Translations under genes and position numbers: made by a program
Shown: piece after piece, positions 1-64,000 of the stretch
Layout of the letters: each line of letters starts with the position of its first letter
Position numbering within the stretch: the first letter of the stretch is position 1
Assembly: GCF_000215935.2 (NCBI RefSeq)
Contig: NZ_AFNU02000008.1
Location: forward strand, 62,001-126,000
Length of the DNA stretch: 64,000 nucleotides
Direction: 5' to 3'
DNA from: Haloplasma contractile SSD-17B
GTDB taxonomy: Bacteria > Bacillota_I > Bacilli_A > Haloplasmatales > Haloplasmataceae
The notes under the pieces: model-generated
Told to the model about the DNA's origin: nothing
What the model saw: the letters and a program-made list of their open reading frames with translations, nothing else
Databases searched by the model: none

Positions 1-656
1 CCTCAATGCTTGCATTTTATAAGATGATTTCATTAAACACACCTGATATAGGCTCCCTTTTTCACAGGTGGAAAGTAACGTTACCACAAGAAGAACTAAC
101 GGCTACATTGAGTGCTAATTTGCCACTCAGGTATGACGTATCACCAGGTAAAATCTTAACTAAAGTAGGAGACTCATTTCAATCAGTTAGTATTCCTGAT
201 GACATAGGTTTGGTTGAAAATATATCAGTAGTAGAACGAGGATCGGGTGGAATTGTCAAAGCAATTGAAATCAAAACGGATGTTCATACGTTTAGGGTCT
301 ATAGTGAATATAATGTGCGATTTATTATTCGTAACATTAATCTAAAGTTAGCAAAGAATAATGATCTTAATTATACTGGTTCGAGAAATAATTTCTCGAT
401 TCTACCATCTGGTTATTTTGCGATTGAACAAGATGGATCAACCCTAACTTTCTATGGTGGTGGATTTGGACATGGAGCTGGTATGAGTCAATATGGAGCA
501 AAAGGATTAGCTAGTCAGGGTCATAATTATGACTATATTTTAAAATTCTATTATAGTGGGATTACAATTAAAGATTTATATAAAAATCAATCGATTGAGC
601 AGCGTAAAGATGGAGAAAAATTATATACAACTCTATATGATTATTTATCCCAATAA
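1..656 (+). CDS. SpoIID/LytB-family protein, 3' part only
   Basis: The reading frame is open to the left edge, so the true start lies outside the window and about 218 residues are visible. The C-terminal half of the SpoIID/LytB domain is clear: an HRWKVTL segment near the start and the hallmark GGGFGHGAGMSQYGAKGLA stretch around residues 150-168, then a terminal helix. Characterised SpoIID proteins are lytic transglycosylases that cut peptide-free glycan strands and leave 1,6-anhydroMurNAc ends. The conserved catalytic region expected nearer the N-terminus is not in view. The position directly before a MurNAc salvage block that contains AnmK fits a role in producing anhydro sugars, but that link is inference. 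Family assignment is firm; sporulation function is not implied. Confidence 0.85.
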   Translation, partial: SMLAFYKMISLNTPDIGSLFHRWKVTLPQEELTATLSANLPLRYDVSPGKILTKVGDSFQSVSIPDDIGLVENISVVERGSGGIVKAIEIKTDVHTFRVYSEYNVRFIIRNINLKLAKNNDLNYTGSRNNFSILPSGYFAIEQDGSTLTFYGGGFGHGAGMSQYGAKGLASQGHNYDYILKFYYSGITIKDLYKNQSIEQRKDGEKLYTTLYDYLSQ

Positions 657-674
657 TAACCAGCATGATAATCA

Positions 675-723
675 CTAAAGCGCTTTAAATTTGGTTGACT
701 TTTATACGAATATAAAGTAAAAT
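675..723 (+). promoter_or_regulatory. Promoter with a cre-like palindrome ahead of the salvage block
   Basis: TTGACT at 695-700 and TAAAAT at 718-723 are separated by 17 bases, a good sigma-A promoter. Directly upstream at 675-688 lies the near-perfect palindrome CTAAAGCGCTTTAA, which resembles a CcpA catabolite-response element. A cre upstream of the -35 could activate or repress. It could instead be the site of the RpiR regulator encoded at the end of the block. Confidence 0.6.
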
Positions 724-765
724 AAAATTATAAATGGAGAAAAATTCTATGCGGAGGCGATATGT

Positions 766-2208
766 ATGAAAATTTTGTTCAAAAAGTCTTTAGTCCTTTC
801 ACTCATGATGATTTTAGGAGTCATTTTGACAGGATGTAAGGATGATAATACTGGCACTTCTACAACAACTACGACGACAGACACAACGGTCGATTGTGAT
901 GCAACACCAGATGCTGAGGGATGCGAAGAAACATTTGATCTTGGTGGGGTTACCGTTAAGATTTTACATGGTGCACCTTATGAGGTTGATCCGTTTCACG
1001 AAGATTTCTCAGGACAAAATCAAAATGAAAAACAACAATTACAACGTGCGGTTGAAGCGAGATACAATGTTGAAATAAAATACCTTAACTATCCTGACAA
1101 TGCAGGGTATGGACCTGATCGAGTCAATGCAATTATTAACGGAGTAGTTGCAGGAGATCCAATAGGTCACATATTAATGATCGATTCTAAATGGATTGGT
1201 CAATTAGCTGAGGCTGAGGCAATATCAGATGTTACAGATTATGATCGTGAATATGCACATCAATTTTTACATGATTCTATGAGAACATTTGGTTCATATA
1301 AAAATAATCTATATGGATTCTCAACGGGTGTCATTACTGCGGAAACTGGACTTTACTTTAATATGGACTTATTAAATACAATCGGTAAGGAAAGTCCAGC
1401 GGAAAAATGGAATAATGGTGAATGGACTTGGACAGATTTTAATAATTATGTAACCGATGTTCAAGCTGCACTTGGTAGTCTAGGTGATGATTACTATGCA
1501 ATGGGTGGTGTTCCTGGTTATTGGGCTCAGAATATGGTTCCTGCAAATGGTGGGTACTTAGTAAATCCGGATACTAAAAAAGTAACATTTACTCAATCTA
1601 AATCCTTGAACACATTCTCATACCTTAATAGTTTATGGACATCTGGCGTATGGGAACCTGAACCAGATTATGATGCGGGAAGTGCATCGTTTGCATTAGG
1701 TAAAGTATTAATTCATCCAGGTGATTTATGGTACGTGAATGCACCACATCGTTGGGGGAACTTGAACTTTGACCTTGGATTCGTTCCATATCCAATTGGT
1801 GACAATGTTGCACTAGAAGATTACAAAGTTGGTGTAGAGAGTACAGCACTTTATGCAATTAGTGGTGGATATGAAAAAGCGGACAATCCTGATCGATTAA
1901 ATGATGAAATGTTATTTAGAATTTGGAATGACTTACAAGCATGGGAAGATCCACAAGATGCTTTCTTAGATTTCGAAACATTACTAGAAACAAGATACAA
2001 TGATTTAGAATCAATCGAAGCGCATATGTCAATTACGGATAAAGTGTATTTTGAACAATTGTTTAATCTAGGTATTTCAGGAACCGACGCAGACTATGGG
2101 TTCTATCCAATCGCGAATAGTGCGGTTAAAGAAGGAAATGTACGTTCAGAATTAGAAGCAGTCCTTCCTGTATACCAAGAGAAATTAAAAGAGATATTTG
2201 GAGAATAA
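766..2208 (+). CDS. Extracellular solute-binding lipoprotein (ABC, CUT1-type)
   Basis: This 480-residue protein starts with a lipoprotein signal peptide whose lipobox LTGC puts the lipidated cysteine at residue 24. A Thr-rich linker follows. The rest has the length and composition of a family 1 sugar-binding protein, with Trp- and Tyr-rich segments suited to stacking on sugars (for example GEWTWTDF and PGDLWYVNAPHRWG). It is the first gene after the promoter, with GGAGG at 753-757 ahead of the ATG. It is followed by a GC-rich hairpin that may lower expression of the downstream genes, a common arrangement for binding proteins. By position it is expected to deliver a saccharide, probably a cell-wall sugar, to the permeases encoded downstream. 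The substrate is inferred. Confidence 0.8.
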   Translation: MKILFKKSLVLSLMMILGVILTGCKDDNTGTSTTTTTTDTTVDCDATPDAEGCEETFDLGGVTVKILHGAPYEVDPFHEDFSGQNQNEKQQLQRAVEARYNVEIKYLNYPDNAGYGPDRVNAIINGVVAGDPIGHILMIDSKWIGQLAEAEAISDVTDYDREYAHQFLHDSMRTFGSYKNNLYGFSTGVITAETGLYFNMDLLNTIGKESPAEKWNNGEWTWTDFNNYVTDVQAALGSLGDDYYAMGGVPGYWAQNMVPANGGYLVNPDTKKVTFTQSKSLNTFSYLNSLWTSGVWEPEPDYDAGSASFALGKVLIHPGDLWYVNAPHRWGNLNFDLGFVPYPIGDNVALEDYKVGVESTALYAISGGYEKADNPDRLNDEMLFRIWNDLQAWEDPQDAFLDFETLLETRYNDLESIEAHMSITDKVYFEQLFNLGISGTDADYGFYPIANSAVKEGNVRSELEAVLPVYQEKLKEIFGE

Positions 2209-2220
2209 CCAATAATATAA

Positions 2221-2250
2221 TAACCCCCCTTAATATATTATGGGGGGTTA
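2221..2250 (+). terminator. GC-rich intercistronic hairpin
   Basis: TAACCCCCC at 2221-2229 pairs perfectly with GGGGGGTTA at 2242-2250. Only a short T-rich tail follows (TCATTT), so it may be a partial terminator or an mRNA 3' stabiliser that raises the level of the first binding protein over the permeases. Confidence 0.6.
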
Positions 2251-2270
2251 TCATTTAGGGAGGATTAAAC

Positions 2271-5165
2271 ATGAAAAAACTTTTTTTGATTTTAATTGCG
2301 ATGCTAGTTATGTCGAGTATGATTCATTACACGGTTCATGTTTATGCAGATGATTATGAACAAGGTGAAACAGAAACATATACGTATAGCGAATCAGGTT
2401 ATAAAGACTATTTAGAGGAGTATGATTTTAAAACACCTCAAATTGATCCAATCACTATTAAAGGTGAAGATTACATTGAATCTCATGATTCAGTTTCTTA
2501 CAATAGAACGATTGAGAATCCTACAAATGCATCGGATATAGTCCTTTATACAACCGATAATGGGGATGTCTCTTTTGAAGTAAATGTTCCTGAAGCAGGT
2601 TATTACAATATTGGTGTTAACTATTATCCAATTGAAGGAAAAAGTTCATCAATTGAAAGAAGTCTATTTATTAATGGGAAAACACCTTTTGCTGGGGCAG
2701 AGAATTTAATTTTCCATAGAATCTGGGCTGATGAAACTGAAGTTCAACGTGATGCAAATGGAAATGATATTAAGCCAAGACAAAAAGAAGCGCCGATTTG
2801 GCGGACAGTGCTTTTAAGAGATGATTTAGGTTATGAATTAGAACCTTACCTGTTTTATTTTAAAGAAGGAGTAAACACAATAACCTTTAAATCTATCAAA
2901 GAGCCGATGTTAATAGATCACCTTACAATCAAGTCGTATACAACGTTTAAAAGTTATGAAGATCAAGTAAACGAATACGAGAAGAACAATTATAAGAAAA
3001 CGGATGGCCGTGAAGTGATCATTCAAGGAGAAGATGCTGTAATTAAATCATCACCAACGCTCTATCCTATATCAGACCGAAGTAGTGCGTTAACAGAGCC
3101 TTATCATCATGCGAAAATTCGTTTAAACACAATTGGTGGGTATAACTGGCGTGTACCTGGTGATTGGATTACTTGGGAATTTGAAGTACCGGAAGATGGG
3201 CTTTATAAAATAAGTATGAGGTCAAAGCAAAACTTTAATAGAGGAATGTTTTCAAGTAGGGCAATCTATATAAATGGAGAAATTCCTTTTGAAGAAGCAG
3301 CTAATGTTCCGTTTAAGTACACAGGAAACTGGGATATTGAAACCCTTAGCGATGCAAATGGAGATTTTTTATTCTATTTTGAAGCGGGTGAAACGCACAC
3401 GATTACAATGGAAGTCACACTGGGTGAATTTAGTGAGATGACAAAAGAAGTTGAAGAGTCTGTTATTAAATTAAATGCCCTATATAGAGAAATCATAAGT
3501 TACACAGGACCGACCCCTGATTTATATCGAGATTATCAATTAGAGGAACGAATACCAAATCTTGTAGAGCGATTAGAAGAAGAAAGTGAACGTTTAAAGA
3601 AGGTATCGCAATCAATAGTGGATATTACAGGAGAAAAAAATGAAATGACAGGGATTCTAGATGGCGTTACATTACAACTAGATGACTTTATAGAAAACCC
3701 TCGTGAGATTCATAAACGTTTAAAGGATTTTAATAATAATATGTCTGCATTAGGGACATGGATTTTACAAGTTAGAGAACAACCATTAGAAATAGATTAC
3801 CTTTCAATTCACTCAGAAGGTATGACATATCAAGCAAATGAAGGGATTTTCGCAAGACTTTGGCACCACATTCGATCGTTCATAGCATCATTTACAAATG
3901 ACTATTCATCAATTGGTGGTAATGAAGATGAAGGGGATGAACGAATTGAGGTTTGGGTATCTCTAGGTCGAGATCAAGCGAATGTCATTAGGCAATTGAT
4001 TGATGAGACATTCACACCAGAAACGGGAATAGCAGTTGATATGAAGTTAGTTAACGCAGACGTGCTACTACGTGCTACATTAGCAGGAAAAGGTCCTGAT
4101 GTAGCCATGAATGTAGGAAATACAATTCCTGTAAACTATGGACTACGTAATGCAGTTTATGATTTATCTCAATTTGAAGACTTTGAAGAGGTAAAGGGAA
4201 GATTTTATGATAGTGCGATGGTCCCTTATGAATTTAATGGCGAATATTATGCACTGCCAGAACAACAAATCTTCTTAATGATGTTTTATCGAAAAGATAT
4301 ATTTGAAGAATTAGATATTAAAGTGCCACAAACGTGGGATGATGTTATAGAAATAACCCCAGATTTACAGAAACATCACTTGGATTTTTGGTTACCAGTC
4401 TATCCAAACTTAGGAATTGCGTTACCACCAAATCCAGTATTTACATCTTTGCTATATCAGAATGACGGTGAATTTTACAAAGATAACGATATGCAAAGTG
4501 GTTTCGCAGATGAATCAGCGATGGAAGCATTTTCTCAGTGGACTAAGTTTTATACCGCTTATAAACTTCCTTTACAGGCTAACTTTGTTAACCGATTTAG
4601 AAATGGAGAAATACCAATAGGGATTGAATATTACACGATGTATAACACATTAAGTGTATTCGCGCCTGAGATCAGAGGAGAATGGGAATTCGCTCCAATA
4701 CCAGGAACAATTGATTATGATGATGATGGTAATGAGATTATAAGACGAGAAACAACTGCAAACGGAACAGGAATTATCATTCTAAAGAATTCTGAGAAAC
4801 ATGAAGCATCTTGGGAGTATTTAAAATGGTGGACATCCAAAGAAACACAAGTAAGCTTTGGTCGTGAAATGGAGGGTGTACTAGGTGCGGCAGCACGTTA
4901 TCCTACAGCAAATGTTGAAGCGTTAGCTGAATTACCGTGGCCTACATCTCACTATGAACAATTAAGTGAACAATGGAAATGGGTAAAAGGAGTTCCTGAG
5001 GTAGCTGGTGGCTATTTAACAGGACGACATGTTGATAATGCCTTCCGTGAAGTAACAAATGAAGGATCTAACCCACGTGAAGTATTGTATGATTATACAT
5101 TAATTATTAATGAAGAGATCGATAAAAAACGTGAAGAGTTTGGATTGCCTACCTATGATGACTAG
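2271..5165 (+). CDS. Giant fusion: carbohydrate-binding-like domains plus solute-binding domain
   Basis: The 964-residue protein has a signal peptide (hydrophobic residues 4-20, likely cleavage after VYA near residue 26) without a lipobox cysteine. Two beta-rich segments follow, roughly residues 55-220 and 245-390. Each opens with a 'GED' motif and contains 'Y(N/K)I', and they look like duplicated carbohydrate-binding modules. A charged helical stretch covers about 390-500. The last part, from about residue 560, is a family 1 solute-binding domain (VWVSLGRDQANVIRQLID, GPDVAMNVG, a C-terminal WTSKETQ segment). Known binding proteins are about 450 residues, so this is roughly twice the usual length. 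How it stays at the cell surface is unclear. It is followed two bases later by the permease genes. Confidence 0.75.
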   Translation: MKKLFLILIAMLVMSSMIHYTVHVYADDYEQGETETYTYSESGYKDYLEEYDFKTPQIDPITIKGEDYIESHDSVSYNRTIENPTNASDIVLYTTDNGDVSFEVNVPEAGYYNIGVNYYPIEGKSSSIERSLFINGKTPFAGAENLIFHRIWADETEVQRDANGNDIKPRQKEAPIWRTVLLRDDLGYELEPYLFYFKEGVNTITFKSIKEPMLIDHLTIKSYTTFKSYEDQVNEYEKNNYKKTDGREVIIQGEDAVIKSSPTLYPISDRSSALTEPYHHAKIRLNTIGGYNWRVPGDWITWEFEVPEDGLYKISMRSKQNFNRGMFSSRAIYINGEIPFEEAANVPFKYTGNWDIETLSDANGDFLFYFEAGETHTITMEVTLGEFSEMTKEVEESVIKLNALYREIISYTGPTPDLYRDYQLEERIPNLVERLEEESERLKKVSQSIVDITGEKNEMTGILDGVTLQLDDFIENPREIHKRLKDFNNNMSALGTWILQVREQPLEIDYLSIHSEGMTYQANEGIFARLWHHIRSFIASFTNDYSSIGGNEDEGDERIEVWVSLGRDQANVIRQLIDETFTPETGIAVDMKLVNADVLLRATLAGKGPDVAMNVGNTIPVNYGLRNAVYDLSQFEDFEEVKGRFYDSAMVPYEFNGEYYALPEQQIFLMMFYRKDIFEELDIKVPQTWDDVIEITPDLQKHHLDFWLPVYPNLGIALPPNPVFTSLLYQNDGEFYKDNDMQSGFADESAMEAFSQWTKFYTAYKLPLQANFVNRFRNGEIPIGIEYYTMYNTLSVFAPEIRGEWEFAPIPGTIDYDDDGNEIIRRETTANGTGIIILKNSEKHEASWEYLKWWTSKETQVSFGREMEGVLGAAARYPTANVEALAELPWPTSHYEQLSEQWKWVKGVPEVAGGYLTGRHVDNAFREVTNEGSNPREVLYDYTLIINEEIDKKREEFGLPTYDD

Positions 5166-5176
5166 GAGTGTTAAGG

Positions 5177-6154
5177 ATGAATATAAAAAGAATAGGGAAA
5201 TCATTAATAAACAAAGCACAATCTTTGTTTAAAACAAAACTAGAAAACACTAAGATTAAATGGAATAATTTAATAAAAAACATCTATAAAAATCGTCAAT
5301 ATTACTATTTAATGGCACCATATGCCATCTTATTCTTGCTCTTTACAATCATACCTGTATTTATGTCTTTAGGTATAAGTTTTACTTATTTTAATTTATT
5401 AGAGCCCCCTAAGTTTGTAGGATGGGATAATTATAAACGATTATTTTTAGAAGATGATGTATTCATTATTGCAATTAAAAACACATTAATTCTTGCAGTA
5501 ATAACAGGTCCTGTCAGTTATTTAGCAGCCTTTGTATTTGCATGGTTGATTAATGAACTGCCCCCTAAGTTACGTTCATTTATGACACTAATCTTTTATG
5601 CACCGTCTATATCTGGGAATGCCTATATTATTTGGCTTTTAATATTCTCAAGTGATGGTTATGGATATGCTAATGCTACTTTAAGACGCTTTGGCTTTAT
5701 TAATGAGGCGATCCAATGGTTACAAGATCCTAATTATATTTTATGGATTATCATTATCGTTCAATTATGGTTAAGTTTAGGAGTAAGTTTCCTAGCGTTT
5801 ATTGCAGGACTTCAAGGCGTTAATAAAACACTATATGAGGCTGGTGTAATTGATGGAATCAAAAATAGATGGCAAGAATTGTGGTATATTACCTTACCAT
5901 CTATGAAACCACAGTTAATGTTTGGTGCAGTTATTCAAATAACAACTACCCTTTCGGTAGCTGATGTTGCCATGAAAATAGCAGGTTTTCCGTCAATACA
6001 ATATGCAGGACACACAATCGTGACCCATTTAATTGACTACGGTACAATTCGATTTGATATGGGTTATGCATCAACGATCGCAACCATTTTATTTATCATA
6101 ATGTTTGGTACAAACTTATTAGTACGAAATATATTAAGAAGGGTGGGGAACTAA
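5177..6154 (+). CDS. Sugar ABC transporter permease, first pair, subunit A
   Basis: This 325-residue CUT1-type permease has about six membrane helices. The cytoplasmic EAA loop is visible as YEAGVIDGIKNRWQELWYITLP. The N-terminal 35 residues are very basic and lie before the first helix. I chose the ATG at 5177 over a GTG at 5168 because AGGAG at 5164-5168 then has the normal 8-base spacing. It forms a heterodimer with the next gene product. No ATP-binding subunit is encoded in the block, so a shared MsmX/UgpC-type ATPase from elsewhere in the genome must be assumed. Confidence 0.9.
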   Translation: MNIKRIGKSLINKAQSLFKTKLENTKIKWNNLIKNIYKNRQYYYLMAPYAILFLLFTIIPVFMSLGISFTYFNLLEPPKFVGWDNYKRLFLEDDVFIIAIKNTLILAVITGPVSYLAAFVFAWLINELPPKLRSFMTLIFYAPSISGNAYIIWLLIFSSDGYGYANATLRRFGFINEAIQWLQDPNYILWIIIIVQLWLSLGVSFLAFIAGLQGVNKTLYEAGVIDGIKNRWQELWYITLPSMKPQLMFGAVIQITTTLSVADVAMKIAGFPSIQYAGHTIVTHLIDYGTIRFDMGYASTIATILFIIMFGTNLLVRNILRRVGN

Positions 6155-6155
6155 G

Positions 6156-7052
6156 ATGGCTAGCATCATAGAAAAACTTCGACGTCGAAGACGAATTAAG
6201 AAGAAAAAGAGAATCAACCGGTCAATTGCAGGTGATATCTTCTTAATTACACTGTTAATCTTATTTGGAACATTTAGTGCGTATCCACTGGTTTTCTCTA
6301 TCAGTAATGCATTTAAACCACTTAACGAAATCTTTATTTTTCCACCAAAATTAATTGTTGAAAATCCGACATTGGATAACTTTACCGATTTAATTAACTT
6401 AATGAGTCGTTCTTGGGTGCCGTTTACTCGATACTTCTTTAATACGATTTTCATTACTTTGATTGGAACAGTAGGCCATGTAATTTTTGCTTCAATGGCT
6501 GCGTACCCACTTGCTAAACATAACTTTCCTGGGAAAACATTGTTTATGACTTTAGTTGTTTACTCGCTTATGTTCGCACCTCAGGTAGTGGCTACACCAA
6601 ACTATATCATCATGAGTTGGATCGGATTATTGGATACTTACTGGGCTGTTATTTTACCAGCTTTTGCATTCCCACTTGGACTGTTCTTAATGAAACAATT
6701 TATGGAGACCATACCAAAAGACTTAATTGAATCAGCTAAAATAGATGGAGCAAGTGAGTTTAGAATCTTATGGCAAATTGTAATGCCACTTGTTAAACCA
6801 GCTTGGTTAACATTAGTAATCCTACTATTCCAACGTTTATGGACAACTGATGGAGGAAGTTTTTTATACAGCGAACAATTAAAACCTGTTAGTTATGCGT
6901 TAAGGCAAATCGTAGCAACTGGCGCTGCAAGCGTAGGAAGACAAGGGACTATTGCAGCTATTACCTTAATCATGATGATCGTCCCAATCACTATATTTAT
7001 ACTGTCTCAAAGTCGCGTTTTAGAAACGATGACTCATTCAGGGATGAAATAG
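6156..7052 (+). CDS. Carbohydrate ABC transporter permease, first pair, subunit B
   Basis: This 298-residue protein belongs to the AraQ/UgpE-like CUT1 permease family. An Arg/Lys-rich N-terminus (residues 8-22) precedes about six helices. The EAA motif is clear as IPKDLIESAKIDGASEFRIL, followed by VMPLVKPAW. It begins one base after the previous stop codon, which implies translational coupling with subunit A. Together the pair would form the membrane channel served by the large binding protein just upstream. Confidence 0.92.
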   Translation: MASIIEKLRRRRRIKKKKRINRSIAGDIFLITLLILFGTFSAYPLVFSISNAFKPLNEIFIFPPKLIVENPTLDNFTDLINLMSRSWVPFTRYFFNTIFITLIGTVGHVIFASMAAYPLAKHNFPGKTLFMTLVVYSLMFAPQVVATPNYIIMSWIGLLDTYWAVILPAFAFPLGLFLMKQFMETIPKDLIESAKIDGASEFRILWQIVMPLVKPAWLTLVILLFQRLWTTDGGSFLYSEQLKPVSYALRQIVATGAASVGRQGTIAAITLIMMIVPITIFILSQSRVLETMTHSGMK

Positions 7053-7062
7053 GAGTGTTACT

Positions 7063-8511
7063 ATGAGGAAATTAATATACCTAATAACTATAACAGTATT
7101 ACTTTTTATAAATGTGCTCGAGGTTAATGCGAAAGATGCAGGTTATAACTATTCATATTGGGGAGACGCTATACCATCAGCGACAGGATTGTCACCTGCG
7201 TACTCATTTAATCAATTTGATTTAGGAATAGAATTAACCTCACCAGAAGATTTGTTTGTAAATAATAACCTTGTTTATATGATCGATTCTGGTACAAATA
7301 AACTAACTATATTAGATGATGATTATCAAGTACTGCATCATGTAGGTAGTTTTAACCATATTGACGATGATAACGATGTCTATACATTAAGTCAGCCTAA
7401 AGGTGTAACGGCCACTGAAGATGCTGTTTATATTGCAGATACACAAAATTCAAGAATTTTAAAACTCAATCATAACTTAAAGGTAGTAGATGTTTATGAT
7501 GCACCTGATGACCGAACATTCGAAGAAATAGACTATAGACCATTAAAACTATCGGTTGATCGTGCAGGAAGAACATATGTCATTGCTCAAGGTGTTTACG
7601 AAGGTATTATTGAGTTAAATAATGACGGAACCTTTAATCGATATACGGGAGTTAATGAAATTACAGTTAATCCTCTGGATATATTCTGGAGACAATTCTT
7701 GACTGAAGAACAAATATCTAAAATGCAATTATATCTACCAACGGAGTTTACGAATCTACAAATAAATGAAATGGGATTCATCTACTCAACAGCTAAAGCA
7801 GATAAAAATGGTGAGTCGGAAAGTATGATTAAAGCACTTAATCCTAAGGGGCTTGACGTGTTAAAACGAAATGGATATAGTAGCCCTCAAGGAGATTTAG
7901 AGTATGTGTTACTCGATTCAAGTGAAGTCGTTGCAGGACCATCTAACCTAGTTGGAATTACTGTAAATGATTATGGAGTTTACACAGTACTAGATCAAAA
8001 AAGAGGCCGTTTATTCACTTATGATAATGAAGGATACTTATTATATATATCAGGCGGTAAGGGGACTCAAGTAGGTAAATTACAATTACCTGTAGCTGTG
8101 CAATACAAAGAAGAGGATTTGCTAGTCCTTGACCAATCGTCTAAAACACTTGTTGTCTACAAACCCACACAATTTGGAGAGTTAGTAAATGAAGCAATTA
8201 ATCATCACTATTACGGAAGATTTGAAGAATCTGCTGATGTGTGGCAAGACGTTGTAAAGCTAAACAGTAATTATGAAATTGCTTATATCGGAATTGGAAA
8301 GTCACTATTACGACAAGAACAATATGAGAAAGCAATGAACAATTTTGAACTTGGTAAAGATAAAGATTATTACTCTAAAGCCTTTGTTGGTTATCGAGAA
8401 GAACTTTTAGAAAGAAACTTTGGATACATTGCATCTGCTGTTACAGTTCTTATAATTGTTGTGTTTGCAAGAGGGATTTCAAAAGGATATAAGGATGCGA
8501 AGGAGGAATAA
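7063..8511 (+). CDS. Membrane-anchored NHL-repeat plus TPR protein
   Basis: The 482-residue protein has an N-terminal signal peptide (about residues 1-23) and a C-terminal membrane helix (about 446-466) followed by a short basic tail, so the bulk lies outside the cell. Residues 50-370 carry NHL-type beta-propeller repeats, for example LSQPKGVTATEDAVYIADTQ followed by N-S-R-I-L-K. Residues 375-440 look like two TPR units (HHYYGRFEESADVW, LLRQEQYEKAMNNF). The role is unknown. Genes of this type sit with Yip1 and DUF5696 genes in CUT1 sugar transport loci of other Bacillota as far as I recall, so an accessory role in the surface transport complex is inferred. Confidence 0.75.
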   Translation: MRKLIYLITITVLLFINVLEVNAKDAGYNYSYWGDAIPSATGLSPAYSFNQFDLGIELTSPEDLFVNNNLVYMIDSGTNKLTILDDDYQVLHHVGSFNHIDDDNDVYTLSQPKGVTATEDAVYIADTQNSRILKLNHNLKVVDVYDAPDDRTFEEIDYRPLKLSVDRAGRTYVIAQGVYEGIIELNNDGTFNRYTGVNEITVNPLDIFWRQFLTEEQISKMQLYLPTEFTNLQINEMGFIYSTAKADKNGESESMIKALNPKGLDVLKRNGYSSPQGDLEYVLLDSSEVVAGPSNLVGITVNDYGVYTVLDQKRGRLFTYDNEGYLLYISGGKGTQVGKLQLPVAVQYKEEDLLVLDQSSKTLVVYKPTQFGELVNEAINHHYYGRFEESADVWQDVVKLNSNYEIAYIGIGKSLLRQEQYEKAMNNFELGKDKDYYSKAFVGYREELLERNFGYIASAVTVLIIVVFARGISKGYKDAKEE

Positions 8512-8513
8512 GG

Positions 8514-9140
8514 ATGAAGAAAGAAGATTTATGGACGTTTCCACTATACATTTTAATGCATCCAATTGATGGTTTTGATGAGTTTAAACGCTATAAGCGT
8601 GGCAAATTGTATGTAGCAATTACGTTTTTAGTTTTAATGGCATTATTATCAATTTTAAAATACCAATATACAGGTTTTATAGTAAATGAAAATAATCCTC
8701 AGGATTTAAATAGCATTAAAGAAATTGCTTATATTCTAGCACCATTGCTGATTTTTGTTATAGGAAATTGGTCAGTTACCACCTTACTTGATGGTAAAGG
8801 TAAACTAAAAGAGATTTTTATGATGACGTGTTATGCGTTATTTCCAATGATTGTAATTGGATATATAAATATCATAATTAGTAATATCGTTTCAATTCCT
8901 GAAGCCGATTTCTATTACTTATTTAATGGTTTTGGTATATTTTTAACGGCATATATGTTATTCATTGGACTAATCGTGATCCATGAATATACTTTAATGA
9001 AATCACTGTTAACGATACTATTCACGATAGTAGCTATGGGAGTTCTAATCTTTATAGGCTTACTATTTTTCGATTTAATCCAGCAAATCTTTGGGTTTTT
9101 ATACGCAATCATAAAAGAAATATCACTAAGGTATTTTTAA
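8514..9140 (+). CDS. Yip1-family integral membrane protein
   Basis: This 208-residue protein begins with MKKEDLWTFPLYILMHPIDGF, typical of bacterial Yip1-domain proteins, and has about five predicted helices. It starts two bases after the NHL/TPR gene and precedes the DUF5696 gene, forming a three-gene accessory module between the two permease pairs. Bacterial Yip1 proteins have no settled function. Membrane location is safe and a part in transporter assembly is a guess from context. Confidence 0.75.
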   Translation: MKKEDLWTFPLYILMHPIDGFDEFKRYKRGKLYVAITFLVLMALLSILKYQYTGFIVNENNPQDLNSIKEIAYILAPLLIFVIGNWSVTTLLDGKGKLKEIFMMTCYALFPMIVIGYINIIISNIVSIPEADFYYLFNGFGIFLTAYMLFIGLIVIHEYTLMKSLLTILFTIVAMGVLIFIGLLFFDLIQQIFGFLYAIIKEISLRYF

Positions 9141-9155
9141 AAAGGAGGAACAGAA

Positions 9156-11726
9156 TTGAAAAAGTTAGCTTTAACAAAAAAACATTATTTATTGATCATC
9201 AGTTTAGTTTTATTAACAGGCTTTTTACTAAGACCGTTCCTCTTTGGTATGAAAAATTCAGATACAATAAATAAAGACCTTATGGTATATGATGTGAATG
9301 GATTTATTGATGCTGAAGAGTTAAGCAATTCGAATAAACTTGTTTCAGAAAATTCAAACTTCGAACTATATTTTGACGAGACGACAACTCACCTATCCTT
9401 AAAGGATAAGACTACAGGACATATCTGGTATTCTAATCCTCAGACGGAAGATCAGTTTGATAACATCCTAAGAGAAACGAGATCGCTTCAAAAATCAACT
9501 ATGGTAATTAATTATCATAATAAATCAGGTGATGTTAGTTCGATCAATAATTACGATTTTAGTATTAATCACACGAATGGTATGAAAACATATGAAGTGA
9601 AATATATAGAAAATGGTGTTCAAGTATTATATAAAATAGGTGATCAGAATATTAACTATACCTATTTCCCTAAACGGTTATCTGTTAAGCGTATGGAGGA
9701 TTTATTTTTAACGAATGATGCGTTAACTGATCGAGAAAAAGATAAATTAACAACCTATTATGAACTTAATCCAATCGAAAATGTTTATGAAATTAAAGGT
9801 TATGAAAATATGACCGAAATCGTAATCACTAGATTATATGAGTTTATGTATGAGAAAAGTGGTTATACAACAGAAGATTTAAATAGAGATAACAAAGAAC
9901 ACAATATTGATTTAATAAGAGAAGAGCCATATTTTGAAGTAGCACTTCAATACCAATTAACAGATTCAGGCATAGAGACATCAATTATTGACCAATCAAT
10001 TGTTGAAAAATCGTTTGCCCCAATTGTTAACATTGATTTATTAGCTTATTTTGGTACTGCTAGTACGGATGACGAAGGATACATTTTAATACCAGATGGT
10101 TCAGGTGCTATTATGTATTTAAATAATAATAAAAATTATCAGAAGTCTTACTCAAAGCGTATCTATGGTACAGATTTATCAGAAATGAATACAGTGAAGC
10201 CAGAACCAGAGGAAAAAATTCTATTTCCAATGTTTGGACTTGTTAAAGAAAATATTGATTCTGGTATCATGACTATAATCGAAGAAGGGGCCTCAATGAC
10301 ATCAATTAATGCTGATGTTAGTGGTCGAAAAGATTCTTATAATAAAGTATATCCACGTGTTCATTATCGCGAATATCAAAATGTGGTCTTAGCTAGCGGT
10401 TTTCAGACATTTGATTTAGATATATGGACAAAAGAAAGAGCAAAAATTGATTTTACAGTTAGCTATAATGTACTGTCAAACGAGGATGCCAGTTATAGTG
10501 GGATGGCCAAACTCTATCAAAATTATTTAAAGGATCGTTATGACTTCAGACCAGTAGACGAAACTGACCAAACTGTTTTAAACGTTGAAGTACTCGGTGC
10601 GTTCGATAGAGAGAAATTTTTTCTTGGCGTTCCTTATACTAGCATGGATAGTTTGACAACGTTTGATGAAGCGAAGCAGATTGTAGAAGAACTAAACAAC
10701 GTGGGGATATCTAAAATCAATCTACTATATAACGGGTGGGCCAATGATGGACTTCATTCTAAAATCCCAACAGACCTTGATGTGGAACATGTATTAGGTG
10801 GAGAAGATGAATTTAATTCTTTAATCACATATACAAATCAAGAAGACATTGAGTTTTACCCATTAATCTCTATGATGAAAACGTATGATTATGACCAGAT
10901 GCTAGGGACAAGTCGATATACAACTCGCACAATAGATGGAAAAATCATGAAGATGCATCCATACAATTTAGCTACTAAAGTTATGGATGAAACAAAAACG
11001 CCACAGTATACAGTTGCTCCTGAGTATTATGAATACATTATGAAAAATTTACTTCAAGACTATAACTCTTATAATCTTGAAACTATAGGATTTAATCAAC
11101 TAGGAAATTCAATTGCAAGTAACTATCAAAAAGAAAATATAATCTATAGAGATCAATCATTACATTTTCAAACCAAGATATTAGATGAGTTAATATCGAC
11201 TGATGTTAAAAAAGTTATGATGAAATCACCGTATGAACAGATGTTACCATACACAAATTTAATATTAGACACACCACTTAATGCAACTATGTATCAAATA
11301 TTTGATGATAGTGTTCCGTTTTATCAAATGGTTTTATCAGGTTATGTTGACTATTCTGGTATCAGCGTAAATGAACATGGTGAAAAAGGGACTCAGTGGC
11401 ATGTGTTGAAAGCAATTGAAACAGGTGGAAATGTAAACTTTGTTTTCACATATAAAGATTCATCCGTTTTAATAGGTACCGAATATGAGCAGTATTATTA
11501 TACAAATTTTAGAAATTGGACCGATACTGCAGCCTCAATTGTAAATGAGTTAGATTCTATTGGGATACACGAAGGATCAATCGAAAACCATGAAATTTTA
11601 GAAAAAGGAATATATAAAGTGACCTATTCAAACGATTTAGAGATTATTGTTAATTATACAAACTTAGAATATGACTATAATGGTAACCAAGTTAACGCAT
11701 TTGATTACCAGATAGTATCGGGGTGA
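9156..11726 (+). CDS. DUF5696-type membrane-anchored protein
   Basis: The start is a TTG at 9156 supported by GGAGG at 9144-9148. The 856-residue product has one N-terminal membrane anchor (about residues 11-29) and a large extracellular part. An N-terminal beta-rich segment (60-350) includes DGSGAIMYLNNN. Residues 500-760 have the feel of a TIM-barrel glycoside-hydrolase-like fold (INLLYNGWANDG, YPLISMMKTYDYD, ETIGFNQLGN). I recognise the overall pattern as DUF5696, for which no enzymatic activity is established to my knowledge. Sited between two permease pairs of a saccharide importer, it may bind or trim glycans at the membrane surface. Confidence 0.65.
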   Translation: MKKLALTKKHYLLIISLVLLTGFLLRPFLFGMKNSDTINKDLMVYDVNGFIDAEELSNSNKLVSENSNFELYFDETTTHLSLKDKTTGHIWYSNPQTEDQFDNILRETRSLQKSTMVINYHNKSGDVSSINNYDFSINHTNGMKTYEVKYIENGVQVLYKIGDQNINYTYFPKRLSVKRMEDLFLTNDALTDREKDKLTTYYELNPIENVYEIKGYENMTEIVITRLYEFMYEKSGYTTEDLNRDNKEHNIDLIREEPYFEVALQYQLTDSGIETSIIDQSIVEKSFAPIVNIDLLAYFGTASTDDEGYILIPDGSGAIMYLNNNKNYQKSYSKRIYGTDLSEMNTVKPEPEEKILFPMFGLVKENIDSGIMTIIEEGASMTSINADVSGRKDSYNKVYPRVHYREYQNVVLASGFQTFDLDIWTKERAKIDFTVSYNVLSNEDASYSGMAKLYQNYLKDRYDFRPVDETDQTVLNVEVLGAFDREKFFLGVPYTSMDSLTTFDEAKQIVEELNNVGISKINLLYNGWANDGLHSKIPTDLDVEHVLGGEDEFNSLITYTNQEDIEFYPLISMMKTYDYDQMLGTSRYTTRTIDGKIMKMHPYNLATKVMDETKTPQYTVAPEYYEYIMKNLLQDYNSYNLETIGFNQLGNSIASNYQKENIIYRDQSLHFQTKILDELISTDVKKVMMKSPYEQMLPYTNLILDTPLNATMYQIFDDSVPFYQMVLSGYVDYSGISVNEHGEKGTQWHVLKAIETGGNVNFVFTYKDSSVLIGTEYEQYYYTNFRNWTDTAASIVNELDSIGIHEGSIENHEILEKGIYKVTYSNDLEIIVNYTNLEYDYNGNQVNAFDYQIVSG

Positions 11727-11730
11727 TAGG

Positions 11731-12681
11731 ATGGAAGTGAAAGAACTAAATCAAAATAAACATAAAGTGACGAATCAATCAAAAAAAGAGTCGATTAATA
11801 AGAAGAAAATGTCATATAAAAAACAAAAACAAGTTTGGGGATGGATCTTTGTCTCTCCATGGGTAATTGGATTTCTAGTTTTCTTTCTGTATCCTTTACT
11901 TCAATCGTTCTTGTTCAGTTTCTATAATGTAAAACCAACAAAAAATGGATTAGTAACAACATATGTTGGTTTGGATAAATATAAAGAAGCATTATTTGTA
12001 CATGAGAGTTTTTTGAGAACGTTAACAGAGTCATTATTAGAAGCACTCATTAATTTACCAATTTTACTTATTTTTAGTTTGCTAATCGCGGTTTTACTAA
12101 ACACAGAATTCAAAGGTAGAACGGTTGCAAGAGCACTCTTTTTTATACCCGTTATATTTAACTCAGCTGCTATTACCACAGCAATGGGTGGAGGAGAGGC
12201 ACTTAGAGAAGTAATGGAAACGGCTGGAATTGGAGTGCTATCCCGAGCATTTGATCTAGAATCGTTCCTAATTAATGCAAATATAAATGAAACATTTGTC
12301 ACATTTATTGCAGGAACTATAGAGAAAATTTATGTTATTATTACATTTTCAGGTGTGCAAATCTTAATCTTTTTAGCAGGACTTCAATCGGTACCAGGTC
12401 ATTTATACGAAGCAGCTAAAATAGAGGGAGCAACATCTTATGAAATGTTTTGGAAAATTACATTACCGATGGTGTCACCTTTATTATTAACAGCTAGTGT
12501 GTTCACAATTGTAGATTCATTCTTGAGATCACCTGTTACTGACTTGATGACAGAAGCATTTAATCTACAAAACTACGGATTAAATGCATCTATGTCCTGG
12601 TTATATTTTGCAACCAATATGATTTTGTTAGCAATCGTACTAGGAATTATCTCTAGAGGAGTGTTCTACTATGATGAATAA
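11731..12681 (+). CDS. Sugar ABC transporter permease, second pair, subunit A
   Basis: This 316-residue CUT1 permease has a long Lys-rich cytoplasmic N-terminus (residues 1-35) and about six helices. The EAA loop reads LYEAAKIEGATSYEMFWKIT followed by LPMV. It starts four bases after the DUF5696 stop and overlaps the next permease gene by 11 bases. The second permease pair differs clearly in sequence from the first, so it is not a recent duplication. The two pairs may use the two different binding proteins encoded upstream. Confidence 0.9.
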   Translation: MEVKELNQNKHKVTNQSKKESINKKKMSYKKQKQVWGWIFVSPWVIGFLVFFLYPLLQSFLFSFYNVKPTKNGLVTTYVGLDKYKEALFVHESFLRTLTESLLEALINLPILLIFSLLIAVLLNTEFKGRTVARALFFIPVIFNSAAITTAMGGGEALREVMETAGIGVLSRAFDLESFLINANINETFVTFIAGTIEKIYVIITFSGVQILIFLAGLQSVPGHLYEAAKIEGATSYEMFWKITLPMVSPLLLTASVFTIVDSFLRSPVTDLMTEAFNLQNYGLNASMSWLYFATNMILLAIVLGIISRGVFYYDE

Positions 12682-13801
12682 GTTAATAAAGAAACTACAA
12701 AATTATAAACTGTTTCATACAATCAAAAGATGGCATAACAATATATCAGAAAAAATGGCAAACGAAACAAAGATGGCCATACAGATTAAAAAAACACAAC
12801 ACGTATTCTTAGTCATTGCGAGATCGACTTTAATCATAGGGTTATGTTTTGTAATCCTTCTACCAATCATTCAACAAATTTCATTAGCAATTCGTGCACC
12901 TGAAGACATTAATAATCCACAGGTAGTTTGGGTGCCTGAGAATTTTACTCTAATGAACTTAAAGATAGCAGCTATTGTATTAGATTTTAAACGTGCACTT
13001 ATAAATAACTTGTTAGTGTCTACAATTATGACAGCATGTCAGATTTTATCTACTGCAGTTGTAGGATATGCTTTTGCAAAATTAAGGTTTAAAGGACACA
13101 ATATTTTATTTTTCTTTGTAATTGCAACGATTGTAATCCCGCCTCAAACAGTAGCTCTTACTCAGTTTTTATACTTCAAGAATTTTGATCTTATTACGAT
13201 TATACCAACACCAGGGGAATGGGATGGCTTTATGAACTATCTTTTAGGAGAGCGAATAGGAGTCATTGAATTAATTACGAATGAACCCATTAATCTCCTA
13301 GGAAAAGTTTTATCGCTTACGCTTATGTCAGCATTTGGAATGGGAATTAAATCTGGTCTTTTCATTTATATATTCAGACAGTTCTTTAGAGGAATTCCTG
13401 TAGAATTAGAAGAATCAGCTGAAATTGATGGTGCAGGTGTTATAAGAACATTCTTTAGTATAATGCTACCGAATGCAAAATCTGCTATGCTAACCGTTGG
13501 ACTATTTGCTTTTGTATGGCAATGGAATGATGTGTATTATACAAGTCTATTACAGTTAAGTAAACCAGACTTTCCGATGCTAACAATGCGTTTAGCAAAT
13601 GCGTCCGAAAATATTTATCAGGCATTATTCTACACAGGTGCATTAGAACTTGTTGGGGATGACGTTCAAAACAATCCATTATTCATAGCAATGATTTCAA
13701 ATACCGCAGCACTACTAATGATGCTACCGCTACTAATCGCTTATATATTTGTTCAGAAGTACTTTGTTGAAGGTATTGAACGTACAGGAATAGTAGGATA
13801 A
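12671..13801 (+). CDS. Carbohydrate ABC transporter permease, second pair, subunit B
   Basis: The 376-residue protein is longer than the usual 270-300 for this family. The extra length is an N-terminal basic extension of about 50 residues and an insertion around residues 170-215 between helices. The EAA motif reads IPVELEESAEIDGAGVIRTF. It overlaps the preceding gene by 11 bases, with GAGGAG at 12657-12662 as ribosome binding site, so the two subunits are probably translationally coupled. Confidence 0.9.
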   Translation: MMNKLIKKLQNYKLFHTIKRWHNNISEKMANETKMAIQIKKTQHVFLVIARSTLIIGLCFVILLPIIQQISLAIRAPEDINNPQVVWVPENFTLMNLKIAAIVLDFKRALINNLLVSTIMTACQILSTAVVGYAFAKLRFKGHNILFFFVIATIVIPPQTVALTQFLYFKNFDLITIIPTPGEWDGFMNYLLGERIGVIELITNEPINLLGKVLSLTLMSAFGMGIKSGLFIYIFRQFFRGIPVELEESAEIDGAGVIRTFFSIMLPNAKSAMLTVGLFAFVWQWNDVYYTSLLQLSKPDFPMLTMRLANASENIYQALFYTGALELVGDDVQNNPLFIAMISNTAALLMMLPLLIAYIFVQKYFVEGIERTGIVG

Positions 13802-13835
13802 TAATTTTTAATAAACTATTTAGGGAGTGATAATT

Positions 13836-14486
13836 TTGTTCAATTATGAGAAATTTGTTAACAGTAGATTTAGTGTGATTAGTGATTGGATCATAAAATT
13901 AGTAATTGTGAATGTATTAATTATTGTGATGTCACTCCCTGTTCTTACAATCCTTCCTGCTACTGTAGCAGGGTTAGGATTACTGAAGCGGTACAGGGAT
14001 GGCAAATCAGATTCTATATTTAAAGGTTATTTTATACAATTTACTAAAAATTTAAAGAAAACACTAATCCTTAATGTTCTTTTCTTACTTACTTTAGGAA
14101 TGATTGTTTATAATATTACTACTTATTATGTTAGTAACCAAGTGGATGCTTCTACTATTAATTCCATTGGACTATATGTAATGATTATATTCGCCTTATT
14201 TTACATCCTTACCTTGGTACATGTAGGACATGTCATTATTTATTACCCACATTTAAATGTATTGATGACCATTAAATTATCATTTGTAATTGCATTTAAA
14301 TATATATTATCTACTTTAATGATGTTAGGTGCGTGGATTCCTACAATTTTAATCATTATATTTTTACCTCCGTTGGTTTCATTTATAGCATTCTCATTAC
14401 CACTATTTATTTCGTTAATAGTAAGTAAGCCAATCTATACGTATTTAAAAACGTTAAACACAGAAGGTGACTCTAATGAAAGTTAA
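13836..14486 (+). CDS. DUF624 / YesL-family membrane protein
   Basis: A start at the TTG at 13836 is preferred because AGGGAG at 13822-13827 is then correctly spaced; a GTG at 13827 would overlap that site. The 216-residue product starts FNYEKFVNSRF and has about five helices, with the family-like segment SLPVLTILPATVAGLGLLKRY near residue 35. YesL-like proteins occur in many sugar ABC operons of Bacillota, but their role is unknown. It closes the transport half of the block and overlaps the start of namZ by 11 bases. Confidence 0.75.
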   Translation: MFNYEKFVNSRFSVISDWIIKLVIVNVLIIVMSLPVLTILPATVAGLGLLKRYRDGKSDSIFKGYFIQFTKNLKKTLILNVLFLLTLGMIVYNITTYYVSNQVDASTINSIGLYVMIIFALFYILTLVHVGHVIIYYPHLNVLMTIKLSFVIAFKYILSTLMMLGAWIPTILIIIFLPPLVSFIAFSLPLFISLIVSKPIYTYLKTLNTEGDSNES

Positions 14487-15618
14487 ATTAGGAATTGATC
14501 ACATTGATGACAATTTAAAGTTATTTGAAGGAAAAAGAGTGGGATTAATCACGAATCCTACAGGTGTTAACACTGAACTTGTCAGTACAATAGATATCTT
14601 GAAAAAAAAGACGAACTTAGTTGCTTTATTTTCACCGGAACATGGTGTTCGTGGAAATATACAGGCAGGAGAACGACTTGACACGTATCATGATGAAAAA
14701 ACGGACTGTATTGTATATAGTTTATATGGAAGTACAAAGAAACCAACAAAAGAAATGCTCGATTCTATTGACGTATTATGTATTGATATTCAAGATGTTG
14801 GTTCTAGAATGTATACCTACATTTATACAATGGCTTATGCAATGGAAGCAAGTAATGATTATGGAAAAGAATTTGTTGTATTCGACCGTCCAAATCCAAT
14901 CAATGGATTAGATGTCGAAGGCAACCTATTAGATATAAATTATAAATCATTTATCGGTCTTTATCCAATTTGTCAACGACACGGACTGACTATAGGTGAA
15001 CTGGCATACCTGTTTAATGATGAGTTTAAAATTAATTGCGCGTTAACCGTTATTAAGATGAGTGGATGGGAACGTGACATGATGTTTGACGAGACAGGTT
15101 TACATTGGATTTTTCCATCACCGAATATGCCAACAACTGATACTACACTCGTCTATAATGCAACCTGTGTATTTGAAGGAACGAATATTTCTGAGGGTAG
15201 AGGAACGACAAAACCATTTGAAATAGTAGGTGCTCCTTGGATTAACCCAGATGAACTCTCTGATCAATTAAATTCAATCAATCTTCCAGGCGTTCTATTT
15301 AGACCTCTATACTTTACGCCTACATTTTCAAAGCACAGTCAAACATTATGTGGAGGGGTTGAACTTCACATTACAAACTCCGCTTTATTCGACACGGTGA
15401 AAACAGGATGGACCATGCTATATGTTATTAAAAAACTAAATCCAACGCATTTTGAATTTAATAAACCGTATAAAGAGGGAATGCACCCTATGATTGATTT
15501 AAATAACGGTAATTCTTATTTAAGAGAAGAAACGTATTCTTTAAAAGAGCTATATAAAATTTTAGAACATGATGCTAAGAAATTTATAAAGGTTAAAGAA
15601 AACTACCATTTATACTAA
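14476..15618 (+). CDS. namZ: Exo-beta-N-acetylmuramidase NamZ (DUF1343, GH171)
   Basis: NamZ removes MurNAc from the non-reducing end of peptidoglycan glycan chains. The 380-residue product, counted from the ATG at 14476 (AGAAGG at 14462-14467), shows the family signatures GLITNPTGV, FSPEHGVRGNIQAGE, VFDRPNPING, GLTIGELAYLFNDE and EGTNISEGRGTTKPFE. The Glu of SPEHG is the residue I recall as the proposed catalytic one. The protein begins at MKVKLGIDHIDD with no signal peptide. Bacillus subtilis NamZ is secreted, so this one should act in the cytoplasm on imported saccharides. It directly precedes nagZ, its natural partner, which removes the alternating GlcNAc. Confidence 0.88.
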   Translation: MKVKLGIDHIDDNLKLFEGKRVGLITNPTGVNTELVSTIDILKKKTNLVALFSPEHGVRGNIQAGERLDTYHDEKTDCIVYSLYGSTKKPTKEMLDSIDVLCIDIQDVGSRMYTYIYTMAYAMEASNDYGKEFVVFDRPNPINGLDVEGNLLDINYKSFIGLYPICQRHGLTIGELAYLFNDEFKINCALTVIKMSGWERDMMFDETGLHWIFPSPNMPTTDTTLVYNATCVFEGTNISEGRGTTKPFEIVGAPWINPDELSDQLNSINLPGVLFRPLYFTPTFSKHSQTLCGGVELHITNSALFDTVKTGWTMLYVIKKLNPTHFEFNKPYKEGMHPMIDLNNGNSYLREETYSLKELYKILEHDAKKFIKVKENYHLY

Positions 15619-15633
15619 TACCGGAGGGAACGT

Positions 15634-17208
15634 ATGAAAACGATTAATGAGTTAACATTAGATGAAAAATTAGGTCAATTACTGATGGTTGGATTCCATG
15701 CAACCAATTTAGATGATCACATTATCGAAGCAATAAAAAAACACAAAATTGGAAACGTCATCTTGTTTGCTAGAAACATAAAAAGTGCCAAACAGTTATT
15801 TGAATTAAATAAAAAATTACAGCAATTAGCAAAAGAGGAATTAGATGTGCCATTATTCATTAGTGTCGACCAGGAAGGTGGAATGGTTACTAGAATTTTC
15901 AACGATGCAACCTTCTATCCTGGTAATATGACAGTAGGGGCAACTAACAATTCAAATTATACCTATCAAATTGGTCAAAAAATGGGACAGGAATTAAGAA
16001 CATTAGGAATAAACATGAACCTGGCACCAGATTTAGATGTTAATAATAATTTGAAAAATCCAGTAATCGGGGTTAGAAGTTACAGTGATGATCCTTTTAA
16101 AGTTGCGACATTTGGAAGTAACTTTATTGAAGGTTTACAAGAAGAAGGCGTAATAGCTACCGGTAAACATTTCCCGGGTCATGGCGATACAAGTGTTGAT
16201 TCACATTTAGATTTGACAACTGTTAAACATGATAAAGAAAGATTGCATGATGTTGAATTAGTACCATTTAAAAAAGCAATTTCTTCAGGAATAAAGGCTA
16301 TTATGAGTGCTCATGTTACCTTTCCTGCGTATGAACCTGATCAACTTCCTGCAACTTTATCGAAACGAGTACTTACTGGTTTATTAAGGGAAGAGTTGGG
16401 ATATGAAGGATTAATTGTAACGGATTGTATGCAAATGAAAGCAATTGACACGTATTATGGTACTGAGAAAGCATCTGTAATGGCGATTGAAGCAGGTGCC
16501 AATATGCTATGTATATCGCATTCTTTAGAAAAACAAGTTGGATCACTAGAGCAACTTAAACAAGCGGTAAAAGATGGACGTTTAAATGAACGCTATATTG
16601 ATCAATTAGTAGGCACAATATTGGCTTATAAAAAAGAAACGCTTGAACAAGTAGATCGTTTGACACAATCAAACTATATAGATATCAAAGATCAAATTAT
16701 TGTTGAAGAACATAAAAAATTTGCACAACGTGTAACGGATGAAGCTGTTACACAATATAAGGGAACTCCTTTTAAAGAAAGTGGACGTGTACTGTTTATT
16801 GGAACTGAACCATTTGCTACAACAATTGCAGATGATCAAGTGAAAAACAAATCAGTAATTGATGAAATAAACGAACAATTTCCTCATTGGCAAATAGAGA
16901 AGATGAGTGTAAGACCAGATGAAAATGAAATTAAAACATTATCAGAAAAAGCAAAGAACTATGATCAAGTTGTGATTACATCTTATAATGCAAATATCTT
17001 TGAAAGCCAAGCGAAACTGGTACAGGAAATCAGTGAACAACACGAAGAGGTTCATGTTATTGCAACAAGAAACCCATACGATGTATTATTCTTTAATGTT
17101 AAACATTATGTATGTCTTTATGAATATACACCAAATTCTATAAACTCTCTTGTTAAATATCTAAAGGGAGAACTAAACATAAAAGGGCAAATGCCTGTTA
17201 ACTTATAG
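15634..17208 (+). CDS. nagZ: Beta-N-acetylglucosaminidase NagZ (GH3)
   Basis: This 524-residue GH3 enzyme removes GlcNAc from the non-reducing end of muropeptide-derived saccharides. The NagZ-specific loop KHFPGHGDTSVDSH starts at residue 178, with the catalytic His/Asp pair inside it, and the nucleophile Asp lies in IVTDCMQM (about residue 264). A C-terminal domain of about 170 residues follows, as in two-domain Bacillus-type NagZ. There is no signal peptide, unlike secreted B. subtilis NagZ, so cytoplasmic action is expected. An AGGGAACG ribosome binding site lies ahead of the ATG, 15 bases after namZ. With NamZ it could degrade alternating GlcNAc-MurNAc chains to monosaccharides. Confidence 0.93.
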   Translation: MKTINELTLDEKLGQLLMVGFHATNLDDHIIEAIKKHKIGNVILFARNIKSAKQLFELNKKLQQLAKEELDVPLFISVDQEGGMVTRIFNDATFYPGNMTVGATNNSNYTYQIGQKMGQELRTLGINMNLAPDLDVNNNLKNPVIGVRSYSDDPFKVATFGSNFIEGLQEEGVIATGKHFPGHGDTSVDSHLDLTTVKHDKERLHDVELVPFKKAISSGIKAIMSAHVTFPAYEPDQLPATLSKRVLTGLLREELGYEGLIVTDCMQMKAIDTYYGTEKASVMAIEAGANMLCISHSLEKQVGSLEQLKQAVKDGRLNERYIDQLVGTILAYKKETLEQVDRLTQSNYIDIKDQIIVEEHKKFAQRVTDEAVTQYKGTPFKESGRVLFIGTEPFATTIADDQVKNKSVIDEINEQFPHWQIEKMSVRPDENEIKTLSEKAKNYDQVVITSYNANIFESQAKLVQEISEQHEEVHVIATRNPYDVLFFNVKHYVCLYEYTPNSINSLVKYLKGELNIKGQMPVNL

Positions 17209-17217
17209 GTGATAGTA

Positions 17218-18273
17218 ATGATTGGGATATCGGTTTATATAGGACTAGAAGAGTATCCACAAAAAGAAAATGAAGCATACATTCGGTTAGCACATCGATT
17301 AGGGATAAGACATATTTTTACCTCAGCACATATCCCTGAAATGCACGCATCGTATATAGACGAGTTAAAAGAAATTCTTACATTAACGACTGAATTAAAC
17401 ATGTATGTTTCGCTTGATCTGTCTAAAGAAGTTAGTAATCGGATTGATTTAAATAACTATAATGTTCACACCCTTAGACTCGATTATGGGTTTAGTAATG
17501 GAGAGATTGTAGAGTTATCAACATGTTCTACTTATAATATTGAATTAAATGCTAGTACGTTAAATGAACAAAGGCTAATTAGTCTTATAAAAATGGGACT
17601 GAATATAGAGCAGGTTAGTGTCTCTCATAACTATTATCCAAAACGGTATACAGGACTCGACTATAAAACATTTAATCAAAAAAATGAGTACTATAAACAA
17701 CATGGACTAACAATTAAAGCATTCATACCTTCACAATTCGGTAAAAGGGGTCCCATCTATGAGGGCTTACCTACAGTAGAACGTCATCGTAGTTTGAATT
17801 TAACCATCGCAATTCAAGAATTAGTTCAAGCAAACGTTGACCTGATCTACTTCGGTGATGCTTACGCAAGTGAACAAGAACTAATAGAAGCGATTAACTT
17901 AAGGACGGATGTAATTGCGTTTCAAGTTAAACTAGCTGATAAAATTTCAGACTTAGAATATTCAATAGTGAAGCAACGCCACGTTAATCGACTAGATGAG
18001 TCACAATACTTTAAACGATCAAGTCGATATCGATGTACTGACCAAACAATCGAACCGCACAATACAACCGAACGGAAACAGTATTCTGTAACGATTGATA
18101 ATAAACACTATAAACGATATCAAGGAGAATTACAGATAATAAAAAAAGACCTTGAAGCAGATCCAAAAGTGAATGTAGTTGGAACCTTGTTAAATTGTGA
18201 GTATTTACTTGACTGCCTAAAGCCCGGAATGCCATTTGAATTTAACATTGTAAAAAAGGATGATGATTTGTGA
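17218..18273 (+). CDS. mupG: 6-phospho-N-acetylmuramidase MupG-like (DUF871)
   Basis: The 351-residue product starts MIGISVYIGLEEY, the usual opening of DUF871 proteins, then a TIM-barrel-like N-terminal part and a small C-terminal domain (about 230-351). Staphylococcal MupG cleaves MurNAc-6-P-GlcNAc made by PTS import. No PTS is present here, so either the kinase encoded next phosphorylates the disaccharide first, or this paralog accepts another substrate. The ATG at 17218 is preferred over the GTG at 17209 because AGGTGA at 17207-17212 serves as its ribosome binding site. It overlaps the next gene by four bases. Confidence 0.82.
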   Translation: MIGISVYIGLEEYPQKENEAYIRLAHRLGIRHIFTSAHIPEMHASYIDELKEILTLTTELNMYVSLDLSKEVSNRIDLNNYNVHTLRLDYGFSNGEIVELSTCSTYNIELNASTLNEQRLISLIKMGLNIEQVSVSHNYYPKRYTGLDYKTFNQKNEYYKQHGLTIKAFIPSQFGKRGPIYEGLPTVERHRSLNLTIAIQELVQANVDLIYFGDAYASEQELIEAINLRTDVIAFQVKLADKISDLEYSIVKQRHVNRLDESQYFKRSSRYRCTDQTIEPHNTTERKQYSVTIDNKHYKRYQGELQIIKKDLEADPKVNVVGTLLNCEYLLDCLKPGMPFEFNIVKKDDDL

Positions 18274-19190
18274 AAAATTGCATAATAGGAGTTGACGCAG
18301 GTGGCACTAAAACGTTAGTGACCGCATTCACTTTAAATCGTGAAGAAATTCTGAGTAAAGAAGGTCTCAGTGGTACCCTTGCAGAAAACCAAGAGCAAAA
18401 TAAAAAACATATAGTATCTACGATTGATGACGTGTATGAAACGATAAAAAAAGACTATAATTGTGTCTATATGCAATTAGGGATATCAGGACTTGGTGCC
18501 TACAACGATGTGCATCAATTTCAAGAAGAATTAGTCAATCGGTATGATACAACGGTAAAACTAGCAAACGATGCAGAATTAGCATTATACTCAATTATTA
18601 AAGATCAACATGATGAGGGGATTTTAATATTAGCGGGTACAGGTAGCGCCTGCTTTGGTATAAAAAATCAACAAGTATCGTTAGTAGGTGGTTGGGGCCA
18701 CCTTCTCGGTGATGAAGGTGGTGCTTACCATGTTGCGATCCAGGCATTAAGACAGATTATTGACGAGGAAGATAATAACAGGCCTCATAGTGAACTGTCT
18801 ACAGTAATCTTAAATCATCTTGAACTGGATACATCATTCGATCTAAAGAAATATGTCTATAATAATGAGAAATCAACGATTGCTAAACTCTCAAAACTAA
18901 TATCTATACAAGCAGAACAAGGAAACTCGGCTGCTGTAAAATTATTAGAAGAAGCAGGTAATGATTTAGCAAACTTTGTTTATAAAACACACAAAAAGTT
19001 AGATATGGGCAAAGATGTTTTAATTGGAATGCGAGGAAGTTTAATCCAAAAGTCAAGCCATGCGAAACATTCATTTACTAACTATGTAAAGCATCTATTA
19101 CCAAATCCACAATTAGTAACAGACGATATTCAACCGATTATAGGTGCATATTATATGGCTAAACGACAACTGGATGAAGGGGGATTCTAA
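18270..19190 (+). CDS. murK: BadF/BadG-type sugar kinase, MurNAc/GlcNAc kinase (MurK-like)
   Basis: This 306-residue actin-fold kinase starts with a GTG that overlaps the mupG stop codon. The phosphate-binding motif GVDAGGTKT is at residues 7-15, a second phosphate loop LAGTGSACFG near residue 123, and GGWGHLLGDEGGAYH follows, typical of the BadF/N-acetylglucosamine kinase family. Clostridial MurK phosphorylates MurNAc and GlcNAc at O6. In this gene context it would supply MurNAc-6-P for MurQ and could also phosphorylate the GlcNAc released by NagZ. Substrate choice is inferred. Confidence 0.85.
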   Translation: MKNCIIGVDAGGTKTLVTAFTLNREEILSKEGLSGTLAENQEQNKKHIVSTIDDVYETIKKDYNCVYMQLGISGLGAYNDVHQFQEELVNRYDTTVKLANDAELALYSIIKDQHDEGILILAGTGSACFGIKNQQVSLVGGWGHLLGDEGGAYHVAIQALRQIIDEEDNNRPHSELSTVILNHLELDTSFDLKKYVYNNEKSTIAKLSKLISIQAEQGNSAAVKLLEEAGNDLANFVYKTHKKLDMGKDVLIGMRGSLIQKSSHAKHSFTNYVKHLLPNPQLVTDDIQPIIGAYYMAKRQLDEGGF

Positions 19191-20392
19191 TGACACTTGC
19201 AATTGGACTTATGAGTGGGACTTCTCTTGATGGAATTGATGCAGTACTGATTGATATTAGTGGTTATGGTGACAAAACATCCTATCGTCTAATTAAAGGG
19301 ATCAATACTGATTATTCTCAGGAGTTAAGACATAAGATTCTAAAAGCTTCATCTAAAGAGCAATCAGATGTCCAACAAATCTGTAGTTTAAATTTCGAAT
19401 TAGGTTATGAATTTAGTAAAGCAGTTAAGAAATTACTAACAGAAGCGAATAAAGACCCACAAGATATTGATTTTATTGCTTCGCACGGCCAGACAATATG
19501 GCATAATCCAAACAATCGTGATTCCTATCACTCGTCTACATTACAAATTGGAGCAAGTGCTGTAATTGCATATGAAACAGGCATTGAGGTTGTATCAAAT
19601 TTTCGCGAAATGGATATAGCTGCAGGTGGAGAAGGAGCACCATTAGTTCCATATGTCGATTACCTACTTCACCAAAACAAACATAAGAATGTCATCATTC
19701 AGAATATTGGTGGTATAGGTAATTTAACATATATCCCGAAAAATGGAACGCTTCACGATTTAGTTGCTATGGATACAGGACCAGGTAACATGATGATCGA
19801 TTATGTAGTAAATAAATATTTTAACAAAAAATATGATGACGGTGGATTAATTGCTTCAAAAGGATCGATTATACAGCCATTGTTAGAAAAATTACTCGAG
19901 CATCCTTTTATTAGTCAGCTACCACCTAAATCAACAGGGCGTGAGCAGTTTGGAGAAGTCTACATTAAGGAAATGTTAGACAGCATACAAATAGATCAAT
20001 ACAAACCAGAAGATATTGTAACAACATTTACTCATTTTACCGCGGAAACAATTGTTTATCAGTATAATACATTTATAAAAAAATATGATGAAGTTCTATT
20101 AGCAGGTGGGGGCAGTTATAATCATTATTTAGTCAAACTATTAAAAGAAAAATTGAAAATAGACGTATTTACGATGGAAGATAAAGGATTTGATTCAAAC
20201 TTCAAAGAGGCTATAGCATTTGCAATCTTAGGGAATGAAACAATCAATCAACTTACAAGTAATGTTCCGAGTGCAACAGGCGCTAGCCGGTCAGTCATCT
20301 TAGGTACAATTACAAAAGCCCCATTTCAAACAAAGAGGAGTGATAACCATGGTAGATTTACAAAATATAACAACCGAAAAAAGGAACACTAA
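19190..20392 (+). CDS. anmK: Anhydro-N-acetylmuramic acid kinase AnmK
   Basis: AnmK opens 1,6-anhydroMurNAc and phosphorylates it to MurNAc-6-P. The 400-residue protein has the ATP-binding signature GLMSGTSLDGIDA at residues 6-18, ASHGQTIWH near residue 98, DTGPGNMMIDY near residue 200 and AGGGSYN near residue 304, all typical of the family. The length is slightly above the usual 370-390. Its start shares one base with the murK stop, and its end overlaps murQ. Its presence implies that anhydro ends, products of lytic transglycosylases, enter this pathway. Confidence 0.93.
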   Translation: MTLAIGLMSGTSLDGIDAVLIDISGYGDKTSYRLIKGINTDYSQELRHKILKASSKEQSDVQQICSLNFELGYEFSKAVKKLLTEANKDPQDIDFIASHGQTIWHNPNNRDSYHSSTLQIGASAVIAYETGIEVVSNFREMDIAAGGEGAPLVPYVDYLLHQNKHKNVIIQNIGGIGNLTYIPKNGTLHDLVAMDTGPGNMMIDYVVNKYFNKKYDDGGLIASKGSIIQPLLEKLLEHPFISQLPPKSTGREQFGEVYIKEMLDSIQIDQYKPEDIVTTFTHFTAETIVYQYNTFIKKYDEVLLAGGGSYNHYLVKLLKEKLKIDVFTMEDKGFDSNFKEAIAFAILGNETINQLTSNVPSATGASRSVILGTITKAPFQTKRSDNHGRFTKYNNRKKEH

Positions 20393-21275
20393 CACACGAA
20401 ATATTGATACGCTATCTACATTAGAGATTGTAAAAAAGATCAATGAAGAAGACAAATCCGTACCGCATAGTGTTGAGAAATCATTACCCCAAATAGCAAA
20501 GTTAATCGATGAGGTTGTTGACAAGTTTCAAAAAGGTGGACGTCTGATCTATATGGGTGCAGGAACTAGTGGAAGAATTGGAGTGTTAGATGCTAGTGAA
20601 TGTCCGCCTACATTCTCAACCGATCATAATATGGTGACTGCTCTAATTGCAGGGGGACAACAAGCGATGACTGTTGCCGTAGAGGGAGCAGAAGATTCAA
20701 AGGAACTTGCAGCTGAGGACCTGAAGAAAATTAATGTTTCATCAAACGATATTGTAATTGGAATTACAGCTAGTGGACGTACACCATATGCTGTAGGTGG
20801 TGTCGAATATGCGAATGAAATCGGTGTAACGACTGGATGCATTACAACGAGTTCAAACTCAGAAATCGCGGAGAAGGCAAAGTTCCCGGTTGAAGCAATA
20901 ACAGGAGCTGAGCCACTTACAGGTTCTACACGGATGAAGTCAGGTACAGCACAAAAATTAATCTGTAATATGGTCTCAACCACATCAATGATTAAACTTG
21001 GTAAAGTTTATGAGAACTTAATGATTGATGTGCAACAAAACAATAAAAAATTAGTGAGCCGTGCAGTTCGGATTGTTACTGAAATAACCGGATTAACAAA
21101 TCAAGAGGCCATGGAATACTTACAAAAATATAAAGAAGTTAAGCCAGCAATATTTGCTATTTTAACAGGTGTTAAAGATGAACAAGAAATAATCATGTAT
21201 TTAGATTCAGCAAAAGGACATCTTCGAAATGCGATTCATTTATACGGAACAGAACATAAAGAGGAAGCTGTATAA
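20349..21275 (+). CDS. murQ: MurNAc-6-phosphate etherase MurQ
   Basis: MurQ splits the lactyl ether of MurNAc-6-P to give GlcNAc-6-P and D-lactate. The 308-residue SIS-domain protein has GAGTSGRIGVLDASECPPTF starting at residue 70, with Glu84 matching the acid/base Glu83 of E. coli MurQ, and ITGAEPLTGSTRMKSGTAQK later. The ATG at 20349 is chosen because GAGGAG at 20335-20340 is well spaced; the upstream GTG at 20340 lies in that site. It overlaps anmK by 44 bases. NagA and NagB, needed for the next steps, are not in the window. Confidence 0.95.
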   Translation: MVDLQNITTEKRNTNTRNIDTLSTLEIVKKINEEDKSVPHSVEKSLPQIAKLIDEVVDKFQKGGRLIYMGAGTSGRIGVLDASECPPTFSTDHNMVTALIAGGQQAMTVAVEGAEDSKELAAEDLKKINVSSNDIVIGITASGRTPYAVGGVEYANEIGVTTGCITTSSNSEIAEKAKFPVEAITGAEPLTGSTRMKSGTAQKLICNMVSTTSMIKLGKVYENLMIDVQQNNKKLVSRAVRIVTEITGLTNQEAMEYLQKYKEVKPAIFAILTGVKDEQEIIMYLDSAKGHLRNAIHLYGTEHKEEAV

Positions 21276-21276
21276 T

Positions 21277-22689
21277 ATGAAAAAACTATTGATTCTATTC
21301 GTCATATGCATGAGTATTACGACTATTTCTGCATCTGCTACTTCATCTATACTTGAAGTAGTGGATGAAACTAGTGAAGAAGTAGAAGGTGTTGTTCATA
21401 AAGAAATAAAAGGAATCATTCAAAAAAATGGTGACGATTACACTCAAGTGATTAATATTCTAGAAGCAGATGTCAAAATTGGATCTAACATAGAATTAGT
21501 ATCAGCCGATTCATATGGTGCTTATGACTTTGGCTTAGCTAATATAAAGGAACTGGCTAAGAAATATGAAGAAGACAATCCAGATAAACTAGTGATTGGT
21601 GGAATTAATGGCGATTTCTTCAATACAAAGACTGGTCAACCTGTTGAGCTATTTGTACGCGATAGTGAAGTTGTCTATACTGGCGCTAATTATAAACGTG
21701 ATGCCATTGGTGTTAAAGGAAATGGGATTGTAGTAATGGGAAAACCAGTAATTGGCGATGTAACAATTAAAGTAAATGATTTTGATCAACTAACTGAACA
21801 CGTCATGTCAATAGATAAAATTAATGCATTACCACTTGAAGGTGAAATCAGTGTTTACTTTGATTCTTATAAAGAAGTAATCTCAGATGAAGGAGCCAGC
21901 AAGTACATCATTGATGCAATTGAGATGAAAACATTAAATTTATCCAACCCTGAGATTGCTAGTGTGTATGGGAAAGGAACTATTTCTGGTGATGACCTAA
22001 CAACAGGTACACCATTACAAGAAAGATTTGTAGTCGTATCAAAAAACTTAGAATTTGATGAGTTCATGTCAAAAAATAATCAAATTACTGTTCAAAGAGA
22101 GCTAACAGGACAGTTTAAAGATATAAAATATGGACTTGGTGCTTGGGGAACCCTTGTAAATTATGGTCAAATAGTGGATAATATAGAGAGTGCAGGAACT
22201 TATTCAAGACATCCTAGAACAGCATTCGGGGTTAAATCAGATGGAACAGTTCTTTTAGTAACGGTAGATGGACGGCAAGCTGCACAAGGTATGTTTGGTG
22301 TTGAACTACCAGAACTAGCTAGCATTATGGTTGAACTCGGTGCTGAGACTGCGTATAATCTTGATGGTGGTGGATCCACTACTATGATTTTGAGGGATGG
22401 AGACTCATTTGAGACCATTAATAGTCCATCGGATGGGAATCTACGTGACCTGTCCAATGCGTTGTTGTTAGTAACTGATAGGCCTGAAGAACCAGAAGAA
22501 CCAGTAGATCCTGAACCAATTGATGATTCAAATGATGAATCAATTGATCAAGGTGATGACGATGAACAAGAAACTCAAGAACCCACTAGTAAAAAAGAGA
22601 AAAACAATGTCCCAATCACAATAATCTTTGGTGTTTTAACAACAACGGTTATAGCAATCCTATTATATGTGTATGGAAAGAAGAGATAG
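21277..22689 (+). CDS. Surface phosphodiester glycosidase (NAGPA-like) with C-terminal anchor
   Basis: This 470-residue protein has a signal peptide (about 1-21), a phosphodiester glycosidase domain (PF09992-like; NGDFFNTKTGQPVELFV near residue 110, AYNLDGGGSTTM near residue 360), an acidic Pro/Glu/Asp linker (about 400-442) and a C-terminal membrane helix (about 447-465) ending in KKR. It is therefore exposed on the cell surface. The domain is named for an enzyme that removes GlcNAc linked by phosphodiester bonds. Within a wall-salvage block it could strip phosphodiester-linked sugars or polymers from MurNAc O6, but that is inference. It starts one base after murQ. Confidence 0.8.
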   Translation: MKKLLILFVICMSITTISASATSSILEVVDETSEEVEGVVHKEIKGIIQKNGDDYTQVINILEADVKIGSNIELVSADSYGAYDFGLANIKELAKKYEEDNPDKLVIGGINGDFFNTKTGQPVELFVRDSEVVYTGANYKRDAIGVKGNGIVVMGKPVIGDVTIKVNDFDQLTEHVMSIDKINALPLEGEISVYFDSYKEVISDEGASKYIIDAIEMKTLNLSNPEIASVYGKGTISGDDLTTGTPLQERFVVVSKNLEFDEFMSKNNQITVQRELTGQFKDIKYGLGAWGTLVNYGQIVDNIESAGTYSRHPRTAFGVKSDGTVLLVTVDGRQAAQGMFGVELPELASIMVELGAETAYNLDGGGSTTMILRDGDSFETINSPSDGNLRDLSNALLLVTDRPEEPEEPVDPEPIDDSNDESIDQGDDDEQETQEPTSKKEKNNVPITIIFGVLTTTVIAILLYVYGKKR

Positions 22690-22710
22690 TAAGGAAGCAG
22701 GTGTCATAGA

Positions 22711-23532
22711 GTGTATAACAGTAAGATATTGACCAATATTGAAACTTATAAAAATAGTTTAACAAAAAGTGAAACAAAAATAGTTAAGTTTCTTGAAGAA
22801 AAGATTACAGATGTCATCTATATGTCTGTAACAGAATTTGCTGACACAGTAGATGTTGGTGAAACCACAATTCTGAGATTTTGTAGGAAGATTGGATTTA
22901 AGGGATATCAAGATTTTAAGATTGCAGTTGCTCAAGATGATATTAATAAGAATAACATTGAGACAAAAGATTCAATAAGTGAGAAAATTTATGATAGCAT
23001 TGTAGAAGTTTTATCAAATTCTAAGAATTTAATAAAACAAGAAGATATTGATGAAGTCATCGATATTATGAACAAAGCTAGGAAAGTTTATTTCTTTGGT
23101 GTGGGGTCCTCAGGTATAACAGCATTAGAAGCTAAGAGTAAATTCTTTAGAATCCATCGTAAATTTGATGCAGTTACAGACAGTCATTTTCAAAGCATGG
23201 TATCAGAGATTGTTAATGAAGATGATGTGATTGTTGTATTAACATTGTCAGGTAGTACTAAAGATGTCGTGGATGTTGTTGAACGAGCGAAACAAAATGG
23301 TGCAAAAATAGTTACAATTACAAACTATCAACGTGCCCCAATTACAAAACACACAGATATTTTGTTACTAACATCGAACAAAAAGATGCAAATCGAAGGT
23401 GGCGCTATGGTTGAGAAAATCACTCAACTTTATATGATTGATATCCTCTATATCAGTTATGTAGAATTAAAAGATGAATTTAAGGATCGAAGACGAATGA
23501 CTGCACGTTCTGTTGTCGATAAGAAATATTAG
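22711..23532 (+). CDS. murR: RpiR-family regulator, MurR-like
   Basis: The 273-residue protein has an N-terminal RpiR helix-turn-helix (about residues 1-77, including VDVGETTILRFCRKIGFKGY) and a C-terminal SIS phosphosugar-binding domain (about 115-250, VYFFGVGSSGITALEAKSKF). It begins with a GTG and is the last gene of the salvage block, 21 bases after the preceding stop. MurR proteins respond to MurNAc-6-P, and position makes that ligand likely. The operator is not identified; the palindrome at 675-688 is one candidate. Confidence 0.85.
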   Translation: MYNSKILTNIETYKNSLTKSETKIVKFLEEKITDVIYMSVTEFADTVDVGETTILRFCRKIGFKGYQDFKIAVAQDDINKNNIETKDSISEKIYDSIVEVLSNSKNLIKQEDIDEVIDIMNKARKVYFFGVGSSGITALEAKSKFFRIHRKFDAVTDSHFQSMVSEIVNEDDVIVVLTLSGSTKDVVDVVERAKQNGAKIVTITNYQRAPITKHTDILLLTSNKKMQIEGGAMVEKITQLYMIDILYISYVELKDEFKDRRRMTARSVVDKKY

Positions 23533-23553
23533 TATTTACTAAAACGCTAAAGG

Positions 23554-23588
23554 AAGCTTGGAGATTTTTTAAATCCGAGCTTTTTTTG
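23554..23588 (+). terminator. Terminator of the salvage block
   Basis: AAGCTTGGA at 23554-23562 pairs with TCCGAGCTT at 23574-23582, with one G-U pair, followed by seven Ts. It ends the transcript that started near 730. Confidence 0.85.
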
Positions 23589-23705
23589 TATCTACACAAA
23601 ATATGAACGGGTATAAACCTTTTCTAAACTAAATTTTGTTATCTATTTATTAGGGTACTAAAACTATTATCAACTGTAAATTATTAAATAAGCTTAAACA
23701 ATAAA

Positions 23706-23739
23706 AAATCTCGGATTAAGAATTCTTAATCCGAGATTT
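23706..23739 (-). terminator. Perfect palindromic terminator for the CD3324-family gene
   Basis: A 34-base perfect palindrome centred on GAATTC at 23720-23725. Read on the minus strand it is followed by a T-rich tail, so it should terminate the gene at 23772. Its arm shares ATCCGAG with the plus-strand terminator just upstream. Confidence 0.7.
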
Positions 23740-23771
23740 CCTTATATCTATAGTTACCAACCGGTTAATAA

Positions 23772-24047
23772 CTATGCTAGTTTTCGTTGCTTTTGAACGA
23801 TCTTTTTAATACTGTCTTCACTTAAACAATAATCTAGAGCAAGTTCAGAAACAGTTTTTCCATTCATATATAAAGAATAGATTTCTTTGTTACGGTTTTG
23901 AATTTCTCGTCTTGAACCACTTAGTTCTCCCCAAGCAGCTCGTTTTTTGTTCGGTTTAGGTACATACACCAATTCACCAGCTATATACTTTTGAATTTCT
24001 TTTAATAAGCTAGGTGGTAGAAGCTCCGCTCCATTTTTGTATGACAT
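23772..24047 (-). CDS. CD3324-family small DNA-binding-like protein
   Basis: The 91-residue product, starting MSYKNGAELLPP, matches the CD3324 family pattern: an N-terminal LLKEIQKYIAGELVYVPK, a central GELSGSRREIQNRNKEIY, and a C-terminal helix-turn-helix-like SELALDYCLSEDSIKKIVQK. I chose the ATG at 24047 because GGAGGA lies 8 bases ahead on the minus strand; the frame stays open to 24089. The HTH suggests a transcription or recombination role, but the family has no known function. Its ribosome binding site lies inside a 31-codon upstream ORF. Confidence 0.75.
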   Translation of the reverse strand: MSYKNGAELLPPSLLKEIQKYIAGELVYVPKPNKKRAAWGELSGSRREIQNRNKEIYSLYMNGKTVSELALDYCLSEDSIKKIVQKQRKLA

Positions 24048-24105
24048 TAATGATTTCCTCCTTACTAATTGATTGGTTACATAAATCAATAGCTAAAGTT
24101 ATCAT
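24010..24105 (-). CDS. 31-codon ORF overlapping the CD3324-family start (possible leader)
   Basis: An ATG at 24105 follows a strong GGAGGTG site, and 31 codons run to a TAG inside the next gene. The peptide starts MITLAIDLCNQSISKEE. The overlap with the downstream start suggests translational coupling, or an older start region that has shifted frame. No family is recognised. Confidence 0.35.
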   Translation of the reverse strand: MITLAIDLCNQSISKEEIINVIQKWSGASTT

Positions 24106-24251
24106 TAAAATCACCTCCTGTCAAATCTGCTAGTCTAAAACAATTATACTAAATCGAATTGCAATAAACCCTGATATTATCCATTATAGAATAATACCAG
24201 AGTTTAGTGAGTATTTGGATTGTGGTTATACCTCATAACCACCTAATAGAG

Positions 24252-24284
24252 TTATTCAGTAAACCACCCTAGTAAATTAATCAA
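24252..24284 (-). CDS. Candidate 10-residue peptide ORF, copy A
   Basis: The minus strand shows AAGGAG at 24293-24298, 8 bases of spacing, a TTG start at 24284 and ten sense codons giving MINLLGWFTE before TAA. The ORF at 60259-60291 has the same length, the same TTG start and the shared pattern M-x-x-L-x-G-W-[FL]-T. Similar flanking sequence (GGTT just ahead of the start, AACCACAATC downstream) supports common descent. It may be a leader peptide, a toxin-like peptide or part of a structured small RNA. No known family is recognised. Confidence 0.4.
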   Translation of the reverse strand: MINLLGWFTE

Positions 24285-24402
24285 TGGAACCACTCCTTCC
24301 TACTAGTTAATCTACTAATAGTATACCACCATAATCATCCATTTAGAAGGGAAAGATTTACTATAATTATTTTATCCTTAATGTAAACTGGATGAAATCT
24401 TA

Positions 24403-24411
24403 TGATATAAT
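24403..24411 (+). promoter_or_regulatory. Extended -10 promoter of the TerB-like gene pair
   Basis: TGATATAAT at 24403-24411 matches the extended -10 consensus TGnTATAAT. No good -35 is visible. The start codon is 33 bases downstream. Confidence 0.55.
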
Positions 24412-24443
24412 GGAAGAAACTAGAAAATTTGTGAGGGATACTA

Positions 24444-24929
24444 ATGGATGAGCTTATTGGAGTATTATTTGAGGGTGTTGTTGAGGTTGTAGGAGAGTTA
24501 GTAGTGGGTGCTGTATCAGAAGTTCGCAAAAGTAACCGCAAAAAGAAGGAAGCATTTTTAAACGTAGTAAGACTAGATGGTAAACAGGATTACATTACTG
24601 CATTGATTGGAACGTCTGTCGCCTTAAGCTATGCCGATGATGGTCAATTAGACAGACATGAAAAGAGAATGATTAAAGAGCTAATTAAACGATATAAATA
24701 TGATCTTAGTATAAAGACAAAGCGAAATATTCGATATGTCAAAAGGCGAAAGATGAACTTAGTTAAACTCTTAAAACTATATAAGCGATTAAATATAGAT
24801 GACCACAAGATATTAAAGATTATTTCAGACTTACACTCTTTATTGGTATATGGTGAAAAAGATGTTTCAAAACAAAAAGAGTTTTTAAATCAGTTACGTA
24901 AACATTTTGAAGAGAGGGTAGCTGCTTAG
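24444..24929 (+). CDS. TerB-like helical protein, paralog 1
   Basis: This 161-residue protein has a hydrophobic Val/Gly-rich N-terminus (residues 1-24) and an all-helical remainder with the segment ALSYADDGQLDRHEKRMIKE near residue 60. That matches the acidic 'YADG-D-E-E' signature of TerB-like domains, which bind divalent metal in some members. The N-terminus could associate with membranes. The following gene encodes a clear paralog, so the pair arose by tandem duplication. Function is unknown. Confidence 0.65.
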   Translation: MDELIGVLFEGVVEVVGELVVGAVSEVRKSNRKKKEAFLNVVRLDGKQDYITALIGTSVALSYADDGQLDRHEKRMIKELIKRYKYDLSIKTKRNIRYVKRRKMNLVKLLKLYKRLNIDDHKILKIISDLHSLLVYGEKDVSKQKEFLNQLRKHFEERVAA

Positions 24930-24950
24930 ATAGAGTAGGATGGGATTTAA

Positions 24951-25445
24951 ATGGATATAGATTACAGTTTAATTAGATTTATAGTAGAAGCAATCGATTT
25001 TTTCTTAGATATAAAAGACACTACAGATGTTAACCCTGATAAAGAAATGAATTTAACTAATATATTAAATACGGCTGATTATGATACTAAGATTACATCA
25101 TTAGTAATAACCGCGATTACACTGAGTTACGCAGATGATGGTAAATTAGATAAACAAGAGAAGAGAATAATTAAACGACTTATAAAAGACCATAGACAAA
25201 GTTTAAGCAAGGAAGCCATAAAAAATATTAAATATATTAAGAGACATCAAATGAATAAGGAACGGTTATTTAGGTTATATAGTCGTTTAAATGTAAATAA
25301 ACAAACTGCATTAACAATTATAGATGAACTCGATTCTTTACTTGATTATAGTCAGTCAAATATAATCAAGAAACGAACGTTCTTAAAAGAATTAAAAACA
25401 GATGTGATTATTAGAATGACAGAGTATAATGAGCATAGTAGATAG
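24951..25445 (+). CDS. TerB-like helical protein, paralog 2
   Basis: The 164-residue protein shares with its upstream neighbour the core TLSYADDGKLDKQEKRIIKR followed by I/Y-K-x-x-M-N and LYSRLNV segments, at roughly the same positions. The first 45 residues differ between the two: here they are acidic rather than Val/Gly-rich. It lies 21 bases after paralog 1 and is probably co-transcribed. No function is known. Confidence 0.65.
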   Translation: MDIDYSLIRFIVEAIDFFLDIKDTTDVNPDKEMNLTNILNTADYDTKITSLVITAITLSYADDGKLDKQEKRIIKRLIKDHRQSLSKEAIKNIKYIKRHQMNKERLFRLYSRLNVNKQTALTIIDELDSLLDYSQSNIIKKRTFLKELKTDVIIRMTEYNEHSR

Positions 25446-25530
25446 GAACTAACCATTGTAATGAATGTTATAAATACGTTATTTTATAAATTAACTTAGA
25501 AGAACATTACGAAATAATAGGAGGGGCAAT

Positions 25531-26328
25531 ATGACTAAAACTTTAGAATCAACTATTAACTATTATCGTAATTATGAAGAAGAAACTCGATTATTTAGAG
25601 ATCATGCTCACAAGGTCGAATTTTTAACAACAACTCATTATATTGATAAATTGATAAAAACCAATGATAAAATAATAGAAGTTGGAGCAGGAACAGGTGC
25701 TTATTCATTTTACTATGCGGATAAAGGAATGGATGTAACAGCAGTGGAACTTGTTGATCGTAACGTAGAAATAATGAAACAAAATCAAAGTCAGCATAAC
25801 CCTATTGAGGTTATTCAGGGAGATGCTAGAAACTTATCTATGATTAAAGAATCTCAATTTGATACCGTATTATGTTTAGGACCACTTTATCACCTAAGTC
25901 ATCCATCTGACCAGAAAGCTTGTATTAAGGAAATGGTTCGAATCTTAAAACCAGGTGGAATTTTACTTGTTGCGTATATAAGCAATTACATGGCTTTTGT
26001 AAATCATGTAGCAAGCGATCCAACATATCTAACACAAAAGAAACTAGTAGAATTTTTAGAATCCGGTAAAAACGAGGAGAATTGTTTTAACTTCTTATCT
26101 CCTGAGCAGGCAGAGAATTTATTAAGTAATGAAAAAATTACGATTAAAAACCACATTGCTACTGATGGTCTTAGCTATTTATTAAGAGATAAAGTAAATT
26201 GTTTCACTGATGAGCAATTTACGGTATGGTTTGACTATCATTTGAAAACATGTGAAGAACCCTCGCTACTAGGCTATAGTTGCCATGGTCTATTAATTGT
26301 AGAAAAAGTGGTAGAACACAAGGAATAA
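25531..26328 (+). CDS. Class I SAM-dependent methyltransferase
   Basis: The 265-residue protein has a canonical Rossmann-type methyltransferase core: motif I EVGAGTGAYSFYYADKG (about 50-66), acidic motif II VELVD, motif III QGDAR, motif IV VLCLGPLYHL and motif V ILKPGGILLVAYIS. The substrate cannot be read from sequence. A strong GGAGGGG site lies ahead of the ATG. It appears to be a single-gene unit closed by the terminator at 26463. Confidence 0.85.
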   Translation: MTKTLESTINYYRNYEEETRLFRDHAHKVEFLTTTHYIDKLIKTNDKIIEVGAGTGAYSFYYADKGMDVTAVELVDRNVEIMKQNQSQHNPIEVIQGDARNLSMIKESQFDTVLCLGPLYHLSHPSDQKACIKEMVRILKPGGILLVAYISNYMAFVNHVASDPTYLTQKKLVEFLESGKNEENCFNFLSPEQAENLLSNEKITIKNHIATDGLSYLLRDKVNCFTDEQFTVWFDYHLKTCEEPSLLGYSCHGLLIVEKVVEHKE

Positions 26329-26462
26329 AGAATTCTAATAGTTGTCAAGTATCAACTTATAACATTCCTGAAAACTTTTAATAATTGCTTTAAACTAAAA
26401 ATATATAAAATGGACATGCTTTGATATTGCGTAGGTTCATTATTATAATTTATTTAATTTAG

Positions 26463-26501
26463 GCTAGTCGACGGTATTCGACTTGCTTTTTTTTTTTTTT
26501 G
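26463..26501 (+). terminator. Terminator after the methyltransferase gene
   Basis: AGTCGA at 26466-26471 pairs with TCGACT at 26478-26483, with an outer GC pair each side, followed by 14 Ts. Confidence 0.8.
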
Positions 26502-26581
26502 TAAAATGGAAATAAGTAGTAATGTTATCAGAAATTACTTATTACCACAATTCTAAAAATTAAGGGAGAGAGGATGATTGT

Positions 26582-29500
26582 GTGAAACGGCTACTCAAGA
26601 AAAAAATTACAATTCGAAACATTTGGTTAATAAAGAAATTAACTGTAAAACCTTTAGTTCTTGTATTAGTAGCATCGATGTTATGGACATCGGGTCCTTT
26701 TACAAACTTTTTTGATGCGAAAGCTGAAGATGAAGTAACATCTCAAGAACAAGCTAAGCTAAATAAGGACAATAATAATAGTGAAAATAGAACAACACAT
26801 GATATGTCAAACGTACCACTTCAAAAAGAGGAGGTAGGCAAACGCGAGAAATATAAAAAGACATTTAGAAAGATCGATGGTACATATGAGGTTGCTGTGT
26901 ACAAAGATGCAATTCACTATTACGAGGATAACATGTGGAAAGAAATAGATAATCGCTTGTCGCTTAATGAACATACACAAGAATATGAAAACAGTAAGAA
27001 TAGCTATAAAATTAAGCTACCTAAAAAGCTGAATGAAAATAAAAAAATAAAACTTAAAACTGGCGATTACCATTTAGATTGGGCTTTTGAAGGGATCAAT
27101 AGGACTGAAATCCATGTTACTGAACAACAGGCACTTGAGTCAAATAATTTACGAGTTGTTAACCATATTAATCAGAGAGTGCTTTATAAGGACATTTATA
27201 ATCAAGTAGATTTAGAATATATAATTAAGGGAGACAAGATAAAGGAAAACATTATCTTAAATGAATACCAGGAAAATATTTCATTTACACTTGAGCTATC
27301 TACAAAGAATCTAGAGTTAATTCAAGAGAATGACGATACTTACTTTGTGGATAAAAACGGAAATGTGATTTTTGATTTAGGCTCTTATTATATGGTGGAT
27401 TCTAACCAGGTATATTCAAGTGATCTAGATATTGAAGTAAGTAAGAAAAACAAAAAGTATCAATTAGTCATTACCCCTAGTCAAGATTGGCTTACAGCAC
27501 CTAATCGAAAGTACCCGGTTATTATTGATCCCACAATCGATATAAGTAATAGTCTTGTTTACGATAACGAAGAAATACTACAAAATCATCTTATAAGAGA
27601 TAAAGTAATCATGGATTATGGAGACGGATATTACGATGATGCAATATTAAGAGTAGGACAAGACTACAATAATACAGATGATGTTCTAGAAAATGAATTC
27701 ACCTTTATCGAATTTGATATTCATAACATCATAGACAAGCCTGTAATAACATACGCCAGCCTACGGATGGATATTTTTCAACCATCAACCTATAATGCAG
27801 GATATGATTTAACAACCTATTGTAATTACAGTGATCAGTGTCAGATAGCTATAAATAATGTACCGGAAACGACATCATACGATGAAATAACGGGTCAAAA
27901 TATACCGATAATTGATGATAATATAGCTGACTATATTACATTAGAACAAAATGTTACTGATGAATATTTGAAAGATAATAATGGTGACTATGTAAAAGAT
28001 CAGAATGGTAATTTAATTGATGTAGTTGACTATGAATGGGATATTACAAAACTTGTTCAGGAATGGAGCACTAACAACCAGAATACGGGGGTCATACAGC
28101 TATCTCTTATCAATAGAAATGTTATATCAGGTCACGATTATGTTGATTTTGAATCATCTAATGATTATTCAGGAACAAGTCCTCAATTATTAGTTGGATA
28201 TGTGGATCAATCAGGAATCAAAGATTATTGGTCATATCATAACCAATCAACTGGTGGGGCAGGCACAGGCTTTACGAATGACTTCACAGGTAACTTAACA
28301 TTTGTTCATAATGATTATGCTGGATTCGGAGAGTTATTTACGTTTAGTATCGGACATATATATGATTTAAAAAATAAAGATTCAAATATTGGATATGGGA
28401 ATGGCTGGCGAACGAATTTTAATTATCAATTTAAATATGACGAAGAGATAGACATGTATGTACAAACGAATCCAGATGGTGGTACGATTTATTATGACGA
28501 ATTTATCTGTGACACTTTTAAAGAAACAGAAAATTATGAAGCGTGTTACTATGCTGAAGATGGTTCTCAAAATATAATAGGTGTCAAAACAGACACTTAT
28601 GGTAAAAAGAGATTAGAATTGCACGCTTCTGGTGTAATAACAAAAATTACGCTCTATGAAGATGGTTCTCTAAAATATGTTACGTTATCAGATAAACAGT
28701 CTGATGATACGGTTACAGCATCTTTTATAGAAGGAACGAATCAAGTAGAGAAGGTTGTCGATAAGCATGGTAATCAAGCAATCTTTAAGTATGAAAATGG
28801 TCAACTAGAACGAATTGTCATATTACGAGAAAATGCTAGTAATAGCGCAAAAGTATTTAAAACAATCTACTTTAGATACAATGACACAACTAACAATTTG
28901 AAAAAAATAATTCATGTACCATCAGGAACAACGGAAATAAGTACAGATTTAAGCTATACATATAACTATGATACATACAATAGATTAAAAGATATAAAGG
29001 GGAAGTATGACAACGGTATTACCTACTCATATAACACCAAGCACCAAGTTACGTCAATAGAAGAATATGGTCTAGATGCTTACAATAATAGAAAAGTAAT
29101 TTCGGACTTGTCAATTAAATATGATTTTAAAAAGACAACGTTTACAGATTTTCGTGGTGACTTTATAACTTATACTTTTGATAATTACGGTCATTCGATA
29201 AACTTATTAGATAGTCATGGTAATGCAATGTTTTATAAGTACTATAATTTATTCAACAATAGCAGGTCGTATATTAATTACAACTTAAATCACAAATTAA
29301 TTTCAAAGTCACTTCCACAGAAAAATATAGAAAGCTCAGAATTTACTGATCCGAGAAATAACCTATTGATTAATAATTCTTTTGAAAGTTCAAGTTGGAG
29401 TGACACTTATTATGGTGTATCAAGAGTAATTAATGAGACAAAGCAAGGCAGTTTGGAACGGGATATATTAGGTGCGTATGCCTTGAAACTTGAAGGTCAC

Positions 29501-32500
29501 GGTACCATCAATAGTATAGCAAAACAAACGATCGATAAAACCGGTGTTCCCGGTGACACGTATACATTTGGCGGTTGGGCTAAGGGAAAGGTCCCTCCTA
29601 TCAATAGTCACTCTGAGAAAAAGTTTAAAATTAAAGTGACATTAAAAGAAAATGGTAATGAGACTGAAAGTTTTGATTTACATTTTAATACCAATATAGA
29701 AGATTGGCAATATTTAATGACGTCATTCAAAGCAACAAAATCGTACGATCGTATTGTATTTGAACTCATTTACATGAATGAAAACTATGTTTTATTTGAT
29801 CATTTACAATTATATCAAGAGGCCTTTGGAACAACATTCTCATATAGAGATGCTGATCTAAATGATACCAGTGTTGATGCAGAAGAAAAAACAGGTAACT
29901 TAGAATCAATTTATAATCCACTATTCGGTAATCTAGCAGTAGATTATGATAACGAAGACCCTGATCAAGTAGAGACAATTACCGATGAAAAAGACCGAGT
30001 AGCTAGAGTGAATTATGATACAGATGGTAAAGTAACATCTATGATATCTAAGCATAACACTAAAACTAGCTTTGAGTACACTACCAGTGGCTTAATGAAT
30101 CGGGTTGTAATGGGTGATGAACAATATGGTAATTGGTTTAGTACATCAACTACTTATGATCATAATGATCAATTTATTGATACTACTACTGATGAGTATG
30201 GGAATACTGTTGATTATGAGTTTGACCCTGTAACTGGATTATTGAATGCCTTTACAAATCAATCAGATGTTGTAACCGATTATGAATATGACGACTATGG
30301 TCGTCTAAAATCTGTTTCATCAGGTGGAAAAGAAAACGAGTATTATTATAACGAAGGAAAACTAGAAGAGATCAGAATTCCTGACCCTAAAAACGCAGGG
30401 AGTTATCATTTAATTTATTCATTTGACTATGATGATTTTGGAAAAGTAAAACACGTTTATGCAAATGATGTTATACTAATGTCGTATGACTATGAAAGTA
30501 TTGACAAAGATCGTGATGGCACTACGGATTATTATACAGGACGAGTAAAAGGCCAGACGTATGGTAATGGTGATGCGATAGAGTTTGACTATAATAATGA
30601 AGGACAAATTACAGGTATTTACTACACTAATGATGAAGTAAGAACTAAACGTTTTTCATATTCTTATAATCATCTAGGAAAAATTGATCATTATACAGAT
30701 TATGAGACAAATGAAACGATCACATACCGATATGACCATACAGGTAGATTAACATCATTTTCTAACAACGAGGATAATAACGTATCGTATTGGTATGATG
30801 TTGATGGAAATATGAATCGCTCTAGTAATACAATAGAAGGTGAAAATAGGGTCACGGATTTTAATACTAGTGAAGCTACAGCCTTATATGATTCAACTGT
30901 ATACACAACGGTCAGAGGGTCAACAATCACTAAAGATTATCAATACTCAACGAATTCATTAAAACGACTTCAGGAAATTAATTTAGTGTTTAATAGTAAT
31001 GAAATTTCGAAACGGTTAAGTTATGATGATGATCAAGTAGTAAACGGTAATGCATCAACACGAATAGATGGTATTCGATATGATTTTAGTACTTCAGATT
31101 CTTTAGATGATCTTATTTATCGATACAACTATGATTCTAATGGTAATATTGCCTTAATTAAAGTAGGAAAACAGGTTACGAAATATCGAGAAGTAGAGAC
31201 TGATTTGTGTTTTATCGGTCCAGATGGTACAGAGGAATGTGCAACTGAAACACAATCATACACAGCAACGGTTTGGTTAGATCAATATCAATACGAGTAT
31301 GATTCACTTAACCAATTAATTAGAGAAGATATCAGCCTAACTGGTTTAGAAGATTCTACAACTATCTATGAATATGATCATCACGCAAATTTAACATCTA
31401 AGATTATTTATGAATATCAACCAGATGTTTTAAAAGAAAATCTTACTGTTAGTACTCGAATAAAAGAATTCACTTATTCATATAAAACAGATGAAGATGT
31501 ACTAAATGATGGATGGAAAGATCAATTAAAAAGTGTATCTGTAACCGATTATTCTAACTCAAGTAATAATGAATCATACAGCATGACTTATGATCACCAA
31601 GGGAATCCGGAAACCTATAAAAATTATGACCTTGAGTGGTTTGGTCGTCAACTTGAAACGATCAAGATAAAGGATACAAGCACGACCTATGCATCTTACA
31701 AGTACAACGATAGTGGATACCGGACAAGTAAGACCGTAGGGAATGTCACTACAAACTATTTTCTAGAAGGAGACAGCGTCTTATATGAATCGGATGGTTC
31801 GTATGAAATTTATTTTACGTATGATGTAGATGGTCAATTAATTAGTTTTTACTATGATGAGAATAAAGATGATCATGTAAGAGGCCATGAGTATTATTAT
31901 ATTCGTAATATACAGGGAGATATTGTAAAAATTGTTGACGAATCAGGTGACATCTTAGTAGAATATAAGTATGATGCGTGGGGTAATATCCTTGAAACCG
32001 TTGATAATACCGATTTTGATCTAGCAAAAATGAATCCATACCGTTATAGAGGCTATCGTTATGACGAGGAGACAGGATGGTACTACCTGAATAGTCGTTA
32101 TTATAATCCTGAGATTGGTCGGTTTATTAATGCGGATGGGTTATTAGGACAAACTGGTGACTTGCTTGGGCATAATCTATATGCCTATTGTCAGAATAAT
32201 CCTGTGATGTTGTATGATCCTAGTGGAGAAATAGCAATTACCACTATTATCCTAGCTACAGCTATTATAGCAGGAGTAGGTGCATTTGGTTATACAGCTC
32301 ATCAATCATATCAAGAAACTGGAAAGGTTGATTGGACTGCTGCAACATTAAATGGTCTTACAACAGGTATGGCAGTATACAGTGTAGGTATGTTAGGATA
32401 CCATGTCTATTTTTGGGGAGTAGTCAGTTTAGGGTATGTACCCGTTACAGGATTCACTAGTGGTGGTGGCTTAATCTATTATTCTGGTTATACATCACAG

Positions 32501-32767
32501 CAGTTTCCTACTAATCCGAAGGATTTTAATCCAAAAGGGTTAACTAAAAACCCATATAACAATGGGAAGATTATTAAATGGCAAGAAAATCGAAAAGGGA
32601 AAGCAGTTTTTGAATGGAACTATAAACATGGACCAAATCAATCTGACCATTACCATATTACACCTGACGGTAAATCAAGATTAGTACATCCGTTGACAGG
32701 AGATACACATATCTATCCGGGTGATCCAATACCAATAGAATTTCACAAATATTTTACAGGGAGGTAA
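26582..32767 (+). CDS. RHS/YD-repeat polymorphic toxin with DNRLRE-like domain
   Basis: The 2061-residue secreted protein starts at a GTG with GGGAGAG upstream. A long signal peptide (about 1-49) ends near DAKAED. A DNRLRE-like domain with internal beta-rich segments spans about 340-540. Many YD repeats (YDxxGxxxxY) follow from about 700 to 1830, then the RHS core end (YRYRGYRYDEETGWYYLNSR, IGRFINADG, NLYAYCQNNPVMLYDPSG at about 1860-1880). The last 180 residues are the variable toxin tip, with a hydrophobic stretch (about 1883-1900) and an HYHITPDGKSRL motif near the end. The tip activity is not assigned. RHS shells encapsulate and release such tips in contact killing. The next gene fits as its immunity gene. 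Confidence 0.9.
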   Translation: MKRLLKKKITIRNIWLIKKLTVKPLVLVLVASMLWTSGPFTNFFDAKAEDEVTSQEQAKLNKDNNNSENRTTHDMSNVPLQKEEVGKREKYKKTFRKIDGTYEVAVYKDAIHYYEDNMWKEIDNRLSLNEHTQEYENSKNSYKIKLPKKLNENKKIKLKTGDYHLDWAFEGINRTEIHVTEQQALESNNLRVVNHINQRVLYKDIYNQVDLEYIIKGDKIKENIILNEYQENISFTLELSTKNLELIQENDDTYFVDKNGNVIFDLGSYYMVDSNQVYSSDLDIEVSKKNKKYQLVITPSQDWLTAPNRKYPVIIDPTIDISNSLVYDNEEILQNHLIRDKVIMDYGDGYYDDAILRVGQDYNNTDDVLENEFTFIEFDIHNIIDKPVITYASLRMDIFQPSTYNAGYDLTTYCNYSDQCQIAINNVPETTSYDEITGQNIPIIDDNIADYITLEQNVTDEYLKDNNGDYVKDQNGNLIDVVDYEWDITKLVQEWSTNNQNTGVIQLSLINRNVISGHDYVDFESSNDYSGTSPQLLVGYVDQSGIKDYWSYHNQSTGGAGTGFTNDFTGNLTFVHNDYAGFGELFTFSIGHIYDLKNKDSNIGYGNGWRTNFNYQFKYDEEIDMYVQTNPDGGTIYYDEFICDTFKETENYEACYYAEDGSQNIIGVKTDTYGKKRLELHASGVITKITLYEDGSLKYVTLSDKQSDDTVTASFIEGTNQVEKVVDKHGNQAIFKYENGQLERIVILRENASNSAKVFKTIYFRYNDTTNNLKKIIHVPSGTTEISTDLSYTYNYDTYNRLKDIKGKYDNGITYSYNTKHQVTSIEEYGLDAYNNRKVISDLSIKYDFKKTTFTDFRGDFITYTFDNYGHSINLLDSHGNAMFYKYYNLFNNSRSYINYNLNHKLISKSLPQKNIESSEFTDPRNNLLINNSFESSSWSDTYYGVSRVINETKQGSLERDILGAYALKLEGHGTINSIAKQTIDKTGVPGDTYTFGGWAKGKVPPINSHSEKKFKIKVTLKENGNETESFDLHFNTNIEDWQYLMTSFKATKSYDRIVFELIYMNENYVLFDHLQLYQEAFGTTFSYRDADLNDTSVDAEEKTGNLESIYNPLFGNLAVDYDNEDPDQVETITDEKDRVARVNYDTDGKVTSMISKHNTKTSFEYTTSGLMNRVVMGDEQYGNWFSTSTTYDHNDQFIDTTTDEYGNTVDYEFDPVTGLLNAFTNQSDVVTDYEYDDYGRLKSVSSGGKENEYYYNEGKLEEIRIPDPKNAGSYHLIYSFDYDDFGKVKHVYANDVILMSYDYESIDKDRDGTTDYYTGRVKGQTYGNGDAIEFDYNNEGQITGIYYTNDEVRTKRFSYSYNHLGKIDHYTDYETNETITYRYDHTGRLTSFSNNEDNNVSYWYDVDGNMNRSSNTIEGENRVTDFNTSEATALYDSTVYTTVRGSTITKDYQYSTNSLKRLQEINLVFNSNEISKRLSYDDDQVVNGNASTRIDGIRYDFSTSDSLDDLIYRYNYDSNGNIALIKVGKQVTKYREVETDLCFIGPDGTEECATETQSYTATVWLDQYQYEYDSLNQLIREDISLTGLEDSTTIYEYDHHANLTSKIIYEYQPDVLKENLTVSTRIKEFTYSYKTDEDVLNDGWKDQLKSVSVTDYSNSSNNESYSMTYDHQGNPETYKNYDLEWFGRQLETIKIKDTSTTYASYKYNDSGYRTSKTVGNVTTNYFLEGDSVLYESDGSYEIYFTYDVDGQLISFYYDENKDDHVRGHEYYYIRNIQGDIVKIVDESGDILVEYKYDAWGNILETVDNTDFDLAKMNPYRYRGYRYDEETGWYYLNSRYYNPEIGRFINADGLLGQTGDLLGHNLYAYCQNNPVMLYDPSGEIAITTIILATAIIAGVGAFGYTAHQSYQETGKVDWTAATLNGLTTGMAVYSVGMLGYHVYFWGVVSLGYVPVTGFTSGGGLIYYSGYTSQQFPTNPKDFNPKGLTKNPYNNGKIIKWQENRKGKAVFEWNYKHGPNQSDHYHITPDGKSRLVHPLTGDTHIYPGDPIPIEFHKYFTGR

Positions 32768-32773
32768 ACCCAT

Positions 32774-33121
32774 ATGAAGTCTTTAGAATTAAGTAATAAT
32801 ATTAATCGTATAGAAGAATTTATATTACCTGATAGCGAAATAGGAATTATACAAATAGATTATACAAATCATAATGTAGTTATACCAATGAAGATAATTG
32901 AACCTAGATTCAAAGTAATTGAAAAAAAACTATCCTTCGAAAATGTGAAAAAATTTAATATTGAAATACTAGAACCATGGGGAGAAGGAATATATATAAA
33001 TAACTATTCATATAAAATTGAAGTCATAAATAATGAGGAGTTTATAAGTATATCCATTATTCTAAATTCCGGTGATAAAATTGTCATCACTTCTAAAAGA
33101 TTAAGTTTTCTTGATAATTAA
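32774..33121 (+). CDS. Probable immunity protein for the RHS toxin tip
   Basis: This 115-residue, beta-strand-rich protein without signal peptide starts six bases after the toxin gene. Size, position and cytoplasmic nature match cognate immunity proteins of RHS polymorphic toxins. No sequence family is recognised. The gene is followed directly by a displaced copy of RHS core sequence, so it marks the boundary of the active toxin/immunity cassette. Confidence 0.6.
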   Translation: MKSLELSNNINRIEEFILPDSEIGIIQIDYTNHNVVIPMKIIEPRFKVIEKKLSFENVKKFNIEILEPWGEGIYINNYSYKIEVINNEEFISISIILNSGDKIVITSKRLSFLDN

Positions 33122-33133
33122 CATAATATATTT

Positions 33134-34983
33134 ATAGATTATCAATTCTCAACAAATTCGTTAAAATGACTGCAGGAAATTAATCTATTATTTGATCATA
33201 ATGAATTTCACAACAGTTTAGTTATGATGATGATCAAGTAGTAAACGGGAATACATCAACACGAGTCGATAGTATTCGTTATGATTTTAGTAAATCTGAT
33301 ACATTAGATGATTTGATATATAAGTATACATATGATTCAGATGGGAACATCGAACGAATAAAAGTAGGTAAAAATGTTAGAAAGCAACGTACAGTCAAAA
33401 CTGACTTGTGTATTACCGGTCCTGATGGAACTGAAGAATGCATAAAAAAAATTCAATATTACACAGCAACGGTATGGTTAGATCAATATGAATACGAGTA
33501 TGATTCTCTAAACCAATTAATTAGAGAAGATATCAGTCTAACAGGTGCAGAAGATTCCACAACGATCTATGAGTATGATCATCACGCTAATTTAACATCA
33601 AAAATAATCTATGAATATCAACCACATGTTTTAAAAGAAAACCTTACTAATAATACTCGAATAAAAGAATTCACTTATGTATATAAAACAGATGAAGATG
33701 TACAAAATGGTGGATGGAAAGATCAATTAAAAAGTGTAACAGTAACCGAATATTCTAACTCAAGTAATAATGAATCATACAGCATGACATATGATCACCA
33801 AGGGAACCCAGAAACCTATAAAGATTATGACCTTGAATGGTTTGGTCGTCAACTTGAAACGATTAAGATAAAGGATACAAGTACGACCTATGTATCTTAC
33901 AAGTATAATGATAGTGGTTTCCGTACAAGTAAGACAGTAGGGAATGTCACTACAAACTATTTTCTAGAAGGAGACAGCGTCTTATATGAATCGGATGGTT
34001 CGTATGAAATTTATTTTACGTATGATGTAGATGGTCAATTAATTAGTTTTTACTATGATGAGAATAAAGACGATCATGTAAGAGGCCATGAGTATTATTA
34101 TATTCGTAATATACAGGGAGATATTGTAAAGATTGTTGACGACTCTGGTGACGTTTTAGTAGAATATAAGTATGATGCGTGGGGTAATATTCTTGATACC
34201 GTTGATAATACCGATTTTGATCTAGCAAAAATGAATCCATACCGTTATAGAGGCTATCATTATGATGAAGAGACAGGCTGGTACTATCTGAACAGTCGTT
34301 ATTATAATCCTGAAATTGGACGTTTTATTAATGCGGATGATTCACAAATTTTATTAATGACTCGGGGAGAAGTATTAAGCCATAATTTATATGCTTATAG
34401 TATGAATAATCCAGTAATGATGGTTGATCCTAGTGGATACTGGCCAAATTGGAACAATATTGGAGAAGGAATAGGGTTGGTTATATTAGGGGTAGGAGCC
34501 GTAGCTGTAGGTGTTGCAACTTTACCTTTTGGAGGAGGACTTACTGTTGTAGCAGGTGTTACAATTTTAGCAGGAGTTGGAACAACTGCATTTGGATTAG
34601 CAGAAATAGGAGAAGGATTAACTGATTACAATGTTATTCGCGATACTGTTTTTAATGGAGATCAAAGCAATTATGATTTAACAAAAGATATTTTTCAATA
34701 TACAGCAATAGTAGGTAGTACGATTTGTAGTGCATATGGAATATCTCACACATCAGTCATAAATACAAGATCTACACCAAGGACACATAATGCAAATTCT
34801 GCTGTTTTTAATAGACAATCGAACGTTTTAACATATTATGGTAAAAATGCTAAAATGAAATATTCTGTTGGCTTTTTTGAGAAAGGACACCAGTGGATTC
34901 ATTGGTATACAGAGTTACGACATAGCAAGCCTATCAACAATGTATTAAAGTTTATTTGGGAAATGGCAAAGAGAGGATTTTAA
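33134..34983 (+). pseudogene. Displaced RHS C-terminal cassette with alternative toxin tip
   Basis: From 33134 the sequence repeats the main RHS gene from about 30932 on, at an offset near 2202 bases, up to the DPSG motif. The copy lacks everything upstream, has an in-frame TGA replacing an Arg codon early (near 33165), and carries a one-base deletion near 33213, so its first part is out of frame. From about 33250 the frame is intact for some 575 codons. After DPSG it switches to an unrelated tip of about 180 residues with Gly/Val-rich hydrophobic segments and a terminal KGHQWIHWYTELRHSK region. Such orphan cassettes can recombine with the main gene and swap toxins. There is no signal peptide or good start, so it is probably silent. 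Confidence 0.85.
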
Positions 34984-34985
34984 AT

Positions 34986-35228
34986 ATGGAGTGGCAAGAG
35001 TTTTTAGATAGATATGTAAATAACCATGAAGAATTTGTTTTCAAATATAAGGATATTAAAATTGAGTTGCTTTATGCCCCAAAGGGAGATGGATTTTCAG
35101 TATATTTAGTAAAAAATAAAAAAGTTATAGATGAAAAGATATATTCTCTCCCTCAAAAATTATTAAGTGATTTCAAAATAAATGGGAAATTGATAATCGA
35201 TATTTGGGATGATTTAGAGTGGAAATAA
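34986..35228 (+). CDS. Probable immunity gene of the displaced RHS cassette
   Basis: An 80-residue acidic/basic mixed protein begins MEWQEFLDRY two bases after the orphan tip. The ATG at 34986 is preferred; the frame opens upstream at 34956 inside the toxin gene. It is cytoplasmic, with no family recognised. Position and size suggest an immunity protein. An immunity gene kept without an expressed toxin can protect against siblings that carry that tip. Confidence 0.5.
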   Translation: MEWQEFLDRYVNNHEEFVFKYKDIKIELLYAPKGDGFSVYLVKNKKVIDEKIYSLPQKLLSDFKINGKLIIDIWDDLEWK

Positions 35229-35254
35229 TAAGTTAAATATATTGTTCTGTTGTA

Positions 35255-35359
35255 GTTTATGGTACAACACATATCAATTCAGTACCGAGAACTACCTCTA
35301 GAACGGGAAATCCTTATTTAAAAGAAAAGATAAAAATATTTGTTCCAATTTATTTTTAG
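35255..35359 (+). pseudogene. Possible third RHS tip fragment
   Basis: Reading from 35255, 34 codons to TAG give a peptide with HINSVPRTTSRTGNPYLKEK, whose Ser/Thr/Arg/Gly-rich look resembles the end of a polymorphic-toxin linker. There is no start codon or ribosome binding site. This is a weak call based on position just after a toxin/immunity cassette. Confidence 0.2.
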
Positions 35360-35455
35360 AAAAATGGACTGGTACAGCGATATAGAATTATTTATTTATC
35401 ATGATAATTGTATACAACTAAGTTCTACATATGCAGTTTTATTTTTCGTTCATTC

Positions 35456-35484
35456 TTGACCGCGTAGTAATATTTATATATAAT
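35456..35484 (+). promoter_or_regulatory. Promoter of the toxin-antitoxin pair
   Basis: TTGACC at 35456-35461 and TATAAT at 35479-35484 with 17-base spacing. The start codon lies about 40 bases downstream behind AAGGAGG. Antitoxins of this type usually repress their own promoter. Confidence 0.75.
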
Positions 35485-35524
35485 ATAGTAAGAATGTTAC
35501 AATGTACAGCAAGGAGGTAAGGTT

Positions 35525-35809
35525 ATGAATATTCGTCCATCAGCTGCGATTAGACAAAACTACAATGATATAGCAGAAATATGTAAAAAAACGGGAGAAC
35601 CAGTCTTTTTAACGAAAAATGGTGAAGGTGATCTTGTAGTAATGGATATTAAATCTTTCAATCGTAGAGAAAAAATGTTGAAATTTCGAGAAGAATTACT
35701 TACAGTAGAAGAAAATAGATTACATGGTGAAGAAGGGTACTCAATTAATGAAGCGGCATCTTTAATGCGACATGCAATTAAGGAGACAAATAATGGAACA
35801 AGTAAATAA
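35525..35809 (+). CDS. Phd/YefM-family antitoxin
   Basis: The 94-residue protein begins MNIRPSAAIRQNYNDIAEIC and has the family pattern of an N-terminal DNA-binding beta-alpha part (GEPVFLTKNGEGDLVVMDIK) followed by a flexible C-terminal tail that would wrap the toxin. The next gene overlaps its end by 17 bases and encodes a RelE/ParE-type toxin, the usual antitoxin-first order. Confidence 0.85.
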   Translation: MNIRPSAAIRQNYNDIAEICKKTGEPVFLTKNGEGDLVVMDIKSFNRREKMLKFREELLTVEENRLHGEEGYSINEAASLMRHAIKETNNGTSK

Positions 35810-36113
35810 TAATTACACGGTTATGATATCTAAGCGAGCTACTCAAATGCTTGTTAATCATGCAATCTTTTTGTCACAAGTCAATGAAGATGCTGCAGAG
35901 CATCTGGTTATATCCTTTGAAAATGCTTCAAAAACTCTTGAACAAATGCCACAAAGATGCCCTTGGTTAATAGGTGAGTTTATTCCACGTAATGTTTATC
36001 GTTATTTGATATTTGAGAAACGTTATATGTTAATTTATCAAATTAAAGATAACAAAGTATATGTTGATTATGTACTGGATTGCCGACAGGATTACGAGTG
36101 GTTATTTCAATAA
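35793..36113 (+). CDS. RelE/ParE-family toxin
   Basis: The 106-residue protein has the RelE/ParE-like fold signature: a helical N-terminal half (residues 15-60), then PRNVYRYLIFEKRYMLIYQI and a C-terminal VYVDYVLDCRQDYEWLF with the conserved Arg near the end. The ATG at 35793 has AAGGAG at 35779-35784. RelE-type members cut mRNA on ribosomes and ParE-type members poison gyrase; the sequence alone does not tell which. Confidence 0.8.
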   Translation: MEQVNNNYTVMISKRATQMLVNHAIFLSQVNEDAAEHLVISFENASKTLEQMPQRCPWLIGEFIPRNVYRYLIFEKRYMLIYQIKDNKVYVDYVLDCRQDYEWLFQ

Positions 36114-36201
36114 AAAAAGCTCAATCTTTTTCATATTAACTATAGTATTAATAATAAGTGATAAGATCGTTATGATGTAAAATATTATAATTATATTTAA
36201 A

Positions 36202-36244
36202 TGTAGTGTGGTTTAATTGTTAATAATCCACACTGCATTTTTTT
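36202..36244 (+). terminator. Terminator of the toxin-antitoxin pair
   Basis: TGTAGTGTGG at 36202-36211 pairs with CCACACTGCA at 36228-36237, followed by a run of seven Ts. Confidence 0.75.
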
Positions 36245-36570
36245 GTACTTTTATTTTAATGATAAATGATAAGTATAATATGATCATTTTATCAATGGTA
36301 ATATTGCTTTTATCAGACATGGTTATACAAGTTTCAGATACCAGTAGGTTTATTAACTCCGTTACCGTTGATAAAGGCGTCTTCTTCAGCTCTACTAAAT
36401 CTATTGGTAAGATACTAATATCTAACTGAATCTGTAACAAATGCTTATTTTAATGTTGTTAAATTTATCAACTTGTATGAGTTACCTCTTTAATTGTATC
36501 AGAGCTTTCAGGTATGGCATATTCATTTCCTACCCAATCTGCTTGTTTGACTAAATAAGAGAAAGACTTG
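36213..36570 (-). pseudogene. Decayed HK97-type phage major capsid gene fragment
   Basis: Three pieces in different minus-strand frames line up in order with the C-terminal domain of HK97-fold capsid proteins. At about 36570-36480 is VKQADWVGNEYAIPESSDT. At 36414-36337 is RAEEDAFINGNGVNKPTGI. At about 36320-36213 is SDKSNITIDKMIILYLS followed by QKNAVWIINN. 'EEDAFINGDG-KPTGI' and 'RKNAVW-MN' are hallmark capsid motifs. At least two frameshifts separate the pieces and no start is visible, so this is a prophage remnant of about 120 codons. Confidence 0.7.
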
Positions 36571-36811
36571 GATATGGATAAGTAATAAATAGTTAGATGA
36601 AGTATTCAATAAATATAAAATACATTTCATTAGGAGAGTTATTTCATGATTTAGAAAAACGGTTGAAATTAATCTAAATCATTTGATAAAATCATAGAAC
36701 CGCTGTTTGAATTATCTTCTTCAGTACCAAAATAATTCATATATATGATAAAATGGTTAATAATACAGGAAATGTCAAAATAGGATGAACGACAACATGA
36801 GGAGGACGAAT
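36571..36811. other. Stretch without a recognisable gene, upstream of the truncated mdh
   Basis: No coding pattern is convincing. It holds an extended -10, TGATAAAAT at 36746-36754, matching in place the promoter of the intact mdh, and an AGGAGG site before the truncated copy. Confidence 0.5.
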
Positions 36812-37090
36812 ATGAGTTTTAAACGTAGGAAAGTATTAATCATAGGATCAGGGTTTACAAGGGCTACAACTGCCTATATGATTGCAGAAAAGGAATTAGC
36901 AGATGTAGTATTAGTTGATATCCCAGATATGGAAAAACCGACACAAGGAAATGCCCTAGACATGTTAGAAGCAAGTCCTGTAATGCGTTTTGATGCTGGT
37001 GTTAAGGTGATAGCGGATTATAAGGATACAGAAGATTCAGAATTGGTCAGTATTACAATTGATGTAGCTGTGGGGGGGTTCTCTACGTGA
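36812..37090 (+). pseudogene. Truncated malate dehydrogenase copy
   Basis: The first ~85 residues closely follow the intact mdh at 38861, starting MSFKRRKV and sharing IPDME and ALDMLE segments. Similarity stops near SITIDVA, and a stop follows within a few codons. The nucleotide-binding GxGxxG motif is damaged: GSGFTR replaces GAGFTG. The catalytic His region is missing. Promoter and ribosome binding site are kept, so a 92-residue product might be made, but it cannot be an active dehydrogenase. Confidence 0.85.
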
Positions 37091-37319
37091 TTCATCTTTT
37101 CTTAATCAAACTTATTATTAAACTCTTTAAGGAGGATTAGGGGTTTCTTATTTTTGTAGTTAGTTAGTCATGGATTATTGATTCTAGAAAAAATCAACGA
37201 CATAGATCATAAAGGATAAGATTTCTTACAGATATCAAACTGATATTATCTGTGGAAAACTTTATAACGTACTCAATCTGATATTCTTAAAATTAAATAG
37301 ACTAGAAGGAGATATAATA

Positions 37320-38234
37320 ATGAGAAAATATGTGTACTTGTTTTTATTCGTGTGCCTAATAGTGTTTATGTTATTTTTATACAATGATTTTCATCGCTAT
37401 AATGCAAAAGCAGACCTGGTTCCTGTCATCAATGAGAGTGTCTGTTACTACTCAACGGAAAGTGAACAGGATGCTTGTAACGAGCGTACGCTCAGATTTG
37501 TAACCCTATTCTCATCAAAGAAGTCATTAGCTCATGTGAAAGATTATTATGAGAATAAGGGGCAACAAAATTTATACGGTAAGCTAAATACAGCGCCTAA
37601 ACGTGATTATGTAGAATTAAAGAATAATACATTATCATTCCTTTACACTAAGAATAATGATGGACCAATTCGTTTTGTAGACCTTATATATAGTTATAGA
37701 AAAACAGAGATAAATAATAATTTAAATTATTACTTCTTTGAAAGCCGAATCAAAACAAATCCGGATTGGAACATAGGTGATACACTCAAATATAATAAGA
37801 TCGTTATTGACGAGAAAACTTACAATGTTGGTTCACATATATATAAATTAGTGAACAATGATCAACCGTTATCATTAGACGACCATATAGAGAGGGCACA
37901 AGATTCTTTTGTGTTTCAAAATACCAGTTCTAGTCAAATTGAGATAAATTTATCAGAATCGAGTTATAAGTCTGATTTATTCAAAGTATTTGATTTCTTT
38001 ACTGTCTATGTAAATGACAATGAGATTTCTAAAAGTAGTACAATAACATTAAATCCTAATGACCTATTGAATTTCGAACCGAAAGAAATGAATCACAGTT
38101 TGTTCGAGGATGGCTACTATCTCAACGCTTTAAATTTTGAATTAAGTTACGAATTTGATTCAGAAGCATACAGAACCTACGTAACATGGCCAAATACCAC
38201 CATGAACGTTCATCATTATAAATCATCTTATTAG
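37320..38234 (+). CDS. Membrane-anchored or secreted protein of unknown function
   Basis: The 304-residue product has one N-terminal hydrophobic segment (about residues 5-22) that could be a signal peptide or anchor, then a soluble, Asn/Tyr/Ser-rich beta-type region. Two cysteines flank residues 40-55 (VCYYSTESEQDACNE) and could form a disulfide outside the cell. No family is recognised. It is a single-gene unit with an AGAAGGAG site upstream and a strong terminator downstream, lying between the two mdh copies. Confidence 0.6.
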   Translation: MRKYVYLFLFVCLIVFMLFLYNDFHRYNAKADLVPVINESVCYYSTESEQDACNERTLRFVTLFSSKKSLAHVKDYYENKGQQNLYGKLNTAPKRDYVELKNNTLSFLYTKNNDGPIRFVDLIYSYRKTEINNNLNYYFFESRIKTNPDWNIGDTLKYNKIVIDEKTYNVGSHIYKLVNNDQPLSLDDHIERAQDSFVFQNTSSSQIEINLSESSYKSDLFKVFDFFTVYVNDNEISKSSTITLNPNDLLNFEPKEMNHSLFEDGYYLNALNFELSYEFDSEAYRTYVTWPNTTMNVHHYKSSY

Positions 38235-38242
38235 ATAAATAA

Positions 38243-38278
38243 AAAGGGTTGATTCTAGTCTAAGAATCAATCCTTTAA
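38243..38278 (+). terminator. Terminator after the 304-residue protein gene
   Basis: AAGGGTTGATTCT pairs with AAGAATCAATCCTT across a short loop, then a T-rich tail. It may also serve the minus-strand gene that ends at 38295. Confidence 0.75.
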
Positions 38279-38294
38279 TATTATTTTGCATTTT

Positions 38295-38528
38295 TTAGTA
38301 AAGCAAACTTGATATAAAAAATTTAGAGTACAAAACCAATTCCACCTTTAACATGATGACTGCTGCTATAATCACTTCACTGAACGCGCCCATAATCGTA
38401 GTAACTTGCTCATCTGGAATGCTCATGATCCATTTTCCATCATCTATAATGCACCACCAACCGAAACCAATTAAGAAAATAAAAAACGCCATTAAGAGCG
38501 TATTCGAAATGAAAAACCGTAAAGACAT
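38295..38528 (-). CDS. Small two-helix membrane protein
   Basis: The 77-residue product starts MSLRFFISN and has two hydrophobic helices (about residues 8-28 and 42-66) around a polar turn with WWCIIDDGKW. GGGGAGGG lies five bases before the ATG on the minus strand. A shorter ORF on the opposite strand is explained as its shadow. The family is not recognised. Confidence 0.55.
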   Translation of the reverse strand: MSLRFFISNTLLMAFFIFLIGFGWWCIIDDGKWIMSIPDEQVTTIMGAFSEVIIAAVIMLKVELVLYSKFFISSLLY

Positions 38529-38860
38529 AATATCCCTCCCCTTTTAGATTGTTAGTAATATAATAGGATGTATCCAGAAAGTAGTATATATAACTTCAGG
38601 ATCTTCAATTACTTTAATAAGTGAACACCGTTATTCGTTATTCACAGTACTCGATGTTTATTCAGTTAATAACAGTTATTATCGGATAATATCTTTGGAT
38701 AAATTATTAAACTATAGTTGAAAAATTCATAGTTAAATCAAAAAATTAATAGGTATGATTATAGATGATAACTAGATTGAGTATTAAAAACATAAAGAAT
38801 ATGGTAAAATAACACTATTAAATTCAATTCAACAAATGAGACCACTTAAGGAGGACAAGT
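38529..38860. other. Intergenic stretch with the mdh promoter
   Basis: Apart from an extended -10 (TGGTAAAAT, 38802-38810) and an AAGGAGG site ahead of mdh, and the ribosome binding site of the divergent small gene at its left end, I see no gene or notable repeat here. Confidence 0.5.
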
Positions 38861-39802
38861 ATGAGTTTTAAACGTAGAAAAGTATCAATCATAGGAGCTG
38901 GGTTCACAGGTGCTACTACTGCCTATATGATTGCTGAGAAGGAATTAGCGGATGTTGTATTAGTTGATATTCCGGATATGGAACAGCCAACAAAAGGGAA
39001 AGCATTAGATATGCTAGAGTCAAGTCCTGTTATGCGTTTTGATGCATCTATAAAAGGAACAGCGGACTATAGTGATACTAAGGATTCAGACTTAGTGATT
39101 ATTACAGCGGGAATTGCTCGTAAACCGGGCATGAGTCGTGATGATCTTGTTTCGATTAATGCTAAAATTATGAAGACAGTCACAAATGAAGTTGTTAAGT
39201 ACTCACCAAATTGTTATATACTTGTATTGACAAATCCAGTGGATGCAATGACCTATACCGTGTTAAAAGAATCTGGTTTTGCTAAGAATCGAGTGATCGG
39301 TCAATCAGGCGTTCTAGATACTGCCAGGTTCCGTACGTTTATTGCAGAAGAATTAAATATTTCTGTAAAAGATATTACGGGATTTGTATTAGGTGGACAT
39401 GGGGATAGTATGGTACCTTTAATACGCTATTCGTATGCAGGTGGAATTCCACTTGAGACACTGATTTCAAAAGAGCGATTAGATGCAATTATTGAGCGTA
39501 CTAGAAAAGGTGGAGGCGAAATTGTTAACCTTCTTGGTAACGGAAGCGCGTATTATGCGCCAGCTGCGTCACTTACTGAGATGACCGAAGCAATTTTAAA
39601 AGACCAGCGCCGTGTCTTACCGTCGATTGCTTATCTTGATGGGGAATATGGATACCATGACATTTGCCTAGGGGTCCCTACAATTTTAGGTGGAAATGGT
39701 CTAGAGCAAATACTAGAACTTAACCTTACATCTGAAGAAAAAACGGCTTTAGACAATTCAGCTACTGCTGTTAAACAGGTTATAAAAATATTACCAGAGT
39801 AA
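38861..39802 (+). CDS. mdh: Malate dehydrogenase (LDH-like, NAD-dependent)
   Basis: This 313-residue enzyme interconverts malate and oxaloacetate in the cytoplasm. The nucleotide-binding motif GAGFTG is at residues 12-17. The substrate loop [11 protein letters not shown] has the Arg typical of malate rather than lactate specificity. The catalytic His is His180 in [10 protein letters not shown], and the active-site Arg lies in [10 protein letters not shown]...GVLDTARFR. It is a single-gene unit with its own promoter and terminator. A truncated copy of its 5' end lies 2 kb upstream. Confidence 0.95.
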
Positions 39803-39810
39803 TAGTGAAT

Positions 39811-39856
39811 AGACGATCTATTAATAGCATGCTTTGCTAAATAGATTGTCTCTTTT
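39811..39856 (+). terminator. Terminator after mdh
   Basis: AGACGATCTATT at 39811-39822 pairs with AATAGATTGTCT at 39840-39851 (one G-U pair), followed by TCTTTTT. Confidence 0.75.
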
Positions 39857-40165
39857 TATTTCAAAACTAGTGTATGATATAGGCTGAACGGTTTTCTCAG
39901 TTATCAACGAACAATATATGTGGAAAACTTCCCTTGTTATAACTAGTTATTTTATTGATAGTGACTTCGTTTATACTTTTAATTGGTCTAAAAATAGTTT
40001 CTTAAAAATTGGTATAGAGTCTAAGAACGTGTTTCATACCAATTTAAACACTAAGTATGCTATAATAGAACTAATAAAAAATTGTAAATTTCACACGATT
40101 TTCATAAGTGTATGATAGTGTGTAATCAAAAAACGTGTGACAACATGGTAGGGGAGTGAGTTAAC
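39857..40165. other. Intergenic stretch with promoter and inverted repeat before the HtrA gene
   Basis: An extended -10, TGCTATAAT, lies at 40058-40066, giving a 5' leader of about 95 bases. Just upstream a 9-base inverted repeat, AATTGGTAT at 40007-40015 and ATACCAATT at 40036-40044, could be an operator covering the -35 zone. A 65-codon frame here looks random. Confidence 0.5.
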
Positions 40166-42268
40166 ATGAACAAGATCAAACAGTGTATTATGCTAATTAT
40201 AACACTACTATTTATTGCGGGATGCGATGAATTAATTACTGGAGACTCAGTTGAATTAAATCAACAACCAAAATTAACGGCGTCACATACACAGAATACG
40301 GGAAGTCAAGGACCTACTATTACAGGTACGAGACAAATGACAATTGCTGTAGGTGAACAGTTAGACTTGTTAACTGGAGTACAAGCTATTGATCCTGAAG
40401 ATGGCGACATTACGGATCGTATTAGTGTTGATAACTCTAATGTAAATCTTACAATACCAGGGCATTACCTTGTCACCTATATGGTGTCCGATTCAGATGG
40501 AAACTTAACGACTGCTTATACATTGGTTGAAGTTGAAGAACATGAGAATACGAAACCAATTATTGTAGGAGTAAGTAAAATACAGGTTGGACTTGGGGAA
40601 ACACCTGATTTATTAGATGGAATCAGGGCATCAGATCTTGAAGATGGTGATCTGACAGATCAAATTACTATAAATGATCAGAACGTAGATATCAATCAAA
40701 AGGGAAGCTACCTAATTTCGTATACGGTAACAGACACGGCTGGGGACTCCCGTACCGAATATACGATCGTAGAAGTAGTTAGCGATGTTAGTGACCATGC
40801 ACCGACTATTACAGGGATTAATGCGATAACGTTAACTGTCACTGATACACCACGTGATCCTTCCGTATTAGAAACGGATCTTTTATACAATATATCAGCT
40901 ACTGATCCTGAGGATGGCGACTTAACGAAAGAAATCGTTGTTAATTACTCAATGTTAGATCAGACTACTCCTGGTACTTACTTAATTCATTATCAAGTAG
41001 AGGACGGGGATGGCCATAAGACGACGGTTCCTACGCTTGTAACTGTAGTAAATAGCAAGGAAACAAACTTAGATTCTACAATCCCTCCTGTTATTACAGG
41101 AGTTCAGGACTTTATGGTAACAGTAGGAAGTGATTTACCAAATTTATTAGAAGGTGTAACCGCAATTGATAATAGTGATGGCGATCTTACGTCAGACATA
41201 ATCATTAATAAAAATAATCTGGATTTAAACACAGTGGGTGTGTATATGATTACCTATGAAGTTACAGATAGTGATGGTAACCTTGGCAAGGCAGTAGCAT
41301 TAGTTAGGGTGTATGATGAGCTAACTACTACAAATCAAACATCAATTGTACAAACGGTTGAGACTGTTTATGATGGAATTGTAGGAGTTACCAATACGCA
41401 AAGTGGGCAGATTGCATCTACTGGTTCTGGTGTTGTTTATAAACAAGATGGGAATGACTATTATATTGTAACGAATCACCATGTGGTAGATGGCGCTGAG
41501 TCAGTTGAGATTGTTTACAAAGACCTTAGGTATCAAGTGGGTGAATTATTAGGAAGTGACGCAAAAACGGATTTAGCGGTCATTAGAATAACTACGACTA
41601 AAGACTTGCCAGTTCTTAATATGAGGGATACAAGCACCTTAAAGTTAGGAGAAACGGCAATTGCAATTGGTAGTCCTCTTGGATTTGAATACTATGGTTC
41701 TGTTACGACTGGAGTAATTTCAGGTCTCGACCGTTATGTAGCAGTCGATACAGATAATGATGGACAAGTCGATACGGAGTCAGTTTTAATCCAACACGAT
41801 GTAGCAATCAGCCCAGGTAATAGTGGAGGGGCCCTAATCGATCAAAATGGGAACTTGATTGGTATTAATGTACTCAAAATAGTTGAAGAAAAAGTATCGA
41901 ACATGGGATTTGCAATACCAATTCGGACCGTCAAACGTGTCGTTTCAGATATAGAGATGTATGGATCTGTACAACGTGCTTACTTAGGAATAATGGCAAC
42001 CGATGTGAGTGCTTTAATTGATGATCCTAATTATTCAATCCCTTCTGATATTACGAGTGGGGTTTACATTGAAACCGTACAAACAGATACTGCAGCTGCA
42101 AAGGCACAACTACAGGTAGGAGATATTATTGTCGGACTCGATCAATACGAGATTGACTCAATGCGTAAGTTGAAAAGCGTACTCGAGTACTATAGACCAG
42201 GTGACCAGGCTTTAATAACCTATAACCGAAATGGTGTAGAAGATTCCGTTTATGTTTTATTTAAATAA
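40166..42268 (+). CDS. HtrA-like serine protease lipoprotein with four DUF5011-type repeats
   Basis: The 700-residue protein has a lipobox IAGC with the lipidated Cys at residue 20. Four immunoglobulin-like DUF5011/HYR-type repeats follow (about 50-130, 130-210, 212-300, 305-390), each with a 'DPEDGDxT' type motif and a 'PGxYxxxYxVxDxxG' motif. A trypsin-fold protease domain of the S1C family runs from about 400 to 600 with the triad His439 (TNHHVV), Asp469 (KTDLAV) and Ser553 (PGNSGGAL). A PDZ domain ends the chain. HtrA proteins handle misfolded surface proteins. Usual Gram-positive HtrAs have a membrane helix instead of a lipid anchor, so the repeat stalk plus lipoprotein anchor is unusual. 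It is a single-gene unit. Confidence 0.88.
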   Translation: MNKIKQCIMLIITLLFIAGCDELITGDSVELNQQPKLTASHTQNTGSQGPTITGTRQMTIAVGEQLDLLTGVQAIDPEDGDITDRISVDNSNVNLTIPGHYLVTYMVSDSDGNLTTAYTLVEVEEHENTKPIIVGVSKIQVGLGETPDLLDGIRASDLEDGDLTDQITINDQNVDINQKGSYLISYTVTDTAGDSRTEYTIVEVVSDVSDHAPTITGINAITLTVTDTPRDPSVLETDLLYNISATDPEDGDLTKEIVVNYSMLDQTTPGTYLIHYQVEDGDGHKTTVPTLVTVVNSKETNLDSTIPPVITGVQDFMVTVGSDLPNLLEGVTAIDNSDGDLTSDIIINKNNLDLNTVGVYMITYEVTDSDGNLGKAVALVRVYDELTTTNQTSIVQTVETVYDGIVGVTNTQSGQIASTGSGVVYKQDGNDYYIVTNHHVVDGAESVEIVYKDLRYQVGELLGSDAKTDLAVIRITTTKDLPVLNMRDTSTLKLGETAIAIGSPLGFEYYGSVTTGVISGLDRYVAVDTDNDGQVDTESVLIQHDVAISPGNSGGALIDQNGNLIGINVLKIVEEKVSNMGFAIPIRTVKRVVSDIEMYGSVQRAYLGIMATDVSALIDDPNYSIPSDITSGVYIETVQTDTAAAKAQLQVGDIIVGLDQYEIDSMRKLKSVLEYYRPGDQALITYNRNGVEDSVYVLFK

Positions 42269-42290
42269 AGCCATACTGGCTAACAAGAAG

Positions 42291-42324
42291 GGCTTGATTA
42301 GAATTCTAATCAAGCTCTTTTTTA
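42291..42324 (+). terminator. Terminator after the HtrA gene
   Basis: GGCTTGATTAGA and TCTAATCAAGCT form a long stem centred on GAATTC near 42301, followed by CTCTTTTTT. Confidence 0.85.
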
Positions 42325-42413
42325 CAAAATATTATTAATATATATGTTATAATGGATGAAACTGTAAGATTTTTAAAATAAATCCAATTAATTAATAAAG
42401 GGAGGTAGTGACA

Positions 42414-45400
42414 ATGGAAGAACATAATTCTAAACAGGAACTTAATCATCAACAAATATTCAAATCTGAGTTAAGAAAAATGCTCAATAAAGGGGCACTT
42501 AATCAACAACAGTACGAAGCTATTTTACATCGTTATGAACGCACATATAAGGAACCCAATCATCATAAAGAAAGAACAAAAGAACAGAATGATGGTCAGG
42601 ACGCTACTCAATTAAGTACAAATAGACAATTAAAAGAACAACACGAACATCAGGAACGACACGATCAACAAGAACAACACGAACAAGAGGAACGACACGA
42701 TCAGCATGAACAACACGAACAACAGGAACAACAGGAACGACAAGATCAACAGGAACAACCGACAACAACGGCAGAAGTTACAAAGAGAAAGCATGTGAAC
42801 CCTAAAGATACGTATCAAACGATGTTATTAACAATTGGTGTCTTACTTGTACTATTAGCGGGGGTTGTTTTTGCCACGACGTCCTGGGATGCGTATGATA
42901 ATTTTATTAAACTTGTATTCTTATCATCAGGATCAGTCATTTTCTTCTTAGCTAGCATCATAGCGGAAAAGAAATTGAAAATTGAAAAAACAGGGCTTGC
43001 TTTTTGGAGTTTAGGTAGTTTGTATATTCCAATCCTGTTTCTTGGTATAGGCTTTTTTGGCTTGTTTGGTGACTACTTATCACTACAAGGAGAGGGTAGG
43101 TATCTACTCGGGTTTATTGCTACATTAGTAGCAGCTCCAATTTATTACTATAGTTCCATCAAGTATAATGATATGATTTTCAGTTATGTAACGTTGACCT
43201 GTATATCCTTACTATTTGCGTTCATCGGGTTGCAAGTTTATGAGAATATCCTCTTCATGCTATTAATACTAAGTTCAGTAAATGCGATTAATTTATTAGT
43301 AGGGAAGAAAATCTATAATCAGGCAATTATTAAGTATCTTAATCCATATATATTAGCGAATATGATTTTACTATCTGCTTCTATCGTATTCATTACCAGT
43401 TTTGTAGAGAAAAACGTATTCGGGTTTGTGTTTTATTTGATCATGATTGCTAGTTATATAGTGACTCATTACAAAAATGAGACGATTCATAGTTTATTTT
43501 CGATTTTCTCTGGGATTATGATTACGCTCACGGGTGTTTATGCGACTCATTCATTATTTAGAGTCCTCGATTATGACGTATTAAGTACTCCATACTATGT
43601 AAGCATGTTTGCTATGTTTACGCTGTTCTATTTTGGCCTCTACTACTTCAATCGTCTCGAATCGTTAAAGAACCTAAAGCACCCGTGTTTAATAACAATG
43701 TCTATTGGAATAACTGTCTTATTCGTGTTTAACCTAGTGGAAATGGATGCTACGTATAATACGATTTATCTGTTGATTAGTCTAGGGCTTTCATTGTTAG
43801 TTTATTTACGTGAACAGGCTAATGGATATAAAACTGTATATGGAATTTCAATGTATGTCCTGTATGTTGGAGTCATTTTTCAGTCTTATTTTTCTATTAA
43901 TCAGCATGTAAATATTTCTTTATTCAATTATTTTAATAGCGGCTATATCAGTTTGTTTTTATTAATTTTATTATTACGCCGTTTAAAACAGGACATTGCG
44001 TTCATACATATCAGAATACTACTTGTGTCATTGATCCCACTGCTCTTAGTTACAACAACTTGGGTATATAATAATGAACACTATGTAGGAATTCCATACA
44101 TCCTTATGAACCACATCATCTTATTGACGTGCTTCATTTTATATAATAAGCTATTTAATCCTATACAATATGAGCGTGGAATGATTTTAATAGGAAATTT
44201 TGTTAATATTACGTTTACAGTGTTTTATGTCCTTACACGAATTGAATTTAAGAACGCCCTTGATTTAACGTTCTTAATAGCAACGCTCATTATTTTACTC
44301 GTGTCTTTTGTGTTAAAGAAAGAATGGAGGCTAGTAACGAATCATTACTTATTAGGGTCTCTGTTTATAACGCTTATCTATAACACGCACCGATTTAAAT
44401 TTAATGTATCGCAGTCGTATCTGTACTGGGACTGGATGATCGAGGCTAAATTTGATCAAGCGATTGTTGTTATTAATTTTACCGCCGTAACTCTTGCTTT
44501 AATGATCTTATTAAGGTTGATTCATAAACTCCGTTATACGTTCTTAATCCCATTTGCACTCGGATTAGCGACAACGGTTGTTTACTCATTAGCAGGGGTG
44601 TTGACTCATCACAGCGTATATGACTTTGAACCGATCGAACTTAAAGGAGCAGCTGCATGGATCCAAATAGGATTTGCGTTAATACTGTTCATATTAGGAA
44701 ATATCGTATTCAGACAACTTTACCGAGTGGAAAGTTATAATAAGGATCAGGAGAATTCGACGTTCACAATTCGGTACGATGCCTTGCACATTGATTATTA
44801 TTTCATCTTATCTGTAGTGAATCTATTTGTTGCATATTCATTAGCGGATGGAGATTTCATTACTTTACTGATCATCGATTTAATCCTAGCAGGTTCATTA
44901 TTCTATCAAGTACTAAGAACGAGCAATAAGTTTCTTCATAAGGTGATCATAGCGCTAGGATCGTACATGTTACTCATTCCTTATGGTCGCTTTATAAATG
45001 AAATTATGGATATAAATCATGTTATTTTTGCTGAGCTTATTATAATTCCAATCATTCTAGTGACAGCGTTTATTTGTCAGTGGGTATTTAAAGAGTATAT
45101 AATGAAATCACGTTTTGCTGATGGTGTGATCGTCTTGATTAGTTTAGGGATGTTACTCACTGATGTGTTCCATACGGACGACTTAACAAATGCAATTCTA
45201 TTCTTCATTCTAACTCTTGTGCTGATCGTTTATGGTTATGCGAAACATTATATTGCTTACTTCATAATTGGAGTGGTTTACTTAGCGATTTTTGTTCTTT
45301 ATGAAACAAGAAATTTCTGGACAAACATTCCGTGGTGGGCTTACCTTCTGTTAGCGGGACTTATTCTTATTTTCATTTCAAGTCTTAATGAAATCGAAAA

Positions 45401-45461
45401 GCGGTATGAGTTTAGTTTGAAAGAAAAAATCAAGGGGATCGTTAAGCGATTAAATAAATAG
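42414..45461 (+). CDS. Large polytopic membrane protein with His/Gln/Glu-rich repeat
   Basis: The 1015-residue protein has three parts. Residues 1-42 form a short helical domain (LRKMLNKGALNQQQYEAIL) resembling SHOCT-type oligomerisation motifs. Residues 75-120 are a low-complexity tandem repeat of Glu, Gln, His, Arg and Asp (EQHEQQE-like units). From about residue 138 to 990 there are some 25-30 membrane helices. I recall similar proteins annotated as DUF2157-like, but the match is not certain. The ATG at 42414 is chosen because GGAGG at 42401-42405 is then 8 bases away. It may be a sensor, scaffold or transporter; function is unknown. Confidence 0.65.
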   Translation: MEEHNSKQELNHQQIFKSELRKMLNKGALNQQQYEAILHRYERTYKEPNHHKERTKEQNDGQDATQLSTNRQLKEQHEHQERHDQQEQHEQEERHDQHEQHEQQEQQERQDQQEQPTTTAEVTKRKHVNPKDTYQTMLLTIGVLLVLLAGVVFATTSWDAYDNFIKLVFLSSGSVIFFLASIIAEKKLKIEKTGLAFWSLGSLYIPILFLGIGFFGLFGDYLSLQGEGRYLLGFIATLVAAPIYYYSSIKYNDMIFSYVTLTCISLLFAFIGLQVYENILFMLLILSSVNAINLLVGKKIYNQAIIKYLNPYILANMILLSASIVFITSFVEKNVFGFVFYLIMIASYIVTHYKNETIHSLFSIFSGIMITLTGVYATHSLFRVLDYDVLSTPYYVSMFAMFTLFYFGLYYFNRLESLKNLKHPCLITMSIGITVLFVFNLVEMDATYNTIYLLISLGLSLLVYLREQANGYKTVYGISMYVLYVGVIFQSYFSINQHVNISLFNYFNSGYISLFLLILLLRRLKQDIAFIHIRILLVSLIPLLLVTTTWVYNNEHYVGIPYILMNHIILLTCFILYNKLFNPIQYERGMILIGNFVNITFTVFYVLTRIEFKNALDLTFLIATLIILLVSFVLKKEWRLVTNHYLLGSLFITLIYNTHRFKFNVSQSYLYWDWMIEAKFDQAIVVINFTAVTLALMILLRLIHKLRYTFLIPFALGLATTVVYSLAGVLTHHSVYDFEPIELKGAAAWIQIGFALILFILGNIVFRQLYRVESYNKDQENSTFTIRYDALHIDYYFILSVVNLFVAYSLADGDFITLLIIDLILAGSLFYQVLRTSNKFLHKVIIALGSYMLLIPYGRFINEIMDINHVIFAELIIIPIILVTAFICQWVFKEYIMKSRFADGVIVLISLGMLLTDVFHTDDLTNAILFFILTLVLIVYGYAKHYIAYFIIGVVYLAIFVLYETRNFWTNIPWWAYLLLAGLILIFISSLNEIEKRYEFSLKEKIKGIVKRLNK
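42636..42760 (+). repeat. Coding tandem repeat (CAACACGAACAA-type units)
   Basis: About 125 bases of imperfect units built from GAACAACACGAACA and GGAACGACACGATCA encode the Glu/Gln/His-rich segment of the large membrane protein. The number of units may vary between strains by slippage. Confidence 0.75.
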
Positions 45462-45474
45462 AGTAACAAAAAAG

Positions 45475-45516
45475 AAACAGTGGTTCGTGCCATCCAGGCA
45501 TTGATCACTGTTTTTA
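45475..45516 (+). terminator. Terminator after the large membrane protein gene
   Basis: AAACAGTG at about 45475-45482 pairs with CACTGTTT at about 45506-45513, enclosing a GTGCCATCCAGGCAT inner hairpin, followed by Ts. Confidence 0.7.
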
Positions 45517-45576
45517 TCAACTCCTGCCAAAAAAATGAATAGAATAATCATAATGCATGTATGATTACTAAAATTA

Positions 45577-45605
45577 TGCTATAATATAGTGTAAGAAAGC
45601 GCTGT
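45577..45605 (+). promoter_or_regulatory. Extended -10 promoter with half cre-like site
   Basis: TGCTATAAT at 45577-45585 precedes the acetyltransferase gene by about 165 bases. GAAAGCGCTGT around 45595-45605, just downstream, resembles one half of a cre box. No stronger evidence is visible. Confidence 0.4.
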
Positions 45606-45750
45606 ATAGAAATTAACTATTACCTGTATAAACGTGTCAGAAAGTGAATAAAATGGTATAAAATACGATTTCTAGTTTACATGTGTTTTAATTGAGAGAC
45701 ATAATGAAACCAATCATAAATAATTGAATGAAAAGAGAGGGGAATACAGA

Positions 45751-46269
45751 ATGAGTAAGAAGAAAATTCAAATTAGACGTCTTAAAAAAGAAGATGCAGA
45801 ACTCATTTCAAAAACTTTTGGCAGGCAGGGTTGGAACAGACCCGTCGAGCTATATGATTTTTATTACAAGGAACAGGTTGAAGGAAAGCGAGTTGTTTTG
45901 GTTGCCTTTGTAAATGAAGAGTTTGCTGGGTACCTAACCATTCAATGGGAATCCGATTATGAAAATTTCAGGAAAAAAGATATTCCTGAGGTAAATGATT
46001 TAAATGTTTTAATTAAGTTTAGAGAACAAGGAATTGCCACAAAACTGATGCATGTTGCGGAAGATATTATCCTAGAACATTCTCATACCGTAGGTATAGG
46101 CTTTGGTGTCACACACGACTACGGGGCAGGAATGCGATTATATGTTAAACGTGGTTATGTTCCTGATGGAAATGGTTTAGTTCAAAATAACCGAAAGATT
46201 AACATCGGAGATACAATTGAAGTGAACCATGACATATGTATTTATTTAACAAAAAAATTGGGCTATTAA
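45751..46269 (+). CDS. GNAT-family N-acetyltransferase
   Basis: The 172-residue product starts MSKKKIQIRRLKKEDAE, the usual first strand and helix of GNAT enzymes. Acetyl-CoA binding is indicated by LNVLIKFREQGIATKLMHVAE (about 92-112, R-x-x-G-I-A), and the late strand has YVKRGYVPDGNGL. The ATG at 45751 follows GAGAGGGG; a longer frame from 45724 lacks a binding site. The acceptor substrate is unknown. A flavodoxin gene follows 29 bases later and may share the transcript. Confidence 0.85.
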   Translation: MSKKKIQIRRLKKEDAELISKTFGRQGWNRPVELYDFYYKEQVEGKRVVLVAFVNEEFAGYLTIQWESDYENFRKKDIPEVNDLNVLIKFREQGIATKLMHVAEDIILEHSHTVGIGFGVTHDYGAGMRLYVKRGYVPDGNGLVQNNRKINIGDTIEVNHDICIYLTKKLGY

Positions 46270-46298
46270 GCTGTTGAGACTGATAAGGAGTTTTAAAT

Positions 46299-46781
46299 AT
46301 GGATCAAAAGGTACTTTGTGTATACTATTCTAGATCTGGAAATACCAAACAAGTAATTGAACAATTAACAGAAAAACTACCATGTGATGTTGAGCATATA
46401 GGAGAACCAAGAAAACGTAAGGGAGTAATAGGATTTTTACGTTCAGGGTTTGAAGCAGCGACAAAGAAAATTGTTTCTATTGATGAACAAAAACATGATC
46501 CAAGTAGTTATGACTTAGTAATTATTGCAACTCCAATGTGGGCATCTACTGTATCAAGTCCAGTTAGGTCCTATCTGTATCAAAATAAGGGTAAGTTTAA
46601 AAAGCAAGTAGCCTATATTGTGACTTCTGGTTATAAGGCCTCATCTAAGGTTTGTTCACAGTTAGACGAACTAACGAATTTAACACCAAAAACACGAATG
46701 GAGTTAAAGCACAAGGACTTTAAAATGAACACAATCGATCAAGCGATTGATCAGTTTATTCAGAATATAAACGAATCATAA
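46299..46781 (+). CDS. Flavodoxin-family protein
   Basis: This 160-residue protein begins with MDQKVLCVYYSRSGNTKQVI, where SRSGNT is the FMN phosphate-binding loop (about residues 11-16). TPMWASTVSSPVRSYLY near residue 80 is the second FMN-contact loop, typical of the flavodoxin/NADPH quinone-like group. The partner reductase is not evident. It carries an AAGGAG site and lies downstream of the acetyltransferase gene. Confidence 0.88.
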   Translation: MDQKVLCVYYSRSGNTKQVIEQLTEKLPCDVEHIGEPRKRKGVIGFLRSGFEAATKKIVSIDEQKHDPSSYDLVIIATPMWASTVSSPVRSYLYQNKGKFKKQVAYIVTSGYKASSKVCSQLDELTNLTPKTRMELKHKDFKMNTIDQAIDQFIQNINES

Positions 46782-46906
46782 ACAACAGAGGGAATCATTA
46801 AACACATTATCATGTAAATTAGTAATAGATCTTCATGAACGATCCTATATTAAATTAACCTTAGCAAGTTGTTTAAGTAACATCTGACCTTAAATGACAA
46901 TATGAA

Positions 46907-46946
46907 GCACGAGTGAATCTGACAATGGGTTTCTCGTGCTTTTTTA
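46907..46946 (+). terminator. Terminator after the flavodoxin gene
   Basis: GCACGAG at 46907-46913 pairs with CTCGTGC at 46933-46939, followed by seven Ts. Confidence 0.8.
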
Positions 46947-46988
46947 TTATTATAAGATTGTTATTATATTAAACAATCTTATAATAAT
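46946..46988 (+). repeat. 17-base perfect inverted repeat upstream of the TIMP-like gene
   Basis: ATTATTATAAGATTGTT at 46946-46962 and its exact complement at 46972-46988 are separated by nine bases. It ends just before the AAGGAG site of the next gene, so it may be an operator or a 5' leader hairpin that affects translation. Confidence 0.7.
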
Positions 46989-47027
46989 AAGGAGAACAAT
47001 ATAAACTTATTATGAGGGTGAGCTAAA

Positions 47028-47522
47028 ATGAAAAAAGTAATGTTCTTTTTTATTATGATGGGATTATTAATTATCCTGTCTACTAAACAGTCATATGCAT
47101 GTAGTTGTGCAGATTTTGATGTCGATGAGTACCTAAATCAAGACAATCGTGTCTTAATTTACGGGACTGTTCATAAAAAATTATCAGGACGTCGAGTGAT
47201 TTTTAAAGTACAAGAAAACTATAGTAAGAACGTTGTCAATCAATATATTACAATTTATACAACCACAACTGTAGGTGCGTCCTGTGGAGTTAATTTTAAC
47301 GATTACGAGCGGAAAGAGCTGCTTATCAGAGGGAATCTTGACGAAGGTGACACTGTAATGAAAGTAGGATTATGCTCAATAAAACACATTCAGAGTGGAA
47401 ATATAAATCGGATCACTCTAGATGATGAACGCTATGAAACTATCACACTTACTGAGTTAAACAACCATGTAAGTCAGACTTATGAAGGTCAAGACTATGG
47501 TGAGATAAACGAAAATAATTAA
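47028..47522 (+). CDS. TIMP/netrin-like secreted protein, anchor lost by frameshift
   Basis: The 164-residue product has a signal peptide (about 1-24) and a mature N-terminus beginning CSCADF, the hallmark Cys-x-Cys start of tissue-inhibitor-of-metalloproteinase-like (netrin-fold) proteins. Further cysteines at GASCGVNF and GLCSIKH would pair with the first two. Such bacterial proteins usually end in a membrane anchor. Here the stop at 47520 comes early, and an anchor (IGILVVGILTVVTVKVKKK) lies in the -1 frame right after it, at about 47519-47629. Either the gene is frameshifted or the protein is now secreted free. Function in bacteria is not established. Confidence 0.7.
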   Translation: MKKVMFFFIMMGLLIILSTKQSYACSCADFDVDEYLNQDNRVLIYGTVHKKLSGRRVIFKVQENYSKNVVNQYITIYTTTTVGASCGVNFNDYERKELLIRGNLDEGDTVMKVGLCSIKHIQSGNINRITLDDERYETITLTELNNHVSQTYEGQDYGEINENN

Positions 47523-47629
47523 AGCCAGTGTTGACACAAGCTATAGTAAGAACAACTGTCCCATATGCGATTGGAATCTTAGTCGTTGGTATTTTGACCG
47601 TTGTTACAGTAAAGGTGAAAAAGAAGTAG
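47519..47629 (+). pseudogene. Out-of-frame membrane anchor of the TIMP-like protein
   Basis: The frame encodes KPVLTQAIVRTTVPYAIG followed by a Val/Ile/Leu-rich helix and a KVKKK tail, a standard C-terminal stop-transfer segment. It has no ribosome binding site of its own. One base shift near AATAATTAAAG would join it to the TIMP-like frame. Confidence 0.6.
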
Positions 47630-48040
47630 TAATAAATTAGAGATAAACTTGGTGATTAGTGATCCATAATTTTGTATGATCATTACAGATAATTATAATG
47701 AGGCTTCAGTCATATGAAGCCTTTTGTTCTATAGACGTATAAGTTTTTAACTATGTAGCTTGGTTGGATACTTATTTTTTTATTGACTAAATTTTGAGTT
47801 TGTTTTAAACCTCCGTATCATAATCTATATTAATCCTACCTAAGATGAAGGATTAAACAATGCAATTTTAAACGCTACAGGATTACATGTAATTAAATGT
47901 ACAATTCGCACACTTTCTAAACACCTAACCTAGAAAATAACAAAAAATTCCTATATAATAGACTTAGCGAATAAAATTAAAAACGTAGATAATAAAGAAT
48001 TAAAAGATCTTACAAGATAGATCGCTATGGAGGGTAGACA
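47630..48040. other. Intergenic stretch before the ankyrin gene
   Basis: It contains a hairpin at 47701-47722 with AGGCTTCA/TGAAGCCT arms and a short T-rich tail, which should end the TIMP-like transcript. A TATAAT at 47954-47959 is a possible -10 for the ankyrin gene, without a good -35. I see nothing else. Confidence 0.5.
47701..47727 (+). terminator. Terminator after the TIMP-like gene
   Basis: AGGCTTCA at 47701-47708 pairs with TGAAGCCT at 47715-47722, followed by TTTTG. Confidence 0.65.
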
Positions 48041-50305
48041 ATGAACCAGTTAGATGTCAATCACGTAATTAAGAATATAGATCAAAATACTTATAGAAGT
48101 AAGGAGGGGCTTGCTAACTGTCTCAAAATTTTAATCGATTTAGACGTTTCATCCATCCAGTTTTTTGAACAAGAAGTCGAGTTACTGGATGCAATTGATA
48201 GTATTGTCTCCGATGAAGAGAAAAAGGGACTGAGTGTTAACCATATTTTAAACAAGTTGAAGACACTTAAGGTAGAACTGGCTAGCCACTTGCATGACAA
48301 ACTTGGTGATGAATCAGAGGATGCTTATTTAAATGAAATCCTTAAGGCGATTAAATTAAGGTCTGAAGGAAGGGTGTTTGAGACTAATCCAGAACAACTA
48401 GATTCGTTAGCAGATGAAGACATTAAGAATCCGTATATTGATCTTCGTAGACTATTTCAGCTTATGTTTCATGCTATACAGAAGAACAAAGCAGACGGTG
48501 TTTTGGACGATCATTCCATAGTAATGGATTCCATTCAAGATGATAATACGCATATGTTTAAAGCTTTTCTTACAAATGGAGAATTAAACATTTATGCTGA
48601 GAACTATTTTCGTGAAAATCTTTTACATCATGCGGCATCAATTAACTCGCATAAAGTATTTGATGTGCTTTTAGACATGGGACTTGATTTAGAGCGAACG
48701 GACTACTTTTTAGAGACCCCTTTACATAAAGCAATTGTCAACAATTCAAGTGAGGTAATCGACTTAATCTTAGATGAACGTCCGAATCTTAATAAGCAAG
48801 ACAGTCGTGGTAATACTGTTCTTCATATTGCATGTTTGAAATCAGAAGTGAGTCTCATTAAACGCCTACTGGGACAAGGTGCTAAATTAACGGTTAAAAA
48901 TAATGAAGGTGAAACACCTCTTCACTTTTTAATTGTGAATGACCGTGAAGATGTGATAGAAGCCTTAATGGAAGATGGTTATAAGATTAAGAAATTAGCA
49001 AAAAAATTCAATCTGTATCAATCGGTAGCCATTCACAATGCGGTTAAGGTATTTAAACTGATGCAAGTCTACAATTTTAAATTAAAGAAGAAAAATAAAG
49101 AGAGTTACTCACCGCTTCACTATGCAGCCTTTTATGGAAACTACGAGATTTTAAAAGAACTAATTGATGCTTCACTTGATCCGAATCATAAATCTAAAAA
49201 GAAACAAAATATATTACACAGTGCGACATCACATGGCGCCAATCATAATCTTGAAATAGTTAACTTACTTGTGAAGAACATAAACGACATAAATGAAACC
49301 GATCACTTAGGATTAACGGCATTACATAGTGCTGTTACAGGAGATTCTGTTGAAATTTGTGAATGCTTAATAAGACATGGTGCGGATGTAAATGCTTCTT
49401 GTCCTGAAGGAATAACGCCCTTACATAATGCTGTTTATGGTGGAAACAAAGAAGTAATAAGGCATCTTGTAGAACAGGGTGCGAATCTAAATGCGAAGAC
49501 CAAGGAACATATAACGCCACTTTTTAATGCGGTTGCTCGAGGAAATAAGGAAGCTGCAGAACTCCTTCTTAACGCTGGGGCAGACCCGAATGCTAGGGTT
49601 AAAGAGACAGGCATGACCCCACTTAATAATGCGGCTGTGTTAGGGAATACAGATTTAGTAAAGGTGTTAATTGAACAGGGAGCTGACCCTAATTTAGCAA
49701 GTTTAAATAAAACGACTCCCTTTATTAATGCAACGTTCAAGGGGCATTTTGAAGTTACTAAACTCCTATTAGAACATGGTGTTGACGTTAATCAGGCTCA
49801 CCCTGATAATTTAGCAACGGCATTACATAACTCTACTTCAATACAGAGTTATGAATTGACTGAGCTTCTAATTCATTACGGTGCAGACGTGAATAAACGA
49901 ACCGTTACAGGGATTACACCACTAAATAATGCAGCAATAAGATCGAACTACGAAATAGCAAAATTATTACTCGAATCAGGAGCTAATCCTAATATTGCTA
50001 GTCTTTCAGGCGGAACGCCTATTATTAACGCAGCCGATAAAAGTAATATAAAATTAATTGAGCTCTTTTTAGATCATGGTGCTAATATAAATGCCAAAAC
50101 AAAAGAGGGAATAACGGCCCTTCATAATGCCACAGCAAATAATAACTATGAATTAACAAAACTCCTACTAGAAAAAGGAGCAGATTCCTATATTAAAGCA
50201 AAGTCTAGTGTTACAGCTTATGACAATGCCAAAATTATAAAGTCAACGAAACTTATGGATCTCATTGTTGAATATAGAAAAAAACAGCACAATAAAAACA
50301 AATAA
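48041..50305 (+). CDS. Ankyrin-repeat protein
   Basis: The 754-residue protein lacks a signal peptide. Residues 1-190 form a helical N-terminal region of unknown type. From about 195 to the end there are some 15-17 ankyrin repeats of about 33 residues, with the classic pattern G-x-T-x-L-H-x-A and L-L-x-x-G-A-D-x-N (for example GLTALHSAVTGDSVEICECL, GITPLNNAAIRSNYEIAKLL). Many repeats have 'NNA' or 'HNA' where 'HxA' is usual. Such arrays bind partner proteins. The partner and any secretion are unknown. It is a single-gene unit. Confidence 0.92.
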   Translation: MNQLDVNHVIKNIDQNTYRSKEGLANCLKILIDLDVSSIQFFEQEVELLDAIDSIVSDEEKKGLSVNHILNKLKTLKVELASHLHDKLGDESEDAYLNEILKAIKLRSEGRVFETNPEQLDSLADEDIKNPYIDLRRLFQLMFHAIQKNKADGVLDDHSIVMDSIQDDNTHMFKAFLTNGELNIYAENYFRENLLHHAASINSHKVFDVLLDMGLDLERTDYFLETPLHKAIVNNSSEVIDLILDERPNLNKQDSRGNTVLHIACLKSEVSLIKRLLGQGAKLTVKNNEGETPLHFLIVNDREDVIEALMEDGYKIKKLAKKFNLYQSVAIHNAVKVFKLMQVYNFKLKKKNKESYSPLHYAAFYGNYEILKELIDASLDPNHKSKKKQNILHSATSHGANHNLEIVNLLVKNINDINETDHLGLTALHSAVTGDSVEICECLIRHGADVNASCPEGITPLHNAVYGGNKEVIRHLVEQGANLNAKTKEHITPLFNAVARGNKEAAELLLNAGADPNARVKETGMTPLNNAAVLGNTDLVKVLIEQGADPNLASLNKTTPFINATFKGHFEVTKLLLEHGVDVNQAHPDNLATALHNSTSIQSYELTELLIHYGADVNKRTVTGITPLNNAAIRSNYEIAKLLLESGANPNIASLSGGTPIINAADKSNIKLIELFLDHGANINAKTKEGITALHNATANNNYELTKLLLEKGADSYIKAKSSVTAYDNAKIIKSTKLMDLIVEYRKKQHNKNK

Positions 50306-50314
50306 TAAACAGCT

Positions 50315-50354
50315 AAACAGTGAGAGCACATAAGGTGTAGTTCACTGTTTTTTT
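50315..50354 (+). terminator. Terminator after the ankyrin gene
   Basis: AAACAGTGA at 50315-50323 pairs with TCACTGTTT at 50342-50350, ending in a run of seven Ts. The arms resemble the terminator near 45475. Confidence 0.8.
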
Positions 50355-50460
50355 GTCTGAAAGATTATTTAAAATAGAGGACATGTATTGTCGTGAACTA
50401 GAATATTTATTATAATAGTAGAATAAACAAACTATATTAGGAAAAGATAGGGGTTCTTTT

Positions 50461-51177
50461 ATGAAAAAAATCGGTTTATTTTATACAGTAGTACGAATTA
50501 CAATTGGTGTTATGTTTATATTAAATGTAATAGGAATTTTTTTACTAGATAACGATAGTCAACAGAGTCGATTAGTATTTAATGCAGTTCAGTCGCTACT
50601 TTTATTAATCGTGACCATTTTACCTGGACTAATTGAACGTAAATTTAAGTTAAACATTCCGGACTTTATGGAAGTGATTTTCATCATCATGTGTATCTTT
50701 CACTTTATTTTAGGTGAGATTGGTGAATTTTACATTCATGTAAAATGGTGGGATTCGATGCTGCATACATTATCAGGGTCAATGATTGCGATTCTTGGTT
50801 ATTCACTTGCAAACTCTATTGATCAGGATCATAACCAAAATAAGTTAACGCCATTTTTTGTTTCTTTATTTGCAGTCTGCTTTTCAGTGACGATTGGAGT
50901 TGTATGGGAGGTTGCTGAATTCTTAGTAGACGCTTTCGTAGGAACGAACATGCAACGTTATTTAATTTCTGATACACTTGAACCCTTAGTAGGAAGAGCT
51001 GCCCTTGTAGATACCATGAAAGACCTAATCTTAGATACATTAGGAGCAATCGTGATCGCTATAATTGGATTCATCGATATGAAGAATGGTCGCGAGGCAT
51101 TTAAAAACTGGATTTTAAGACGTGAACCAGAGTCATTAGAAAGTAAGTCTTATATACCGGATGCTAAAGCAAGTTAA
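50461..51177 (+). CDS. Polytopic membrane protein, DUF2238/YjdF-like
   Basis: The 238-residue protein has about six membrane helices. Its polar signature residues lie in GEIGEFYIHVKWWDSMLHTL followed by SGSM, then VWEVAEFLVDAFVGTNMQRY, and DTMKDLILDTLGA. These Glu, His, Trp and Asp positions within helices look like those of DUF2238-type proteins. Function is unknown. The pattern of conserved acidic and His residues in the membrane hints at metal or proton handling, which is speculation. Confidence 0.65.
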   Translation: MKKIGLFYTVVRITIGVMFILNVIGIFLLDNDSQQSRLVFNAVQSLLLLIVTILPGLIERKFKLNIPDFMEVIFIIMCIFHFILGEIGEFYIHVKWWDSMLHTLSGSMIAILGYSLANSIDQDHNQNKLTPFFVSLFAVCFSVTIGVVWEVAEFLVDAFVGTNMQRYLISDTLEPLVGRAALVDTMKDLILDTLGAIVIAIIGFIDMKNGREAFKNWILRREPESLESKSYIPDAKAS

Positions 51178-51519
51178 TGAATCTGAAAATGAATTTAGAT
51201 CCTAGTATTTAGAAATAATGTAAAGAATTACATACAATTATTTAGAACAATATATATAAACGCACATACTAATAGTTAGAAATAATGTAATATAGAGATT
51301 TACTTAGTTAAAAATAGACTCTCATACTCATAATAGAAAGTATAATACAGAGATTTACTTACCAGTAGTTAAAAATAGACTCTCATACTCATAATAGAAA
51401 GTATAATACAGAGATTTACTTACCAGTGGTTAAATAAAGATTTTCATACTCATAATAGAAAATGTAATACAGAGATTTACTTACTAATAGTTACAATAAT
51501 GTAATACAGAGGTGTTAAT
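51178..51519. other. Non-coding stretch mostly made of tandem repeats
   Basis: The 342 bases between the membrane protein and the patatin gene are taken up largely by the direct repeats listed separately. No terminator is clear after the membrane protein. Confidence 0.6.
51270..51512 (+). repeat. 60-61 bp direct tandem repeats upstream of the patatin gene
   Basis: Three full units start near 51306, 51367 and 51428, with partial units before (from about 51270) and after (to about 51510). Each unit contains TCATACTCATAATAGAAA, then GTATAATACAGAGATTTACT or a close variant. The TATAAT inside each unit looks like a -10 element, and the last partial unit runs into the patatin ribosome binding site. 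Confidence 0.85.
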
Positions 51520-52392
51520 ATGAATGAGGGAACAATGGGAACAGAAATAGAACGATATGAAACTGCACTTGTTGTAGAAGGTGGCGCGATGCGTGGCATC
51601 TTTTCAACCGGTGTTATGGATGCATTTATTAAGCATGACTTTAATCCTTTTGATTTATGCATAGGCGTCTCGGCTGGGTCTACGAATTTAGCTGCCTATA
51701 TAGGAGGCATGTTTGAACGGAACTATACAATCTATACGGATTATAGCGTTCGCGACGATTTTATTAGCTGGAAAAAGTTTATACGAGGTGGACACTTAGT
51801 TGACCTGGATTGGATGTGGGATATTTCGATTAAAGAAATGCCACTTGATTTGGAGCAATTAAAAAATTCAAGTTCAGCCTTTTTTATTGGAGTGACTTCT
51901 GTTGAGACGGGAGAACCGGTCTATTTAACACCAACTGAAGATACCATTGCAGATATGATTAAAGCATCAAGCTGCATTCCTATTTTTTATCGAAATACGA
52001 TTCAATTAGATGGTGTCAATTATGTAGATGGTGGTCTTTCTGATCCCATACCCGTTATAGAAGCTTATAATCGTGGTGCTAAAAAAATCATGGTAATTCG
52101 TTCGAGACCTAAGTCGTATATCATGAAACCGAAATCTAGTATGCTACAGAAATTTTTATTTAGAAAGACACCACAGTTATATAAGACACTTAAAGACCGT
52201 GCAAACAGGTATCAGAAGGCAATTGACTTTATGAGGACTGCACCGGATCACGTAGAAATCATCGAGGTAAATCCTCCCGAAACCTTTAAGACCAGTCGAC
52301 TGACTAAGGATAAAGCAATACTTGATCAAGATTACCGCCATGGATTAGAAATAGGGGAAGAACTGGTTAAATCGTGGAAGAAAGAACTATGA
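51520..52392 (+). CDS. Patatin-like phospholipase
   Basis: The 290-residue protein is a cytoplasmic patatin-fold lipid acyl hydrolase by family. Oxyanion loop GGAMRG lies at residues 21-26, the nucleophile Ser51 in GVSAG, and the catalytic Asp170 in DGGLSDPI, completing the Ser/Asp dyad. The length matches the bacterial YjjU-like group. A GAGGTG site is 6 bases before the ATG. It is unusual only in being preceded by the 60-bp tandem repeats. The natural lipid substrate is unknown. Confidence 0.92.
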   Translation: MNEGTMGTEIERYETALVVEGGAMRGIFSTGVMDAFIKHDFNPFDLCIGVSAGSTNLAAYIGGMFERNYTIYTDYSVRDDFISWKKFIRGGHLVDLDWMWDISIKEMPLDLEQLKNSSSAFFIGVTSVETGEPVYLTPTEDTIADMIKASSCIPIFYRNTIQLDGVNYVDGGLSDPIPVIEAYNRGAKKIMVIRSRPKSYIMKPKSSMLQKFLFRKTPQLYKTLKDRANRYQKAIDFMRTAPDHVEIIEVNPPETFKTSRLTKDKAILDQDYRHGLEIGEELVKSWKKEL

Positions 52393-52415
52393 TAACGAAT
52401 CGTGACATAAACTAT

Positions 52416-52452
52416 AGTGGACCGTACGATCATGTATCGGTTCACTTTTTTT
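52416..52452 (+). terminator. Terminator after the patatin gene
   Basis: AGTGGACCG at 52416-52424 pairs with CGGTTCACT at 52438-52446 (one G-U pair), followed by seven Ts. Confidence 0.75.
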
Positions 52453-52612
52453 AATAGCACTAATAGGAAAAATATACCAAACCGTGGTACAATGGGATAT
52501 AGATATAGTAGATAAACGTATTTATATAAGTAGAATCTTTAATTAGATTAGGCATGGATTATTATGGACTATAAGTAACGGTTTATAAACTATAATGAAT
52601 GGAGGATAAACA

Positions 52613-55063
52613 ATGGGAATTAGTGAGATTATTAGTAAAATGACGCTTGAGGAAAAGGCATCTTTATGTTCTGGAAAAGACTTTTGGCGTCTTAAAGAAA
52701 TTGAACGATTAGACATACCATCCATCATGGTAGCGGATGGCCCCCATGGACTTAGGAAGCAAGCAGGGGAGAGTGATCATGTAGGGATTAATAATAGTCT
52801 ACCGGCAACTTGTTTTCCGACCGCTGTAACTACGGCGAGTTCATGGAATACAGAGTTAATGAATGAAATTGGAAAAGCATTAGGAGAAGCATGCTTACAA
52901 GAAGGGGTATCCGTTATTCTAGGCCCTGGTATGAACATTAAGCGTTCGCCACTTTGTGGTCGAAACTTTGAATACCTATCAGAGGACCCTTACGTAACGG
53001 GTAAAATGGCTAGTGCTTTAATAAATGGTGTTCAGTCAAAAGGAATAGGAACATCGATTAAACACTACGCTGTCAATACACAAGAGAAACGCCGTATGAC
53101 AATTGACTCTGTAGTGGATGAAAGAGCTCTAAGAGAAATTTATTTAGCGGGCTTTGAAACAGCAGTTCGTGAATCTCAACCGTGGACTGTGATGAGTGCG
53201 TATAACTTGGTAAACGGAACTTATGCCAGTGAACATAAGACGTTATTAACAGATATCTTAAGAGATGAATGGAAATTTGAAGGCATAGTGGTAACTGATT
53301 GGGGTGCTTGTAACGATCGTGTAGAAGGTTTAAAAACAGGACTAGATCTTGAAATGCCATCATCAAAGGGAGTAAATGATCAAAAAATAATAGAGGCGGT
53401 TAAAGAGGGTACATTAAGTGAAGCCGTATTAGATCGGACGGTAGAACGTATTCTGAACCTTGTTTTTAAGTCGCAGGAGAATAAGCAGGCGTATACGTAT
53501 GATGAAAAGTCGCAACATGATTTAGCTAAAAAAGCTGCTATTGAATCGATTGTCTTAATGAAAAACGAGAACTCAATTTTACCCATCAGCCACACTTCAA
53601 GCATTGCCGTAGTTGGTGATTTCGCAAAACAGCCTAGATATCAGGGAGCAGGGAGTTCACTGATTAAGCCAACTAAACTGGATACGATTTATGATGAGTT
53701 TAAGCAAAGGGAACTTACATTTAATTATTCGAAAGGGTACGAACGAAACAATGATGATCCGAATGAAGCACTGATTAAAGAGGCATGTGAGAATGCAATG
53801 GAAACTGATGTGGTATTGCTCTTTATCGGATTAACGGAATCGTATGAATCGGAAGGGTTTGACCGTGACCATTTACGAGTACCAGAATCACATCGTGTAT
53901 TGTTAGAGCGTTTAAGTGAAGTGAATGAAAACATTATCGTCATCTTATCAGGAGGATCGCCGGTTGAAATGCCGTGGTTAAAGCATGCTAAAGGTTTAGT
54001 GAATAGTTACTTAGCAGGTCAGGCAGGGGCGCCTGCAATCGCTAAAATTTTATTTGGTGAGGTAAATCCATCGGGTAAATTGGCAGAGACCTATCCTATT
54101 CAATTAGAGGATCATCCATCTTATCATTACTTTGCTAAAGGACCATTGACGACTGAACACAGAGAAAGTGTTTATGTAGGGTATCGGTATTTTGATACAG
54201 CCAATAAAGAGGTATTATTTCCTTTTGGATATGGACTTAGCTATACGACATTTGAGTATAGTGATTTAACTGTTTCAGAGGAGTCAATTACGGATTCAGA
54301 ACCTGTCAAGGTTAAGGTCACAGTTAAGAATACTGGGCAAATGACTGGAGCAGAGGTTGTTCAATTGTATGTGAGTGATGTGGAATCCACTATTTATAGA
54401 CCCGTTCAGGAGCTAAAGGGATTTAAGAAAGTATACCTTGAACCGGGTGAAGATCAAGTAGTAGAATTCGAACTAACTAAACGAGCATTTGCGTATTACA
54501 ATGAAAACATGAATGATTGGCATGTTGAGAGTGGGGAGTTTACTATTCTCATTGGCTCATCATCGCGAGATATTAGACAAAGAGCTACGATTTATGTAAA
54601 GTCAAGTCAACCTGATGTAAACGTTCCTGATTACAGGGAAACTGCACCAACGTATTACAAACTAACTGACAGTGAATTTACAATTGAAGACTCAGAATAT
54701 CAAGCTGTTTATGGGAAAGAATTACCTGCATCATCGTATCAAAAAGGCGACAAGTTTACGATGACCTCACCTCTAGAAGATGTGAGAGCAACCTTCTTTG
54801 GAAGAATTGTGTACAATGCTGCCGTAAAAGAACTTAAAAAGATGACCGGTGGCGCGGATTCAAATCAAGCACATGAAAACTTGCAGGTTAGAATGCTTGA
54901 AGCTGTGGTAAAGGAAATGCCGTTCAGGTCGCTCGTAACAATGAGTAATGGAGCAGTATCACCTGCTAAGGCAAAGGCATTATTAAAATTAATAAATTGC
55001 CAGTATATTAGAGGGTTAATAGGTCTAATGAAGGTATCGTTTAAGAACCGAAAAAAGAAATAA
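52613..55063 (+). CDS. GH3 beta-glycosidase (beta-glucosidase type)
   Basis: This 816-residue protein has the full GH3 layout: barrel domain (about 1-290) with VADGPHGLRKQ and KHYAVNTQEKRR, the nucleophile Asp229 in VVTDWGA, the alpha/beta sandwich (about 310-520), and a fibronectin-III-like domain (about 570-660, GYRYFDT to DVESTIYRPVQELKGF). About 100 extra C-terminal residues are rich in Lys and helices and have no family I recognise. No signal peptide is present, so it acts in the cytoplasm, probably on beta-linked gluco-oligosaccharides. It is distinct from NagZ: it lacks the KHFPGHGDT loop. Confidence 0.92.
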   Translation: MGISEIISKMTLEEKASLCSGKDFWRLKEIERLDIPSIMVADGPHGLRKQAGESDHVGINNSLPATCFPTAVTTASSWNTELMNEIGKALGEACLQEGVSVILGPGMNIKRSPLCGRNFEYLSEDPYVTGKMASALINGVQSKGIGTSIKHYAVNTQEKRRMTIDSVVDERALREIYLAGFETAVRESQPWTVMSAYNLVNGTYASEHKTLLTDILRDEWKFEGIVVTDWGACNDRVEGLKTGLDLEMPSSKGVNDQKIIEAVKEGTLSEAVLDRTVERILNLVFKSQENKQAYTYDEKSQHDLAKKAAIESIVLMKNENSILPISHTSSIAVVGDFAKQPRYQGAGSSLIKPTKLDTIYDEFKQRELTFNYSKGYERNNDDPNEALIKEACENAMETDVVLLFIGLTESYESEGFDRDHLRVPESHRVLLERLSEVNENIIVILSGGSPVEMPWLKHAKGLVNSYLAGQAGAPAIAKILFGEVNPSGKLAETYPIQLEDHPSYHYFAKGPLTTEHRESVYVGYRYFDTANKEVLFPFGYGLSYTTFEYSDLTVSEESITDSEPVKVKVTVKNTGQMTGAEVVQLYVSDVESTIYRPVQELKGFKKVYLEPGEDQVVEFELTKRAFAYYNENMNDWHVESGEFTILIGSSSRDIRQRATIYVKSSQPDVNVPDYRETAPTYYKLTDSEFTIEDSEYQAVYGKELPASSYQKGDKFTMTSPLEDVRATFFGRIVYNAAVKELKKMTGGADSNQAHENLQVRMLEAVVKEMPFRSLVTMSNGAVSPAKAKALLKLINCQYIRGLIGLMKVSFKNRKKK

Positions 55064-55101
55064 TGTTCTTACTAAGGGAGTTATAAAATTGGAGGGGTTT
55101 T

Positions 55102-55506
55102 ATGTCTACAACGAGTAAGGTTATTATAGTTAGTGTCATGGTTGCATTCGTATTTATGTTAATTACTGGTGTGACGTTTATACCTAGTACGCATTTCAAT
55201 TTTGATGCTGATGAGGTATCACGGATTACAATATTTGATGGCAGTAATGGAGAAGAAGTTGAAGTAACGGACGATGCAGTGATTAAACATATTACAGACA
55301 ACATAAATCGTGTAGAGTATAGAAGAGGGTGGCTTGATTTTAATATGGGTTATACGTATACTATAAAGCTATACGACACGGACGATGAATTAATCAGTAA
55401 GCTAACAGTACGTGGTGATAGTAGAATTACTTATAATCGATTTTCTTATGTTGCAAAAGAACATTCAATTGATTATGAGTATATAGGGAGTTTATTTAAT
55501 GAGTAA
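55102..55506 (+). CDS. Small membrane-anchored protein of unknown function
   Basis: The 134-residue product has one N-terminal helix (about residues 8-28) and an extracellular soluble part of alternating strands (ITIFDGSNGEEVEVTDD, YTYTIKLYDTDDELISKL). The overall pattern resembles small anchored domains of Bacillota that bind peptide or sugar, but no family is assigned. It lies 38 bases after the GH3 gene behind a GGAGGGG site and may be co-transcribed with it. Confidence 0.6.
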   Translation: MSTTSKVIIVSVMVAFVFMLITGVTFIPSTHFNFDADEVSRITIFDGSNGEEVEVTDDAVIKHITDNINRVEYRRGWLDFNMGYTYTIKLYDTDDELISKLTVRGDSRITYNRFSYVAKEHSIDYEYIGSLFNE

Positions 55507-55513
55507 AACAAAA

Positions 55514-55545
55514 AGGCTGTCGTTTGTAAATAGACAGCCTGTTCT
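55514..55545 (+). terminator. Probable terminator
   Basis: AGGCTGTC at 55514-55521 pairs with GACAGCCT at 55533-55540; the T tract is poor (GTTCT). Confidence 0.55.
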
Positions 55546-55563
55546 ATAGATTACGTATGGGAT

Positions 55564-56280
55564 ATGAAATCATTAGGAAGGATTTGTTTTAATATGGTTC
55601 GGAATCAGGAAGAAGCGTTTCAAACGTTAATAATTAAAGCGAGAAAAGAACAATCTAAAAAAGATCGTCTATATGGGTTAGTTCTATTAAGTCCACTTCT
55701 GGTATTTGTTGCTTTCTTATATATAGACGAATCGATTCTTAGTGAATTAGGGATTATTTTATATACTATTATCTATTCAAGTACACTATTTGTTAATGTG
55801 TTTACAGTGTATGTGAGGTATCAAGGAACTTTACTTAATTTCAAAGAGAAAAGCAGGCAGCACTTTGCTATTAACAACATTAAGTATATCATTCAAAAAA
55901 ATAATCGAAATACAATCATAAATAACATATTGCCTAGGAAACAAAAACAGATTGACCAATTACTTAAACAAGCTTTATCAGTTTTGGAACATGAAGAGGC
56001 TACTGATATTCAGAAAAATAACCTTACAGAAATTAAGGAATTGGATAAAAAATTAGTACGTCAATTAATTACTGTTATGTGTTTATTTTTACTCTCTATA
56101 TGGCTAATATCTTTATTACAGACGGCTTTTAAGTCGACAAGTTACTTAGGTGCCAATGTTGAAGCGTTTATACTGGGTGGATTGACAATCGCTTTATTTT
56201 CTTTCTTCATTTTTTGGCTAATTCGAATTAGAACATCAAAGCGCTTTAAGCATGTTACAAGACACAATAATAACAATTAA
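55564..56280 (+). CDS. Two- to four-helix membrane protein of unknown function
   Basis: The frame gives 238 residues. Helices are at about 40-60 and 62-84, and again at 168-190 and 200-222, with a Lys/Asn-rich cytoplasmic helical stretch between (about 88-160). Starting at the ATG at 55594 instead would give AGGAAGG a 12-base spacing and a 228-residue product, which may be right since 55564 has no clear site. The layout resembles DUF4231/SLATT-like proteins loosely. No function is assigned. Confidence 0.55.
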   Translation: MKSLGRICFNMVRNQEEAFQTLIIKARKEQSKKDRLYGLVLLSPLLVFVAFLYIDESILSELGIILYTIIYSSTLFVNVFTVYVRYQGTLLNFKEKSRQHFAINNIKYIIQKNNRNTIINNILPRKQKQIDQLLKQALSVLEHEEATDIQKNNLTEIKELDKKLVRQLITVMCLFLLSIWLISLLQTAFKSTSYLGANVEAFILGGLTIALFSFFIFWLIRIRTSKRFKHVTRHNNNN

Positions 56281-56302
56281 ACGCTCATTAAGGAGTGTTT
56301 TT
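56279..56302 (+). terminator. Short terminator overlapping the stop region
   Basis: AAACGCTC pairs with GAGTGTTT (one G-U), then TTC, right after the stop codon. Confidence 0.5.
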
Positions 56303-56363
56303 CGGGTAGTAGTTAGCTAGACTTGTTTAGTTTTATTTTATTGTTGTATATTAAGTACACATA

Positions 56364-56398
56364 AATGAGCATCCACCATAATAGAGTGAATGCTCATT
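56364..56398 (-). terminator. Terminator of the RibD-like gene
   Basis: AATGAGCAT at 56364-56372 pairs with ATGCTCATT at 56390-56398. It lies directly downstream of the minus-strand gene; the T tail is weak. Confidence 0.55.
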
Positions 56399-56400
56399 AA

Positions 56401-57144
56401 CTAGTTATTATGCTTAACTCGATATTGTAACCAGATAAAGTCATTTTTTAGTGTTTTATTTGTGATTAATACTAAATCTGTTGGATGTTGATCGTCCTCT
56501 AAATCTAAGGACTCGAATAGAGTAGGTGTCTTAAATCCGCCTATAATCCTCGGATTGATAATTAGATTAATTTCATCAACCATGCCGTCCCTAAGTAAGG
56601 CTCCTGCTAGTTTACCACCTGAAGTATGGAGTAGTTCAGTAATACCACAGTGTTCTTTAAGTTTTTTAAAGGCTACTTTTAAGTCGACGCGTTCTTTACC
56701 TGCTATTAAATAAGGAACCTTGTTTTGCTGTAGGAAATATAAGTAGTCAGCAGGTACCTGTGACGTTACTAAGTGTAATCGTTGTTGGTTGTTTGGATCC
56801 TTTTTAAACGTTCTGATTCTGCCACGACCATCTACGATAATATTCCATCGATTCTTTTTCTTTATATTCTGTTCGTTAAAAAAATCTTTATAGAGTCTTG
56901 AAGCGTCTCCCTCGTAATGCGGGAGCGGTTTTAATGGTTCATCTTTTTTTATATAGGAATAGCTACCCAACATGTCAGCTTTAGGGTGATGAAGCATTCT
57001 GATTTTCTCTTCAATTTCAGTCCAGGGATGCTCTTCAAATTGTCTTGAATCTTCTAATTCATCAATTAGTGTTCGGTTAGGACCAAGGGCAATTCGCCCA
57101 TCTACAGAAGGTGATACTAATATAATAATCTTAGGTCTATCCAA
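56401..57144 (-). CDS. RibD C-terminal / dihydrofolate-reductase-like protein
   Basis: The 247-residue product starts at a TTG (57144) behind AAGGAGGT. It shows the RibD C-terminal reductase pattern: an early strand IIILVSPSVDGRIAL (substrate loop), IIVDGRGRIRTF, HTSGGKLAGALLRDGMVDEI (the conserved E/GG-x-L-x-L/D-E-I region) and LIINPRIIGG. The deaminase half of RibD is absent. Stand-alone members reduce various pyrimidine or pteridine-like substrates, and some are uncharacterised. A role in riboflavin synthesis is not supported by neighbours. Confidence 0.8.
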   Translation of the reverse strand: MDRPKIIILVSPSVDGRIALGPNRTLIDELEDSRQFEEHPWTEIEEKIRMLHHPKADMLGSYSYIKKDEPLKPLPHYEGDASRLYKDFFNEQNIKKKNRWNIIVDGRGRIRTFKKDPNNQQRLHLVTSQVPADYLYFLQQNKVPYLIAGKERVDLKVAFKKLKEHCGITELLHTSGGKLAGALLRDGMVDEINLIINPRIIGGFKTPTLFESLDLEDDQHPTDLVLITNKTLKNDFIWLQYRVKHNN

Positions 57145-57272
57145 TTGAATACCTCCTTATATATTTTGTATATGCTCTTGATTTAAATTTGTCCGCCTAT
57201 TACCAAAGGTTACTAATAGTTATAAGAATCAACATAGTGTACAGTAAATCACTTAAATGATGTAGATTTATT

Positions 57273-57281
57273 TGTTATAAT
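57273..57281 (+). promoter_or_regulatory. Extended -10 promoter of the DUF4250 gene
   Basis: TGTTATAAT at 57273-57281 matches TGnTATAAT. The start codon is 96 bases downstream, leaving an AT-rich leader. Confidence 0.5.
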
Positions 57282-57376
57282 AAGAATAGTTACAGTAGAA
57301 ACCATCAATATTGAAACAATGTTGAATAATTTACTAAAAAAACGTTCATTATGAATAAGTAAAGGAGGAATGATAA

Positions 57377-57574
57377 ATGATGGAACAAGATCCAATGAGA
57401 TTAAATCCTGTTATGTTGTTAAGTATTGTAAACATGAAACTTAGAGATGAATTTAAGCATCTAAACGAATATTGTGAGGATGCTAATCTATCACCGGAAG
57501 AAATAAAGGAAAAGCTTAAAACAACAGGTTATGAATACAATGAAGAAAAGAATCAATTTATTCGTAAATTATAA
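57377..57574 (+). CDS. DUF4250 small protein
   Basis: The 65-residue protein has the complete DUF4250 pattern: DPMRLNPVMLLSIVNMKLRD, an acidic helix LNEYCEDANLSPEEIKEKL and the end GYEYNEEKNQFI. AAGGAGG precedes the ATG; a second ATG three bases on is equally possible. It is a cytoplasmic helical protein of unknown role found in many Bacillota. It forms its own unit with promoter and terminator. Confidence 0.85.
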   Translation: MMEQDPMRLNPVMLLSIVNMKLRDEFKHLNEYCEDANLSPEEIKEKLKTTGYEYNEEKNQFIRKL

Positions 57575-57620
57575 GGAAATTAAACTAAACAACACTTTAT
57601 ATAACCGATATTTATGTTAA

Positions 57621-57647
57621 AGACCGCCTATTCAGGTGGTCTTTTTA
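57621..57647 (+). terminator. Terminator after the DUF4250 gene
   Basis: AGACCGCCT at 57621-57629 pairs with AGGTGGTCT at 57634-57642 (one G-U), followed by five Ts. It also sits at the 3' end of the convergent esterase gene. Confidence 0.8.
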
Positions 57648-57651
57648 CAGT

Positions 57652-59451
57652 TTACAACTTATGCATCCAGTCTGATAAATTCTGATACCAATTATCTGTA
57701 AGACCACTATGTCCAAGGCCTTCTGTTATATGGACCTGACAGTTTGGATTGATCGATTGTAGCTGATCAAAGAATGGTTTGACATCGCGAAATTTACAAT
57801 TTCGATCCTCAGTACCATGGAAAATAAGAATGGGAATATCGCTTAATGTGTGTATATGTTCTTCTTGATTGTAATCAATTCCACCGAAGTAGCGACCTAT
57901 ACTACAATGACCGGATATACTAATCAACCGATTATATAGAGAAGGAGCCTGATTATAAACATGATAGACACCATAACCGCCCATTGAAAATCCACAGAGT
58001 GTGATATCATCGATTTTGTATAGAGATGATATTTTCTTAGTAATTTCAATGACATCTAAATAGGATTCTTCTGTACAATAGAAGTGTGACGTCCCTCTTG
58101 CATAGGGTGCTAACACTATGTAGTGTTCTTCTTCTGCAAACCTTAATAACTGGGTTGCATTTTTTAATGATGTATCATCTGAACCACTTCCATGTAAGTA
58201 TACAATTAACTTAAGTTTTTCGTTATTTATATGTGTAGGGATATAGAGGGTATAAGGCTGTAATGTACGATCTAAATCACTCATAAATCCAAGACGATTT
58301 AATGAAGGGGTAAACAAGTGATATCCACTCTTAACACGTTCAAGTTTATTCTTAATATGAGTGATTTCATTATGAATGGGTTTAAATGATTCGTAATCTC
58401 TTAATGTCTTATACCGTTTAAAAATAGTCTGATGATACAATCTAAGTGAATAAATGCTTTCTTTCATAAAAGAAGTCGTACTTAAGTCATTTAACTCGTT
58501 AATCGTCTCTTTTAATTGAGTGAAGACACTGTTATTGTATTTAAATACAGAACAGGTTTCTGTTTGGTCGAAACCATCCTGGTCTGATACTGAAAGTGTA
58601 ATAGTATTCATACCTTCGATTAAAAATGATGGTTCAAGTTTAATTTCAAGTTGATTTAATCCTTTATTCAGTTCTGTTGTATAGGAAATCTTTTTATTTT
58701 GATCTGTGCTCACTGTCACGTGTAACTGTGTTTGTTTAGGGCTATTAAATGCAAACGTTAGAGGAAGTTCCTGGTCAATCGACACATGCTTTTTAAGTGA
58801 TACTGAGTATTCAATTTTACATCCACTTGTCGGTGTCTCAAACTGATACTGCTTAAAAGCTCGTAATGATTGTTCAGATTGAATTTTATTGTCATTTACG
58901 AACATATAGATGTTTTTTCCCTTAGGTACTGCTTCTACATAGCTAATATTAAATCCATATTCCTTATATAAGAATGGTTTTAAAGGTGTTATCTCGTGCC
59001 AAGGGATTTTAACCATAAAATAAATATGTTCATCTGTCACTTCATGTTTTACTTCGGTATCAAGTAGAGGCGTTCCTTTATGATCTACATTTTGATACCA
59101 GATAAAATGTTTCCTCCAGTTGTCAGCTAGGGGACTAATTCCAATCACGTGGAACTCATCAGTGGTCATATTTTCATTTGCCACCTCAGGATTGGCTAGT
59201 ACAAAATGAAATCCATCACCATTCTGATAGGCGCGGTCACGATTTTCTAGAGAGGACTGTTTAGAACTTAGAAAAATATATAGATGTTGTTCTGAGTAGC
59301 AGACAACTGTTTCAATCGAATTACTAGTCGTTTGGTCATCAATCGAAAATTCATGTAGTTTGCTTTTTTCAAACTGCTTGAATACTGTAGATAGATCTGC
59401 CTCTACACTGTGAGTAGTCGCATCGTTTAAATAATAAAATATATGACTCAT
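57652..59451 (-). CDS. Esterase with N-terminal CBM9/DOMON-like domain
   Basis: The 599-residue protein has no signal peptide. Residues 1-200 form a beta-rich domain like the carbohydrate-binding/DOMON fold (SKQSSLENRDRAYQNGDGFH, IPWHEITPLK). Residues 210-310 are a further beta domain, 310-385 helical. The C-terminal alpha/beta hydrolase (about 400-599) shows LIVYLHGSGSDD (oxyanion), the nucleophile Ser489 in GFSMGG, Asp549 in HGTEDRN and His581 in LGHSG, a complete triad of the LpqC/feruloyl-esterase-like group. It may remove acyl groups from polysaccharides. The missing secretion signal makes cytoplasmic action on imported glycans likely. Confidence 0.82.
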   Translation of the reverse strand: MSHIFYYLNDATTHSVEADLSTVFKQFEKSKLHEFSIDDQTTSNSIETVVCYSEQHLYIFLSSKQSSLENRDRAYQNGDGFHFVLANPEVANENMTTDEFHVIGISPLADNWRKHFIWYQNVDHKGTPLLDTEVKHEVTDEHIYFMVKIPWHEITPLKPFLYKEYGFNISYVEAVPKGKNIYMFVNDNKIQSEQSLRAFKQYQFETPTSGCKIEYSVSLKKHVSIDQELPLTFAFNSPKQTQLHVTVSTDQNKKISYTTELNKGLNQLEIKLEPSFLIEGMNTITLSVSDQDGFDQTETCSVFKYNNSVFTQLKETINELNDLSTTSFMKESIYSLRLYHQTIFKRYKTLRDYESFKPIHNEITHIKNKLERVKSGYHLFTPSLNRLGFMSDLDRTLQPYTLYIPTHINNEKLKLIVYLHGSGSDDTSLKNATQLLRFAEEEHYIVLAPYARGTSHFYCTEESYLDVIEITKKISSLYKIDDITLCGFSMGGYGVYHVYNQAPSLYNRLISISGHCSIGRYFGGIDYNQEEHIHTLSDIPILIFHGTEDRNCKFRDVKPFFDQLQSINPNCQVHITEGLGHSGLTDNWYQNLSDWMHKL

Positions 59452-59539
59452 AATGATCCCACCTTAATCTATTATTACTGTCATTATATAATAGATAGGA
59501 TAGATTATATACCTTTTTTTGGAAATTATCATTAACTAT

Positions 59540-59569
59540 AAAAAAAATAGAGTGCAACATGCACTCTAT
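59540..59569 (-). terminator. Terminator of the minus-strand acetyltransferase gene
   Basis: ATAGAGTGCA and TGCACTCTAT (59547-59569) form a perfect stem with a three-base loop. Read on the minus strand it is followed by seven or more Ts. Confidence 0.85.
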
Positions 59570-59663
59570 CCATTTGGGTTATCATTATATTAGTTAATTC
59601 ATGCCACGTATATGGGTATCTAATACCTCTATGACGATCATAAATCTATATAGCTATTAATAC

Positions 59664-60113
59664 TTATAATACCCACTCATAAATGCATTTTTGTTTTTCG
59701 CCTTGCTGATACATATCATTATGTGGAGGTAAATCTATAATTTCTTTAAGTACTAAGCCTAATTTCTCACACGTTCGCTTAGATGGATCATTATCCGGAT
59801 TACAGGTTATATAGAGTTTGTCCATATCATGCGCTTCTGCGACTTGTTTAATTAGGTTACATGCCTTTACTGAATAACTATTTCCTCTATATGGCTCTAA
59901 AACTGTATATCCAATGTGACCTCCGTAATAGAGTCCCTCACAGTAACCGATGCGAATATCAATGAAGCCAACCTTAGTCGATGTACCATGTAGGACCATA
60001 TCATATTTATATGCAGGGACAAATCCCTTTTCTTCATCGGCAGGTACTTTTTCCTCAATTTTAAGATCGATTTCTTGTCCTTTTATAAGATTAAACCCTT
60101 TAAACTCAAACAT
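59664..60113 (-). CDS. GNAT-family N-acetyltransferase
   Basis: The 149-residue product is a RimJ/RimL-like GNAT: VGFIDIRIGYCEGLYYGGHI followed by GYTVLEPYRGNSYSVKACNL (acetyl-CoA binding, R-G-N-S-Y-S) and ITCNPDNDPSKRTCEKLGL (the conserved NPxNxxS-x-x-x-x-E-K-L-G helix). A substrate cannot be named. AGGGGGT lies before the ATG on the minus strand. It ends with its own terminator 95 bases beyond the stop. Confidence 0.85.
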   Translation of the reverse strand: MFEFKGFNLIKGQEIDLKIEEKVPADEEKGFVPAYKYDMVLHGTSTKVGFIDIRIGYCEGLYYGGHIGYTVLEPYRGNSYSVKACNLIKQVAEAHDMDKLYITCNPDNDPSKRTCEKLGLVLKEIIDLPPHNDMYQQGEKQKCIYEWVL

Positions 60114-60175
60114 ACAACGAACCCCCTGTATAAAATATTAATCACTATACTATCAGAATAGGAAACATATAGCAA

Positions 60176-60226
60176 TATAAAAAATAAAAAGACCTCGCTA
60201 CTGAGGGTAACTTAAGTAGCAAGGTC
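60176..60226 (-). terminator. Terminator of the copy B mini-gene
   Basis: GACCTCGCTACT at 60191-60202 pairs with AGTAGCAAGGTC at 60215-60226 (one mismatch or G-U). On the minus strand a long T-rich tail follows. Confidence 0.8.
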
Positions 60227-60258
60227 TAAGAAGAAAAACTTGATTGTGGTTTAACTAA

Positions 60259-60291
60259 CTAAGTAGTCAACCACCCTTTTAAAATAGTCAA
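60259..60291 (-). CDS. Candidate 10-residue peptide ORF, copy B
   Basis: On the minus strand AAAGGAG (60301-60307) is followed after 9 bases by a TTG start at 60291 and ten codons giving MTILKGWLTT, then TAG. The layout and the motif M-x-x-L-x-G-W-[FL]-T match copy A at 24252-24284, 36 kb away. Here the promoter-like sequence and the terminator are stronger, which argues for a real short transcript. Function is unknown. Confidence 0.45.
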   Translation of the reverse strand: MTILKGWLTT

Positions 60292-60436
60292 CGTAACCAA
60301 CTCCTTTCGTTCTTTGATACTACTATTATAGTACATAATAGTTGCTAAGATAAGGGAAAGAATGGTTAAAACTATTTTTTCATTCTATAAGATCTCTACA
60401 TAACAAAGTGCCAGTTAGGAAAAAAGGTCGTATTGG

Positions 60437-60565
60437 TTAATCTTTTAATTTTTGATCTAACTTGTTTTCATAAGCAATTAAAATAACCTTATCATTTAAC
60501 TCTTTTTCCAACTCGCGTATCTTTTCAATCTCTTCTGGATTTAAATTTGAAAATTCTTTTTTCAA
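60437..60565 (-). CDS. 42-residue small protein
   Basis: A TTG start at 60565 lies 8 bases after AGGAGGTG, and the 42 codons give a helical acidic/basic peptide with LNPEEIEKIRELEKELNDKV followed by ILIAYENK. The heptad-like spacing suggests a coiled coil or amphipathic helix. Small proteins of this look occur in Bacillota, but I cannot name a family. The strong ribosome binding site and charged, protein-like composition support a real gene. Confidence 0.6.
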   Translation of the reverse strand: MKKEFSNLNPEEIEKIRELEKELNDKVILIAYENKLDQKLKD

Positions 60566-61037
60566 AAAACCATCACCTCCTGTTTGTAGTTTTCCCTGTA
60601 GGAACTGATTTATTTAGAAAGAATATATTGATTTAAAGAAATCGAGTAGTTTATATTTGTTTTGTACATCTTTATTTTATAACTGCTACTTTAAAAACAA
60701 GCGTTAGTGGTAAAATAAGAATGAGAAAGCCTCCGAAAATACGTAGTGCACCCAATTCATTGGACCAAAAACCAATAATAAAGGTGCACTTTTTATGATT
60801 GCTATGTTAGTGAATCCTGTTACAAGATTTTTGTATAAATGGTTCAATACATATTAAATACTAAACGAACACTCTATTGCTATAGGTCGTCATCTACGTG
60901 ATTAAATTAAATTATAAAGCCTTGAAAAACACTATTACCAGGGTGTTTTCTATAAGGAACATAATTTATAATTATAAACTAAAAAAACAGTGTCAGATAG
61001 GACTTATAACTATAAATACCGCATTTTTAAAAGGTAG
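60566..61037. other. Intergenic stretch with an orphan terminator-like hairpin
   Basis: Nothing coding is convincing. A stem-loop at 60745-60795 has AGTGCACC/GGTGCACT arms, an inner ATTGG/CCAAT pair and a T run on the plus strand. A 60-codon plus-strand frame at 60898-61080 lacks a ribosome binding site and runs through the hairpin at 61038. Confidence 0.45.
60745..60795 (+). terminator. Orphan plus-strand terminator-like hairpin
   Basis: AGTGCACC at 60745-60752 pairs with GGTGCACT at 60783-60790, followed by five Ts. No plus-strand gene lies within several hundred bases upstream, so it may end a small RNA or be a relic. Confidence 0.45.
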
Positions 61038-61089
61038 AAGGCTCTGTTGTGATGAATTTAATAACTACACAGTCCGCTAACAGAGCCTT
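61038..61089 (-). terminator. Hairpin at the end of the minus-strand operon
   Basis: AAGGCTCTGTT at 61038-61048 and AACAGAGCCTT at 61079-61089 form a perfect 11-bp stem with a 30-base loop, 21 bases past the stop of the last gene in the operon. Confidence 0.6.
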
Positions 61090-61109
61090 TATTATATATT
61101 ATAATCCAT

Positions 61110-61952
61110 TTATTTTTCGATATAAATGCGGTCAAGGTCAATATAATTGTTATATTCTAATTTGAAAAGGCGTGTAAAGATATCATAAAAGAATGCCTGT
61201 TTATAACCAGGGTTATCACAATAAGTATCAAATTCTTCATAAATACGGTCAATAATCGAGTAAACACCTTTTAAACGACTGCGTACAATTAGTTCCTTGT
61301 TGAAGTCATCCAAACTAGATATAGTAGGATTTAATTCAACTATTTCCTCAATTTCTTTAATCATATCTTTATTATGGTAATCGATTTCAAGTTCGTATCG
61401 ATGATAAGTACCGGATCCATACAGTTGCATTAAAAGTTTAAAGAAGAGTCGGTCAATGGTATAACTATAGGAAGTTTCCGTGTATTTAAGTTTGTTAAAT
61501 AGGTTTACTTTTTGTTCATTTATGTAGATTCCTTTAGAAATCAGGTTATAAAAATACTTTTCAAAATCATCTTTCGCCTGTCTATAACCAGATAAATACA
61601 TACGAAATTCTTGCGTAAGAATCAAATCACCATTAATAATGTATGATTCATCATTTTGTAACGCATCTGAAAATTGCTTTAATGCCTTTTTAATCCCCAC
61701 ATCTAACACCTCATTATAGAGTGTGAGGTTCCCTCTTTGAATCTTAGTTCCTTGATCAATATAAAAATCTGTTAACTCAAATTTATCCGTATTGACCAAG
61801 TTTAAAAGACTATAAAAGTTACTAAAATATTCTTTCTGAAGGTAGAGTTCACCAAATGTATCATATACATAGAATTGATTATCTTTATATACACATGCAA
61901 TTGCATCATCTAATTCTCCCTTTTCAACAGCGATCACTCTTAATCTATTCAT
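61110..61952 (-). CDS. Unknown protein, short paralog of the upstream operon gene
   Basis: The 280-residue cytoplasmic protein has no family I recognise. Its start (VIAVEKGELDDAIACVYKDN, then YVYDTFGELY and DFYIDQGTKI) matches the second half of the preceding gene product (VIAIQTPY..., YLYTLLGELI, DFTIPYGSKI). The ends also match (DFNKELIVRSRLKGVYSIID versus DLDKEIIIGIKIEGSKYVQD). It is therefore a domain duplication within the operon. The gene overlaps the upstream one by eight bases. Confidence 0.6.
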   Translation of the reverse strand: MNRLRVIAVEKGELDDAIACVYKDNQFYVYDTFGELYLQKEYFSNFYSLLNLVNTDKFELTDFYIDQGTKIQRGNLTLYNEVLDVGIKKALKQFSDALQNDESYIINGDLILTQEFRMYLSGYRQAKDDFEKYFYNLISKGIYINEQKVNLFNKLKYTETSYSYTIDRLFFKLLMQLYGSGTYHRYELEIDYHNKDMIKEIEEIVELNPTISSLDDFNKELIVRSRLKGVYSIIDRIYEEFDTYCDNPGYKQAFFYDIFTRLFKLEYNNYIDLDRIYIEK

Positions 61953-63393
61953 CGTATCTCTCCTCGAACTCTGAATCTAAGGATAATAGTCCATATGTTT
62001 CTAGGTTTAATAACCGCCTAAAGAAGTAATTGATATCAATATAACGTGTTGCTTCATGGGCATGAAAGTAGTATTCATCTACATAATCTTGAACATATTT
62101 ACTTCCCTCAATCTTAATACCAATAATAATTTCTTTATCAAGGTCCGATAACTTTTCAATCTTATCGTCTTTAATCGTGTTGTTCACTTCAGTTCTAAAG
62201 TTACCATTTTGTAAAGAAGTATTTAGCGCCTCGATCATTTCATGGTTTCCTAAGTTAGAGGTTCGGAGGAATTCATTGAATAATGTAATAGCCTTTTGAC
62301 TATTTCTTTGTTTTCGTTTGCATAATTTCTCAGAATTAAAGTATGGGAACTCATTCATTAACTCATTGTTAATTAGGTAGTTGAAATCATCATCATAGCT
62401 AATTTTAGAGCCATAAGGAATTGTGAAATCTGCCCATTGGTATTCACCCTGTTCAATTGACTCCTTAATAAGACACTTACATTCACTATAACTTCCGATT
62501 TCAATGAGCTCACCTAACAGGGTATATAAATAAATATCACCATCATTGTGTATACAGGCATTTAAGTAGTGTTCACCCTCACGGTGGCTTGGTATATACG
62601 GAGTTTGAATTGCAATCACGTGGAGTTCATCTAAATCTAATTTTGTCGCAAGATTCTGATAGGAAATTTTACGTAAAACTTCACGATCTGATAAACCCTG
62701 TTTTTCTAATTGATTCATAACGGAGTCATACACGGCTTTTGTAGCACACGTTATCTGTTCGATGTGTTCTAACGATATACGTCCATTAAGGTAAATGTTT
62801 GGCAAATTAAATATATTATATTTCCCAAAATAAAGGGCGTCATTCGTTGACTTTTGCGACATCAAACCTAATAAATATTGTTTTAAATCATCTAAGGTCA
62901 TGATATAGTCCTTAACTTCTCGATCAGTAAACAAGTGATGTGATTTCGTTGAGTAAATATGTTCTTCACTAAGTATTTCGTTACTAAATTTTATTTCACA
63001 TAATCCATATAACCAACATCCATTGCTAAACCAGCAGGATACATAATCCTCTGGTTCAAAGGAAAAGTTTTCTTTATACCTCACCTTTGTGTGTCTTTTA
63101 TTATTGACTCGGTTATCGCTTCCTGACAACTTTATTTCAAATTCATTCTTGCTTAGTAGACGGTCGTCTAAGATAATTTGAATTAAATGACTAGGCGGGG
63201 TATTATGAATAATCTTAAAAATTTGATTCAATGTTTTTAACTTTTCAACAGTAGGTTTTTGATAATCAGGGTTATTTTCAAATTGATTAATGAACTTATA
63301 AAAATTTAATTTAAACCGATTTTCTTCCTTGGATTTTTTGAACGCATTAGGATCTAGTGTATATTCTATGAACTGTTTTAAATACTCTTTCAC
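61945..63393 (-). CDS. Unknown two-part protein with a C-terminal domain shared downstream
   Basis: The 482-residue protein starts with a GTG behind GAGGGGG. Residues 1-220 are specific to it (PPSHLIQIILDDRLLSKNEF, CWFSNGCWLYGLCEIKFSNE). Residues 225-482 are homologous to the whole of the next gene product. There is no signal peptide or membrane helix. The last and first codons of adjacent genes overlap by four bases upstream, so the three genes form a tight operon. Function is unknown. Confidence 0.6.
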   Translation of the reverse strand: MKEYLKQFIEYTLDPNAFKKSKEENRFKLNFYKFINQFENNPDYQKPTVEKLKTLNQIFKIIHNTPPSHLIQIILDDRLLSKNEFEIKLSGSDNRVNNKRHTKVRYKENFSFEPEDYVSCWFSNGCWLYGLCEIKFSNEILSEEHIYSTKSHHLFTDREVKDYIMTLDDLKQYLLGLMSQKSTNDALYFGKYNIFNLPNIYLNGRISLEHIEQITCATKAVYDSVMNQLEKQGLSDREVLRKISYQNLATKLDLDELHVIAIQTPYIPSHREGEHYLNACIHNDGDIYLYTLLGELIEIGSYSECKCLIKESIEQGEYQWADFTIPYGSKISYDDDFNYLINNELMNEFPYFNSEKLCKRKQRNSQKAITLFNEFLRTSNLGNHEMIEALNTSLQNGNFRTEVNNTIKDDKIEKLSDLDKEIIIGIKIEGSKYVQDYVDEYYFHAHEATRYIDINYFFRRLLNLETYGLLSLDSEFEERYDE

Positions 63394-64000
63394 AATTGAT
63401 TACCCCCTCTCACCGTTAATGCAGTATCGAGTGACTGCGTATAAAATAGTTCCATTTCGTCTTCATGCTTAATAATTTTATAGTAGTAACCTATTGATGA
63501 ATAGAGACTTAAAATTTTTAATGTAACGTCCTTATACGATTTAAAGCAAGCTAGATTGAGGTCTAGTCCTTGCAAATAGTAAATGACGCTTTCATCAAAC
63601 ACTTTTATATATTTAACGAGATCATGGTTTGATAAATGGCCGATAAATGATGTATAGGTTGTAAGAAATTCATAAACAATTTTGTGACTTAACTCCGGTT
63701 GGTCGATGAAGTAATCGATACTTTCTCTGAGTCCCCTTATATAGAATTCATTTGCTCTACCATAGTATTGGGAATCAAATAGGAATTCGGCTAACTCCTG
63801 TATATTCATTAATTTTTCTTCGAAATATAGGTAGTATTTGTTTTTAACATCCCTAGACATATTAAGTAATACATCATAGTACCGATAACTCTTTTCAAAG
63901 TACGAGAGCCCTTTTTCAAACTCATTTTGTTTTATATAATAAAGGGTTAGTTTATAAAAGATTCTTACCATTTCCCCTATATAACGTTCTCTCTCATAAA
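63390..64000 (-). CDS. TPR-like helical protein, 5' end outside the window
   Basis: The frame stays open from the stop at 63390 to the window edge, giving about 200 residues. An ATG at 63971 exists, but the coding pattern continues upstream of it. The sequence is all-helical with Tyr/Phe-rich, TPR-like units (LTLYYIKQNEFEKGLSYFEK, FYIRGLRESIDYF). TPR proteins serve as interaction scaffolds. It is the first visible member of the three-gene operon, and the missing upstream part may hold a functional domain. Confidence 0.55.
   Translation of the reverse strand, partial: YERERYIGEMVRIFYKLTLYYIKQNEFEKGLSYFEKSYRYYDVLLNMSRDVKNKYYLYFEEKLMNIQELAEFLFDSQYYGRANEFYIRGLRESIDYFIDQPELSHKIVYEFLTTYTSFIGHLSNHDLVKYIKVFDESVIYYLQGLDLNLACFKSYKDVTLKILSLYSSIGYYYKIIKHEDEMELFYTQSLDTALTVRGGNQL

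What the first reader, a model, noticed from the sequence alone, without database searches (positions are those of the whole stretch)
51270..51512. 60-bp tandem repeats that each carry a -10-like box before a patatin gene
Three full and two partial direct repeats fill the upstream region. Each unit holds TATAAT, so the array might act as a chain of promoters, as regulator-binding iterons, or as a variable-length expression switch for the lipase. The array is not CRISPR: units are contiguous with no spacers.
Basis: seen in the sequence. Interest (0 to 1): 0.5.

Follow-up and report, generated by a model that had tools for sequence, protein, structure and literature searches.

The report
Minisatellite array before a patatin gene
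A 61-base stretch repeated about three times sits just before a lipase-like gene in an AT-rich Haloplasma-family bacterium; it looks like an ordinary tandem-duplication array and not like a chain of promoters.

Summary
The array is real: three contiguous 61-bp units (51305-51487; two identical, the third 85%), flanked by short degenerate copies (51266-51304, 51483-51519), with older traces back to 51199. The last copy holds the ribosome-binding site of the patatin gene (ATG 51520). The claim that each unit carries TATAAT is wrong: only units 1 and 2 do; the other three copies read TGTAAT. A promoter model trained on 611 upstream regions of this genome gives the array a best score of 2.2; 92% of those regions score higher, and 98% of the array's own shuffles score at least as high. 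The array is promoter-poor, against a chain of promoters. It is single-copy in the genome and absent upstream of the two same-family patatin homologues. A similar array (35 bp x 5) lies at the 3' end of another gene in the same genome, so such arrays are not tied to promoters. Best reading: a minisatellite grown by slippage or unequal recombination in the spacer/leader between a membrane-protein gene and patatin. Copy-number variation and any effect on expression are untested. One oddity: the sense strand is unusually unstructured as RNA (z about +3; p 0.05 when repetition is kept in the null). New member of a known kind; low interest.

The parts
51305..51365 (+). 61-bp unit 1 (TATAAT at 51341)
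51366..51426 (+). 61-bp unit 2, identical to unit 1 (TATAAT at 51402)
51427..51487 (+). 61-bp unit 3, 85% identical (TGTAAT at 51463)
51266..51304 (+). short first copy (TGTAAT at 51286)
51483..51519 (+). short last copy with ribosome-binding site AGAGGTG at 51508-51514; its first five bases overlap the end of unit 3 as drawn by the repeat finder
51199..51265 (+). older degenerate copies (51199-51231 clear, 51232-51265 weak, p 0.023)
51210..51238 (+). best promoter-like site in the spacer, weak (TAGAAA-17-TACAAT), upstream of the units
50388..50416 (+). promoter-like site of the upstream gene (TTGTCG-17-TATAAT, score 10.6)
50461..51177 (+). upstream gene, 238 aa, apparently a membrane protein, no Pfam or NCBIfam match
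51520..52392 (+). patatin-like phospholipase gene, 290 aa (Patatin + DUF6363)
52416..52446 (+). hairpin followed by a T run after patatin, likely terminator (loop too large for the consensus scan)
   Evidence: not found

Best explanation
The array is a minisatellite. A leader segment of about 35-40 bp next to the patatin ribosome-binding site was duplicated in tandem; a 61-bp unit arose from diverged copies and was itself copied, the last time recently (units 1 and 2 are identical). The duplications are shown by the sequence. Replication slippage or unequal recombination as the cause is inferred. The array most likely lies in transcribed DNA, as spacer or leader between the 238-aa gene and patatin, and supplies length but no promoters; any effect on patatin expression is probably small (inferred).
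For: Copies of graded divergence in one place. Array occurs once in the genome, and not before the patatin homologues of the two same-family genomes that have one. Promoter-poor by a genome-trained model: best score 2.2, 92% of 611 upstream regions higher, 98% of own shuffles at least as high. A comparable array (35 bp x 5.1, score 295 against 315) sits at the 3' end of another gene, including its stop codon, so arrays arise in this genome without regard to promoters. In both arrays the gene-proximal copy is the most divergent.
Against: The patatin array has the highest score of the 9 mostly non-coding arrays found in 1.24 Mb and lies directly at the translation start, which is where a functional array would lie. 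The sense strand is unusually unstructured. The halves of the 61-bp unit do not align directly with each other (p 0.87), so the fusion origin of the unit rests only on resemblance to the flanking short copies. Slippage and copy-number change were not observed. Transcription through the array was not measured.
Confidence: 0.7

Rival explanations
1. Chain of promoters: each unit carries a -10 box and starts a patatin transcript, so more copies give more expression.
For: Two exact TATAAT boxes 61 bp apart; 58-bp promoter repeats with an effect on expression are described in M. tuberculosis (PMC12817950, section 12).
Against: Three of five copies lack TATAAT. No -35 at proper spacing and no extended -10, which this genome favours. 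Best score below 92% of upstream regions and 98% of shuffles. Consensus scan finds fewer sites than chance. The models cover only the main sigma factor.
Confidence: 0.06
2. Unstructured leader: the array is transcribed, and its lack of RNA structure, with length set by unit number, keeps the ribosome-binding site open and tunes translation.
For: Sense-strand z +2.88 and +3.0, opposite strand +0.58; of 160 sampled upstream regions only the array itself exceeds +2. Upstream gene's promoter scores 10.6 against 5.7 at most in the spacer, and no terminator was found between the genes, so read-through is plausible.
Against: With repetition kept in the null, p is only 0.05. The segment around the ribosome-binding site itself (51440-51540) folds as expected, z -0.10. 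The pirin-side array shows no such effect (z 0.12 on the transcript strand). No expression data.
Confidence: 0.1
3. Iterons: the units are binding sites of a regulator of patatin.
For: TAATAYAGAG is kept in five copies, TAGTTA in most.
Against: No further copies in the genome beyond control level (4 of 7 matches with up to 3 mismatches are the array; reversed-pattern control gives 6); unit 9-mers not broadly enriched in intergenic DNA; no inverted repeat in the spacer. Young tandem copies share sequence without function.
Confidence: 0.08

Closest known systems
Promoter tandem repeats of Mycobacterium tuberculosis (lpdA 58 bp, cysG 54-56 bp; PMC12817950, abstract and section 12 read)
   Same: Unit length of 54-61 bp, a few copies, immediately upstream of a gene (12-29 bp there; here the last copy runs up to the ATG), imperfect copies.
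   Different: There the unit is called a promoter element, copy number varies between strains and within cultures, and expression effects are reported. Here the unit has no recognisable promoter, and variation could not be tested.
Intergenic tandem repeats of Mycoplasma hyopneumoniae (PMC5179023, abstract and first third of Results read)
   Same: Tandem repeats in 5' regions of an AT-rich relative of the Bacilli lineage (kinship recalled), diverse in sequence without a common motif.
   Different: Most repeats there are short simple ones; expression differences are reported by qPCR.
Short-repeat phase-variable promoters (nadA TAAA, hifA/hifB TA; PMC3899988, passages read)
   Same: Repeats upstream of a gene whose number can change.
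   Different: Units of a few bases that shift the spacing of known promoter or repressor sites; nothing of the kind is shown here.

Membership tests
Minisatellite / VNTR-type intergenic tandem array | Contiguous head-to-tail copies of a unit of roughly 10-100 bp | tested here: met
   61 bp x 3.1, 92% matches
Minisatellite / VNTR-type intergenic tandem array | Copy number differs between strains or clones | not testable with these tools
   No second genome of the species was found
Promoter tandem repeat (M. tuberculosis type) | Unit contains a working promoter element | tested here: not met
   By prediction only: array scores below 92% of 611 upstream regions
Promoter tandem repeat (M. tuberculosis type) | Unit number changes expression | not testable with these tools
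   No expression data
CRISPR array | Repeats separated by unique spacers | tested here: not met
   Spacing equals unit length
Iterons / regulator-binding repeats | A protein binds each unit | not testable with these tools
   Only indirect: unit single-locus, no inverted repeat
Dispersed repeat element (MITE or similar) | Copies at other loci of the genome | tested here: not met
   One place in the genome at E<=0.001

The most novel reading that the evidence does not exclude
The array is a transcribed, selectively unstructured leader whose variable unit number tunes translation of the patatin lipase: an expression dial that works through mRNA structure and not through promoters.
Probability: 0.08. 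Interest if true: 0.45.

Novelty: new member of a known kind. Interest (0 to 1): 0.15.

Why it matters
If copy number proved variable and affected patatin levels, it would add an expression dial in a little-studied family (Haloplasmataceae). Otherwise it is a useful warning that a duplicated TATAAT in AT-rich DNA is no evidence of promoters. The array could serve as a strain-typing locus.

Tried and rejected
Dispersed repeat family: BLAST of the array against its own genome gave only itself at E<=1e-3. Against 21 genomes at E<=10 it gave, besides itself, short AT-rich matches; the best outside hit (G006, E 4.9e-4, 82% over about 50 bp) lies between two genes that I take from recall to be fusA and tuf, and is not an array. 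The 9-mers TAATAGTTA and TACTAATAG looked enriched (z about 5), but 0.6% of 19,054 intergenic 9-mers exceed z 4.7 and the contexts of TAATAGTTA share nothing visible, so I dropped this.

Arrays upstream of other patatin homologues: 2 of 80 loci (L065, L129) carry an unrelated array of score 60 or more in the 800 bp before the match; 406 relatives were found and only the best 80 were kept by the tool. No Rfam family reaches its gathering score in the window. A first promoter model without the extended -10 put the array near the middle of its shuffles (46% as high) and 376 of 612 upstream regions above it; the second model, with the extended -10, gave the stronger result. I relied on the second and state both. 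The RNA comparison included the array region itself among its 160 regions, as one search showed; the comparison is therefore with 159 others. Papers: searches (the last returned none); I saw no paper on this array in the listings shown, and do not claim there is none.

Full report
What is there. The spacer between a 238-aa gene (50461-51177, apparently a membrane protein) and a patatin gene (51520-52392, PF01734 plus DUF6363) contains a tandem array. Three 61-bp units lie at 51305-51487; units 1 and 2 are identical, unit 3 is 85% identical. A short copy precedes them (51266-51304) and a short copy follows (51483-51519). The last copy contains AGAGGTG five bases before the ATG, so the ribosome-binding site is itself part of the repeat family. 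An older copy is recognisable at 51199-51231 and a weak one (p 0.023) at 51232-51265. The best self-match is 98 at lag 61 against a maximum of 15 in 200 shuffles. The inner part of the 61-bp unit resembles the first short copy (0 of 1000 shuffles as good), the outer part does so less strongly (p 0.011); the two parts do not align with each other (p 0.87). The reading of the unit as a fusion of two diverged short copies therefore rests on the flanking copies alone.

The -10 boxes. TATAAT occurs at 51341 and 51402 only; the other three copies have TGTAAT. The general consensus scan finds one promoter-like site in 51170-51560, at 51210, upstream of the units, against 3.1 expected. I trained a model on 611 upstream regions from 1.24 Mb of this genome (patatin region left out); it converged on a TTGACA-like -35, mostly 17 bp, and an extended -10, with 37% of regions above the 95th percentile of shuffles. 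By this model the array's best score is 2.2; 92% of the 611 regions score higher and 98% of its own shuffles score at least as high; the TATAAT boxes score 0.3. An earlier model without the extended -10 was neutral (46% of shuffles as high). Of 267 spacers of 200-450 nt, 3% are as poor as the array. The upstream gene's promoter-like site scores 10.6, no terminator was found by the consensus scan in 50250-52650, and a hairpin with a T run follows patatin at 52416-52446. Co-transcription with the upstream gene is plausible but not shown. The models are predictions and cover only the main sigma factor.

Dispersed or conserved? The array occurs once in the genome. The 238-aa gene is found in 6 of the 7; in three of these (L180, L183, L184) the frame that follows looks like a glycerol kinase (motif recalled, untested), not patatin, so the junction that carries the array is not shared with those three. 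No match in plasmids or phages, none in viral contigs for the 20-base core.

Background. In 1,239,325 sampled bases of the genome (36%), TRF at score 60 or more lists 27 arrays after merging, 9 of them mostly non-coding by a crude ORF call. The patatin array has the highest score of the 9 (315). The second (295; 35 bp x 5.1, L041:15510-15688) lies at the other end of a gene: it begins in the last codons of a gene that I take from recall for a pirin and continues beyond its stop. In both arrays the copy next to the gene is the most divergent and the far copies are the most alike. Growth by slippage or unequal exchange, with selection only on the gene-proximal copy, would leave this pattern (inference). 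A two-copy 37-bp duplication lies at the 3' end of the 238-aa homologue in G003 (L185:2147-2220).

RNA. Read as RNA, 51245-51560 folds worse than all 100 shuffles (z 2.88; 3.0 for 51270-51519), the other strand does not stand out (0.58), and none of 159 other sampled upstream regions exceeds z 2. Repetition itself widens z, so I also shuffled one unit and repeated it: 5% of such arrays fold as weakly. The segment around the ribosome-binding site folds as expected (z -0.10), and the pirin-side array does not show the effect (z 0.12). This is a hint only.

Conclusion. The best-supported account is a minisatellite in a transcribed spacer or leader. Shown: the tandem copies, their graded divergence, uniqueness in the genome, poor promoter scores. 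Inferred: slippage or recombination, transcription through the array, near neutrality. The closest described kind is the promoter tandem repeats of M. tuberculosis with units of 54-58 bp (PMC12817950, section 12), from which this differs in lacking a recognisable promoter in the unit and in having no data on variation. The finding is ordinary, with one small oddity (the unstructured sense strand).

Noticed in passing
L041:15510-15688 (G000:C8:35510-35688): A 35-bp x 5.1 tandem array that starts in the last codons of a gene (pirin by recall) and runs past its stop codon towards a hairpin with a T run.
   Followed up: partly
L145:17861-17989 (G000:C1): A 59-bp x 2.2 array just before a gene with a ribosome-binding site 3' of it; unlike the patatin array it is strongly structured (z -2.83).
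   Followed up: partly
L185:2147-2220 (G003): A 37-bp two-copy duplication at the 3' end of the homologue of the 238-aa gene, the same side as the patatin array but unrelated in sequence.
   Followed up: no
window 42634-42767: A coding array of GAACAACAC-type repeats (9/18/36-bp periods), giving a repetitive protein segment.
   Followed up: no
window 48041-50305: A 754-aa protein made largely of ankyrin repeats two genes upstream of patatin.
   Followed up: no
sampled intergenic DNA of G000: TGNTATAAT words are among the most over-represented intergenic 9-mers (TGGTATAAT 31 against 5.2 expected): extended -10 promoters seem common in this organism.
   Followed up: partly
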